DNA from: a virus
IMG/VR virus record: IMGVR_UViG_3300042549_005319
Span: 1 to 38,022 of that record
DNA length: 38,022 bases
Direction: 5' to 3' (one strand)
Positions within the stretch are counted from its first letter, which is position 1; every line of letters begins with the position of its first letter. Below the pieces are notes generated by a model. It was given only the letters and a program-made list of their open reading frames with translations, made no database searches and had not been told where the DNA came from. The translations under genes and the position numbers were made by a program. Shown here one piece after another: positions 1 to 38,022 of the stretch.

Positions 1-2
1 GC

Positions 3-830
3 AAGGCCAAGATCATCGAGGAGCTGCCGCTGCTCACTGATAAGCCAGACACCGCTTATCGCATGCTGAAGGCCCTGGAAGAGGCGGGTTTGATTGAGCT
101 TTCCAGCACTTCGAACATCACGCTGTTCCGCCTGACCGAGAAGGCGATCGAGTGGAACCAGAAGCTGGATGGGTCGGAAAAATATCCGACCCCACCAAAG
201 AACAAAGGTCGGAAAAAAATCCGATCTACCTCGGAAAAAAATCCGAGCAAGGTCGGAGAAAAATCCGAGGAAGGGTCGGAAAAATCTCCGACAAATCAGG
301 ATACCAATCATCAGGGTACTAATCAGGATACCAGTCAGGACTCGCAAGGCAGCCCGGACAAGCCGGCCCGCAATCTGGTTCTGGTGGTTGATCGCACCGA
401 TGCGCCACGGGTTGAGATTCCTGCCGACATGCCAGGCCCAAAAGACCAGTCCTGCAAAACCTTCAAGGTCTGGGCGAACTACGCCATGGCCTACCGCAAG
501 CGCTACCACGGTGCTTGGCCGGTGTGGAACGCCAAGGTCGGCGGTCAGCTCGGCCAACTGGTCGACCGGCTCGGCGCCGATGTCGCCCACCACGTCGCCG
601 CTCACTACCTGAAGACCAGCGACGCCGGCGTCCTGCGCAAGTGCCACAGCCTCAACGAACTGCTGGCCAACGCCGAGAGCTATCACACCCAGTGGGTGAC
701 CGGTCAGCGCATCAACGGGACAACGGCTCGCCAGATGGAACGCACTGAAGCGAACGTCTCCGCCGCCGAACAGGCCGCGCAAATGGTCTTGGCCAAGCGC
801 CAAGCAGGGGAGCGCAATGAGTACCTTTGA
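3..830 (+). CDS. O-like phage replication initiator, 5' end outside window
   Basis: The reading frame is already open at base 3, so the true start lies upstream; the first ATG inside the window (63) falls within a winged-helix-like segment (pattern DTAYRMLKALEEAGLIEL). A hydrophilic linker at bases 170-345, rich in K, S, E, Q and N, is encoded by five palindromic repeats. The C-terminal part (from about base 450) is a folded, Trp/Tyr-containing domain. This design, an N-terminal DNA-binding domain, an iteron-coded linker and a C-terminal partner domain, matches the O initiators of lambda-like phages, which bind the origin inside their own gene and recruit the helicase loader. Immediately downstream come a P-position gene, NinB and NinG, as in lambda. 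The family is inferred from architecture and position, not from a recognised signature. Confidence 0.72.
   Translation, partial: KAKIIEELPLLTDKPDTAYRMLKALEEAGLIELSSTSNITLFRLTEKAIEWNQKLDGSEKYPTPPKNKGRKKIRSTSEKNPSKVGEKSEEGSEKSPTNQDTNHQGTNQDTSQDSQGSPDKPARNLVLVVDRTDAPRVEIPADMPGPKDQSCKTFKVWANYAMAYRKRYHGAWPVWNAKVGGQLGQLVDRLGADVAHHVAAHYLKTSDAGVLRKCHSLNELLANAESYHTQWVTGQRINGTTARQMERTEANVSAAEQAAQMVLAKRQAGERNEYL
172..293. repeat. Five 20-bp palindromic iterons, candidate phage replication origin
   Basis: Five imperfect palindromes of the form GGTCGGA-(6 bp, A-rich)-TCCGACC begin at 172, 207, 229, 251 and 274, giving spacings of 35, 22, 22 and 23 bp. All lie within the linker-coding part of the O-like gene. 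Lambda's origin has the same plan: four iterons inside gene O, bound by O dimers. Arms and A-tracts are conserved although spacing and encoded residues differ slightly, which argues for selection on DNA. Confidence 0.75.
294..333 (+). repeat. 13-bp direct repeat beside the iterons
   Basis: AATCAGGATACCA occurs at 294-306 and 321-333, with a degenerate copy between them. The copies encode the repeated residues NQDT and directly follow the fifth iteron. They could be part of the origin (an unwinding or accessory site, the place lambda has its AT-rich element) or simply a low-complexity protein repeat. Confidence 0.5.
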
Positions 831-1614
831 AATGAACGATCAGCAGGTTGCCGGGCTTGCTGCAGCGATCTGCGCCACCGCCGAGGCCATGGGTCAGGAA
901 ATGAACCCAGGTACCGCGGCGATCATGGCCGAAGATCTCTGTGCTTACCCGGTGCAGGTGGTGAAGGCCGCGCTGAAGGCTTGCCGCTTCGAAGTGAAAG
1001 GCAAGTTGGCCATGGCTGACATCCTCCAGCGCGTCCAGGTTGCTGATGGTCGCCCGGGCAAGGACGAAGCATGGGCGATCGCCATGACCACGAATGACGA
1101 GTTTGAAACCGTGGTGCTGACTGACGAGATTCAACTCGCGCTGGCAGCCGCAAAACCTGTCCTCGATGCCGGCGACAAGGTAGGTGCGCGCATGGCTTTC
1201 AACAGCGCTTACGAGCGCCTGGTGGGGCAGGCTCGGGAGGACAATAAAAACGTCAATTGGCACGTGTCGGTCGGGTTCGATGCCAATCTCCGTACCCAGG
1301 CGATCAGCAAGGCTGTGCAGATGCAACGGATCCCACATGAGCGCGGGCAGTTGTACTTGGCCGACTTGAGTGTCGCGCCGGTTACAGAAGACGGCCGGGC
1401 GGTCGTTGCGCTGCTGACCGGTGAGTCTGCACGGCCTTCGCCAAAAATGCGGGAGAAGATCGCCGCGGTGAAGGATTCGATGCTGGCCATGCGCAAAGCA
1501 TCGGCCGAGGAAAAAACAGAACTGCGAATTCTGGCAGCCAATGAGCTGGCGGATCGCCGGGCGCTGCTTATTCAGCAGGCCGAACAATTGGAAGCAAGGA
1601 GTGCGGCTCAATGA
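817..1614 (+). CDS. Conserved phage protein in the P (helicase loader) position
   Basis: A 265-residue soluble protein. The ATG at 817 has a GGGGAG ribosome site and overlaps the end of the O-like gene, so the two are translationally coupled. The first 90 residues are helical and resemble a small helical domain (AICATAEAMGQEMNPGTAAIMAEDL); the last 80 are charged and probably coiled coil. I see no Walker motif, so it is not a DnaB or DnaC-type ATPase. Its place between the initiator and ninB is where lambda carries P, so a role in recruiting host helicase is the best guess, but only from position. Confidence 0.55.
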   Translation: MSTFEMNDQQVAGLAAAICATAEAMGQEMNPGTAAIMAEDLCAYPVQVVKAALKACRFEVKGKLAMADILQRVQVADGRPGKDEAWAIAMTTNDEFETVVLTDEIQLALAAAKPVLDAGDKVGARMAFNSAYERLVGQAREDNKNVNWHVSVGFDANLRTQAISKAVQMQRIPHERGQLYLADLSVAPVTEDGRAVVALLTGESARPSPKMREKIAAVKDSMLAMRKASAEEKTELRILAANELADRRALLIQQAEQLEARSAAQ

Positions 1615-1838
1615 GCATCGATAAACAAAAACTCCAGAAGCTGCTGTGGAGTGAAGTCGCTTCCTGGAAGGCTGACTGCGGGGAGTGGAAGCAGAACGCT
1701 GAAGCGCTCGGCGAATTCCTTGGGGAGAAGACCGTGGAGGAGGTGGCGCTTGAGCTGCTGGCCGAGAACGAGCGACTGACACGGCAACTCGGCGAGTTGA
1801 TCAACGGATTGCCGAACAAGGTGGCCACCCATGGCTGA
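1611..1838 (+). CDS. Small coiled-coil phage protein, unknown function
   Basis: A 75-residue acidic protein starting at an ATGA overlap with the preceding gene. It has two Trp in the first 25 residues and a leucine-heptad helix over residues 45-65 (pattern VALELLAENERLTRQLGELI), suggesting a dimerising coiled coil. It lies in the replication/nin operon between the P-position gene and ninB and overlaps ninB by 8 bases. I do not recognise the family. Confidence 0.7.
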   Translation: MSIDKQKLQKLLWSEVASWKADCGEWKQNAEALGEFLGEKTVEEVALELLAENERLTRQLGELINGLPNKVATHG

Positions 1839-2301
1839 CAAAATCTCCGTGAACTGTCAGGCCAAGCTCTCCGAGGCCATCACGAAGCTTAGCGCCATGT
1901 ACCGCGACAAGAAGTTCGTCGTGGTGTCGCTGCGCCCGGGTAAAGACCGCACGCTTGATCAAAACCGGCTGTGGTTCGCGATGTACAAACGCATCGCAGA
2001 GATGACCCAGATCGGCGATGAGGCCGACGCTCGCCGGTACTGCAAGTTGCACGTCGGCGTGCAGATCCTGCTGAACGAGGATGCCGGGTTTCAGGCTGAG
2101 TGGTACCGCGTCATGCGCCACCTCCCGTATGAGACGAAGCTGGCCATGATGGGCGGCTGCAAACTCTTCGGCCCGGACGGATTCCCGGTAACCAGTCTGT
2201 TCAACCGCGCACAGGGCGTGGCCTATACCTATCGCATCGTCACGCGCTTCTCTCAGCAGGGCGTGTACTTCGATGATCTGTTGAGCCAGGAGGCTGCATG
2301 A
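1831..2301 (+). CDS. ninB: NinB family recombination protein
   Basis: A 156-residue protein with the NinB pattern: a basic N-terminal strand-helix region, the segment RTLDQNRLWFAMYKRIAEM, then EADARRYCKLHVGVQIL and a C-terminal YTYRIVTRFSQQGVYFDDLL. NinB (Orf) of lambda binds single-stranded DNA and SSB and substitutes for RecFOR in phage recombination. Length fits the family (about 145-160). It is directly followed by ninG with a four-base overlap. Start at 1831 overlaps the upstream gene; a GGTGG ribosome site sits just before it. Confidence 0.88.
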   Translation: MADKISVNCQAKLSEAITKLSAMYRDKKFVVVSLRPGKDRTLDQNRLWFAMYKRIAEMTQIGDEADARRYCKLHVGVQILLNEDAGFQAEWYRVMRHLPYETKLAMMGGCKLFGPDGFPVTSLFNRAQGVAYTYRIVTRFSQQGVYFDDLLSQEAA

Positions 2302-2903
2302 CGATCGCAAGGAAGCAGCCGAAGCCGAAGAAATGTCGCGTCGATACCTGCAGGGCCTCATTCGTCCCGTCGCGGATGGGGCAGGCCGTATGCAGTCCGG
2401 CTTGTGCGGCAATTGATGCCCCGCGTCATCAAGAAAAAGCTCGCAAGGCGATCGACCAGTGCGAGCGCCGCGAGATCAAAGTCCGTAAGGAGAAACTGAA
2501 GAGTAGGGCGGATCACTTGCGCGAAGCTCAGGCCGCGGTGAACGAGTACGTCCGCCTGCGTGATGCGCACCTGCCGTGCATCAGCTGCGACTCGATGCCG
2601 AACGACAACGACCTGTTCACCGGTAGCCGCTGGGACGCAGGCCACTACCGATCTGTCGGTGCCTGCCCGGAGTTGCGTTTCGAGCCGCGGAACATTCACC
2701 GCCAGTGCGTGAAATGCAACCGCAACCTGTCCGGCAACGCGGTCGAGTACCGCATCCGGTTGGTGCTGCGCATCGGCGCCGAAACGGTGGCATGGCTCGA
2801 AGGGCCACATGAGCCCCGCAAGTACACCGTCGAAGAAATCAAAACCATCAAGACCGAATACCGGGCCAAGACCCGAGAACTGAAAAAGGGGCAGGCAGCA
2901 TGA
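2298..2903 (+). CDS. ninG: NinG (Rap-like) recombination endonuclease
   Basis: 201 residues. The N-terminal basic stretch is followed by a zinc-knuckle-like CRVDTC...C...C cluster, a long charged helix, then CISCDS, WDAGHYRSVG, the segment RFEPRNIHRQCVKCNRNLSGN and the family's C-terminal YRIRLVLRIGAETVAWLEG. These are the NinG marks. NinG (Rap) of lambda is a structure-specific endonuclease acting on recombination intermediates. An AGGAGG ribosome site precedes the ATG, which overlaps ninB by four bases (ATGA). Confidence 0.9.
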   Translation: MTIARKQPKPKKCRVDTCRASFVPSRMGQAVCSPACAAIDAPRHQEKARKAIDQCERREIKVRKEKLKSRADHLREAQAAVNEYVRLRDAHLPCISCDSMPNDNDLFTGSRWDAGHYRSVGACPELRFEPRNIHRQCVKCNRNLSGNAVEYRIRLVLRIGAETVAWLEGPHEPRKYTVEEIKTIKTEYRAKTRELKKGQAA

Positions 2904-3580
2904 ACTACCACAACGTGATTTCAGCAGTAGTCCGGTCCTTGGCCGTCGAGACCATCAACAGCTCGGGCGGCTGCAACGTCGAGCCGCGGGTTCAGGCCAG
3001 CAAGCTCAAAGGGCAGATATCCGGGAAGGATGCGGCGCTGTTGGCTGACTGCATCGTGCACAAGCTTCTGCACGCCCAGCTCGCCCCGCGACACTGGAAC
3101 GCCTTGGTGGCGAAGTACAGCACGCACCGTGGCCGCAAGATCGATTCCATCGGGCGGCTGGTCGCCGTGGTGAAGACGCCGGCACCGCAGCGCTTCACTC
3201 AGCAGGCCGTTCTGGTTTGGGCGGTACCGCAACAGGTGAAAGGCATCCAGCGAGCGGTAATCCAGATCAAGGCACCGATGCACCGCGAGAACAAGGAAGA
3301 ACGGCAGTGGGATTGGCGCAACGCGGCAGCAGATGCGGACATTGCCCGGGCCAACAAGCATGCGCGCGCCGTAGCAGAGGACAAGCCCGGCGAGATGATC
3401 GTCCTGGCCGATTCGAACTACGACATGACGAACTGGGATTCCCAAGGGCTGACAGAGCGCACTTACCAGCGCTGGAACAAGGCCATCAAGGAGAGTTTGG
3501 AGTCGCTTGTGAACGAGGCTCTGGTCGAGGCGCAACACATGCTTGAAGCGGTCGGCGTGCTAGAATGCGAGGCGGCATAA
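2900..3580 (+). CDS. Protein in the late antiterminator (Q) position
   Basis: 226 residues, started at an ATGA overlap with ninG. The sequence is soluble and mixed helical, with a central Trp pair (QWDWRN) and a C-terminal long helix containing TERTYQRWNKAIKESLESLVNEAL, which could hold a DNA-contacting helix. I do not recognise a family signature. Evidence for a Q role is contextual: last gene of the nin operon, directly upstream of an extended -10 promoter (3558-3566), a short leader and a terminator (3673-3698), the arrangement Q needs in lambda. Many terminators further down the late operon would also require such a factor. Confidence 0.5.
   Translation: MNYHNVISAVVRSLAVETINSSGGCNVEPRVQASKLKGQISGKDAALLADCIVHKLLHAQLAPRHWNALVAKYSTHRGRKIDSIGRLVAVVKTPAPQRFTQQAVLVWAVPQQVKGIQRAVIQIKAPMHRENKEERQWDWRNAAADADIARANKHARAVAEDKPGEMIVLADSNYDMTNWDSQGLTERTYQRWNKAIKESLESLVNEALVEAQHMLEAVGVLECEAA
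3558..3566 (+). promoter_or_regulatory. Candidate late promoter (pR'-like), extended -10
   Basis: TGCTAGAAT, an extended -10 (TGn plus TAGAAT, five of six matches to TATAAT), lies in the last codons of the Q-position gene. No good -35 is seen at 17 bp. Transcription starting near 3573 would make a leader of about 125 nt ending at the hairpin at 3673-3698, comparable to lambda's pR' leader that ends at tR'. A -10-like TAAGAT occurs at 3578-3583, where lambda has its Q-dependent pause element. Confidence 0.4.
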
Positions 3581-3672
3581 GATAGTCCATCAAAAGAGCT
3601 TGCAATGTCATGTCGCCATGTCGCATTATTCACTCATCCTGTCATTCCTGCGTGTGTAGGACTGACGAGTGA

Positions 3673-3698
3673 AACCCGGCCACTTCGCCGGGTTTTTT
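3673..3698 (+). terminator. Intrinsic terminator (tR'-like)
   Basis: Stem AACCCGGC / GCCGGGTT (8 bp, perfect) with a 6-base loop, followed by a run of six T. It closes the leader downstream of the Q-position gene and precedes the first small late-region gene. The 3581-3743 interval otherwise contains only a tandem CATGTCGC pair at 3609-3624 and no gene. Confidence 0.85.
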
Positions 3699-3743
3699 GT
3701 TTCTTGCTGGCATACTAAGCTCTCCTTTTTCAGGGAGAATTGA

Positions 3744-4034
3744 ATGTCTACTTACACGCTAGAACTGGTTTCCGCATCTTCGATCAAAGAGGACGTTTCA
3801 CCCCTGGCTGGGCATAAGGATCTTTGGCGAGTCACTTATGGTGTCTCGCTTGTTGCCTATTGCACAGAAAAAGGCCTGGCGGATCGTATTGCCCATGGCA
3901 ACCTTTACCGGCCAACTATTAGCTCCACAGGAAATCTTTTTTCCTACCCTTCGAGCGATTTGCCGCGGGCGATTTGTGTTGGTACGACCAACACGCTGCT
4001 TCTTGAGGATGACAAGCGTAAGCGCGCAGTCTGA
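3744..4034 (+). CDS. Small hypothetical protein, moron-like unit
   Basis: 96 residues, soluble, no recognised motif; it contains SYPSSDLPRAICVGTTNTLLL in its second half. ATG 3744 has a GGGAGA ribosome site 7 bases upstream. The gene is AT-richer than the replication genes and is boxed between two intrinsic terminators (3673-3698 and 4063-4089), with an extended -10-like TGG-CATACT at 3708-3716. That makes it a self-contained transcription unit, the usual form of a lysogeny-expressed insert. I cannot assign a function. Confidence 0.65.
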   Translation: MSTYTLELVSASSIKEDVSPLAGHKDLWRVTYGVSLVAYCTEKGLADRIAHGNLYRPTISSTGNLFSYPSSDLPRAICVGTTNTLLLEDDKRKRAV

Positions 4035-4062
4035 CTACTCGCTTGAAGATTCTTGAATGAAG

Positions 4063-4089
4063 AAACCCGGCCACCGAGTCGGGTTTTTT
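4063..4089 (+). terminator. Intrinsic terminator
   Basis: Stem AAACCCG / CGGGTTT (4063-4069 with 4080-4086) and a T run to 4089. It lies directly after the gene ending at 4034. An ORF reading through it from ATG 4057 is an artefact of the next gene's frame. Confidence 0.8.
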
Positions 4090-4143
4090 ATTGCCGGATG
4101 TGATGCTAAATTGCCAGCTCTCATGGGTAGGAAGGATCTGAGA

Positions 4144-4335
4144 GTGACGAGAGCTAATGGTTACATCATTGTGGAAAAAAACGGATCTTGGTTTGTAATG
4201 AACGAAGATTATGAAGTGGTCAGCCTTCACGGATCTTATGATGCGGCTGTGGCTGCAGCCGAGAAGCTGCCCCCTTGCCCGCCCAAAAAAGATCCGCCGA
4301 AGCCTAGTGGCTGTGATGATGGTTATGGGATGTAA
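4144..4335 (+). CDS. Small hypothetical protein, GTG start (DUF2188-like fold?)
   Basis: 63 residues starting at GTG 4144, chosen because AGGAAGG lies 7 bases upstream; the earlier in-frame ATG (4057) would translate through a terminator hairpin. The protein is two strands and a helix (YIIVEKNGSWFVMNEDYEVV then SYDAAVAAAEKL) followed by a Pro/Lys/Cys-rich tail. The strand-strand-helix pattern resembles small DUF2188-type proteins, which have no known function. An extended -10-like TGT-GATGCT is at 4099-4107, and a terminator follows at 4350. It is therefore another self-contained unit. Confidence 0.6.
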   Translation: MTRANGYIIVEKNGSWFVMNEDYEVVSLHGSYDAAVAAAEKLPPCPPKKDPPKPSGCDDGYGM

Positions 4336-4349
4336 CTAAAGTACTGGAG

Positions 4350-4372
4350 CCCCGCCAAGTGCGGGGTTTTTT
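4350..4372 (+). terminator. Intrinsic terminator
   Basis: Stem CCCCGC / GCGGGG (4350-4355 with 4361-4366), loop CAAGT, then six T. Placed 14 bases after the stop codon at 4335. Confidence 0.88.
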
Positions 4373-4383
4373 ATGTCTCGGAT

Positions 4384-4542
4384 TTACCTGTAGCCAGGAC
4401 AACCCTCGGGAAGGCCTGGACGTCGATAGCCGGATAGTGCGACGTACGGAATCCACACCGGCAGCCCGTGCACTCTCTCACATGCTCCGGGGTGGGGCGT
4501 GATCCAAGCGAAGAGACCAGTGCAACAGGGTGCTGGCGTCAT
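4384..4542 (-). CDS. Possible 52-residue Cys/Pro-rich small ORF, or unannotated RNA
   Basis: The 4373-4615 stretch has no ORF over 60 codons. On the minus strand an ATG (4540-4542) opens 52 codons to a TAA at 4384-4386, with five Cys, many Pro and a plausible protein-like tail (GLPVWIPYVALSGYRRPGLPEG). No strong ribosome site is visible before it. The same stretch also has several short inverted segments, so a structured RNA read from the + strand is equally possible. Low confidence; listed because nothing else explains the gap. Confidence 0.25.
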   Translation of the reverse strand: MTPAPCCTGLFAWITPHPGACERVHGLPVWIPYVALSGYRRPGLPEGCPGYR

Positions 4543-4615
4543 CAGGGTCTTTGGCTGGCGGCGTGGGAGGACACGCTTTGTCTCAATAGATCAAATTTTA
4601 AGCGGCGCAATGAGG

Positions 4616-4642
4616 TTGCTAGAAATATCTAGAAAATACTAG
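4616..4642 (+). promoter_or_regulatory. Phased CTAG operator overlapping a candidate promoter
   Basis: CTAG occurs at 4619, 4629 and 4639, exactly 10 bp apart, within two overlapping 14-bp palindromes (CTAGA..TCTAG at 4619-4632; CTAGAAAATACTAG at 4629-4642). TGCTAGAAA at 4617-4625 looks like an extended -10. The array ends 16 bases before the GTG of the helix-turn-helix gene at 4659, as expected for an autoregulated operator. CTAG is rare in G+C-rich bacterial DNA, so the phasing is unlikely to be chance. Confidence 0.5.
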
Positions 4643-4658
4643 TAATTGGAGGGCGTGT

Positions 4659-5093
4659 GTGTTTTCATCGCGGTCCACAAAAACCGCTGAAGGAATGCAG
4701 CACATGGGAGCTCCAGCACCTCGCAAGAAAAATGCTCCAGCGCCGGCTAAAGGCGCTGATGCAATGGTAGCTAAGCAGTTGTCTGATCTGGCCAATCTCA
4801 TCCAGCAGGGGGGCGTCGACTACACGCTCCAGAAGCAGGGTGATCGGATGGTATTTACCATCGATTCGCCAGATGGCACGCAGCGCATGATTCGCGAAGC
4901 GGACAGCATGACCGGGCTAGTTCGAGAAACCACAGAATTTGCTACGAAGCTTCCGCTTGTGCAGCGTCGCAAAGTAGTAAGGCAGCTGGCGGACGAGGGG
5001 CTGACACAGGTTGAGATCGCAAAACGGACCATGACTTCGCAAAAAACCGTTTCGAATGACATCGAAGTGTTACGGAAGCAAGGGCTGCTTTAA
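4659..5093 (+). CDS. Helix-turn-helix DNA-binding protein
   Basis: 144 residues from GTG 4659 (GGAGGG ribosome site, spacing 5). The first 35 residues are a basic, Ala/Pro-rich tail; residues 36-100 form a mixed domain (strands LQKQGDRMVFTIDSPDGTQRM); residues 103-142 are a clear helix-turn-helix (RRKVVRQLADEGLTQVEIAKR then TSQKTVSNDIEVLRKQGLL), the form seen in sigma-like and replication-repressor domains. It probably binds the CTAG array just upstream. It is flanked by terminators at 4350 and 5115, so it is a single-gene unit. Target genes are unknown. Confidence 0.75.
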   Translation: MFSSRSTKTAEGMQHMGAPAPRKKNAPAPAKGADAMVAKQLSDLANLIQQGGVDYTLQKQGDRMVFTIDSPDGTQRMIREADSMTGLVRETTEFATKLPLVQRRKVVRQLADEGLTQVEIAKRTMTSQKTVSNDIEVLRKQGLL

Positions 5094-5114
5094 CGGCTCG
5101 CTTCAACCAACCTC

Positions 5115-5142
5115 AAACCCAGGCAGTCGCCTGGGTTTTTTT
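5115..5142 (+). terminator. Intrinsic terminator
   Basis: Stem AAACCCAGGC / GCCTGGGTTT (10 bp, perfect; 5115-5124 with 5129-5138), loop AGTC, T run to 5142. It separates the regulator gene from the membrane-protein pair. Confidence 0.9.
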
Positions 5143-5153
5143 ATGGAAAAAAC

Positions 5154-5525
5154 ATGGATCCGACCGATTTCGGCCCAGGCACAGCCACCTGGCTGGGCGG
5201 AACGGGCACTGTATTGCTGGGCGGTTTTCTCTGGCTGCGCAAGTGGCTGTCCAGGGATGCGACCGACAGGGCAATGGACACCGCCGACATCGGCGTCGTC
5301 CGGCGCCTGAACGAGCTGCTCGACATCGAGCGTGAGGCCCGGAAAGAAGCTGAGGCCCGCGCGGATCAGTTCGCGAAGGAACGGAATGACCTGGTGGCGA
5401 CAGTGGGGCGCCTGGAGGGCAAGATCGAAGCCCTGACCAGTCAGGTCGGTCAGCTCAATGAACGCGTAGCCGCGCAGAGCGATGAGATCGCCCGCCTGCG
5501 CGGAAAATTGGGAGGTGCTTCCTGA
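5154..5525 (+). CDS. Membrane-anchored coiled-coil protein, holin candidate
   Basis: 123 residues: a short Gly/Thr-rich lead, one membrane segment at about residues 11-29 (GTATWLGGTGTVLLGGFLWL), then a long heptad-type coiled coil (residues 46-118, IEREARKEAEARADQFAKERNDL). The position, just upstream of the packaging genes and overlapping a second single-pass protein, is where several Pseudomonas phages carry their holin. The topology, one membrane span plus a long coil, is not a classical holin and also fits an unrelated structural or spanin-like role. The ribosome site is weak (GGA 6 bases upstream). Confidence 0.6.
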   Translation: MDPTDFGPGTATWLGGTGTVLLGGFLWLRKWLSRDATDRAMDTADIGVVRRLNELLDIEREARKEAEARADQFAKERNDLVATVGRLEGKIEALTSQVGQLNERVAAQSDEIARLRGKLGGAS

Positions 5526-5737
5526 TGGACAGATGCGCACTTGAATTCATCGCCCGCCGCTGGTGGCGCCGGGCGGAGGTGTGGATCATCGCCGCACTGC
5601 TGGTCACCGGCGGGGCGGTGCTGGGCTGGCAATCGGCGTTCTGGTCGATGGCCACAACCCAGGCCAACCAGGTGGCCGAGATCCGGGCCGCCTACGAGGC
5701 CGCCATGGCCGAGCGCGACAAGCGCCTGATGTGCTGA
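5525..5737 (+). CDS. Small single-pass membrane protein
   Basis: 70 residues with a basic N-terminus (RRWWRRAE), one membrane helix at about residues 19-38 (VWIIAALLVTGGAVLGWQSAF), and a charged helical tail with Glu/Arg alternation. The ATG overlaps the stop of the preceding gene (TGATG), so the two are coupled and probably act together. By size and topology it could be a holin or antiholin partner. No family signature seen. Confidence 0.6.
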   Translation: MDRCALEFIARRWWRRAEVWIIAALLVTGGAVLGWQSAFWSMATTQANQVAEIRAAYEAAMAERDKRLMC

Positions 5738-5836
5738 CCAGTAAGCCCGAGAGCACCGCGACTGCCACCCAGGCCTGATGAGGCCCTTAATCGGGTATCG
5801 CCGTAGGCTCATCTCAAGGGCTCACGCGATGAGCAA

Positions 5837-6190
5837 TCAAACGTGCTCGCCCGAGCGGTAAAACAGCGGGTAGTACGCCCTCAGAACATTCGAGATCGAT
5901 TCGCCTCGCACTTTACAGATGACGCCCTTCGAGTGGTTGGGAATACACGCGTCTCTCTTCGCGCCGAGGAACTCATGTGCACCAGAGGCGAGAGGGATAA
6001 ACTCCAGCCGCTCTACCTCATATTCCCTTTCCCGCAGAAATTTCTCTGCGGCTGCGTGCTGCTCTGTCGCCTCGGAAAGCTCCCCCGGATTTGTTAAGTC
6101 AGGGTGCTGGATAACAAAGGCCGATGCTACGTAGTGAGCGGCAGCATTGATGACTCGTTCGTCCTCAGCTTGTTGGTTGCTGTATTGCAT
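5837..6190 (-). CDS. Reverse-strand hypothetical protein (moron)
   Basis: 117 residues, soluble, helical (DERVINAAAHYVASAFVI..., EKFLREREYEVERLEF). Start chosen at ATG 6188-6190, which has AGGAG five bases upstream; the ATG at 6205 has no ribosome site. It runs against the late operon between the membrane pair and the metallopeptidase gene. A possible promoter on the minus strand is TTGCCG with TATGAA 16 bp on, upstream of the start. Its isolation and opposite direction suggest expression in the lysogen. Function unknown. Confidence 0.7.
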   Translation of the reverse strand: MQYSNQQAEDERVINAAAHYVASAFVIQHPDLTNPGELSEATEQHAAAEKFLREREYEVERLEFIPLASGAHEFLGAKRDACIPNHSKGVICKVRGESISNVLRAYYPLFYRSGEHV

Positions 6191-6270
6191 AAATACTCCT
6201 CGCATTTCTGAATTTCATATCCTATTTACCAATACCGGCAACGAGCCATCATTTCAAGGTGTAGTGACGC

Positions 6271-6879
6271 ATGAGTAGACCCATGCCGCCGGCCGATCTG
6301 CTCGAATCTCTATGGCTTACCTTGCGCCCGGCCACCGGTGTGTGGGATTGGGTGCAGAGCGAGATCCTTGCCGAAACCGGCAGCATCCATAACGAAGACC
6401 ACACCCACCTGATCGACGCAGACATCCAGGTGATGTGGGCCTCGTCGTGTTTCGAGAAGCAAGGTCGAACGGTCCTGGGTCAGGCCGAGCGGGTGGCGTT
6501 CCGTGCCGGTGGCTGGCAGAAGGCCCGGATGGAGCAGCAGATGATGGATTGGTTCGGCGACATGCCGGCTTTCATCATTACCCTGGCTGCCGACTACTGC
6601 GCACAGTGTTCTGACGCTGACTTCTGCGCACTGGTCGAGCATGAGCTGTACCACATCGCTCAAGCAAAGGATAAGTACGGCGCACCCAAGTTCACCCAAG
6701 AAGGATTGCCCAAGCTTGAGATGCGCGGACACGACGTTGAAGAATTTGTCGGAGTGGTTCGCCGCTACGGTGCAAGCCCTGACGTTCAAGCGTTGGTGGG
6801 CGCAGCAAACAATCCTGCTGAGGTGGGGAAATTGAACATATCGAGGGCCTGCGGAACCTGTCTGCTCAAGTCGGCCTGA
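6271..6879 (+). CDS. Putative phage zinc metallopeptidase
   Basis: 202 residues. The core HELYH (residues 124-128, in LVEHELYHIAQAKD) is a zinc-binding HExxH motif; a following GHDVEEFVGVVRRYG (about residues 152-166) offers the third ligand, as in the putative phage metallopeptidase domain often encoded beside terminase genes. There is no signal peptide, so it should act in the cytoplasm, perhaps on a prohead or host protein; the target is not known. An AAGGTG ribosome site lies upstream of ATG 6271. ATG 6283 is a possible alternative start. Confidence 0.72.
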   Translation: MSRPMPPADLLESLWLTLRPATGVWDWVQSEILAETGSIHNEDHTHLIDADIQVMWASSCFEKQGRTVLGQAERVAFRAGGWQKARMEQQMMDWFGDMPAFIITLAADYCAQCSDADFCALVEHELYHIAQAKDKYGAPKFTQEGLPKLEMRGHDVEEFVGVVRRYGASPDVQALVGAANNPAEVGKLNISRACGTCLLKSA

Positions 6880-6910
6880 TTCTGGACAGACTCTGGACGG
6901 ATGAAAATCT

Positions 6911-7372
6911 ATGGCAGCCCTTCAAAACGACGTGAAGGCCTTTATCGTTCAGGCCTTGGCGTGCTTCGACACGCCTTCGCAGGTTGTTGATGCCGTCCAA
7001 AAGGAATACGGGATATCGGTGACTCGCCAGCAGGTGGAGACGCACGACCCCACAAAGACTTCAGGGAAAGGCCTGGCCAAGCGCTGGGTGACGATGTTTG
7101 AAGATGCCCGCAAGCGCTTCCGCGAAGAAACCGCCGAGATTCCAATTGCCAACCGAGCGTTCCGGCTCCGCGCTATGAACCGGTTTGTCGAGCGGGCCGA
7201 GACAATGAAGAACATCGGCCTCGCAATGCAGATCCTCGAGCAGGCGGCCAAGGAAGTGGGAGACGTCTACGTCAATCGCAACCGGAAGGACGAGCCAGAC
7301 GATGAGCCGGCAATCCCGACGCGCATCCAGGTCGACGTAGTGGATGCGAGGAAGCCGAATGCCGAGCCTTAA
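6911..7372 (+). CDS. Terminase small subunit (DUF2280 type)
   Basis: 153 residues with an N-terminal helix-turn-helix-like region (KAFIVQALACFDTPSQVVDAVQKEYGISVTRQQVETHDP), a helical middle (RFREETAEIPIANRAFRLRAMNRFVERAETM) and an acidic tail. This pattern is the DUF2280 family, found directly upstream of terminase large subunits in Pseudomonas phages. Small terminases recognise packaging sites and stimulate the motor. Its 3' end overlaps the large subunit start by 14 bases, supporting the pairing. Confidence 0.8.
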   Translation: MAALQNDVKAFIVQALACFDTPSQVVDAVQKEYGISVTRQQVETHDPTKTSGKGLAKRWVTMFEDARKRFREETAEIPIANRAFRLRAMNRFVERAETMKNIGLAMQILEQAAKEVGDVYVNRNRKDEPDDEPAIPTRIQVDVVDARKPNAEP

Positions 7373-8660
7373 TGTTCCGCAGTCGCAATTCCTTCTGTTG
7401 CCCCACAAGTTTCGCGCCTTTATTGCTGGATTCGGCTCCGGAAAGACCTGGGTCGGATGCTCAGCACTGAGCAAGCATTTCATGGAGTGGCCCGGCGTCA
7501 ACGCTGGTTACTTCGCACCGACTTACCCGCAAATCCGAGACATCTTCTATCCCACGATGGAGGAGGTTGCATACGACTGGGGGCTGAAGACCAAGATCAA
7601 CCAGGCGAACCATGAGGTTCACATTTACAGCGGCCGGCAGTATCGCGGCACTGTGATTTGCCGGTCGATGGAGAAGCCGCAGACCATCGTCGGCTTCAAG
7701 ATCGGTCACGCATTGGTCGATGAGCTGGACGTGCTGACGTCGATCAAGGCGCAGCAGGCATGGCGCAAGATCATTGCCCGGATGCGTTACAACCTGCCCG
7801 GGCTGAAAAACGGCGTGGACGTAACCACGACGCCGGAGGGCTTCAAGTTCGTCTTCCTCCAGTTCGTGAAGCAGTTGCGCGACAAGCCAGCGCTGAAGGA
7901 GATGTACGGCCTGATCCAGGCCAGCACCTTCGACAACGAGTTGAACCTGCCTGACGACTACATCGCCTCTCTGATGGAGTCGTACCCCGAGCAGTTGATC
8001 CGCGCGTACCTAAATGGCCAGTTCGTCAACCTGACGTCGGGATCGATCTACCACGCCTACGACCGCAAGCTGAACCAGTGCTTCGATACTGTACAGCCTG
8101 GTGAGCCGCTGTTTATCGGCATGGACTTCAACGTCGGCAAGATGGCGGCGATCACTCACGTCAAACGAGATCAGGGTCTACCGCGCGCCGTGGATGAGCT
8201 GATGGATGGCTACGACACACCGGACATGATCCGTCGGATCAAAGAGCGGTACTGGGAACACACCGGCAACGACTACAAGAAGACCTGCGAGATCCGGATC
8301 TACCCGGACGCCTCCGGCGATTCGCGCAAGTCGGTCAATGCCAGCCTCACCGATATCGCCATGCTCAAGCAGGCTGGCTTCACAGTCATCGCGCCGGCGG
8401 CCAACCCGCCGGTGAAGGATCGGATCAACGCCATGAACGCCATGTTCTGCAATGCGCAGGGCGAGCGGCGTTACCTGGTTAATCCGTTTACATGTCCGAC
8501 CTATGCCGATGGCCTGGAACAGCAGATCTGGGCGCCCAATGGCGAGCCAGATAAGAGCCAAGGAAACGACCACGCCAACGATGGCGGCGGTTACTTCATT
8601 CACCGCGAGTACCCGATCATCAAACCGGTCACCGCTATCAAAATGGGATACGCCCGATGA
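7359..8660 (+). CDS. Terminase large subunit (packaging ATPase-nuclease)
   Basis: 433 residues from ATG 7359, chosen over ATG 7344 because GAGGAA sits five bases before it. Walker A GFGSGKT at residues 24-30; Walker B ALVDELD with D121 and E122; coupling motif TTTPEG at about 156-161. The C-terminal RNase H-like nuclease has acidic residues D256 (GMDFN), D317 (PDASGD) and D404/D408 (GNDHAND). It drives DNA into the prohead and cuts the concatemer. Length matches the usual 430-500. The next gene overlaps by four bases. Confidence 0.95.
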   Translation: MPSLNVPQSQFLLLPHKFRAFIAGFGSGKTWVGCSALSKHFMEWPGVNAGYFAPTYPQIRDIFYPTMEEVAYDWGLKTKINQANHEVHIYSGRQYRGTVICRSMEKPQTIVGFKIGHALVDELDVLTSIKAQQAWRKIIARMRYNLPGLKNGVDVTTTPEGFKFVFLQFVKQLRDKPALKEMYGLIQASTFDNELNLPDDYIASLMESYPEQLIRAYLNGQFVNLTSGSIYHAYDRKLNQCFDTVQPGEPLFIGMDFNVGKMAAITHVKRDQGLPRAVDELMDGYDTPDMIRRIKERYWEHTGNDYKKTCEIRIYPDASGDSRKSVNASLTDIAMLKQAGFTVIAPAANPPVKDRINAMNAMFCNAQGERRYLVNPFTCPTYADGLEQQIWAPNGEPDKSQGNDHANDGGGYFIHREYPIIKPVTAIKMGYAR

Positions 8661-10075
8661 GCAACGACGTCTCCTTCAAGCGGGCGGACTACATCGAAGT
8701 GCTGGATCGTTGGGCAACCGTGCGCGATGTTTGCGCCGGTCAGCACCGCGTTGTTGACCGACTGCCGTACATCAATGGTCACGACAGGTCGCCGGAGAAC
8801 GTAGACCGAAACAAGGCCTATCGCGAACGGGCGGTGTTCAAGAACGCCACCGGTCACACGCGCAATGGCTTGCTCGGTTTGGCGTTTCACAAAGACCCGA
8901 CGCTGACAGTTGCCAAGAAGATGGAGTACTTGCAGGACAACGCCAACGGCTCCGGCGTGAGCATCTACCAGCACTCGCAAGGCACACTCGAAAAGGTGCT
9001 TGAGGCTGGGCGGCATGGTCTTTACGTCGACTATCACCAAGACGCCGGCACCGGTGGGCACTCTGTGATCCTGTCGTACTGCGCCGAAGACATCATCAAC
9101 TGGCGCACGGGCATGGTGAACGGACACTGCGTGCTGACCCTGGTGGTGCTGCGCGAATCGCCGGAAATCGAAGACGGCTTCGGCTTCAAGGTGATCGAGC
9201 AGTACCGGGAACTGGCTCTTGAGGATGATGGCTTTGTCTGCCGTGTTTGGCGCCGGTCCGGGCCGAAAGGTGGCGGGCCACTGGCCGTTGTTGAGGAGTT
9301 CAGGCCTACAGGCACAGCCGGACGCTTGAAAGAGATTCCGTTCACCTTCGTCGGCGCGCAAAACAATGACCCAAGTATCGACGAGTCGCCGCTGTACGAC
9401 ATTGCGATGATCAATCTTGGTCACTATCGCAACAGCGCCGATTATGAAGACAGCGTCTTTTGGTGCGGCCAAGCCCAGCCTTGGATTTCCGGGCTGGATG
9501 AACAGTGGCGCGACTGGATGGAGAAGAACGGCGTTTACGTTGGCTCCCGCGCGCCGATGATGCTGCCTACCGGTGGCCAGTTCGGTTACGCCCAGCCACT
9601 GCCGAACACGCTGGTGAAGGAGGCCATGGCTGACAAGAACCAGATGATGATCGAGCTGGGCGCCCGCATGGTCGTAGCCTCTCTCTCGTCCAAGACGGCG
9701 ACCGAAGCGCGTGGTGATCAATCTGCATCGACGTCGGTGCTCGCCGGCTGCGTGGCCAACGTCAGCGAGGCATACACCAGGGCGATTATGTGGTGCTGCA
9801 CCTACATGGGCGTCGACGACGCAAAGGTTGCCTACCAGATCAACCAGGAATTCGTGGAGCTGACGGCAGATCCGCAAATGATCACCGCGCTGGTCGGACT
9901 CTGGCAAAACGGTGGATTCGCCAAAGCGGATCTTCGGGCATACCTGCGCAAGTTGGGCTTGATTGCGCCTGAGCGTACAGACCAGCAGATCGATGGCGAG
10001 CTTGCAGAGCAGGGCGACGGCTTGGGCCTGGACGATGAGGACAAAGTAGATGGCGGCAAACCAAGCAATCCTTGA
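8657..10075 (+). CDS. Portal protein (DUF4055 family)
   Basis: 472 residues beginning at an ATGA overlap with terminase. The N-terminal pattern (DRWATVRDVCAGQHRVVDR, YINGHD, KAYRERAVFKNATGHTRNGLLGLAF) and the central SVILSYCAEDIINWR are those of DUF4055 proteins, which sit between terminase and Mu F-like genes and are taken as portals. The portal ring forms the head vertex through which DNA passes. Position and length agree. A 553-codon open frame on the opposite strand here is a codon-bias shadow. Confidence 0.85.
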   Translation: MSNDVSFKRADYIEVLDRWATVRDVCAGQHRVVDRLPYINGHDRSPENVDRNKAYRERAVFKNATGHTRNGLLGLAFHKDPTLTVAKKMEYLQDNANGSGVSIYQHSQGTLEKVLEAGRHGLYVDYHQDAGTGGHSVILSYCAEDIINWRTGMVNGHCVLTLVVLRESPEIEDGFGFKVIEQYRELALEDDGFVCRVWRRSGPKGGGPLAVVEEFRPTGTAGRLKEIPFTFVGAQNNDPSIDESPLYDIAMINLGHYRNSADYEDSVFWCGQAQPWISGLDEQWRDWMEKNGVYVGSRAPMMLPTGGQFGYAQPLPNTLVKEAMADKNQMMIELGARMVVASLSSKTATEARGDQSASTSVLAGCVANVSEAYTRAIMWCCTYMGVDDAKVAYQINQEFVELTADPQMITALVGLWQNGGFAKADLRAYLRKLGLIAPERTDQQIDGELAEQGDGLGLDDEDKVDGGKPSNP

Positions 10076-11138
10076 CGCTACGATTCGGCACGCTGTCTTC
10101 CTCGAGAAGCTGAAGGCCGGGGAGGTCGGCAAGTTCGCCCCGTTCCTGAAGGAGATCGACCGCTCGATACGCGACCGGCTCACCCAGTCGGATCTGACCG
10201 AGTACAACGTGAAGCGGTTGGAGGCGCTGCTGAAAGAGGTCGACAGCCTATTGCTAGGCATCTTCGACCGCTACAGCGCACAACTGAACCTCGACCTGAT
10301 CGACATCGCCAATTACGAGGCTGAGTTTGAAGCGTCGAGCCTGGTCCGGTCAGCGCCGGTTGGTGTCTCGTTGGATGTGGTCGCGCCAACGGCAGCGGCT
10401 ATCCGCACGGCGGTGCTGACCAACCCCCTCAGTGTGCGCGGCACCGGCGGCGGCAAGCTGCTGAAGTCGTTCATCAAGGGCTGGACCAGTGCCGAGCGCG
10501 AGCGCGTCACCGGCGCGATTCGACAGGGTTTCTTCGAGGGGCAGACGAACTTCCAGATCATCCGCAACATTCGCGGAACAAAGTCGGCCCGCTACAAGGA
10601 CGGCATTCTCGCCACCACCAACCGCAATGCCAGCACGGTCGTGCACACCGCAATTCAACATGTATCATCTCAGGCGCGTATGGAGGTGGCCAAGACCAAC
10701 ACCGACATCGTATCTGAAGTCGAGATGGTCGCGACGCTGGACAGCAAGACCAGCCAGCAGTGCAGGTCGATGGATAAGCGGCGGTTCCCGGTCGATTCCG
10801 GCCCGCGGCCGCCGTTTCACCCCAATTGCCGCACCACGTTCGTCTTGCTGACCAAGCTCAGCGAGATGTTCTCCGAGGGCGCTACCCGGGCTTCCGTGGG
10901 CGCAGATGGAGCAGGGCAGGTCAGTGCTAGCCTCGACTATTACCACTGGCTTCAGCAGCAGCCGGCGTCGTTTCAGAATGTGGCAATCGGGCCGGTGCGG
11001 GCAAAGCTGTTTCGCGAGGGTGGCCTGAGTGTTGAGCGCTTCGCGGAGCTGCAACTCGATCGGAACTTCGCGTCGCTGACTTTGTTGCAGATGAAAGGCT
11101 TGGAGCCCTTGGCATTTGAAAGGGCGGGTTTGGCTTGA
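10050..11138 (+). CDS. Minor head protein, Mu F / SPP1 gp7 family
   Basis: 362 residues, overlapping the portal gene by 26 bases. The C-terminal half has the family motif: a helical segment TVVHTAIQHVSSQARMEVAK, then VATLDSKTSQQCRSMDKRRFPV followed by PPFHPNCRTTF, a Cys/His cluster characteristic of Mu F-like head morphogenesis proteins. These are minor capsid proteins needed early in head assembly, some carried in the head. The last 100 residues after the cluster are variable. Confidence 0.88.
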   Translation: MAANQAILDATIRHAVFLEKLKAGEVGKFAPFLKEIDRSIRDRLTQSDLTEYNVKRLEALLKEVDSLLLGIFDRYSAQLNLDLIDIANYEAEFEASSLVRSAPVGVSLDVVAPTAAAIRTAVLTNPLSVRGTGGGKLLKSFIKGWTSAERERVTGAIRQGFFEGQTNFQIIRNIRGTKSARYKDGILATTNRNASTVVHTAIQHVSSQARMEVAKTNTDIVSEVEMVATLDSKTSQQCRSMDKRRFPVDSGPRPPFHPNCRTTFVLLTKLSEMFSEGATRASVGADGAGQVSASLDYYHWLQQQPASFQNVAIGPVRAKLFREGGLSVERFAELQLDRNFASLTLLQMKGLEPLAFERAGLA

Positions 11139-11189
11139 AATAGCTATTCGCTTCGTTAAGGTGTCTTTGACATAAACAGGGAGTTACAC

Positions 11190-11855
11190 ATGCACCTTAC
11201 CAAGCCAGACATTCCATATTTGACCAGCGAGATCATCGGCACTGATGAAGGTTGTGGGATTTTCATTCCCGCGAACCGAATGCTTTATCAGTTTGTGAGA
11301 GATAACCCGAGCAATACTGACAAGGCTCAGATTGCGTCTAAGGCATTGATCATTGGACGAAGTCTCTCTGCATCTGCAGAGCGGCGCACACCTAGCGAAG
11401 TGGACCCTGTCACTGGTACAGCTAATTTCTACGACCTATTGGGGCAGACCATTGCCGACTCGATGGTCGGAGAGTTGCTCGATATGCTGGATGAGGATCA
11501 GGAACTCACTCCGATGTTGCTTGGCGACGTTGTAAAGACCCATGCTTTTCTATGCGATGCAGTCACCAAAATAACTGAAAAAGATTGCAGCAGTTTCTCT
11601 TCAAAATATCTTCATTTTCATCGCCCAAAGCTGTTTCCGATGATGGATTCTAGAGCTCGAACGGCTTTGAAATGGGTGGCAGATGAGCAAGATTGGGTTT
11701 TCGCACATACAACTGCAGGGCAATCTAAAAACTACAGAGTTTACGTGGATCACTTCCTGCGAGCTCGCCAGCTTTTCGAAGATTACCTGGAGCGACCATT
11801 AAGCTTGAGAGAGATGGACAACATCCTTCTGAACCGATTCGACTTATACATTTGA
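11190..11855 (+). CDS. Inserted gene of unknown function between head genes (moron)
   Basis: 221 residues, visibly AT-richer than its neighbours. RBS AGGGAG lies 6 bases before ATG 11190. A conserved-looking core FSSKYLHFHRPKLFPMMDSR (about residues 130-150) and a following YRVYVDHFLRARQLFEDYL suggest a compact helical domain; similar SKxLHFxxPxxFPxxDS segments are familiar to me from uncharacterised bacterial proteins, some resembling HhH-type folds, but I cannot name one. It has its own terminator at 11868 and breaks the minor head-scaffold junction, so it is probably cargo rather than a virion gene. A defence or exclusion role is possible but not shown. Confidence 0.75.
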   Translation: MHLTKPDIPYLTSEIIGTDEGCGIFIPANRMLYQFVRDNPSNTDKAQIASKALIIGRSLSASAERRTPSEVDPVTGTANFYDLLGQTIADSMVGELLDMLDEDQELTPMLLGDVVKTHAFLCDAVTKITEKDCSSFSSKYLHFHRPKLFPMMDSRARTALKWVADEQDWVFAHTTAGQSKNYRVYVDHFLRARQLFEDYLERPLSLREMDNILLNRFDLYI

Positions 11856-11867
11856 CGATCATGAATC

Positions 11868-11891
11868 TAACCCGCTTCGGCGGGTTTTTTT
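11868..11891 (+). terminator. Intrinsic terminator with UUCG loop
   Basis: Stem AACCCGC / GCGGGTT (11869-11875 with 11880-11886) closed by TTCG and followed by seven T. A 29-bp stretch covering it (11870-11898) is repeated exactly at 26908-26936. Confidence 0.92.
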
Positions 11892-11933
11892 ATGCCTGCA
11901 AAGCGGGCAACACCTACCCAGGGGCGTACCAAC

Positions 11934-12662
11934 GTGGCAGAAGAAAACGAAATCGACCTAGACGATCCGGCAATCAAGGCCGCTATCGCGACTGCTGTTG
12001 AGGCCTCCGTATCTGGTCTGAAAACCAAGAACTCCGAATTGCTGGGCAAGCTTAAGGAAACCAACGGCAAGCTCAGCCAGTTCGAAACTCAGTTCGAGGG
12101 CATCGACATCGACGCAGTCAAAGGCTTGCTCAGCCGGGCCGGCCAGGACGAAGAAACCAAGCTGCTGACCGAGGGCAAGGTGGACGAGGTGTTCAATCGT
12201 CGTACCGAGCGTTTGCGTGGCGACTACGACAAGCAGTTGAAGACTGTCACCGCGCGGGCTGAGAAGGCCGAAGCATTCGCTGCCAAGTTTCAGGGCAAAG
12301 TCCTGGGCGATTCGGTGCGCGGTGCTGCACTGAAAGCCGGCGCACTGCCGGAAGCAACCGACGACATCATCCTGCGCGCCAAAGGCGTGTTCTCGCTTAA
12401 CGAAGAGGGTGAAGCGGTCGCCGTTGATGAATCCGGCCAGGTCATCCTCGGCAAGGACGGCAAGACCCCTCTGACTCCGCTCGAATGGGCGGAATCACTG
12501 CGCGAAAGCGCACCTCATCTGTGGCCAAGGGCTTCAGGGACACAAGCCCCGGGCGGGGGCAGCGGCCAGGCTGCATTCAAGCGCTCCGAAATGACTGCCG
12601 AGCAAAAGCGCGACTACCAGCGCAAGCACGGCCAAACCGCATACCTGCAATTGCCCAAGTAA
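11934..12662 (+). CDS. Scaffold-like head assembly protein
   Basis: 242 residues from GTG 11934 (AGGGG upstream); the ATG at 11892 is inside the terminator T-run region and would add a 14-residue lead of unlikely origin. The protein is acidic at the start (EENEIDLDDPAIK), then a long helical coiled coil to about residue 130, and a disordered Gly-rich C-terminus ending in a basic helix (TAEQKRDYQRKHGQ). Coiled coil plus basic C-terminal helix directly before the major capsid gene is the standard scaffold design: it guides procapsid assembly and leaves. Confidence 0.75.
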   Translation: MAEENEIDLDDPAIKAAIATAVEASVSGLKTKNSELLGKLKETNGKLSQFETQFEGIDIDAVKGLLSRAGQDEETKLLTEGKVDEVFNRRTERLRGDYDKQLKTVTARAEKAEAFAAKFQGKVLGDSVRGAALKAGALPEATDDIILRAKGVFSLNEEGEAVAVDESGQVILGKDGKTPLTPLEWAESLRESAPHLWPRASGTQAPGGGSGQAAFKRSEMTAEQKRDYQRKHGQTAYLQLPK

Positions 12663-12674
12663 GGGGATTCACCC

Positions 12675-13637
12675 ATGGCAACGACTGTGAGCAGCGACCT
12701 GATCATCTATAACGATGAGGCGCAAACCGCATACCTGGAGCGTGTCCAGGACAACCTCGACGTATTCAACGCATCGTCCAACGGCGCGATCGTACTCGAC
12801 AACGAACTGATCGAAGGCGACTTCCGCAAGCGCTCTTTCTACAAGATCGGCGGCTCGCTGGAGCATCGCGACATCAACTCCACCGGCAAGGTGACCGCGA
12901 AGAAGATCGGCGCGGGCGAAGCTGTTGGCGTCAAGGCACCGTGGAAGTACGGCCCGTACCAGACCACCGAAGAGGCCTTCAAACGTCGCGGTCGTCCGGT
13001 CGACGAGTTCTCCCAGATCATCGGTGCCGACGTTGCCGACGCCACTCTGGAAGGTTTCATCCAGTACGCGACTGCTGCACTGCGCGCTTCGATCAGCTCC
13101 AACTCTGACATGGTGGTTTCGGCCAACATCGAGACCGACGGCAAGAAGACCCTGACCCGCGGCATGCGCAAGTTCGGTGACAAGTTCGGCCGCATCGCGC
13201 TGTGGGTCATGCACTCCAGTGCTTACTTCGACATCGTCGACGAGGCGATCGCGAACAAGGTCTACGAAGAGGCGGGTGTTGTCATCTACGGCGGCCTGCC
13301 AGGCACTCTCGGCAAGCCGGTGCTGGTCACTGACACCGCCCCGGCCGATGTGATTTTCGGCCTGCTGCCAAACGCTGTTGTGATCACAGAGTCGCAGGCG
13401 CCGGGCTTCCGTTCGTACGCGGTGAACGACGAAGAGAACCTGGGTATCGGCTACCGCGCTGAAGGCACCGTCAACATCGATGTTCTCGGCTACAGCTGGA
13501 AGGAAACCGCTGGTGGTGCGAACCCTACGCTTGCCGCTGTGGGTTCGGCTGCGAATTGGGTAAAGCACTCCAACAGCAACAAAGTGACTGCTGGCGTGCT
13601 GATCACCCTGACCACCACGCTACCAGCCGGCGGCTGA
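12675..13637 (+). CDS. Major capsid protein
   Basis: 320 residues following the scaffold gene by 12 bases with a GGGGATT ribosome site. Features such as SFYKIGGSLEHRDIN near residue 60, ALWVMHSSAYFDIVDEAI in the middle and PGTLGKPVLVTDTAP are typical of a large group of siphophage capsid proteins with the HK97 fold. Codon use is the most G+C-biased and regular in the window, as expected for the most abundant product. The C-terminal 30 residues are Ser/Thr/Gly rich. A hairpin follows the gene. Confidence 0.88.
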   Translation: MATTVSSDLIIYNDEAQTAYLERVQDNLDVFNASSNGAIVLDNELIEGDFRKRSFYKIGGSLEHRDINSTGKVTAKKIGAGEAVGVKAPWKYGPYQTTEEAFKRRGRPVDEFSQIIGADVADATLEGFIQYATAALRASISSNSDMVVSANIETDGKKTLTRGMRKFGDKFGRIALWVMHSSAYFDIVDEAIANKVYEEAGVVIYGGLPGTLGKPVLVTDTAPADVIFGLLPNAVVITESQAPGFRSYAVNDEENLGIGYRAEGTVNIDVLGYSWKETAGGANPTLAAVGSAANWVKHSNSNKVTAGVLITLTTTLPAGG

Positions 13638-13650
13638 TACTGGCCCTGAC

Positions 13651-13670
13651 AGCGGCCAGCAGTGGCCGCT
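13651..13670 (+). other. Hairpin without T-run after the capsid gene
   Basis: AGCGGCCA / TGGCCGCT (8 bp, perfect) with loop GCAG lies 14 bases after the capsid stop. There is no T-run, so it should not terminate; a role in mRNA 3' protection or in spacing the next gene's expression is inferred. Confidence 0.55.
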
Positions 13671-13682
13671 ACGGAGACTTTT

Positions 13683-14273
13683 ATGGAACTGGTTTACTCC
13701 ACTCAGAATTCGGATTTCGATCCGGAAAAGCGGTACCGCAATCCAGCGCACTTTGATCGGCCTGAAGCGGGTGTGACACACGCGGTTGTGATTGGCGATT
13801 GGCCGAAGGTGGTCGACGCTTATGAGGCGCTTGGCGTTGAGGTCTTGGTGACGAAGCCTTTGATCAGCGAACCGGTTGATTTAGGTGGCGCTGCGGTCAT
13901 TGCCAGCCTTGAGCAGGACAACGCCACGCTGCGCGCCGAGCGCGACGGCATCCTGCGACTGATCGAAGCCGCCGAGGGGCAATCGGAGCTGGAACACCCG
14001 GGCGCAGGCGAACTGCCGATCCGCTTGTTCGGTGCGCTGAAAGCCATTCATGATGGTTTCGAAACCCTTACGGGCGAACGTGACAACTTGGCGGGCGAGG
14101 TTGAATCTCTCCGCGCTGAAGTCGAACGCCTGAAGGCGGCAGCGGAACCGGTCGACAATGCTGAGAAGATCGCTGGTCTCAAAGCGAAGCTCGACGCCGC
14201 CAATGTGCCGTATCGAGCGAATGCTTCGGTTGAGTCGCTGGAAAAGGCGGTCTCTGAGCTTCCGAACGCGTAA
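13683..14273 (+). CDS. Head-region coiled-coil protein with HeH/LEM-like end
   Basis: 196 residues from ATG 13683, which has CGGAG seven bases upstream (an earlier GTG at 13662 lies in the hairpin). Residues 1-65 are a small mixed domain; residues 75-155 carry coiled-coil segments; the end (KIAGLKAKLDAANVPYRANA then SVESLEKAVSEL) looks like a HeH/LEM-like helix-extended-helix often found in phage head proteins after the capsid gene. Probably a virion or assembly protein; exact role unknown. Confidence 0.65.
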   Translation: MELVYSTQNSDFDPEKRYRNPAHFDRPEAGVTHAVVIGDWPKVVDAYEALGVEVLVTKPLISEPVDLGGAAVIASLEQDNATLRAERDGILRLIEAAEGQSELEHPGAGELPIRLFGALKAIHDGFETLTGERDNLAGEVESLRAEVERLKAAAEPVDNAEKIAGLKAKLDAANVPYRANASVESLEKAVSELPNA

Positions 14274-14330
14274 TAATCCGGGTGCCCGGTAACGTGGCAT
14301 CCGATCCAGAACATCACAGCGAGCTGATTC

Positions 14331-14834
14331 ATGACTCTCATCATCGAGGACGGTACCGGCAAGCCTGACGCCGAAAGCTACGCATCCGCCGAGGACTTGG
14401 CCATGTACGCCGTGAAGTTCGGCGTGACCATCCCGGCAGATGTTCCTGCACAGGAAGCGCTGCTGCGCCGGGCCGCGCTGGCGATGGACGGCATGACGTG
14501 GAAGGGGCGAAAGTCCAACAGCGAGCAGGCGCTGTCCTGGCCGCGCCGAGGCGTCGAGCTGGATTACGAGATCAAACCCGACAACTACCTGCCGGCGCGA
14601 ATCCAGTACGGCCAAATGGCGCTGGCCGCCGAGATCCTCACCGACGACGTCGACCCGATCGAGAAGCGCAAAGGCGCTGTAACGCTTGAGCGTGTCGAAG
14701 GCGCGGTGACTCGCGAGTATGCGACGATCCCAAACACCAGCGGCCGACTTTTGCCGGCGGCGCCGGACCGGCCGAGCGCAACACAGTTTGCTGACTATCT
14801 GCAACGTCGCGGGTTGTTCGCTGTAAGGGCTTAG
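14331..14834 (+). CDS. Head-tail connector, DnaT-like family
   Basis: 167 residues. Pattern YASAEDLAMYAVKFGV, then EALLRRAALAMDGM-WKGRK and ALSWPRRGVE, matches phage proteins annotated as DnaT-like single-stranded DNA-binding proteins, which by position act as head completion (adaptor) proteins at the portal. I infer a connector role here, not DNA replication. It lies between head and neck genes. The stop codon abuts the stop of the following reverse gene. Confidence 0.75.
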   Translation: MTLIIEDGTGKPDAESYASAEDLAMYAVKFGVTIPADVPAQEALLRRAALAMDGMTWKGRKSNSEQALSWPRRGVELDYEIKPDNYLPARIQYGQMALAAEILTDDVDPIEKRKGAVTLERVEGAVTREYATIPNTSGRLLPAAPDRPSATQFADYLQRRGLFAVRA

Positions 14835-15113
14835 CTAGATTTCCTGCATTTTTCGTACAAGAAGATCGCCAAATCGTTGAGAAATATCCTCTGCGCCCTT
14901 GGCGATGACATCTGCAATTTCTTGGGCTTTTAACAGGTCGAGAGGCTCAGATAAAGGCACGACTTCGGCCGCGGCATCTTCAGGATAACTAAAACCAGCC
15001 TCGCGCAATGCGGCGGCCAAAGCGGCACGCGCTGCGAATTTATCTTCAAGATTCAATGAGGCAATTTTTGCGATGGCAGCACGTAGGCTGGTGCTGATTT
15101 GTTGGTAATCCAT
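14835..15113 (-). CDS. Reverse-strand hypothetical insert (moron)
   Basis: 92 residues, acidic, helical, Ala-rich (RAAIAKIASLNLEDKFAARAAL, then EIADVIAKGAEDISQRFGDLL). Start ATG at 15111-15113 has AAGGA about 8 bases upstream on the minus strand. It fills the gap between the connector gene (14834) and the next neck gene (15137) exactly, convergent with the first. No terminator is evident. The family is not recognised. Confidence 0.7.
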   Translation of the reverse strand: MDYQQISTSLRAAIAKIASLNLEDKFAARAALAAALREAGFSYPEDAAAEVVPLSEPLDLLKAQEIADVIAKGAEDISQRFGDLLVRKMQEI

Positions 15114-15136
15114 GGCTCTTCCTTGGGCAGTTAAAA

Positions 15137-15505
15137 ATGAACTTTTACGACGAAATGGCTGCGATTGCTATAGAAATGATCACAGAGTTCGGCCAGCCGG
15201 TGACCATTCGCGCAACGACTATCGGTGAGTACGACCCTGAAACGGGATCGGCACCGGCCGACAGTACCAAAGAGCAAACTGCCCAAGGCATCCTGCTCGA
15301 CTTCACCGGTCAAGAATTCCAGAACAACAGCCTCATCAAGCAGGGCGACAAGAAGCTCAAGATCGCCGCACAGGGGCTGGAGTGGGGGCCTGAGTTACTG
15401 AACAAGGTCGTTGTCCAAGGTCGCACCTGGTCAATCGTTCCGCCCTTGAAAGAAATCAACCCGGCCGGCACGCCGATTCTCTACGAATTGCAGGTGAGGT
15501 CATGA
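15137..15505 (+). CDS. Neck / head closure protein
   Basis: 122 residues with a helical start and a beta-rich body (GQPVTIRATTIGEYDPETG, GILLDFTGQEF, LKIAAQGLEWGPELLNKVVVQG, WSIVPPLKEINPAGTPILYELQVR). This fits the small beta-barrel stopper/head-closure proteins found between the adaptor and the gp10-like gene. It overlaps the next gene by four bases. The ribosome site is poor, perhaps because the reverse insert arrived just upstream. Confidence 0.7.
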   Translation: MNFYDEMAAIAIEMITEFGQPVTIRATTIGEYDPETGSAPADSTKEQTAQGILLDFTGQEFQNNSLIKQGDKKLKIAAQGLEWGPELLNKVVVQGRTWSIVPPLKEINPAGTPILYELQVRS

Positions 15506-16155
15506 GCAGGTACTCAGGCATCAACGGCAGTTTCGCCGAAAACATCCGACAGTTTGCCGAGCAGGCCCAAGCGGGGCTCGACGCCACCTTCCGCGAAATC
15601 GTGATCGAGATCGGCAGCAGCGTTATTCGGATGTCGCCGGTGGGTAACCCCGAAATCTGGGCCGCGAACGTGGCGCATCGTGCAACCAACAGCCGCGCCG
15701 CCGACGACTACGATTTCAAAGTCGCCGTGCGCAACACCCTCATCAATCTTGATGAGAACAATTTCACCAAGGCCGGGAAGCTCAAGCGCGGCATGAAGTA
15801 CGCCAAGCCGCTGACAAAGACCGAGCGAGACCAGAACTTCAACGTGAATGGACTGGTTGCCGGCAAGGATTACGTCGGCGGCCGATTCCGCGGTAACTGG
15901 CAATTCTCGATTGGGGCGCCGGCTGAAGGTGAGCTTGATCAGGTCGATCCGGCCGGCGGCGTCACGCTGGCGAAGCTCAGGCTTCAGGTCGAGCAACTGA
16001 CGATAGGGCAAACGGCGTACATCGTGAACAACCTGCCATATGCGGTGCCGATCGAGTACGGCCATTCTAAGCAGGCACCGGGCGGCATGGTGCGCATAAC
16101 GCTCGCGCGGTTCCAGCAGATCGTCGACGAAGCCATCAGGAACAACCAGGTATGA
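15502..16155 (+). CDS. HK97 gp10-like tail completion protein
   Basis: 217 residues. The segment IVIEIGSSVIRMSPVGNPEIW (an MSPVDTG-like motif), followed by FRGNWQFSIG and a C-terminal YIVNNLPYAVPIEYGHSKQAPGGMVRIT, matches gp10-family neck proteins that complete the head-tail joint. Length is a little above the usual 130-170 because of an insert at residues 55-115. Four-base overlaps on both sides show tight coupling. Confidence 0.85.
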   Translation: MSRYSGINGSFAENIRQFAEQAQAGLDATFREIVIEIGSSVIRMSPVGNPEIWAANVAHRATNSRAADDYDFKVAVRNTLINLDENNFTKAGKLKRGMKYAKPLTKTERDQNFNVNGLVAGKDYVGGRFRGNWQFSIGAPAEGELDQVDPAGGVTLAKLRLQVEQLTIGQTAYIVNNLPYAVPIEYGHSKQAPGGMVRITLARFQQIVDEAIRNNQV

Positions 16156-16568
16156 GCCACAACATCATCGCTTCGATCTACGAGGCCAGATTGATTGCCT
16201 GGGCGAAAGCGCTGCCGGTGCCCATCAAGGTTGTCGTCGAGAACGAGACCTATGAGCCCGGAACTGGCGTCACCTACCTTCGAGCTTTCACTCTGCCGGG
16301 CGATACCGCAAGCGGCATGCTCGGCGGTGATCACAAGCTGTTCACCGGTGTGTTTCAAGTCAGCATCGTGACACCAGCGGGCAAGTATCGCGGCGTGGCG
16401 GGCGCGCTGGCTGACCAGATCGCCGCGTTGTTTCCGCTGTACGAGCGAATCACGAAGAATGCACTAACCGTGGTGACCATGACGCTAGTCGATCAGGGAC
16501 CAGGTATCCCAGACGACACGACCTACACCGTTCCGGTTTCCTTCGCGTACCGCGCCGACACCAACTAA
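16152..16568 (+). CDS. Tail terminator protein (DUF4128-like)
   Basis: 138 residues with the pattern IYEARLIAWAKALPVPIKVVVENE, YLRAFTLPGDT, FTGVFQVSIVTPAGKYRG and C-terminal YTVPVSFAYRA. This matches the DUF4128 family placed directly before tail tube genes; by position and fold pattern it is the tail terminator (lambda U equivalent), which caps the tail tube. An intrinsic terminator follows. Confidence 0.8.
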   Translation: MSHNIIASIYEARLIAWAKALPVPIKVVVENETYEPGTGVTYLRAFTLPGDTASGMLGGDHKLFTGVFQVSIVTPAGKYRGVAGALADQIAALFPLYERITKNALTVVTMTLVDQGPGIPDDTTYTVPVSFAYRADTN

Positions 16569-16589
16569 TCCGCCCATTGGGCAAACCCA

Positions 16590-16614
16590 GAACCCGCCAT
16601 TGAGCGGGTTTTGT
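16590..16614 (+). terminator. Intrinsic terminator before the tail tube gene
   Basis: Stem AACCCGC / GCGGGTT (16591-16597 with 16604-16610), loop CATTGA, then TTTTGT. A terminator within the core structural operon implies read-through by an antiterminated polymerase. Confidence 0.75.
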
Positions 16615-16638
16615 CATTTCTGAAGAGAGGAAAACCCC

Positions 16639-17295
16639 ATGGCCGGCATTCAAATGCCCAACGGCGCAACGTTCGAAATTGCTTCCGCCTATAGCGCAGC
16701 AATCCCATTCACCGCCCTGACCAATGCGAACCCGGCAGTGGCGACCGCGGCAGCGCACGGACTGGCCGAGGGCGACATCATTGCTCTCAGCTCTGGCTGG
16801 ACTCGTCTGGACGGCCGCGCCGTGCAAGTCGGCGAGATTGCCAGCGGCACCTTTGCGCTCAATGGCGTGAACACCACGAACATTCAGCAGTATCCGGCCG
16901 GCTCGGGCGTCGGTGCCGCTCGCGAGGTGACGACCTTCACCGAGATCTCGAAAATCACCGAGCTCGGCTCGAGCGGCGGCGACCAGCAGTTTCTGACGTT
17001 CGGCTTCCTTGCTGACGATGATGACCGTCAGATGCCGACCACCAAGAACCCGATCACGCTGACCATCACGGTCGCCGACGATCCATCGCAGCCCTATGTC
17101 GATGTCTGCGAGGCGGCGGATGACGACAAGCAGGCCCGCGTTCTGCGACTGAACCTGCCGGGCGGTAGCCGCATCATCTACAACGGCTACGTCTCGATCA
17201 CCTCGACACCAACCATGTCGCGAAACAACCTGATGACTCGCGTGATCAGTATCGCGCTAACCGGTCGCCCAACTCGTTACAGCGCCTCGGCGTAA
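16639..17295 (+). CDS. Major tail tube protein
   Basis: 218 residues following an AGAGAGG ribosome site. Beta-rich, with FTEISKITELGSSGGDQQF, then LTFGFLADDDDRQMPTTKNP and GYVSITSTPTMSRNNLMTR, the pattern of lambda V-like tail tube proteins. It polymerises around the tape measure to form the tail tube. Like the capsid gene it has strongly biased codons. The tape-measure chaperone follows, as expected. Confidence 0.87.
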   Translation: MAGIQMPNGATFEIASAYSAAIPFTALTNANPAVATAAAHGLAEGDIIALSSGWTRLDGRAVQVGEIASGTFALNGVNTTNIQQYPAGSGVGAAREVTTFTEISKITELGSSGGDQQFLTFGFLADDDDRQMPTTKNPITLTITVADDPSQPYVDVCEAADDDKQARVLRLNLPGGSRIIYNGYVSITSTPTMSRNNLMTRVISIALTGRPTRYSASA

Positions 17296-17304
17296 GGAAG
17301 GCAC

Positions 17305-17685
17305 ATGGCAAAGTTCACACTCGCCCGGAATCCAACCTTCAAGCACGTCGTTATGCTGCCAACGGTAGGCGGCGATCCGGTCAGCGTTGAGTTCGAATTC
17401 AAATATCGCGATCGTACCGAACTGGCTGGGCTCTACGCGGAGTGGGGTGAGCGTCACAAGGCGCTCAAGGAGAAAGCGGAAGAGGCCGGCATTGAGCAGT
17501 TCACGGCTTTGCTGATTGATCTGCAGGTCGAGCAGTTGAAGGCGATTGTCGCCGGCTGGGATATCGCCGAAGAGTTCACCGACGAAAACCTGCGCATCCT
17601 GGTCAAATCAATCGCCGCCACGCCGGGCGCGGTGCTGGCCGCTTATTCCGATGCCTTCAGCAACGCACGCCTGGGAAACTCATAA
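17305..17685 (+). CDS. Tail assembly chaperone (gpG-like)
   Basis: 126 residues, helical, acidic centre (LAGLYAEWGERHKALKEKAEEAG, LLIDLQVEQLKAIVAGWDIAEEFTDENLRILV). This matches the phage tail assembly chaperone family encoded between tube and tape measure genes. It should coat the tape measure during tail assembly. The last codons carry a canonical -1 slippery heptamer three codons before the stop, so part of the product is extended into the downstream frame (see 17679-18002). Confidence 0.85.
   Translation: MAKFTLARNPTFKHVVMLPTVGGDPVSVEFEFKYRDRTELAGLYAEWGERHKALKEKAEEAGIEQFTALLIDLQVEQLKAIVAGWDIAEEFTDENLRILVKSIAATPGAVLAAYSDAFSNARLGNS
17673..17679 (+). other. Programmed -1 frameshift site GGGAAAC
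   Basis: The heptamer reads G GGA AAC in the zero frame of the chaperone gene (X XXY YYZ form), with TCA and the stop TAA following. A -1 shift continues at 17679 into a 107-codon open frame that lacks an early start codon of its own. Lambda G-GT uses the same class of site at the same genomic place. Confidence 0.88.
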
Positions 17686-18002
17686 GCGCCTCCCGCAAGC
17701 TGTACGAGCCGGGGCCGTCAGCCGAATCGCTGGCGGCCTTTGGCCTTTCTCTTCGTGACATACCCGATGAGATCTTTGAGGTCTGGCCTGATGTCTGGCA
17801 AGCCTTCAAGGTCTTCGAGGCCATGGGCACCCAGTGGCGTACAGGCGCGTGCGGCGCTACCGGACTCGATTACACGTCAATTCGCCATGTCGCCGGCTTT
17901 CTCGGGCTTACCCGGTCAGAGGTCGCCCACGTCTTTCCAGATATCCGCGTCATGGAAGCCGAAGCCCTGCGGGTGATGGCGGAACAGAGGGACAGTAAAT
18001 GA
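17679..18002 (+). CDS. Frameshift-expressed T domain of the tail chaperone (DUF1799-like)
   Basis: 107 codons in the -1 frame relative to the chaperone gene, ending at TGA 18000-18002 and overlapping the tape measure ATG by four bases. The first in-frame ATG is about 140 bases in, so it is made as a fusion of roughly 231 residues starting at 17305. The sequence, including YEPGPSAESLAAFGL, IFEVWPDVWQAFKVFEAMGTQW and CGATGLDYTSIRHVAGFLGL, matches the DUF1799 family seen downstream of such chaperones. In lambda the T domain recruits tail tube protein. Confidence 0.85.
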   Translation, partial: LISASRKLYEPGPSAESLAAFGLSLRDIPDEIFEVWPDVWQAFKVFEAMGTQWRTGACGATGLDYTSIRHVAGFLGLTRSEVAHVFPDIRVMEAEALRVMAEQRDSK

Positions 18003-21000
18003 GCACCACCTTCGCGTCCCTCGGCATTGAGGTGAACTCCTCGTCGGCATCCAAGGCGGCTGACGATCTCGACAAGCTAGTCGATTCGGCGGTCGATGCT
18101 GAAAAAGCCATTGATGATCTCGGCAAGTCGGGCGAAGGACTGGCCAACACTGGCAAGAAGATCAGCCAGGCCGAGAACGAGGCTGCTCAGGGCATCGACA
18201 AAGCCACGGGAGCCAAAGAGCGTCAGGTCGATGCCAGCCGCAAGGCCGGTGCAAGCGCGGCTAGTGAAATCGCAATCATCAGCCAGCTCGACAAGGCGAT
18301 GTCCGGCAGCATCGGCAGCATGGAGCAACTGATCCAGGCTGAAGGCTTGCTGGAGCGCGCTCGCAAGGGCGGTCTCGTCACCATCGAGCAGCAGGAGTCC
18401 TATCAGGATCGGCTTGGCAAGGCATATGAGCGGATCGAGAAAGCTGAAGCCAAGGAAATGGCTCAGAAGCAGCGGCTGATCGATGCTGAAAACCGTCAGA
18501 TCGAAGCGTTGAAGCGTACGGTCAACGGCATCGACCCGGTCACTGCGAAGCTGGCAAAGCTGGAGGCGCAGGAGAAAGCGCTCAACGATCTGTACAAGGC
18601 CGGCCAGATCGACGCGACTCGTTACGGTGAGTCGCTGGCGAAGATCGGTAAAGACCGTGACGGCCTGACCGCGACAGAAACTGCATTCGACAAGCTGAAG
18701 CTCGGTACCCGCCAGGCGCAAGAAAACGTGATGCAGTTGACCAATGCCCTGCAGTCTGGGGATTGGGGTAGTGGTGCGCGGGCTGTTGCTCAGTTGGGCG
18801 CTGGTGCGGGCGCGTCCGCCAAGAGCTTGGCCGCAGCACTGATTCCTGCCGGCTTGCTGGCTGGCGTCCTCGGCGCCTTGGGCTATGCCTACTTCGACGC
18901 ACAGAAGCAGGCCCGCGAGTTCAACGTCGCCATCAATGGCGGATCGAACGATGCTGGGCAGAGCATTGCCAGTCTTAAGGTGATGGCTGACACCGCCGGG
19001 GCGATCACTGAGAACTTTGCGGGCGCTCGCGAGGCGGTGATTGCCCTGGCTTCCGGTGCCGCCAACAGCGGCCTCCAGATGCAGAACCTGGCTCAGGCCG
19101 CCGCAGCAATAGGTGAAGTGACAGGTAAGGGCGCTGGAGATATCGCCAAGTCGCTTGCGAATGCCGGAGACACCGCCACAGAAGCAGCGGAGAAGATCAG
19201 CGACCAGTATGGGCTGCTTACCTACGAGCAGTACCAGACGATCAAGGCGATTGATGATCAGGGCGACCATCAGCGAGCGCTGGACACCCTGAGTGAAGAT
19301 CTCAATCAGTCGGCCCAGGAGCGCTTGAAGCATTACCGCGAATCTCTGTCCGATATCGAACGCGATTGGGATCGGGTGAAGGTGGCCATCAAGGGCGCTT
19401 ACGCCGAAGTCCGATCAGAGATTTTCCCAGATCTGGCCAAGCAGATCGAAATCACCCAGCGCGTGTTGGATACCCGGAAGGGCGGCGGTGTCACAGGCGC
19501 GTTATCGAACGGATTGAGTTGGCTGAACTCTTCTTTGGGGCTGGGCGAGGGACAAAACGACGATTCGACGCCGGCGCTGGAGGCTAGGCTTGCAGGGCTG
19601 AAGGCTCGTTTGTCGGCAAGCGAAAACAACGCTGCCGCCACCGGTGAAGAGACTCGGGCGAACAAGGAATTGATCGCTGTCCAGAAGGAACTGCATAAGC
19701 AGATGGACAACCTCAATCCGCTTGCGAAGCGTGAGGATGCTTACAAAAAGCTCAACGATCAGTTCACGAAGCTCTATCAGAACGCTGACAAGACCAGCCA
19801 GAAATCGCCGCTGCTTGATGGCGTGAATTTCGATGGGAAGAAATTCTCTGGTGGAGCCTACGACAAGCTGCGCAAGGCGATTGACGACCAGAACAAGGAT
19901 TCCAAGGCAGGCGCTGGCAGCGTTTATCTATCCGGTTTCAATGACTCGAAAAACGCGCTCAATGCCGTGCTCGCCGAGTACAAAAATGCTCAAAAGAATT
20001 TGGAGGCTTCGCAAAAGGCTGGGCTGATCTCGCAGGCTGATTATCTGCAAGCTCGCGAAGCCATGATCGGCAACGAGCGCGACGAGGTCACTGCTGCGTA
20101 TGAGGCTGAGATCGCCGCACTGGAAGCAGCTAAGAGCAAGGCAGGTACATCGGCCGCGCAGCGCATCCAGCTTGACCAGAAAATCGCCGACGCCCGGGCT
20201 GCCATGGTCAAGGTGCAGCAGGATGCTGATACCGAACTGAGCGTGCTGGCGAAGAACGAAGAAGGTCGGCTGAAGAAGCAGACCGAGGCCGTCAATACCT
20301 ACAGCAGCGCGCTGCAGCAACAAGTCAAAACTCTGCGTGAGCAGGGTCAGCGTGCGGCGGCGGGCATCGGCCTGGGTGATCGTCAGAGCGATCTGATGAG
20401 CCAGCAGAACGGCATCGACGATCGCTTCAATCAGCAGAAGCTGGATCTGGCGAACCAGTACGGCGATGGCTCGCGCGGCATGAGCCTCGACGAGTACACG
20501 CAGAAGCTGGCGGCGCTCAAGGCAACCCAGCAGGACCTGCACGACACGGTTCAAGCCAATTACGACGAGATGACGGCAGCCCAGGGCGACTGGAGTGCTG
20601 GAGCATCGTCGGCGTGGCAGAACTATCTGGAGTCCGCACAGAATGCGGCGGGACAGACGAAAAGCCTGCTCACCAATGCGTTCAGCTCGGCGGAGGACGC
20701 TGTAGCCAGTTTCGCCATCAACGGCAAATTTTCGTTTTCTAACTTCACCAAATCGGTGTTGGCGGATATGGCGAAGATCGCCGCTCGACAGGCTACTTCG
20801 CAAGGGCTCAGCGCTCTTTTTGGTCTCGCTGCCTCGGCGGCTGGTTCGTACTTCGGTGGTGGCGGTGGCAATGGATTGGCCGCTGGATCTGCAGGTGCAG
20901 TGTCTTCAGATCTCGGAGCGTCGCAGGCCGGCTACACGGGGTTTGATCTCTCCGGATATCGGGCTGCTGGCGGGCCTGTTGCGCCGAACTCTCTGTACGA

Positions 21001-21328
21001 AGTCAACGAACTGGGGCCGGAGCTCTACAACGAGGGCGGCCGTTCGTTCCTGATGACCGGTGCCAACGGCGGTAGCGTCACGCCGCTGACCACCGGCGGC
21101 GGGCCTGCGCTGGCCGCAATGTCCGGCGGTGGCGGTAACACTTACAACTTCCCGGTCGCGGTCTCGGTGCAGACATCTGGGAGCGACGGGTCGGGTGTTT
21201 CGCACGAGACAACCAACCAGCTTGGCAAGAGCATCCAGCAGGCCGCAAAAACCGAAGCTGAAACTGCGATTGCTCGAGCGCTGCAGCCGGGCGGCTCGAT
21301 CTGGCGTCTGACAAATGGGAGGGGCTGA
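17999..21328 (+). CDS. Tape measure protein
   Basis: 1109 residues, mostly helical and coiled coil, with a hydrophobic segment at about residues 255-300 (GARAVAQLGAGAGASAKSLA, then AAALIPAGLLAGVLGALGYA) and another near 950-980. The C-terminal region (ASSAWQNYLESAQNAAGQTK, then SFSNFTKSVLADMAKIAARQ) is typical of the lambda H-type tape measure end. The protein sets tail length; at about 1.5 angstrom per residue the tail would be near 165 nm. It is probably the longest gene after J. Start overlaps the frameshift ORF by ATGA. Confidence 0.95.
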   Translation: MSTTFASLGIEVNSSSASKAADDLDKLVDSAVDAEKAIDDLGKSGEGLANTGKKISQAENEAAQGIDKATGAKERQVDASRKAGASAASEIAIISQLDKAMSGSIGSMEQLIQAEGLLERARKGGLVTIEQQESYQDRLGKAYERIEKAEAKEMAQKQRLIDAENRQIEALKRTVNGIDPVTAKLAKLEAQEKALNDLYKAGQIDATRYGESLAKIGKDRDGLTATETAFDKLKLGTRQAQENVMQLTNALQSGDWGSGARAVAQLGAGAGASAKSLAAALIPAGLLAGVLGALGYAYFDAQKQAREFNVAINGGSNDAGQSIASLKVMADTAGAITENFAGAREAVIALASGAANSGLQMQNLAQAAAAIGEVTGKGAGDIAKSLANAGDTATEAAEKISDQYGLLTYEQYQTIKAIDDQGDHQRALDTLSEDLNQSAQERLKHYRESLSDIERDWDRVKVAIKGAYAEVRSEIFPDLAKQIEITQRVLDTRKGGGVTGALSNGLSWLNSSLGLGEGQNDDSTPALEARLAGLKARLSASENNAAATGEETRANKELIAVQKELHKQMDNLNPLAKREDAYKKLNDQFTKLYQNADKTSQKSPLLDGVNFDGKKFSGGAYDKLRKAIDDQNKDSKAGAGSVYLSGFNDSKNALNAVLAEYKNAQKNLEASQKAGLISQADYLQAREAMIGNERDEVTAAYEAEIAALEAAKSKAGTSAAQRIQLDQKIADARAAMVKVQQDADTELSVLAKNEEGRLKKQTEAVNTYSSALQQQVKTLREQGQRAAAGIGLGDRQSDLMSQQNGIDDRFNQQKLDLANQYGDGSRGMSLDEYTQKLAALKATQQDLHDTVQANYDEMTAAQGDWSAGASSAWQNYLESAQNAAGQTKSLLTNAFSSAEDAVASFAINGKFSFSNFTKSVLADMAKIAARQATSQGLSALFGLAASAAGSYFGGGGGNGLAAGSAGAVSSDLGASQAGYTGFDLSGYRAAGGPVAPNSLYEVNELGPELYNEGGRSFLMTGANGGSVTPLTTGGGPALAAMSGGGGNTYNFPVAVSVQTSGSDGSGVSHETTNQLGKSIQQAAKTEAETAIARALQPGGSIWRLTNGRG

Positions 21329-21666
21329 TGGCCATTGAGAAATTCACCTGGCCAACCGAGCGCGGCGAAACACCCGCTATCACTTATCGGGTGCGCACCT
21401 CGAAGTTTGGCAACGGCTACGCGCAGAACGTCGGCGACGGCCCGAACAATAAAGAGGATTCGTATCCGATCACTTTCGCAGGCCAGAAGGCCAAGGTGCT
21501 GGAGATCATGGCGTTCCTCGACCGGCATGCCGGAGCAAAGGCGTTTCTATGGACAACGCCACTCGGCGAGCTCGGTCTGTTCACCTGTAAAAATCTAGCT
21601 CCCACACCAATGGGCGGCGGCGTCTTCAAACTCACCGCTACGTTCGAGCGGGCATTCCAACCATAA
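21328..21666 (+). CDS. Minor tail protein M
   Basis: 112 residues with the family pattern YRVRTSKFGNGYAQNVGDGP, then AFLDRHAGAKAFLWTTPLGE and a C-terminal FKLTATFERAF. Lambda gpM is a distal tail (tail-tip) protein. The start overlaps the tape measure stop by one base (TGATGG context). Followed by L and K in lambda order. Confidence 0.9.
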   Translation: MAIEKFTWPTERGETPAITYRVRTSKFGNGYAQNVGDGPNNKEDSYPITFAGQKAKVLEIMAFLDRHAGAKAFLWTTPLGELGLFTCKNLAPTPMGGGVFKLTATFERAFQP

Positions 21667-21675
21667 GGGGCAATC

Positions 21676-22425
21676 ATGCCGCTGATCAGTGACATCCAGG
21701 TGCTTGAGCCTGGCAGCGAAGTGCTGCTCTTTGAATTGGACGGCACGGAATACGGCGCGGACGTTTTGCGCTTCCACGGGCACGCGATACCGCACACGGC
21801 GGCCGAACTGATCGCCGCTGGCGACAATGCCGATCAATTACCCGCGAAGGCAATCTACTGGCAGGGCAACGAGTACAGCGCCTGGCCGATGCAGATCGAC
21901 GGCATAGAGGCGAACGGCGACGGCACGGTGGTCCGGCCGACATTGTCGGTGGGCAACGTAAACGGGCGCATCACTGCGCTCTGTCTGGCATTCGAGGATC
22001 TACTCGAGTTCAAGCTGACGATGCGGCACACGCTTGGCAGCTACCTCGATGCGGGGAACTTCCCGGCCGGCAATCCGACAGCAGATCCAACCCAAGAGAC
22101 GATCGAGGTCTGGTACATCGACCAGAAAACGAACGAGGACGGGGAGAATGTCAGTTGGGAGCTGGCCAGCCCGGGCGACGTAGGTAACGAATCCATCGGC
22201 CGGCAGGCCACGACGCTGTGCCACTGGTGCCTCACTGGTGGTTATCGTGGGCCGAACTGCGGATACACCGGGCCATACGTCACGAAGGACGGTGTTGTAA
22301 CTGATAACCCCGAGCTGGACGAGTGCGACGCCACACTGGGCAAAGGCTGCATCCCACGCTTCGGCGAGGGCAACCCGCTGCCCTTCGGCGGTTTCCCGGC
22401 CGTTTCGCTGATCGCACGGAGCTGA
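21676..22425 (+). CDS. Minor tail protein L, iron-sulphur type
   Basis: 249 residues. N-terminal beta domain (VLLFELDGTEYGADVLRFHG, IYWQGNEYSAWP), followed by a C-terminal Cys cluster: C182 and C185 (LCHWC), C195, C217 and C225. Lambda gpL binds an iron-sulphur cluster through such C-terminal Cys residues and initiates the tail tip with M and K. A GGGG ribosome site precedes ATG 21676. It ends one base before K. Confidence 0.9.
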   Translation: MPLISDIQVLEPGSEVLLFELDGTEYGADVLRFHGHAIPHTAAELIAAGDNADQLPAKAIYWQGNEYSAWPMQIDGIEANGDGTVVRPTLSVGNVNGRITALCLAFEDLLEFKLTMRHTLGSYLDAGNFPAGNPTADPTQETIEVWYIDQKTNEDGENVSWELASPGDVGNESIGRQATTLCHWCLTGGYRGPNCGYTGPYVTKDGVVTDNPELDECDATLGKGCIPRFGEGNPLPFGGFPAVSLIARS

Positions 22426-22426
22426 T

Positions 22427-23191
22427 ATGCGCAAACACATACTGAACGCGATCCAGGCGCACGCGGCGGCCGAGTACCCGAAAGAGTGCTGCGGGCTTTT
22501 GCTGGCGATCGGACGCAAGCAGCAATACTTCCCTTGCATCAATGTCTCGACGGAGCCGAACGAAGAGTTCCGAATCGACCCGGAGGAATACGCGGCAGCC
22601 GAGGACATCGGCGAGGTGATCGGCGTTGTGCACTCGCATCCGGACGCCACCAGCAGGCCGTCACCGCGTGACCTCGCCATGTGCGAAGCAACCGCCATGC
22701 CCTGGCACATCCTGAGCTGGCCCGAGGGCGATCTGCGCACCATCGTGCCGACCGGCGAAGTACCACTGCTGAAACGGCCATTCGTGCACGGCGCCTGGGA
22801 CTGCTGGCAGGTCTGCGCCGATTGGTACAAACGCGAGTGGGGGCTGGAGTTCGAAGCGTTCAAGCGCGCCGACGGCTGGTGGGAGAGCAAGGACAACACC
22901 AGCCTGTACGAGGCGAACTACGAGGCGGCCGGGTTCTACCGGGTCGACCGGCCGCAGCGCGGCGACATGATCGTCATGGAGGTGGGTCGGACGGTTTACC
23001 CGAACCACGCGGGGATCTTCCTCGGCGCCGATCCGGCACTGCCTGGCGAGGATGCCGCGACGTTCGGCCCCGGGCCGTTCCTGCTGCATCACCTGTATGG
23101 CAAACCGTCAGAGGTCATTGTCTTCGGCGGGCCTTGGCTCGACCGGACACGCTTGATTCTTAGGCACAGGGACGCACAAATTACCACTTGA
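22427..23191 (+). CDS. Tail tip protein K: JAMM plus NlpC/P60 domains
   Basis: 254 residues. N-terminal JAMM metalloprotease: E20 and H69-S-H71 with seven residues then S79 and D82, an exact HxHx7SxxD. C-terminal NlpC/P60 cysteine peptidase: C126 in WDCWQ, H194 in NHAGIF and a later His at 221/222. Lambda gpK has the same two-domain form and is needed for tail tip assembly; its peptidase may cut the peptidoglycan during entry. Both active sites look intact. In lambda, gene I follows directly; here a 2.6-kb insert intervenes. Confidence 0.92.
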   Translation: MRKHILNAIQAHAAAEYPKECCGLLLAIGRKQQYFPCINVSTEPNEEFRIDPEEYAAAEDIGEVIGVVHSHPDATSRPSPRDLAMCEATAMPWHILSWPEGDLRTIVPTGEVPLLKRPFVHGAWDCWQVCADWYKREWGLEFEAFKRADGWWESKDNTSLYEANYEAAGFYRVDRPQRGDMIVMEVGRTVYPNHAGIFLGADPALPGEDAATFGPGPFLLHHLYGKPSEVIVFGGPWLDRTRLILRHRDAQITT

Positions 23192-23216
23192 TGCGGCATG
23201 GCCGCCGGAGATTTAT

Positions 23217-23453
23217 ATGCAACAAAGCTACGCGATGACTATACAAAACCTGTTCACGATCGACGAAGGAGTCTTGTCTGGAGGAGTCGCGGAAATTGCG
23301 ATCCTTGATGGCTCACTCGAAGTAGACCGAGTTAAGCTTTCAGGGAAGGTTGGCCCCGGTGAAAGTGTTTATCGCCGCGAGTACATAGGCAAGCCGGGGT
23401 TGAGGGCCGAGCTTCTGACAGAAGTTGGTCAGATCACATTTACGGCGATCTGA
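23217..23453 (+). CDS. Small hypothetical protein, first gene of the K-I insert
   Basis: 78 residues with GGAG six bases before ATG 23217 (ATG 23232 is a second option). Mostly short strands (VAEIAILDGSLEVDRVKLSG, LRAELLTEVGQITFTAI); no motif recognised. It follows K by 25 bases on the same strand and is convergent with the next gene. AT-richer than K. Function unknown. Confidence 0.6.
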   Translation: MQQSYAMTIQNLFTIDEGVLSGGVAEIAILDGSLEVDRVKLSGKVGPGESVYRREYIGKPGLRAELLTEVGQITFTAI

Positions 23454-23462
23454 CCTCGAAAG

Positions 23463-23675
23463 TTAGCCGCGCGGCTCTTCCTCTCTGATGAATTCATCTG
23501 TGCCTGGAAGGTGGAAGATGTAGCTGACTTTGTAGCCCTCTCCCATGGTCCGCGCTCTTGCCTCTGCATCAGCTTTTGTGGGGAATGCTCCTACCATGAT
23601 GTTTGGCTCGTCACGCACCACACCCCATGTGTAGATCCAATCCTTTTTGCTCTGGGCATATTCTTCGTTGCTCAC
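23463..23675 (-). CDS. Small reverse-strand hypothetical protein
   Basis: 70 residues from GTG 23673-23675, chosen because GGAGG lies six bases upstream on the minus strand; the longer frame to 23816 has an unlikely Pro/Arg-rich lead with no ribosome site. The protein looks like one strand-rich domain (WIYTWGVVRDEPNIMVGAFP then KADAEARARTMGEGYKVSYIF). It converges with the gene at 23217, leaving 9 bases between their stops. Family not recognised. Confidence 0.6.
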   Translation of the reverse strand: MSNEEYAQSKKDWIYTWGVVRDEPNIMVGAFPTKADAEARARTMGEGYKVSYIFHLPGTDEFIREEEPRG

Positions 23676-23715
23676 TTCGACCTCCAGGTCATAAACGCGC
23701 CGAGATTGGCGCAAT

Positions 23716-23748
23716 CCCAGTCCTTGGGCTTGCAGGCAAAGGACTGGG
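23716..23748. repeat. 10-bp perfect inverted repeat
   Basis: CCCAGTCCTT at 23716-23725 and AAGGACTGGG at 23739-23748 with 13 bases between. It lies upstream of the reverse gene at 23675 in the gene-free stretch 23676-23902, so it could be an operator or a hairpin in that gene's leader. No T-run follows on either strand. Confidence 0.5.
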
Positions 23749-23835
23749 GAATCCGTTGCGTGAGGGCAGGAGGCTACTATCGGAGGTCGGCGGGGCGTTA
23801 CTGGCATTCCGTCCACCCTGGATGAGTAGACAGCC

Positions 23836-23863
23836 TTGTCTTAAAAAATCATATCAGTATGCT
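23836..23863 (+). promoter_or_regulatory. Candidate promoter for the gene at 23903
   Basis: TTGTCT (23836-23841) and TATGCT (23858-23863) are 16 bp apart, each four of six matches to consensus, in an AT-rich patch about 40 bases before the start codon. This would let the insert be expressed independently of late transcription. Confidence 0.45.
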
Positions 23864-23902
23864 GGCTAAAGGATGGCGCGGTGAACGATAGGAATTACGG
23901 AT

Positions 23903-24322
23903 ATGGGTTTTTTTAGTTTCATCGAAGCGATTGGTAACGGTCTGGATTCAGCCCTTCGAAGCGCTATCTCCGTAGGCGATGACGTAGTTGGAGTCGTTGG
24001 CAATGGGGCACAAGCGGTTGAAGATAGTATTAAGGAAAATCCTGTTGCTGCTGTGACGGTAGCCGCTATTGCGACAGGGGGCCTGGCGTTTGTCGCCGCG
24101 CCCGCGATTGCGACTGCGATTGGCAGCACGGGACTTCTTGGCGCTGCAAGCACTGGCACTGCCATTAGCACGCTGACAGGCGCCGCAGCTACGAATGCAT
24201 CACTGGCTGCGCTGGGTGGCGGTGCACTTGCTGCCGGCGGTGGTGGCATGGCTGCCGGAGCCGTAGTAGTTGCGGGTACAGGCGCCGCAGTGGGCGGAGG
24301 AGCTGCGCTAGCCGTCAGCTAA
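23903..24322 (+). CDS. Ala/Gly-rich hydrophobic protein, likely membrane active
   Basis: 139 residues. A short amphipathic lead (MGFFSFIEAIGNGLDSALRS) is followed by at least three hydrophobic Ala/Gly segments (about 48-70, 78-100, 105-135) with GxxxG-like packing. There is no signal peptide or lipobox. AGGAA lies upstream of the ATG, its own promoter is likely at 23836, and a strong terminator follows. Such proteins in prophages can be superinfection-exclusion or pore-type factors, but nothing here is diagnostic. No homologue recognised. Confidence 0.65.
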   Translation: MGFFSFIEAIGNGLDSALRSAISVGDDVVGVVGNGAQAVEDSIKENPVAAVTVAAIATGGLAFVAAPAIATAIGSTGLLGAASTGTAISTLTGAAATNASLAALGGGALAAGGGGMAAGAVVVAGTGAAVGGGAALAVS

Positions 24323-24344
24323 TTGGCATATGCATTCGTTAAGT

Positions 24345-24368
24345 GCCCGGCCCAGCGCCGGGCTTTTT
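24345..24368 (+). terminator. Intrinsic terminator
   Basis: Stem GCCCGGC / GCCGGGC (24345-24351 with 24357-24363), loop CCAGC, five T. Closes the unit of the gene at 23903. Confidence 0.9.
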
Positions 24369-24441
24369 CATTTCCGTCCGACCCGGTACCATCGTGGATT
24401 CTCTGCCGATAGGAGTGACCTGAGATGCGTGTCCATTCATC

Positions 24442-24717
24442 TCAACACAAATCCTCGCTCTCAGCTTGGGCATCGGAGCCGTCAAACAGCTCAAGAAGCA
24501 TCTGATCATGGGCCTTCTGAGAAGCTGAGTAGAGCATGCATCGGTCTAGAAGGATTGTCTTCATTCTGCGAGCCGAGCCCATGTGCTTGGGGTCGACTGA
24601 GATCGTCGCAGTCTTGCCGCTCCGGGTATCGGTGACTTGCAGGTTGTAACTTCCAATCAAGCCGTCATCCCGCTTGGTGTGTCCGAGGCATTTGAATGAG
24701 AGAGTGGGCTCTGTCAT
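24442..24717 (-). CDS. Small reverse-strand hypothetical protein
   Basis: 91 residues from ATG 24715-24717 (GGAA upstream); longer in-frame starts would read through a hairpin at 24739-24757. The protein has a strand-rich first half (YNLQVTDTRSGKTATISVDP) and a helical acidic C-terminus (HDQMLLELFDGSDAQAESED). Function unknown. On the opposite strand at 24411 lies an orphan ribosome site and start codon, suggesting an earlier + strand gene was replaced. Confidence 0.55.
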   Translation of the reverse strand: MTEPTLSFKCLGHTKRDDGLIGSYNLQVTDTRSGKTATISVDPKHMGSARRMKTILLDRCMLYSASQKAHDQMLLELFDGSDAQAESEDLC

Positions 24718-24738
24718 ACCATTCCATATTGATTGAAG

Positions 24739-24763
24739 GCCCAGCGCAGCGCTGGGCATTTTC
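24739..24763 (+). terminator. Hairpin with T-run, + strand, no gene before it
   Basis: Stem GCCCAGCGC / GCGCTGGGC (24739-24747 with 24749-24757) followed on the + strand by ATTTTC. The only + strand start upstream is an orphan (24425). On the minus strand it also lies just after the gene ending at 24803 but has a poor T-run in that direction. Confidence 0.6.
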
Positions 24764-24802
24764 GTTTCTGATACGCATGAAAAAATACGAATCAGACTTG
24801 AG

Positions 24803-25264
24803 TTAGTAGAGGCGACGATCACGCCGCTTGATGCGACTCCGATACTTCAGCATTTCGTCCACTCTTGTTGACGTTACCAGCCAAGCGAGTTCAAAAATTA
24901 GAAGCGGGATGCCTGTCAGTGAGGCATAGAGAATTGCCAAAATGTAGTTCTTTTGAGTCACGGGCGGGGCAAATCCGAAGCTCAACACACATCCCGCTGC
25001 GTTCAAAATGAACAGCGTTAGCATGGCGTAACTCAGCGCGATCTCCCGGTTAATCTTTGCGCTGTCGAATCTAGCGGCCTTGATACGTTTTAAGTCCTTA
25101 AGCTTCCGGCCTCGGAAAAAAGATCGAATGCGGCCCTTAGCTCCGGCGAGCATAGCGTGAACCGCACTGTGCGATGAGCGATACAAAAATTGAAGTAGAA
25201 ACCCTGTGAGCGCGGATACAGCACTGCTTATCCAAAATTGAGGGTTTGTTGTCCATTCTTCCAT
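24803..25264 (-). CDS. Reverse-strand inner-membrane protein, three spans
   Basis: 153 residues from ATG 25262-25264, with GGAAG upstream on the minus strand; the longer frame to 25453 would overlap the divergent lipoprotein gene. Membrane segments at about 10-27 (FWISSAVSALTGFLLQFL), 78-98 (YAMLTLFILNAAGCVLSFGF) and 108-130 (YILAILYASLTGIPLLIFEL); a strongly basic cytoplasmic loop (RSFFRGRKLKDLKRIKAAR) and tail (YRSRIKRRDRR). No family recognised. Divergent from the lipoprotein gene with 103 bases between starts, so both may be expressed in the lysogen and act at the envelope. Confidence 0.65.
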   Translation of the reverse strand: MEEWTTNPQFWISSAVSALTGFLLQFLYRSSHSAVHAMLAGAKGRIRSFFRGRKLKDLKRIKAARFDSAKINREIALSYAMLTLFILNAAGCVLSFGFAPPVTQKNYILAILYASLTGIPLLIFELAWLVTSTRVDEMLKYRSRIKRRDRRLY

Positions 25265-25367
25265 GAGTGCTTCCGCTGGTTGTAGGGTTTTCAATTGGCT
25301 TGGGGTAGGTTCGAGATGCTGCACGGTCAATGCTACAGTACGCACCATTTCCACAGGAGTGACCTGC

Positions 25368-25712
25368 ATGAAATTGATCGTAGGAGCGGTGGCGGTAGCG
25401 CTGTTGGCGGGGTGCTCAACCCCAAGTGATTTGAAAAAGAATCCTCCGTCCATTAGCGCAAGCTCAAAGAAGTCTCCGAAGCAATATGCTCTGTGTGTTC
25501 TCCCTAAATGGCAGGAGTCCCGCTCAGCATCGACTATGTCTGAAACCGAGAACGGCTACCGCTTGATCGTGGCTACAGATATTTCGGCTGATGAAGTGCT
25601 TGAGGTAATCAGCATCGGTTCGGGAAGCAATGTGTCTCTCTACCAGAGAATGCCATGGGCAAAAATGGTGGGACGAGGAGCGATCGAGGACGCAGTCCGA
25701 GACTGTTTGTGA
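25368..25712 (+). CDS. Small lipoprotein (moron)
   Basis: 114 residues from ATG 25368 with AGGAG and a repeated AGGAGTGACCTG leader. Signal peptide residues 1-15 with lipobox LAGC (lipidated C16); Ser at +2 favours the outer membrane. The mature part is a small mixed domain (KQYALCVLPKWQES, NGYRLIVATDISADEVLEVI). Phage lipoproteins placed beside tail genes, such as Cor, often block receptors against superinfection; this is a possibility from location and topology only. Own terminator downstream. Confidence 0.75.
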   Translation: MKLIVGAVAVALLAGCSTPSDLKKNPPSISASSKKSPKQYALCVLPKWQESRSASTMSETENGYRLIVATDISADEVLEVISIGSGSNVSLYQRMPWAKMVGRGAIEDAVRDCL

Positions 25713-25727
25713 CACGCTTAAATTAAA

Positions 25728-25753
25728 CAAGCCGCCAAATGGCGGTTTTTTTT
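25728..25753 (+). terminator. Intrinsic terminator
   Basis: Stem CCGCC / GGCGG (25732-25736 with 25741-25745) extended by flanking A-T pairs, loop AAAT, then eight T. It closes the K-I insert directly before tail gene I. Confidence 0.88.
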
Positions 25754-25769
25754 CGTCAGGAGTAAATGC

Positions 25770-26366
25770 GTGATGTCGGCGACAGCTTCGAATCCATTGA
25801 TGACTACGATTCTTCTCTCTGGGCCATTGGCGAGAGTATTCGGTCGCGTGCATCTGCGGGAGCTCAACAGCAAATCTGTAGGTGAGGCATTTCAGGCCTT
25901 GAAATGCACGATTGAAGGGTTTGAAGGCGCGATAAAAGATTTGGATCGTCGCGGAATGCGGTTTGCAATTTTCCGGAACCGGAAGAATGTTGGTGAGAAG
26001 GACTTTACGCTGGGTGGCGCTCAAGAGATTCGGATCGTTCCGGTGATCTCGGGTAGCAAGCGAGCGGGCGTCCTTCAAACGATCATCGGCGTCGTGCTTA
26101 TCGCCGCGTCGTTCTTTGCTGGCGGCGCTGGGCCTTCGCTGTTCTCGGCCGGTCTCGCAATGACTGCTGGCGGTGTAATCCAAATGCTCAGCCCCCAAGC
26201 CTCAGGCCTGAAGCAAAGCGCATCCCCCGAAAACTCGCCGTCCTACGCCTTCGGTAGCGCCAAGAACACCACGGCCAGCGGCAACCCGGTACCGATCTGC
26301 ATTGGCGAGCGCCGTTGGGGCGGGATGATCATTTCTGCGTCGATCCTAGCTGAAGACAGAGTTTGA
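25770..26366 (+). CDS. Tail assembly protein I
   Basis: 198 residues (GTG 25770 or ATG 25773, AGGAG upstream). Lambda I pattern: TTILLSGPLARVFGRVHLRE, then SVGEAFQALKCTIEGFEGAI, a hydrophobic hairpin at about 108-135 (VLQTIIGVVLIAASFFAGGA) and a C-terminal GNPVPICIGERRWGG. Gene I lies between K and J in lambda-like phages and is needed for tail tip assembly but is absent or scarce in virions. It is separated from K by six inserted genes and from J by one. Confidence 0.9.
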   Translation: MMSATASNPLMTTILLSGPLARVFGRVHLRELNSKSVGEAFQALKCTIEGFEGAIKDLDRRGMRFAIFRNRKNVGEKDFTLGGAQEIRIVPVISGSKRAGVLQTIIGVVLIAASFFAGGAGPSLFSAGLAMTAGGVIQMLSPQASGLKQSASPENSPSYAFGSAKNTTASGNPVPICIGERRWGGMIISASILAEDRV

Positions 26367-26416
26367 CATAACTACTTATGGTCGGAGATCTTTGCATCTT
26401 TCTCAGGGAGGAAGCT

Positions 26417-26890
26417 ATGAGCAGCGATGTGTTGATCTATCGATACAGTCCTGGTTTTCCGTGGAGTAAGAGGGCAGGAGTCGACATTCCCGTGCCTTGT
26501 AACGAGCCAGATGAAAGCGTTTTAGCAATCAAGTACGTCTTTTGGCCACATGAAAAATCAGATGGTGGCGCTTTTGACTCTGGAGGCTTGGTGTTTGAGG
26601 TGTGCGGCTGGTTCAAAACAATAAATCCTGAGGGCGAGGCTAGCTGGCGTTTGAGTTTCAGCAGGGCGGTAGAGGCACCCGCAACTGTAGGCGGGTTGTT
26701 TTTGAAGAGAGATATCAATAACGCCGGCAGTGTGAATAATCTTTTTTCACAAAATACAGTCTTTGATGTAAAGGGTTTTCCGGCAGAGTCTGTAAACGAA
26801 ACCTATTTATCAATTGATACGGCCAAGAAGGGAATGTCGCTTTTCTACGGTATTAGGGCCGAGTTTATTACTGTGAGGATCGAGCAGTAA
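26417..26890 (+). CDS. AT-rich insert between I and J (moron)
   Basis: 157 residues from ATG 26417, with a strong AGGGAGGA ribosome site; the earlier ATG 26378 has none. Strand-rich protein with FPWSKRAGVDIPVPCNEPDE, then VLAIKYVFWPHEKSD and a C-terminal LFYGIRAEFITVRIEQ; no signal peptide. Base composition is clearly lower in G+C than I and J. TG-A-CATAAC at 26365-26373 could be an extended -10. A terminator follows at 26908. The family is unknown to me. Confidence 0.7.
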   Translation: MSSDVLIYRYSPGFPWSKRAGVDIPVPCNEPDESVLAIKYVFWPHEKSDGGAFDSGGLVFEVCGWFKTINPEGEASWRLSFSRAVEAPATVGGLFLKRDINNAGSVNNLFSQNTVFDVKGFPAESVNETYLSIDTAKKGMSLFYGIRAEFITVRIEQ

Positions 26891-26907
26891 TTGCTTAATG
26901 ACTTTGC

Positions 26908-26929
26908 ACCCGCTTCGGCGGGTTTTTTT
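26908..26929 (+). terminator. Intrinsic terminator with UUCG loop
   Basis: Stem ACCCGC / GCGGGT closed by TTCG, seven T after. Identical over 29 bp (26908-26936) to the terminator at 11870-11898. It directly precedes gene J's ribosome site. Confidence 0.92.
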
Positions 26930-26945
26930 ATGCCTGGAGGAAAGC

Positions 26946-29900
26946 ATGGGCGCAGCGGAACAGATGGAAATCCATGGCGAGAAGGGCGGCAGCAGCAAGC
27001 CTAAATCGCCGACCGAAGCCAGCGACAGCCTGCGCTCGACCAACTTGGCAAAGCTACTTATCGCAGTGGGCGAGGGTGAGTTCGACAGTGTCCCGACCGA
27101 TTACGACATCTACTTGGACAACACGCCGATCCGCGATGCCAGCGGCAACTACAACTTCCCGAACGTGAAGTGGGACTGGCGCCCGGGCTCGGTGGATCAG
27201 ATGTACATCCCTGGCATTCCGGCGGTAGAGAACGAGACGTCGCTGAACATTGAGCTGCGCAGCGATTCTGCGTGGGTGCGCTCGATCACCAATACCCAGC
27301 TTTCCGCCGTGCGCATGCGTTTGGCTTGGCCAGCGCTGCAGAGGTCTGATGACCGCGGTAATGTCGGCGGTTACCGCATCGAATACGCGATCGACGTGGC
27401 CACCGATGGCGGCGCCTATCAGCAGGTGCTGGTGGATGCAGTCGACGGCAAGACCACCACGCGCTACGAGCGCTCGCGCCGCATCGATTTGCCAGACGCC
27501 GCCACTGGCTGGCAGATCCGCGTACGCCGCCTCACGCCAAACCAGAACACCAACAAGATCGCCGACACCATGCTGGTGGCCGGTTACACCGAAGTCATCG
27601 ACGCCAAGCTGCGCTATCCGAACACCGCGCTGCTTTACATCGAGTTCGACGCCGAGCAGTTCACCAACATCCCGGCGGTGACCGTGAAGTGCAAGGCGCG
27701 GCGCTGGATGGTGCCGAGCAACTACGACCCGATCCTTCGCACCTACACCGGGACGTGGGACGGCTCGATGAAATCGGCCTGGACCAATAACCCGGCGTGG
27801 ATCACCTACGGTATCTGTACTGAAGAGCGCTTCGGCCTGGGCAAGCGCATCAAGCCGTTTATGGTCGACAAGTGGGAGCTGTACCGCATTGCCCAATATT
27901 GCGACCAGTTGGTGCCGAACGGACTGGGCGGCCAGGAACCGCGCTTTCTCTGTGATATGAACCTGCAGGGCAAGGCTGATGCCTGGTCGCTGCTGCGTGA
28001 TATCTCGGCGATTTACCGGGGCATGACGTACTGGGCGCAAGGTCAACTGGTGATGCAGGCAGACATGCCGCGCGCGCAGGACTTCGACTACGTCTTCACC
28101 CGGGCAAACGTCATCGACGGCAAGTTCTCCTATGGCAGCGCCTCGGCGAAAACCCGTTACACCCGAGCGCTGGTCAGCTACGACAATCCGGCGAACAACT
28201 ACGACACCGACGTGATTCCGTTCGCAGACCTGGATCTGCAACGCCGCTACGGCGACCGCCCGACAGAGCTGAGCGCCATTGGCTGCACCCGCGCATCCGA
28301 GGCCCAGCGGCGTGGCAAGTGGGCGATCCTCAGCAACAACCAAGACCGCACCGTTTCGTTCAAGACTGGTCTGGAAGGAGTGATCCCACTGCCGGGCCAT
28401 ATCATCCCGGTGGCGGATTCGCTGCTGGCTGGTCGTGAAGTGGGCGGCCGAATCTCGGCGGTGGCGGGGCGGGTGATCACGCTCGATCGCGACACCCAGG
28501 CTAAGGCCGGTGATCGTCTGATCATCAACCTGCCGGGCGGACGCGCCGAAGGTCGCACCGTGCAGAGTGCCAGCGGCCGCGCCTTGACCGTCACGGTCGC
28601 CTACAGCGAACCGCCGGTGGCGCAGTTGCAATGGGCGCTCGACGCCGATGACCTGGCCATTCCGTTGTATCGCGTACTGCGCACCAAGCGCACCACCGAG
28701 GGCGATTACGAAATCAGCGCGCTCCAGTTCGAGCCGAGTAAGTTCGCATTCATCGACACCGGCGCACGCCTGGAAGAACGCCCGATCAGCGTGATCCCGA
28801 TCACTGTTGTTCCGGCGCCGGCGAGCGTTTCGCTGTCGTCGACTTCATCGGTTGTGCAGGGGCTGGCCGTGGCCACCATGACCATCAGCTGGCCCGCCGT
28901 GGATGGCGCGGTCGGCTATGACGTGGAGTGGCGCAAGGACAGCGGCAACTGGATCAAGCTGCAGCGCACCGGCATGACCAACGTGGACGTCGTCGGCATC
29001 TACGCTGGCGCTTATGTGGCCCGGGTTCGCGCGGTGAGCGCGTTCGACATCACGTCGCCGTGGCGAAACTCGATCCTGACCAACCTCAGCGGTAAACAGG
29101 CGCTGCCCCCGGCGCTGGCGTTCTTGACCGCGACGCCGCTGCTGTTTGGCATCTATCTCAAGTGGGGTTTCCCTGCTGGCGCCGAGGACAGCCAGCGCAC
29201 GGAGATCTGGTACGGGCCGACGACTGATCTAGAAGCCGCAACCAAGCTGACAGACCTGGCCTATCCGCAAAGTGATTTCTCCATGCTCGGCCTGCGCGCC
29301 GGCGTGACCTTCTACTTCTGGGGGCGAATCGTCGACAAGATCGGCAACATCGGGCCGTGGTATCCGATCGGCCTCGGTGTGCAGGGGCAATCCAGCTCCG
29401 ATGCTGCTGCCATTCTGGAGATGATCGCCGGGCAGATCACGGAAACAGAGCTTGGCCAGGACCTTCGAGACGAGATCGACAAAATCCCAGGCTTGCAGGC
29501 GCAGATCGATGCGCTTGACGGATTGAAGGGGTACGACCCCGAAGCCACCTACGAAGAGTACGACCTGGTGGTGCAGGGAAAGCGGATCTACCAGGCCACC
29601 GGCCCTGTCCCGCTCAACATGCCGCCGCCGAACCCGCTGTACTGGCTCGACGTTGGGCAGACCGTTGAAAGTGCAAACGGCCTGGCCCAGCAAGTGGCGA
29701 CCAACACCGCCGAGATCATCGAGATCGACGGCGTTGTTACTGCCCAGGCAACGGCCTTCGAAGCCCTTCGCGCCTCTTACCGAGACGATGACGGCGCTGG
29801 CGATCTCGCGGACGCGATCAAAAGCTACACCAGCACCGCTTCGCTTGCGTCCGAATCGAAGGTTCGAGCCTCTGAGAACGAGGCAATGGCAAGGCGCGTA

Positions 29901-30512
29901 ACGACCTTCGACGCAAAAATCGGAGAGAACGCGGCGAACATCACCGAGCTTGAAGAAGTGGTGGTCACCAACCAGCAGGCCTCTGTGCAGCAGATCACTC
30001 AGCTGAGTACGACCGTCGGCAGTCAGCAAACAGCAATCGAGCAAAATACTTCGATCGTCAACGACGTGAACGGGAAGATATCGGCCAGTTGGTCGGTGAA
30101 GATGCAATACAACTCCGGCACGGGCCAGTACATCGCTGCCGGTATCGGGCTTGGTATTGAAAACGGGCCAGCAGGATTGCAGAGCCAGCTCCTGGTGAGT
30201 GCCGACCGTTTCGCCATCGTCAACACCATCGCCGGCGGTGCCATCGCGGTTCCGTTCGCCGTACAAGGCGGGCAGGTGTTCATGAACTCGGCGTTCATCC
30301 AGGACGGAACGATCACCAACGCGAAGATCGGTAGCTATATCAGCTCGACCAACTACATCGCCGGCCAGCAAGGCTGGATCCTGAACAAAGACGGCACGCT
30401 TGAAATAAACGGCATTGTTCCGGGGCAGGGGCGTCTGGTGATCAACTCACTGAACGTCTCGGTCTACGACGCCAATAACGTCTTGCGTGTTCGTCTCGGC
30501 TATCTGGGGTAA
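26946..30512 (+). CDS. Central tail fibre / host specificity protein J
   Basis: 1188 residues from ATG 26946 (GGAGGAAAGC directly upstream; an ORF start at 26898 would read through the terminator). The first 600 residues match the conserved J core (FDSVPTDYDIYLDNTPIRDA, WDWRPGSVDQMYIPG, ARRWMVPSNYDP, WITYGICTEERFGLGKRI). A fibronectin-like domain lies at about 620-715; residues 915-1045 are coiled coil; the end (TNAKIGSYISSTNYIAGQQG then WILNKDGTLEINGIV) is the usual C-terminal fibre foot. J forms the tip fibre and contacts the receptor, so its last 200 residues probably set host range. Confidence 0.93.
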   Translation: MGAAEQMEIHGEKGGSSKPKSPTEASDSLRSTNLAKLLIAVGEGEFDSVPTDYDIYLDNTPIRDASGNYNFPNVKWDWRPGSVDQMYIPGIPAVENETSLNIELRSDSAWVRSITNTQLSAVRMRLAWPALQRSDDRGNVGGYRIEYAIDVATDGGAYQQVLVDAVDGKTTTRYERSRRIDLPDAATGWQIRVRRLTPNQNTNKIADTMLVAGYTEVIDAKLRYPNTALLYIEFDAEQFTNIPAVTVKCKARRWMVPSNYDPILRTYTGTWDGSMKSAWTNNPAWITYGICTEERFGLGKRIKPFMVDKWELYRIAQYCDQLVPNGLGGQEPRFLCDMNLQGKADAWSLLRDISAIYRGMTYWAQGQLVMQADMPRAQDFDYVFTRANVIDGKFSYGSASAKTRYTRALVSYDNPANNYDTDVIPFADLDLQRRYGDRPTELSAIGCTRASEAQRRGKWAILSNNQDRTVSFKTGLEGVIPLPGHIIPVADSLLAGREVGGRISAVAGRVITLDRDTQAKAGDRLIINLPGGRAEGRTVQSASGRALTVTVAYSEPPVAQLQWALDADDLAIPLYRVLRTKRTTEGDYEISALQFEPSKFAFIDTGARLEERPISVIPITVVPAPASVSLSSTSSVVQGLAVATMTISWPAVDGAVGYDVEWRKDSGNWIKLQRTGMTNVDVVGIYAGAYVARVRAVSAFDITSPWRNSILTNLSGKQALPPALAFLTATPLLFGIYLKWGFPAGAEDSQRTEIWYGPTTDLEAATKLTDLAYPQSDFSMLGLRAGVTFYFWGRIVDKIGNIGPWYPIGLGVQGQSSSDAAAILEMIAGQITETELGQDLRDEIDKIPGLQAQIDALDGLKGYDPEATYEEYDLVVQGKRIYQATGPVPLNMPPPNPLYWLDVGQTVESANGLAQQVATNTAEIIEIDGVVTAQATAFEALRASYRDDDGAGDLADAIKSYTSTASLASESKVRASENEAMARRVTTFDAKIGENAANITELEEVVVTNQQASVQQITQLSTTVGSQQTAIEQNTSIVNDVNGKISASWSVKMQYNSGTGQYIAAGIGLGIENGPAGLQSQLLVSADRFAIVNTIAGGAIAVPFAVQGGQVFMNSAFIQDGTITNAKIGSYISSTNYIAGQQGWILNKDGTLEINGIVPGQGRLVINSLNVSVYDANNVLRVRLGYLG

Positions 30513-30515
30513 TCA

Positions 30516-30872
30516 ATGGCGCTATTTGGACTGCGCGTCTTTAACGAGAGTGGTCAGCTCGCTATGGACACCAACAGCTTTACCTACCAGGTGCTCTGGC
30601 AGGGCGTCATCGATTTCAGTGGGGCTGCGCCCAGCTACACGCTGAATATTCCCGGCTTCAACCCGGCCAACTGCGTGTTCATGATCATCCCGACGAGGGT
30701 GCAGGATGTGCAGCCATCCGAGACGGACGGCAGCGCTAACCAAAAATCCTATCCATTCGTCACCACTGCGGTAGGCCAGGTTGTTGTGCTCAAGAAAAAC
30801 CCATCAGCGAGCTCTTCCACAATTGGGTCAACGGTAGTGGCCAAGGCTTACGCGATTAGGTATGGGACATGA
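30516..30872 (+). CDS. Distal tail / fibre-associated protein
   Basis: 118 residues, beta-rich (MALFGLRVFNESGQLAMDTN, VDFSGAAP-like DFSGAAPSYTLNIPG). It starts three bases after J and overlaps the next gene by four. The opening pattern FGLRVFNESGQLAMDTN resembles small tail proteins that follow J in many pseudomonad phages. Probably part of the tip or a fibre network; function not established. Confidence 0.7.
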   Translation: MALFGLRVFNESGQLAMDTNSFTYQVLWQGVIDFSGAAPSYTLNIPGFNPANCVFMIIPTRVQDVQPSETDGSANQKSYPFVTTAVGQVVVLKKNPSASSSTIGSTVVAKAYAIRYGT

Positions 30873-31531
30873 GTTACGGTTTTCAGAGCATCAATGACAA
30901 CGCTTTCGTGCAAATCGACTCGGAGGCTCCACGGCTTTGTATGTTGACACGCGGATCGTATTCAGGGACGGCTAACGCCACGGCGACATTTCCTCGCGCA
31001 GTAACTAGCCAAGATCCGCCGCTTGTTTTCATTCGACCGGATCAGACGGGAGTAATTCAGGTTCCGTATTCGGTCTGGTTCACCGGAGGGCCGGGCAACT
31101 GGACGGGGTTTTCGATGAGCGCCTCAAAGGTCAACGAGTCGCTGAGCGGTCAGTATTTCGTTGCGGCATGGGCGTCGATGGGCACCGCCTCGTACGGTCT
31201 TCGCTTATGGGATCAGAACGGTGCGCTTTGCTACGACAGCGGCGCGCCGGCGGTCATCGTGACATTCGCGGCGGGAGACTGGACGTATATAGGGACAGAG
31301 CAACTGAGTGTTGGTCGTAGATATATCTGGGGCATCAACAAAGTGCTTGGAGCTGGGGAGTACGTATCAATAAACCCTTTCACTATGTCCTGTCATAGCG
31401 AAGGTTCCGGCGGTAGTTGTGCGATCGGCGTCGATTACGCCAACGGTCGAATCATGATGTACAGCCTCGCTTTCACTGCGTGGACCAATCAGGGCCACCG
31501 CCCGTTTCTCTGCGCCAAATTGCTGGCCTGA
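30869..31531 (+). CDS. Distal tail protein
   Basis: 220 residues with MSYGFQSINDNAFVQIDSEA at the start, the same theme as the preceding protein (YGLRLWDQNGALCYDSGAP occurs midway, around residue 107), so the two genes look related or partly duplicated. Beta-rich with many Gly, Ser, Trp. It lies between J and the side fibre gene. Likely a virion component at the tail tip; role inferred from position. Confidence 0.65.
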   Translation: MSYGFQSINDNAFVQIDSEAPRLCMLTRGSYSGTANATATFPRAVTSQDPPLVFIRPDQTGVIQVPYSVWFTGGPGNWTGFSMSASKVNESLSGQYFVAAWASMGTASYGLRLWDQNGALCYDSGAPAVIVTFAAGDWTYIGTEQLSVGRRYIWGINKVLGAGEYVSINPFTMSCHSEGSGGSCAIGVDYANGRIMMYSLAFTAWTNQGHRPFLCAKLLA

Positions 31532-31555
31532 ACCTTTCATTTCTGGAGATACACA

Positions 31556-32806
31556 ATGCCCTGGTACAAGACGGGAACGGTCTCTGTCACCCAAAATTCC
31601 AACGCGGTGATCGGCACGGGCACTGCTTTTATTGCAAACAGCCGAGTCGGCGATGGCTGGCGAGGCCCGGACGGTCGCTGGTATGAGGTGACCAACATCG
31701 CCAGCAATACCGCGCTGTCGATCTCTCCGAACTACGAAGGCCCGACAGTGGCTGGCGGCTTCTACGCCATCATGCCGGTGCAGGGATACCAGAAGGATCT
31801 TTCCGATCAGGTCCGCGCAATCCTCAATGACTACGGCGATAAACTGGCAGCACTCGGGACTACCGGCAATTACGAAATCCTTCCGCTGACCAAGGGCGGT
31901 ACCGGGGCTACTGATCTTGCAAGCGCGCGCGAGGCGCTTCAGATTGATGACGTGCAGCCCATCAGCAAAGGCGGTACTGAGTCGAATACCGTCGCCGGCG
32001 CCAGGGCTAAGCTTCAAGTTGGGCCGCGCCGCAACCTAATCATGAATCCGCTCTTTAACGTCAATCAACGTCTTTACGGCGCCGAGGCGACCACGGCCGC
32101 CGGTCAATACACGTTCGACCGGTGGCGAATTGTCACCTCTGGGCAAAGCCTTCCATACCAGGTCAACAAGAATGGCCGCACAGTTAATCCTCCTGCTGGT
32201 GGACTTGAGCAGGTAGTGGAAGGCAGCTTTCTCAATGGAGGGACCTACACGCTTTCATGGGAAGGAACTGCTACGGCAACGATCAATAACACAGCCATTG
32301 CTAATGGGGCGCAAATTGCGCTGGCCGCGGGCGCGAATGCCATTGTTAAATTCACAGGCGGTTATCTGTTTTATCCGAAGCTTGAACTGGGCAGCCTACC
32401 AACCGGATACGACGATAGAAGTTACGGTGAGGAGCTAACACTTTGTCAGCGATACTACGAGAAGTCGTATCCCTTTGATGCGAAACCTGGGTCGATTTCT
32501 GGAGTTGCCAGTCCAAACGCCTCAAACGGTATGACATTTTCCTGCTCAGGATCTGGCACCAGAGCAATGGGGCGAACCAAATTTTCGGTTGAGAAGCGAG
32601 CTGTTCCCAGCGTTCGGTATTGGGATCAAGCGGGAAATCCAAGTTCGTTCTCCGCGGGCAACTTCGACGGCACTATCCAAACGAATGGATTCACTGGCGA
32701 CTCATTTCGAACCGTTCAGGCGAGCTCCTCCTATATCTGGGGACACTGCGCCAGAAACGCGGGGGATACATTCTTTTGTCATTGGGAGGCGTCGGCAGAG
32801 CTATGA
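31556..32806 (+). CDS. Tail fibre protein
   Basis: 416 residues. The N-terminal domain (WYKTGTVSVTQNSNAVIGTG, FIANSRVGDGWRGPDGRWYE) is the usual virion-attachment part of such fibres; next come two copies of a KGGTxA/S repeat (LTKGGTGATDLASAREAL, ISKGGTESNTVAGARAKL) that form a triple beta-stalk; the C-terminal half after RRNLIMNPLFNVNQR is a carbohydrate-type binding domain. It ends at an ATGA overlap with an assembly chaperone. Host contact is likely. Confidence 0.85.
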   Translation: MPWYKTGTVSVTQNSNAVIGTGTAFIANSRVGDGWRGPDGRWYEVTNIASNTALSISPNYEGPTVAGGFYAIMPVQGYQKDLSDQVRAILNDYGDKLAALGTTGNYEILPLTKGGTGATDLASAREALQIDDVQPISKGGTESNTVAGARAKLQVGPRRNLIMNPLFNVNQRLYGAEATTAAGQYTFDRWRIVTSGQSLPYQVNKNGRTVNPPAGGLEQVVEGSFLNGGTYTLSWEGTATATINNTAIANGAQIALAAGANAIVKFTGGYLFYPKLELGSLPTGYDDRSYGEELTLCQRYYEKSYPFDAKPGSISGVASPNASNGMTFSCSGSGTRAMGRTKFSVEKRAVPSVRYWDQAGNPSSFSAGNFDGTIQTNGFTGDSFRTVQASSSYIWGHCARNAGDTFFCHWEASAEL

Positions 32807-33201
32807 AATACAAACAATCGGAGGGTGACAGCGTCACCACGGACACTGGCCTCTGGATTCCAGCAGATCCAGAAAATACGGACTGGCAGGCATATCAGCA
32901 ATGGATTGGCGAAGGGAATCTGCCCGATCCGAGGTTCAGCGAGGACGAGTTGAAAGCTCAGAAGCTTATTCAGGCTTCACTTGAGGTTTCGCGGCTGCGT
33001 GCAATCGCAGATTACAACATCAAGCCTTTGCAGGATGCGGTGGATATTGATGAGGCTGGTGCCGAAGTCTTGGCTGGTCTGAGGCTCTGGAAAAAATACC
33101 GAGTCGCTCTCAGTAAGGTCGAAGCGCAAATGGGGTATCCGATGACGATTGAGTGGCCTGCCTCACCACCGGAAGCCAAGCCAAACGCCGATCAAGATTA
33201 A
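32803..33201 (+). CDS. Tail fibre assembly chaperone
   Basis: 132 residues from ATG 32803, overlapping the fibre stop. Pattern GLWIPADPENTDWQAYQQWI, a Glu/Asp-rich middle and ALSKVEAQMGYPMTIEWPAS: the middle and end match small proteins found after phage fibre genes (Tfa-like, DUF4376-like). They assist trimer folding and may remain bound to the fibre tip. A longer open frame starting at 32620 is a read in the fibre gene and has no ribosome site. Confidence 0.78.
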   Translation: MKYKQSEGDSVTTDTGLWIPADPENTDWQAYQQWIGEGNLPDPRFSEDELKAQKLIQASLEVSRLRAIADYNIKPLQDAVDIDEAGAEVLAGLRLWKKYRVALSKVEAQMGYPMTIEWPASPPEAKPNADQD

Positions 33202-33230
33202 CCGGCTCTGTAACTTCAATAACCAACCGC

Positions 33231-33262
33231 GTATTGGGCATCCGGCTTAGGCTGCCCAATAC
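33231..33262. terminator. Inverted repeat between convergent genes
   Basis: GTATTGGGCA (33231-33240) and TGCCCAATAC (33253-33262), a perfect 10-bp stem with a 12-base loop, lie between the fibre chaperone and the convergent FkbM gene. The T-run is weak on both sides, so it may be a bidirectional but inefficient terminator. Confidence 0.55.
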
Positions 33263-33273
33263 AGCTTTGTTAG

Positions 33274-34014
33274 CTATTTGAGAAATAATAATTTCTTGAT
33301 GGAATCAGTAAGGCTAAGGCCTTGGTGTATATAGAATGTGTTTGTTGTTGGCCCATTCATCGGCAATAACTTGTTTTCATCGTGATCATAACGTCGTGCA
33401 ACATATCCCAATGATTTCATGATTGTGGATACGTTGTGCCAATCTGAGTTTTCTACCATTATTATTGGCTTCGAGCGCTCGATTGTTCTTTTTAATCCGC
33501 GAAGAACCATCGACTCGGCGCCTTCGACGTCAACCTTAATTAGGTCGGGAGATAATTTTAAATCATCACCAACCCTCAAGTCGCATTTGACCTTCTCCAG
33601 CCTTGTAAGCCCGCCGCGCTCCAAGAATTTTTGCTTGACCCAAGGTAGTTCGTAGTATGAGTCTGTTATAGAAGCCTCTTCTATGAAGGCCTCTTCGTTT
33701 GAATATGGTATGTTTAAATAAAAGCTGCCCCCTTTATCGGCTAGGCCGTAGGGGTTTATTTCTATGTTTCCGGGTACTTCGCTCGCCAGGCTATTTAGTT
33801 CGTCTATAAGTATGGGGTTTGCTTCATACGAGTGAATGGTCGCGTCTGGAAAAAGTATTCGGAAGGATATAATGCTTTGGCCAAGATTTGCACCTATGTC
33901 GAGTATTGTGTTGATGCGTCTTGAGCCTATTGTGAAACCATAAAAATCAGTGTCATGAACTTCTTTGGTTTTCCATCGTTGCATCACTGCTTCTGATAAG
34001 TGCTTTAGTTCCAT
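33274..34014 (-). CDS. FkbM-family methyltransferase (moron)
   Basis: 246 residues. SAM-binding motif I is DIGANLG (D39-G45), followed by SYEANP (about 62-67) and the post-motif KVDVEGAE (D162, E164, G165), the signature of FkbM-type O-methyltransferases. These often methylate sugars. The gene is AT-rich, reversed between the fibre and lysis modules, and lacks late-operon context, so it is probably expressed in the lysogen. Methylating an O-antigen sugar would change the phage receptor; the substrate is not visible in the sequence. Confidence 0.88.
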   Translation of the reverse strand: MELKHLSEAVMQRWKTKEVHDTDFYGFTIGSRRINTILDIGANLGQSIISFRILFPDATIHSYEANPILIDELNSLASEVPGNIEINPYGLADKGGSFYLNIPYSNEEAFIEEASITDSYYELPWVKQKFLERGGLTRLEKVKCDLRVGDDLKLSPDLIKVDVEGAESMVLRGLKRTIERSKPIIMVENSDWHNVSTIMKSLGYVARRYDHDENKLLPMNGPTTNTFYIHQGLSLTDSIKKLLFLK

Positions 34015-34092
34015 GAGCGACTCAATCCTATTTTATTTAACAGAATAAACCTCAGAGCGCCACTGTACGTCTAATCCTTCCTGGAGAAAAGA

Positions 34093-34626
34093 ATGTCTAT
34101 CACATCGCAGCAGCTGCTGCAGATCCTCCCGAACGCCGGCCAACGAGCCGGCGTTTTTGCACCTGTCCTAAATACGGCGATGCAGCGGTACCAAATCGTT
34201 GGCAACAAACGCACCCCCGCGTTCATTGCTCAGATTGGCCATGAGTCGGGCCAGCTTCGTTACGTCCGCGAGATTTGGGGGCCAACCGTCGCCCAGCATG
34301 GGTATGAGGGGCGCGAAGACTTAGGCAACACCGTGGCCGGCGATGGCAGGAAGTATTGTGGGCGCGGCCTAATCCAGATCACCGGCCGGGCAAACTACGC
34401 CAAGTGCGGCGAGGCGCTTGGCCTCGACCTGATCAGCCATCCCGAGCTGCTCGAGCTGCCGCAGCATGCCGCGATGTCGGCGGCATGGTTCTGGAAGCAG
34501 AAGGGGCTGAACGATTTGGCCGATCGGAACGAGTTCAACACCATCACTCGACGGATCAACGGCGGGCTGAACGGATTGGCGGATCGGCTGGCGCTGTGGG
34601 AGAAGGCCCGGGCGGTGCTGGCATGA
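34093..34626 (+). CDS. GH19 endolysin (chitinase-like muramidase)
   Basis: 177 residues. Family 19 pattern: RTPAFIAQIGHESGQLRYVRE with catalytic E51 and second acid E60, then GRGLIQITGRANYAKCGEAL and AAMSAAWFWKQKGLNDLAD. These phage enzymes cleave the glycan strands of peptidoglycan at lysis. There is no signal peptide, so release requires a holin, presumably one encoded elsewhere (the pair at 5154-5737 is a candidate). GGAG lies before the ATG. The Rz gene follows with ATGA overlap. Confidence 0.93.
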   Translation: MSITSQQLLQILPNAGQRAGVFAPVLNTAMQRYQIVGNKRTPAFIAQIGHESGQLRYVREIWGPTVAQHGYEGREDLGNTVAGDGRKYCGRGLIQITGRANYAKCGEALGLDLISHPELLELPQHAAMSAAWFWKQKGLNDLADRNEFNTITRRINGGLNGLADRLALWEKARAVLA

Positions 34627-35129
34627 CCGTCCCATGGCGATTGCTCGGCCTGTTGGCGCTGGTTCTCGCCGGCTTCGGCGCCGCTTGGCAGTTTCAGGAC
34701 TGGCGCTACGGCCAGCAACTGGCAGAGCAGGCGCGGCTGCACGCCGAAACCCTCAATCAACTGACACAGGTGGCAGCCACCGCGCAGCAGGCCGAGCAGG
34801 ACAAACGCCTCGCGCTCGAGCTGCGCCTGGCGGCCAGCGAGCAAACCCACTTCAGGAAAATGACTGATGCTCAACGTGACCAAGATCGCCTGCGCGATCG
34901 CCTTGCCACTTCTGATCTGCGGTTGTCAGTCCTTCTCGACGCCAGCGACGCTGCCCCAGGCTGCAGCATGCCAGCCGCCACCGGCGCCAGCGGCGTGGAT
35001 CATGCAACCGTACGCGCCCGACTTGACCTGGCGCATGCTCAACGAATTATCGCCATCACCGACACCGGCGACCGTGGACTGATCGCTTTGCAAGCGTGTC
35101 AGGCATACGTGAAAAATCTGCAGCAGTGA
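34623..35129 (+). CDS. Inner-membrane spanin (Rz-like)
   Basis: 168 residues from ATG 34623, overlapping the endolysin stop. One N-terminal membrane helix (residues 5-22, WRLLGLLALVLAGFGAAW), then a long periplasmic coiled coil rich in Gln, Ala and Glu, and a C-terminal segment with two Cys. The Rz1 gene is embedded in another frame. Together the two proteins bridge the inner and outer membranes and fuse them in the last step of lysis. A long upstream open frame from 34356 is out of context. Confidence 0.88.
   Translation: MTVPWRLLGLLALVLAGFGAAWQFQDWRYGQQLAEQARLHAETLNQLTQVAATAQQAEQDKRLALELRLAASEQTHFRKMTDAQRDQDRLRDRLATSDLRLSVLLDASDAAPGCSMPAATGASGVDHATVRARLDLAHAQRIIAITDTGDRGLIALQACQAYVKNLQQ
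34867..35082 (+). CDS. Outer-membrane spanin lipoprotein (Rz1-like)
   Basis: 71 residues, wholly within the Rz gene in the +1 frame. Signal peptide with LLICGC lipobox (lipidated C20), then a Pro-rich mature part (ATLPQAAACQPPPAPAA), as in Rz1. The embedded arrangement is classic for spanin pairs. The ATG at 34867 has GGAAA upstream. The outer-membrane lipoprotein contacts Rz across the periplasm. Confidence 0.85.
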   Translation: MLNVTKIACAIALPLLICGCQSFSTPATLPQAAACQPPPAPAAWIMQPYAPDLTWRMLNELSPSPTPATVD

Positions 35130-35202
35130 TGGCGCCGCGCCATTCTTGCGAGGTCGCAAGCCGTGAACCATCATTTAAACTCGGACGGGATGAATGGTGA
35201 AC

Positions 35203-35289
35203 ATGGACAAGCAACTGGCGGGCTACTCAATTTTGATGACGATTATTTGGGTTTCAGTCGTTCTTTCCGTCATGTATTGGATGTCGTAG
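35203..35289 (+). CDS. Possible 28-residue membrane peptide
   Basis: ATG 35203 (or 35194) opens a short frame to TAG 35287-35289 encoding a single hydrophobic helix (SILMTIIWVSVVLSVMYWM) after a charged lead. A GGACGGGA stretch lies upstream. It sits between spanins and the gene at 35302, where the sequence is otherwise empty (35130-35202). It could be a small lysis regulator, but it may also be chance. Confidence 0.35.
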   Translation: MDKQLAGYSILMTIIWVSVVLSVMYWMS

Positions 35290-35301
35290 TGAAGGTAATA
35301 G

Positions 35302-35541
35302 GTGGCTGAATTGGAAGGCGTGGTGCTGAGCGAGAAGATGCAGAGAGAAGCAGATCGGCTGCTGGCCCAGATTGTCCGGGCTGATTCGATGATTATCGCT
35401 GTGAAGGCGGGAGCGCGGGCCGATGGCTTTGTGCTTGGACTGGAAACCGGAGGCGTTTTGCGCACCGGTGATGCTGAACGGCTGTACATCATTTTTGAAG
35501 CGGCGCTGGTGGAGCGCCTGAAGACTCTGGCACGGAGCTGA
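35302..35541 (+). CDS. Small hypothetical protein after lysis genes
   Basis: 79 residues from GTG 35302 (GAAGG six bases upstream). One helical start (KMQREADRLLAQIVRADSMI), then a strand-rich part (DGFVLGLETGGVLRTGDAER, LYIIFEAALVERLKTL). No motif recognised. It is the last + strand gene of the late region and ends base-to-base with the reverse SRAP gene at 35542. Confidence 0.65.
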   Translation: MAELEGVVLSEKMQREADRLLAQIVRADSMIIAVKAGARADGFVLGLETGGVLRTGDAERLYIIFEAALVERLKTLARS

Positions 35542-36222
35542 TCATCCGACCGGGTTGATCAGGTCCGGACCTTGGTTGCGGACATTCCCCACCGCCCGGT
35601 CAACCTTGAACCACTCAAAAACTTCTGTCGGCTCGCCCTGGTGCAGCACCATCTGTTCGGCGCGCTCTTTCGGCGTGGCCGGATCCAGCCATTCACGTGC
35701 AAGTTCAGGCGCTAGCGCTACCGGCCGCCGATCATGGATGTCGACCATCCCCCCGGCACTATCTGCGGTGATAATCACGAAGCCGTCGTGTTCGCTGGGA
35801 ACATGCTCGTTATTCGGGTATTGGCCGATTGCGGCGCATAGAATGGGTGAGCCATCCCGGTGCCGGATCAGGTAGGGCTGCTTTTTCGGGCCACCTTCGT
35901 CAACCCACTCGAACCAGTTGTTGATCGCGATGATCGCACGGTGCGGCCAAATCGCACGGAAGAACGGCCCGTGGGCAACTTTCTCTACGCGGGCGTTGAT
36001 TGGTGCCGCACGGTCGTTGGCCCAGTGCGGGCGCCACCCCCACCGCACCATATCGGCGTGGAGGAACTCACCCTCTTGGTGAAACAGCGCCAGCTGAGAC
36101 GTAGGCGCCGCGTTATAGCGCTCCAGTGGTTGTTCGTTGACAGTGCTGATCAAGGCGTTCGGCATGCTGAGCGCCTCCACGAAGTCATGAATGCCACTGT
36201 ACTGGGTAAGTCGTCCGCACAT
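35542..36222 (-). CDS. SRAP (YedK/HMCES) protein, abasic-site shield
   Basis: 226 residues from ATG 36220-36222, chosen because catalytic Cys must be residue 2 (MCGRL) and AGGAA lies upstream. C2, N37 (YNAAPTS), E105 (NNWFEW) and H163 (DIHDRRPV) are the SRAP active-site residues. SRAP proteins crosslink to abasic sites in single-stranded DNA through Cys2 and protect them. The gene follows another reverse gene by 23 bases, and a consensus LexA box precedes that pair, so it should be damage-induced. A possible prophage or host gene; the boundary is uncertain. Confidence 0.93.
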   Translation of the reverse strand: MCGRLTQYSGIHDFVEALSMPNALISTVNEQPLERYNAAPTSQLALFHQEGEFLHADMVRWGWRPHWANDRAAPINARVEKVAHGPFFRAIWPHRAIIAINNWFEWVDEGGPKKQPYLIRHRDGSPILCAAIGQYPNNEHVPSEHDGFVIITADSAGGMVDIHDRRPVALAPELAREWLDPATPKERAEQMVLHQGEPTEVFEWFKVDRAVGNVRNQGPDLINPVG

Positions 36223-36245
36223 TGCCAGTTCCTCGCATCGATCTT

Positions 36246-36971
36246 TCACCGTAGACCCGTTGGCACCGACTTCGTCACAAAACCTTTTCCTGCGCAGGTC
36301 GGACAATCCTCACGGGCATCAAAGCGATCGAGGCAGGCGGGGCACATGCAGAAGGCTGCCGACTCAATGTGCGGCCGCACCTTTTCAAAGGTGCGCAGAT
36401 CCCGTTCTTCATGCGCGACTTGCGCTGCATCTATAAGCGCCCGGTAAACATCAGCATCGGAAATTGGGCGGTGCGTCACGCCGGCGATCATCCGTTCGGT
36501 CTCTACCAACTGATATCGGCGACCATTCATTTCCAGCACCAAGCCTGAAATCTGTCCAATCTTCGGAGAAAGACCCAGAGTCAACCGAACACCATCCGCA
36601 TCAGAGTAGACCTTGCCGTCGTAGGCGAAGGAAGCGCCGCGTGGTTCATCACTTTCGAAGTTGAAGATTGACCGGCTGATCGTGCCCAGCAGGTCACCGT
36701 TGTCGATCTGAACGACATCATAGGTAGAGGCGCCGCGGTAGTGCCCGGGGGAGTTCTGCAGCTCCTCGACGGCGTGCCAGTACCCGGCGTCTGCCATTTC
36801 GTTCATGTCGAACTGCTCAAGCTGGTCGATCAGTCCCTCCTCGCGGAGCGTGGCTGTCATCTCATGAAGAGTTGCCCGGTGGCCTTCCGGGTTTTGCAGG
36901 CGGAAGTCCTGATCGTCGAGAGTCGTTCGCCATCGCTGGAGCCGTAGGGTTTTCGCTTGATCAAAATTCAT
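36246..36971 (-). CDS. Hypothetical protein with zinc-ribbon C-terminus, SRAP partner
   Basis: 241 residues. The N-terminal two thirds are mixed (RLQNPEGHRATLHEMTATLR, SRSIFNFESDEPRGASFAYD, GLVLEMNGRRYQLVETERM). The end has CMCPACLDRFDAREDCPTCA (about residues 206-230), a four-Cys zinc ribbon with DnaJ-like CPTCAGKG. The start at 36971 is 25 bases from a LexA box and the stop is 23 bases before the SRAP gene, so the two form an SOS operon. No family recognised; association with damaged DNA is inferred from context only. Confidence 0.75.
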   Translation of the reverse strand: MNFDQAKTLRLQRWRTTLDDQDFRLQNPEGHRATLHEMTATLREEGLIDQLEQFDMNEMADAGYWHAVEELQNSPGHYRGASTYDVVQIDNGDLLGTISRSIFNFESDEPRGASFAYDGKVYSDADGVRLTLGLSPKIGQISGLVLEMNGRRYQLVETERMIAGVTHRPISDADVYRALIDAAQVAHEERDLRTFEKVRPHIESAAFCMCPACLDRFDAREDCPTCAGKGFVTKSVPTGLR

Positions 36972-36995
36972 GCTGCTAGATTCGCTGTACAGATG

Positions 36996-37011
36996 CTGTA
37001 TATATGTACAG
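36996..37011 (-). promoter_or_regulatory. LexA (SOS) box
   Basis: CTGTACATATATACAG on the minus strand, i.e. CTGT-N8-ACAG with an alternating AT centre, the canonical LexA half-sites. It lies 25 bases upstream of the first gene of the reverse pair. A second CTGTACAG at 36985-36992 overlaps the leader but is too short to be a full box. Confidence 0.88.
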
Positions 37012-37060
37012 TAATTGAGGTGGCGCTAGCAGGCGAGGGGGAGGCGACGAGCTGCCTCAG

Positions 37061-37507
37061 TTATGACTTGGGCGCAGCCCGGTCAGCAGTGAACCTATGG
37101 AGATTGTCTGTTTCGTCAAGATCAAAGTATTTCATTAGCGTGTAATAGTTTGTTATCGCTCGGTTCAAAATATCAAAAGCCTCGGTTTTTGGATCGAAAT
37201 GCACATCGTCGTCGCCTTCCTTATCTATGTGCTTGGTTCGGTTCCTTGCGTGGTTCATGAGACCTATGATGTCTTTGGGCTTTGTTTCTCCTTCTTCATC
37301 TAAAGACTGTGAAATTTTTACCGCAGCGGCATGCAGGCTATTGAATGAAGATTCATGACCCTCGCGCTCAACGTAGACCCCCATAATTTCCTCGGCCGCC
37401 CCCGCCAGATGTAGCGCCGCAAAATAAGAGTCCTCCTGGTAATACATGCTTAAGGATCGATCCAGCAGTTGGACCGCTACGGAAAGCTTTGGCGTAGGTT
37501 TTTTCAT
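37061..37507 (-). CDS. HEPN-like helical protein
   Basis: 148 residues, nearly all helical. A first helix pair (SYFAALHLAGAAEEIMGVYV) and the segment NHARNRTKH (residues 85-93) carry an R88-N89-x3-H93 motif, the RN...H catalytic signature of HEPN ribonucleases; then a last helical segment (AFDILNRAITNYYTLMKYF). HEPN proteins are frequent as toxins and in phage defence. AGAGG lies upstream of ATG 37505-37507. It is 38 bases after a small reverse gene (37546), with which it may form an operon. RNase activity is inferred from the motif only. Confidence 0.7.
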   Translation of the reverse strand: MKKPTPKLSVAVQLLDRSLSMYYQEDSYFAALHLAGAAEEIMGVYVEREGHESSFNSLHAAAVKISQSLDEEGETKPKDIIGLMNHARNRTKHIDKEGDDDVHFDPKTEAFDILNRAITNYYTLMKYFDLDETDNLHRFTADRAAPKS

Positions 37508-37545
37508 TCTTAGCCTCTAGGGCTACCCCCCTTTTGGCAGACGAG

Positions 37546-37755
37546 TTATTCCGGCGTCATCAACACGGCCAAGGTCATCTTGATGAATTCCTCGTTCTTG
37601 TCGATTGCCCAAAGGGCGCCCCGGACGTTGTCGGCGACATCGGCCGACCCGCGCTGCTCCACCCAATTCGATAATTCCATGATGGCGGCCTCCAGGGCGA
37701 GTTGATTTTCGTTGATCTTGAAGAGCAGGGAAGGGAGTAGGTCTGAGTTCGGCAT
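37546..37755 (-). CDS. Small hypothetical protein beside the HEPN-like gene
   Basis: 69 residues from ATG 37753-37755 (AGGAA seven bases upstream). Acidic helical protein: LLPSLLFKINENQLALEAAI, LSNWVEQRG, GALWAIDKNEEFIKMTLAVL. I recall similar small proteins in other Pseudomonas prophage ends but know no function. As the first gene before a HEPN-like product it could be an antitoxin or just a neighbour. Confidence 0.7.
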   Translation of the reverse strand: MPNSDLLPSLLFKINENQLALEAAIMELSNWVEQRGSADVADNVRGALWAIDKNEEFIKMTLAVLMTPE

Positions 37756-37853
37756 TCTGGTTTCCTTGGCAGCCAAAGAACCAGCGTAGCACCGTGTTAC
37801 ATGAAGAGTGTTTTAACGATGGCAGGACGCCGGAGAGGGGGAAAACTCGGTCG

Positions 37854-37888
37854 AGTTATGGAACGCGTCCACAAAAGTTATGGAACGC
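37854..37888 (+). repeat. Direct repeats near the attachment region
   Basis: AGTTATGGAACGC occurs at 37854-37866 and 37876-37888 (22 bp apart). A second repeated word, CAGGACGCC, is at 37823-37831 and 37911-37919. The interval 37756-37966 has no gene. Short direct repeats next to a tRNA-associated prophage end are typical of arm-type integrase sites; this role is inferred. Confidence 0.45.
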
Positions 37889-37925
37889 ATTCGGCTAGAC
37901 GGAAATTTTTCAGGACGCCAGAAAC

Positions 37926-37955
37926 GACAAAGCCCTGAATAATCAGGGCTTTGTC
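37926..37955 (-). terminator. Perfect hairpin, tRNA transcript terminator
   Basis: GACAAAGCCCTGA / TCAGGGCTTTGTC, a perfect 13-bp stem with loop ATAA, 11 bases beyond the tRNA 3' end. On the minus strand the descending arm gives a GGGCTTTGTCGTTT tail, suiting termination of the tRNA transcript. It could also act for + strand transcription from the prophage. Confidence 0.75.
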
Positions 37956-37966
37956 GGTACCAAATA

Positions 37967-38022
37967 TGGCGGAGGCGATGGGATTCGAACTCATGGACCT
38001 GTTACAGTCGACGGTTTTCAAG
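37967..38022 (-). tRNA. tRNA-Ser(UGA), partial, 3' part only
   Basis: The minus strand begins within the anticodon arm: CTTGAAAACCG with anticodon TGA, followed by a long variable arm, the T arm GAGTTCGAATCCC and acceptor strand ending in an encoded CCA at 37967-37969. Long variable arm and anticodon give Ser(UGA). The 5' half lies outside the window. The 3' end faces the prophage, a usual integration target. Confidence 0.93.

Follow-up and report, generated by a model that had tools for sequence, protein, structure and literature searches.

In lambda, the tail gene I comes closely after K. Cargo genes between tail genes are an already known kind: gp15 of HK97 is located as such a cargo gene, and Cor is a phage-encoded small envelope protein near tail genes. 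Prophage defence hotspots have reportedly been described by Rousset in 2022. In the Pseudomonas aeruginosa phage JBD26, Tab is an 83-residue protein that is encoded on the minus strand behind its own promoter and protects the lysogen, while its late partner anti-Tab, encoded on the plus strand, protects the phage (PMC10884400). Where the same paper mentions HK97 gp15, it cites this gene as a superinfection-exclusion moron, and Cor of N15/phi80 is listed among exclusion proteins elsewhere (PMC11436027).

We analysed a stretch of 38,022 nt (hereafter the window), which is a virus record of a lambda-like Pseudomonas prophage. Both K (22427-23191) and I (from 25770) were identified by Pfam and PHROGs. 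The 2,578 nt separating them contain six genes, three on the plus strand (o1, o3 and o6) and three on the minus strand (o2, o4 and o5); coordinates and ORF calls agree with an earlier note on this DNA, which had described an island of 2.6 kb with three genes on each strand between K and I. Other phages have relatives of o1, o2, o4, o5 and o6 at this very site, and bacterial chromosomes have relatives of o3, so that none of the six should be taken as a chance ORF. The same note had given the island terminators and its own promoter. For the terminators this holds, as three good hairpins were found on the plus strand: an intrinsic terminator-like hairpin behind o3 (24345..24363), a second one 79% like it (24739..24757) and a third behind the lipoprotein gene o6 (25729..25748). 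Over positions 23000-27000 the terminator sites number 9, against 4.4 (sd 2.3) expected, and, as for morons and hotspots, terminators stand around the cargo. The promoter was not borne out, with 0 found in a consensus search against 2.2 expected.

For the comparison with relatives we considered 80 viral contigs chosen for the closeness of their K (>=91% identical) to that of the window; the site could be measured in 75 of these, giving 76 loci with the window. The K–I gap ranges from 423 to 4,658 nt, and in none of the 76 loci are K and I adjacent. The site is the same while the genes in it differ among close relatives, as expected of a hotspot, and the K–I cargo varies from phage to phage. 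The cargo was sorted into 136 families, a number inflated by greedy ORF calling (F7, F11, F18, F21, F22, F26 and F42 look spurious). The site is also filled with genes in the isolates phiAH14a, Medea1, D14H and YMC11/02/R656. The island represents a single state of a cargo site that is hypervariable among lambda-like Pseudomonas prophages and belongs to their tail module. This site resembles the prophage defence hotspots in being a fixed site with exchangeable genes, anti-phage ones included, in related phages, and differs from them in the phage group, in the site and in the common leader element behind which the cargo lies. The gap between I and J is a second variable one, with 58 to 1,154 nt across the same 76 loci; in the window it covers 26367-26946 and has as its cargo o8 (26417..26890, plus strand), of 157 aa and without a family match. 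The sizes of the I–J gap in relatives were seen to be stepwise (58, 204, 421, 496, 549, 595 and 992 nt).

The first two genes of the island form a convergent pair. The gene o1 (23217..23453, plus strand) encodes 78 aa of the PHROG38193 family in the late direction, and o2 (23463..23675, minus strand) encodes 70 aa of the PHROG4280 family from a GTG start behind GGAGG. A longer ORF for o2, reaching 23816, was rejected as the gene in favour of this start. Among the K-selected contigs, o2 lies convergent behind o1 in 13 of the 13 loci with o1 (L024 was counted here as a duplicate of L020). Searching separately with o2 yielded 60 loci, in part contigs already in the K-selected set, of which 47 have a convergent o1, one is at a contig end and 12 are without a recognisable o1. 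Wherever o2 occurs with this kind of tail and the locus is testable, o1 is present (47/47), with K ranging from 39 to 94% identity; in the 12 loci without o1, none of the compared tail genes was detected. The pairs sit at three gaps, namely K–I, I–J and the one between the tail chaperone and tape measure genes, and occur also in YMC11/02/R656 and D14H. Distances of o1 and o2 are correlated (Spearman 0.38, reached in 0 of 1000 permutations), those of o2 and K less so (0.16, 5 of 1000). Hence o1/o2 is an obligate convergent pair, whose members track each other's divergence more closely than either tracks that of K.

In other phages (L302, L303, L304, L309 and L328; mEp237 of E. coli, 42933-43459), a relative of o2 comes after a co-oriented gene of 72-81 aa, which by eye resembles o1. 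Compared with o1, these upstream genes gave a hhalign probability of 5% (P 0.008) and a HMMER E value of 0.24, with a decoy at 0.08, too weak to establish them as relatives of o1.

The pair resembles tab/anti-tab in layout, size and strand alone: in both, a small gene of the late region is on the minus strand and always adjoins a late partner on the plus strand. The differences are that Tab has 83 aa and is encoded between the terminase genes, while o1/o2 lies between tail genes.

Immediately upstream of o2 we found a conserved leader (23676..23760, minus strand), comprising two predicted hairpins, a Shine-Dalgarno sequence and a start codon mostly at a fixed distance; a second conserved block (23761..23835, minus strand) lies upstream of it and is less widespread, being found in 8 to 23 of 80 loci. 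The leader, of about 70 nt, is present in 46 of the K-selected sequences (the window included), always on the minus strand and in most cases 32 nt ahead of the start codon, and the genes behind it are many different, unrelated small genes of that strand. When loci were picked by an exact 24-mer pattern of the leader, at least 119 stretches were obtained, some of them in phages whose K is just about 40-45% identical to that of the window. The leader was further found in 45 of 299 sampled Pseudomonas genomes, with K close by in 22 of the 30 that were inspected, and in L267, L269 and L271 it occupies the chaperone-tape measure gap. Both the leader and o1/o2 occur in this gap, and HK97 gp15 is likewise cargo among tail genes; the HK97 genes are, as far as known, other ones, and exclusion by the island genes is putative.

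The leader folds into two hairpins (z -2.6), and the ribosome site may lie in a third. The proposed stems hold 0 changes on both sides and pair no better than shuffles, the 5′ arm is broken in four loci (L054, L035, L051 and L099), and Rfam gave no match over the element at E<=1. A structured RNA leader is therefore not claimed, since the sequence folds well but lacks covariation and has this arm broken in the four loci. The element may serve in control at the RNA level, in protein binding or in recombination.

A second leader belongs to o6 (25368..25712, plus strand), which encodes the lipoprotein that the earlier note had recognised among the island genes: 114 aa, a lipobox LAGC, a place in PHROG914 and a weak match to LPAM_1. 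Its leader (25345..25414, plus strand) consists of a ribosome site and signal-peptide DNA and is common to two unrelated families of mature lipoproteins, found behind it in 46 and 28 loci. Over 69 nt, 40% of the cross-family pairs are at least 85% identical, while the flanks average 25-27%, which is the chance level. A lipoprotein gene lying directly before I and ending within 250 nt of it was found in 74 of the 76 loci, and it is the sole gene called in the six shortest K–I gaps. Because it is near-constant before I and both families have the leader in common, we consider o6, which lies in the late-gene direction, as tail-module background with a reused leader. It is not cargo in the strict sense, being a near-constant neighbour of I and not an acquired conversion gene or moron. 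As a small envelope protein near tail genes o6 is like Cor; it differs in being near-constant and no moron, and the PDB gave no confident sequence or fold match for it. Relatives of o6 were seen in two other places: in phiAH14a (L092, 2904-3942) one lies close to the repressor, apart from that phage's K-I site, with an annotated tail assembly protein gene after it, and a second, matching the mature lipoprotein (41%), stands in a stretch of a Pseudomonas genome (L235:2243-2512) where neither K nor I was found.

The Ala/Gly-rich hydrophobic protein of the earlier note is o3 (23903..24322, plus strand; 139 aa). It matches component A of the PADLOC candidate defence system PDC-M09 (PDC-M09A, 4.9e-14) over the hydrophobic domain alone, which is a composition-biased domain; at 139 aa it is not full length, and the partner genes are not beside it. 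What o3 has in common with PDC-M09A is that domain, and what it lacks are the chromosomal neighbours, a WYL-type regulator and a gene of about 550 aa. In Pseudomonas chromosomes the relatives of o3 are short single genes or domains of proteins mostly of 290-400 aa, and a WYL-type regulator, assigned by reading the sequence by eye and not by a domain search, adjoins these longer relatives in at least one inspected locus (L233). A search for o3 in viral contigs found nothing.

Of the remaining two genes, o4 (24442..24717, minus strand) encodes 91 aa of a family present in 9 of the measured loci, and o5 (24803..25264, minus strand) encodes a membrane protein of 153 aa. Three spans had been proposed for the latter; hydropathy supports two clearly, whereas the third, N-terminal one is weaker and seen by eye, and the poor structure model does not decide on it. 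The two genes occur together in L034/L085 and L050/L087, and elsewhere o4 is without o5. The window's plus-strand segment 24345..24422 has counterparts (about 75-82% identity) in other loci, where they immediately precede the lipoprotein leader; here 0.9 kb separate it from that leader, and it is probably a remnant from the insertion of o4/o5. Membrane proteins of family F43, with a layout like that of o5 by eye, were seen at the site in L028, L051 and L276, and G020 and G021 gave matches of 28-31% over the C-terminal part of o5.

Among the genes recognised at the site in relatives are AbiTii (1.9e-35), HEPN_AbiU2 (5.1e-16), Imm_superinfect (3.1e-18), a SocA-like antitoxin (1.4e-18) and a TIR-type effector (1.5e-8), and the further cargo includes an HSDR_N protein, a YafO-like toxin and a Rha-type regulator. 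In the island itself a search with defence models matched no gene except o3, and Pfam gave no match to PF14373 (superinfection immunity), which is present just in the relative L081 and the family member L049. Owing to the genes that relatives carry, the site as a class is likely anti-phage in function; this does not extend to each gene here, and for the present copy such a role is a candidate one. The proposal of superinfection exclusion or conversion cargo thus is well supported as regards the probable anti-phage content of the site and falls as regards the lipoprotein as a conversion gene, since this is near-constant before I. Similarly, "envelope-directed" products suit o5 and o6, and possibly o3, but the o1/o2 pair, with products that look soluble, is the best candidate for a function in the island.

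From what was observed of the site, its variability, its modules, the o1/o2 pairing and the anti-phage genes of relatives, we infer a mechanism of recombination, a timing of expression and the functions as follows. The cargo would be swapped by recombination between two short stretches of conserved sequence, namely the leader that precedes o2 on the minus strand and that of the lipoprotein gene, as suggested by the conservation of these leaders against variable neighbours. The minus-strand genes o2, o4 and o5, which oppose late transcription, would be expressed in the lysogen, where their products would work against incoming phages or to the host's benefit, and the plus-strand genes o1, o3 and o6 would be made late alongside the tail genes. 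In the lysogen, o2 might block phages that resemble this one in tail or assembly path, and late o1 might protect the prophage's own progeny. Taken as a whole, this combination of a hypervariable cargo site, recombination at leaders, strand-timed expression and a defence-plus-antidote pair is in our judgement the best explanation, with a probability slightly better than even. If it is right, o1/o2 would be a small, testable example of a prophage defence that brings its antidote along. Were the antidote obligate, a relative of o2 would not be expected to stand without a recognisable o1, as it does in the 12 other phages, unless the tails there are insensitive.

The cargo could alternatively alter the host envelope or physiology in a way unrelated to other phages, that is, act in host-directed lysogenic conversion. 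The membrane protein o5 and the lipoprotein o6 would suit this role, and most cargo families have no defence match, but the recognisable genes of the site are mostly of anti-phage or toxin-antitoxin types; we regard host conversion as unlikely, though it carries some weight. It is less probable still that o1/o2 and the lipoprotein serve not in defence but as late accessories of this tail type, in the virion or in its assembly. Their position in the tail module, the late direction of o1 and the lipoprotein directly before I in nearly all loci are what one would expect of accessories, whereas o2 on the opposite strand, the lack of o1/o2 in most relatives, its movement among three gaps and its weak tracking of K divergence are not.

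Similarly low is the probability we give to o1/o2 being a toxin-antitoxin module by which the prophage is stabilised: the small size and obligate pairing of the two genes are consistent with it, as is the presence of SocA-like and YafO-like genes in relatives at this site, but the pair gave no toxin match and is convergent, whereas type II modules rarely consist of convergent, separately transcribed genes. Finally, the cargo might be selfish or neutral and kept by recombination at the conserved leaders without constant benefit. We consider this improbable, since, although the leaders are conserved at the DNA level with variable genes behind them, the reading frames are intact and conserved and the members of o1/o2 co-diverge.

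Going beyond the defence-plus-antidote explanation, we tentatively propose, as a conjecture with a rather small chance of being right, that the minus-strand leader is a dedicated, conserved plug-in element, acting in cis as RNA or DNA, by which single small anti-phage genes are swapped into tail-module gaps across quite different tails and come under the same control, o1/o2 being a new defence-plus-antidote pair of that class. In that case, a leader common to unrelated genes would offer a handle on the exchange and control of cargo, and the K-I, I-J and chaperone-tape measure gaps of Pseudomonas prophages could be mined for anti-phage genes by means of one 24-base sequence. In the open-access literature searched we found no paper on this site, although one may still exist, and no description of the reusable leader or of the obligate o1/o2 pair. 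The island had been put forward as a candidate for an undescribed system, which is too strong for the whole of it, as cargo of a known kind.

Two other genes of the window, both on the minus strand, were noted. One (35542-36306) encodes a SRAP/HMCES-type protein (PF02586, 5.9e-46), and the other (33274-34014) an FkbM-type methyltransferase (PF05050, 2.6e-11), which is a possible conversion gene.
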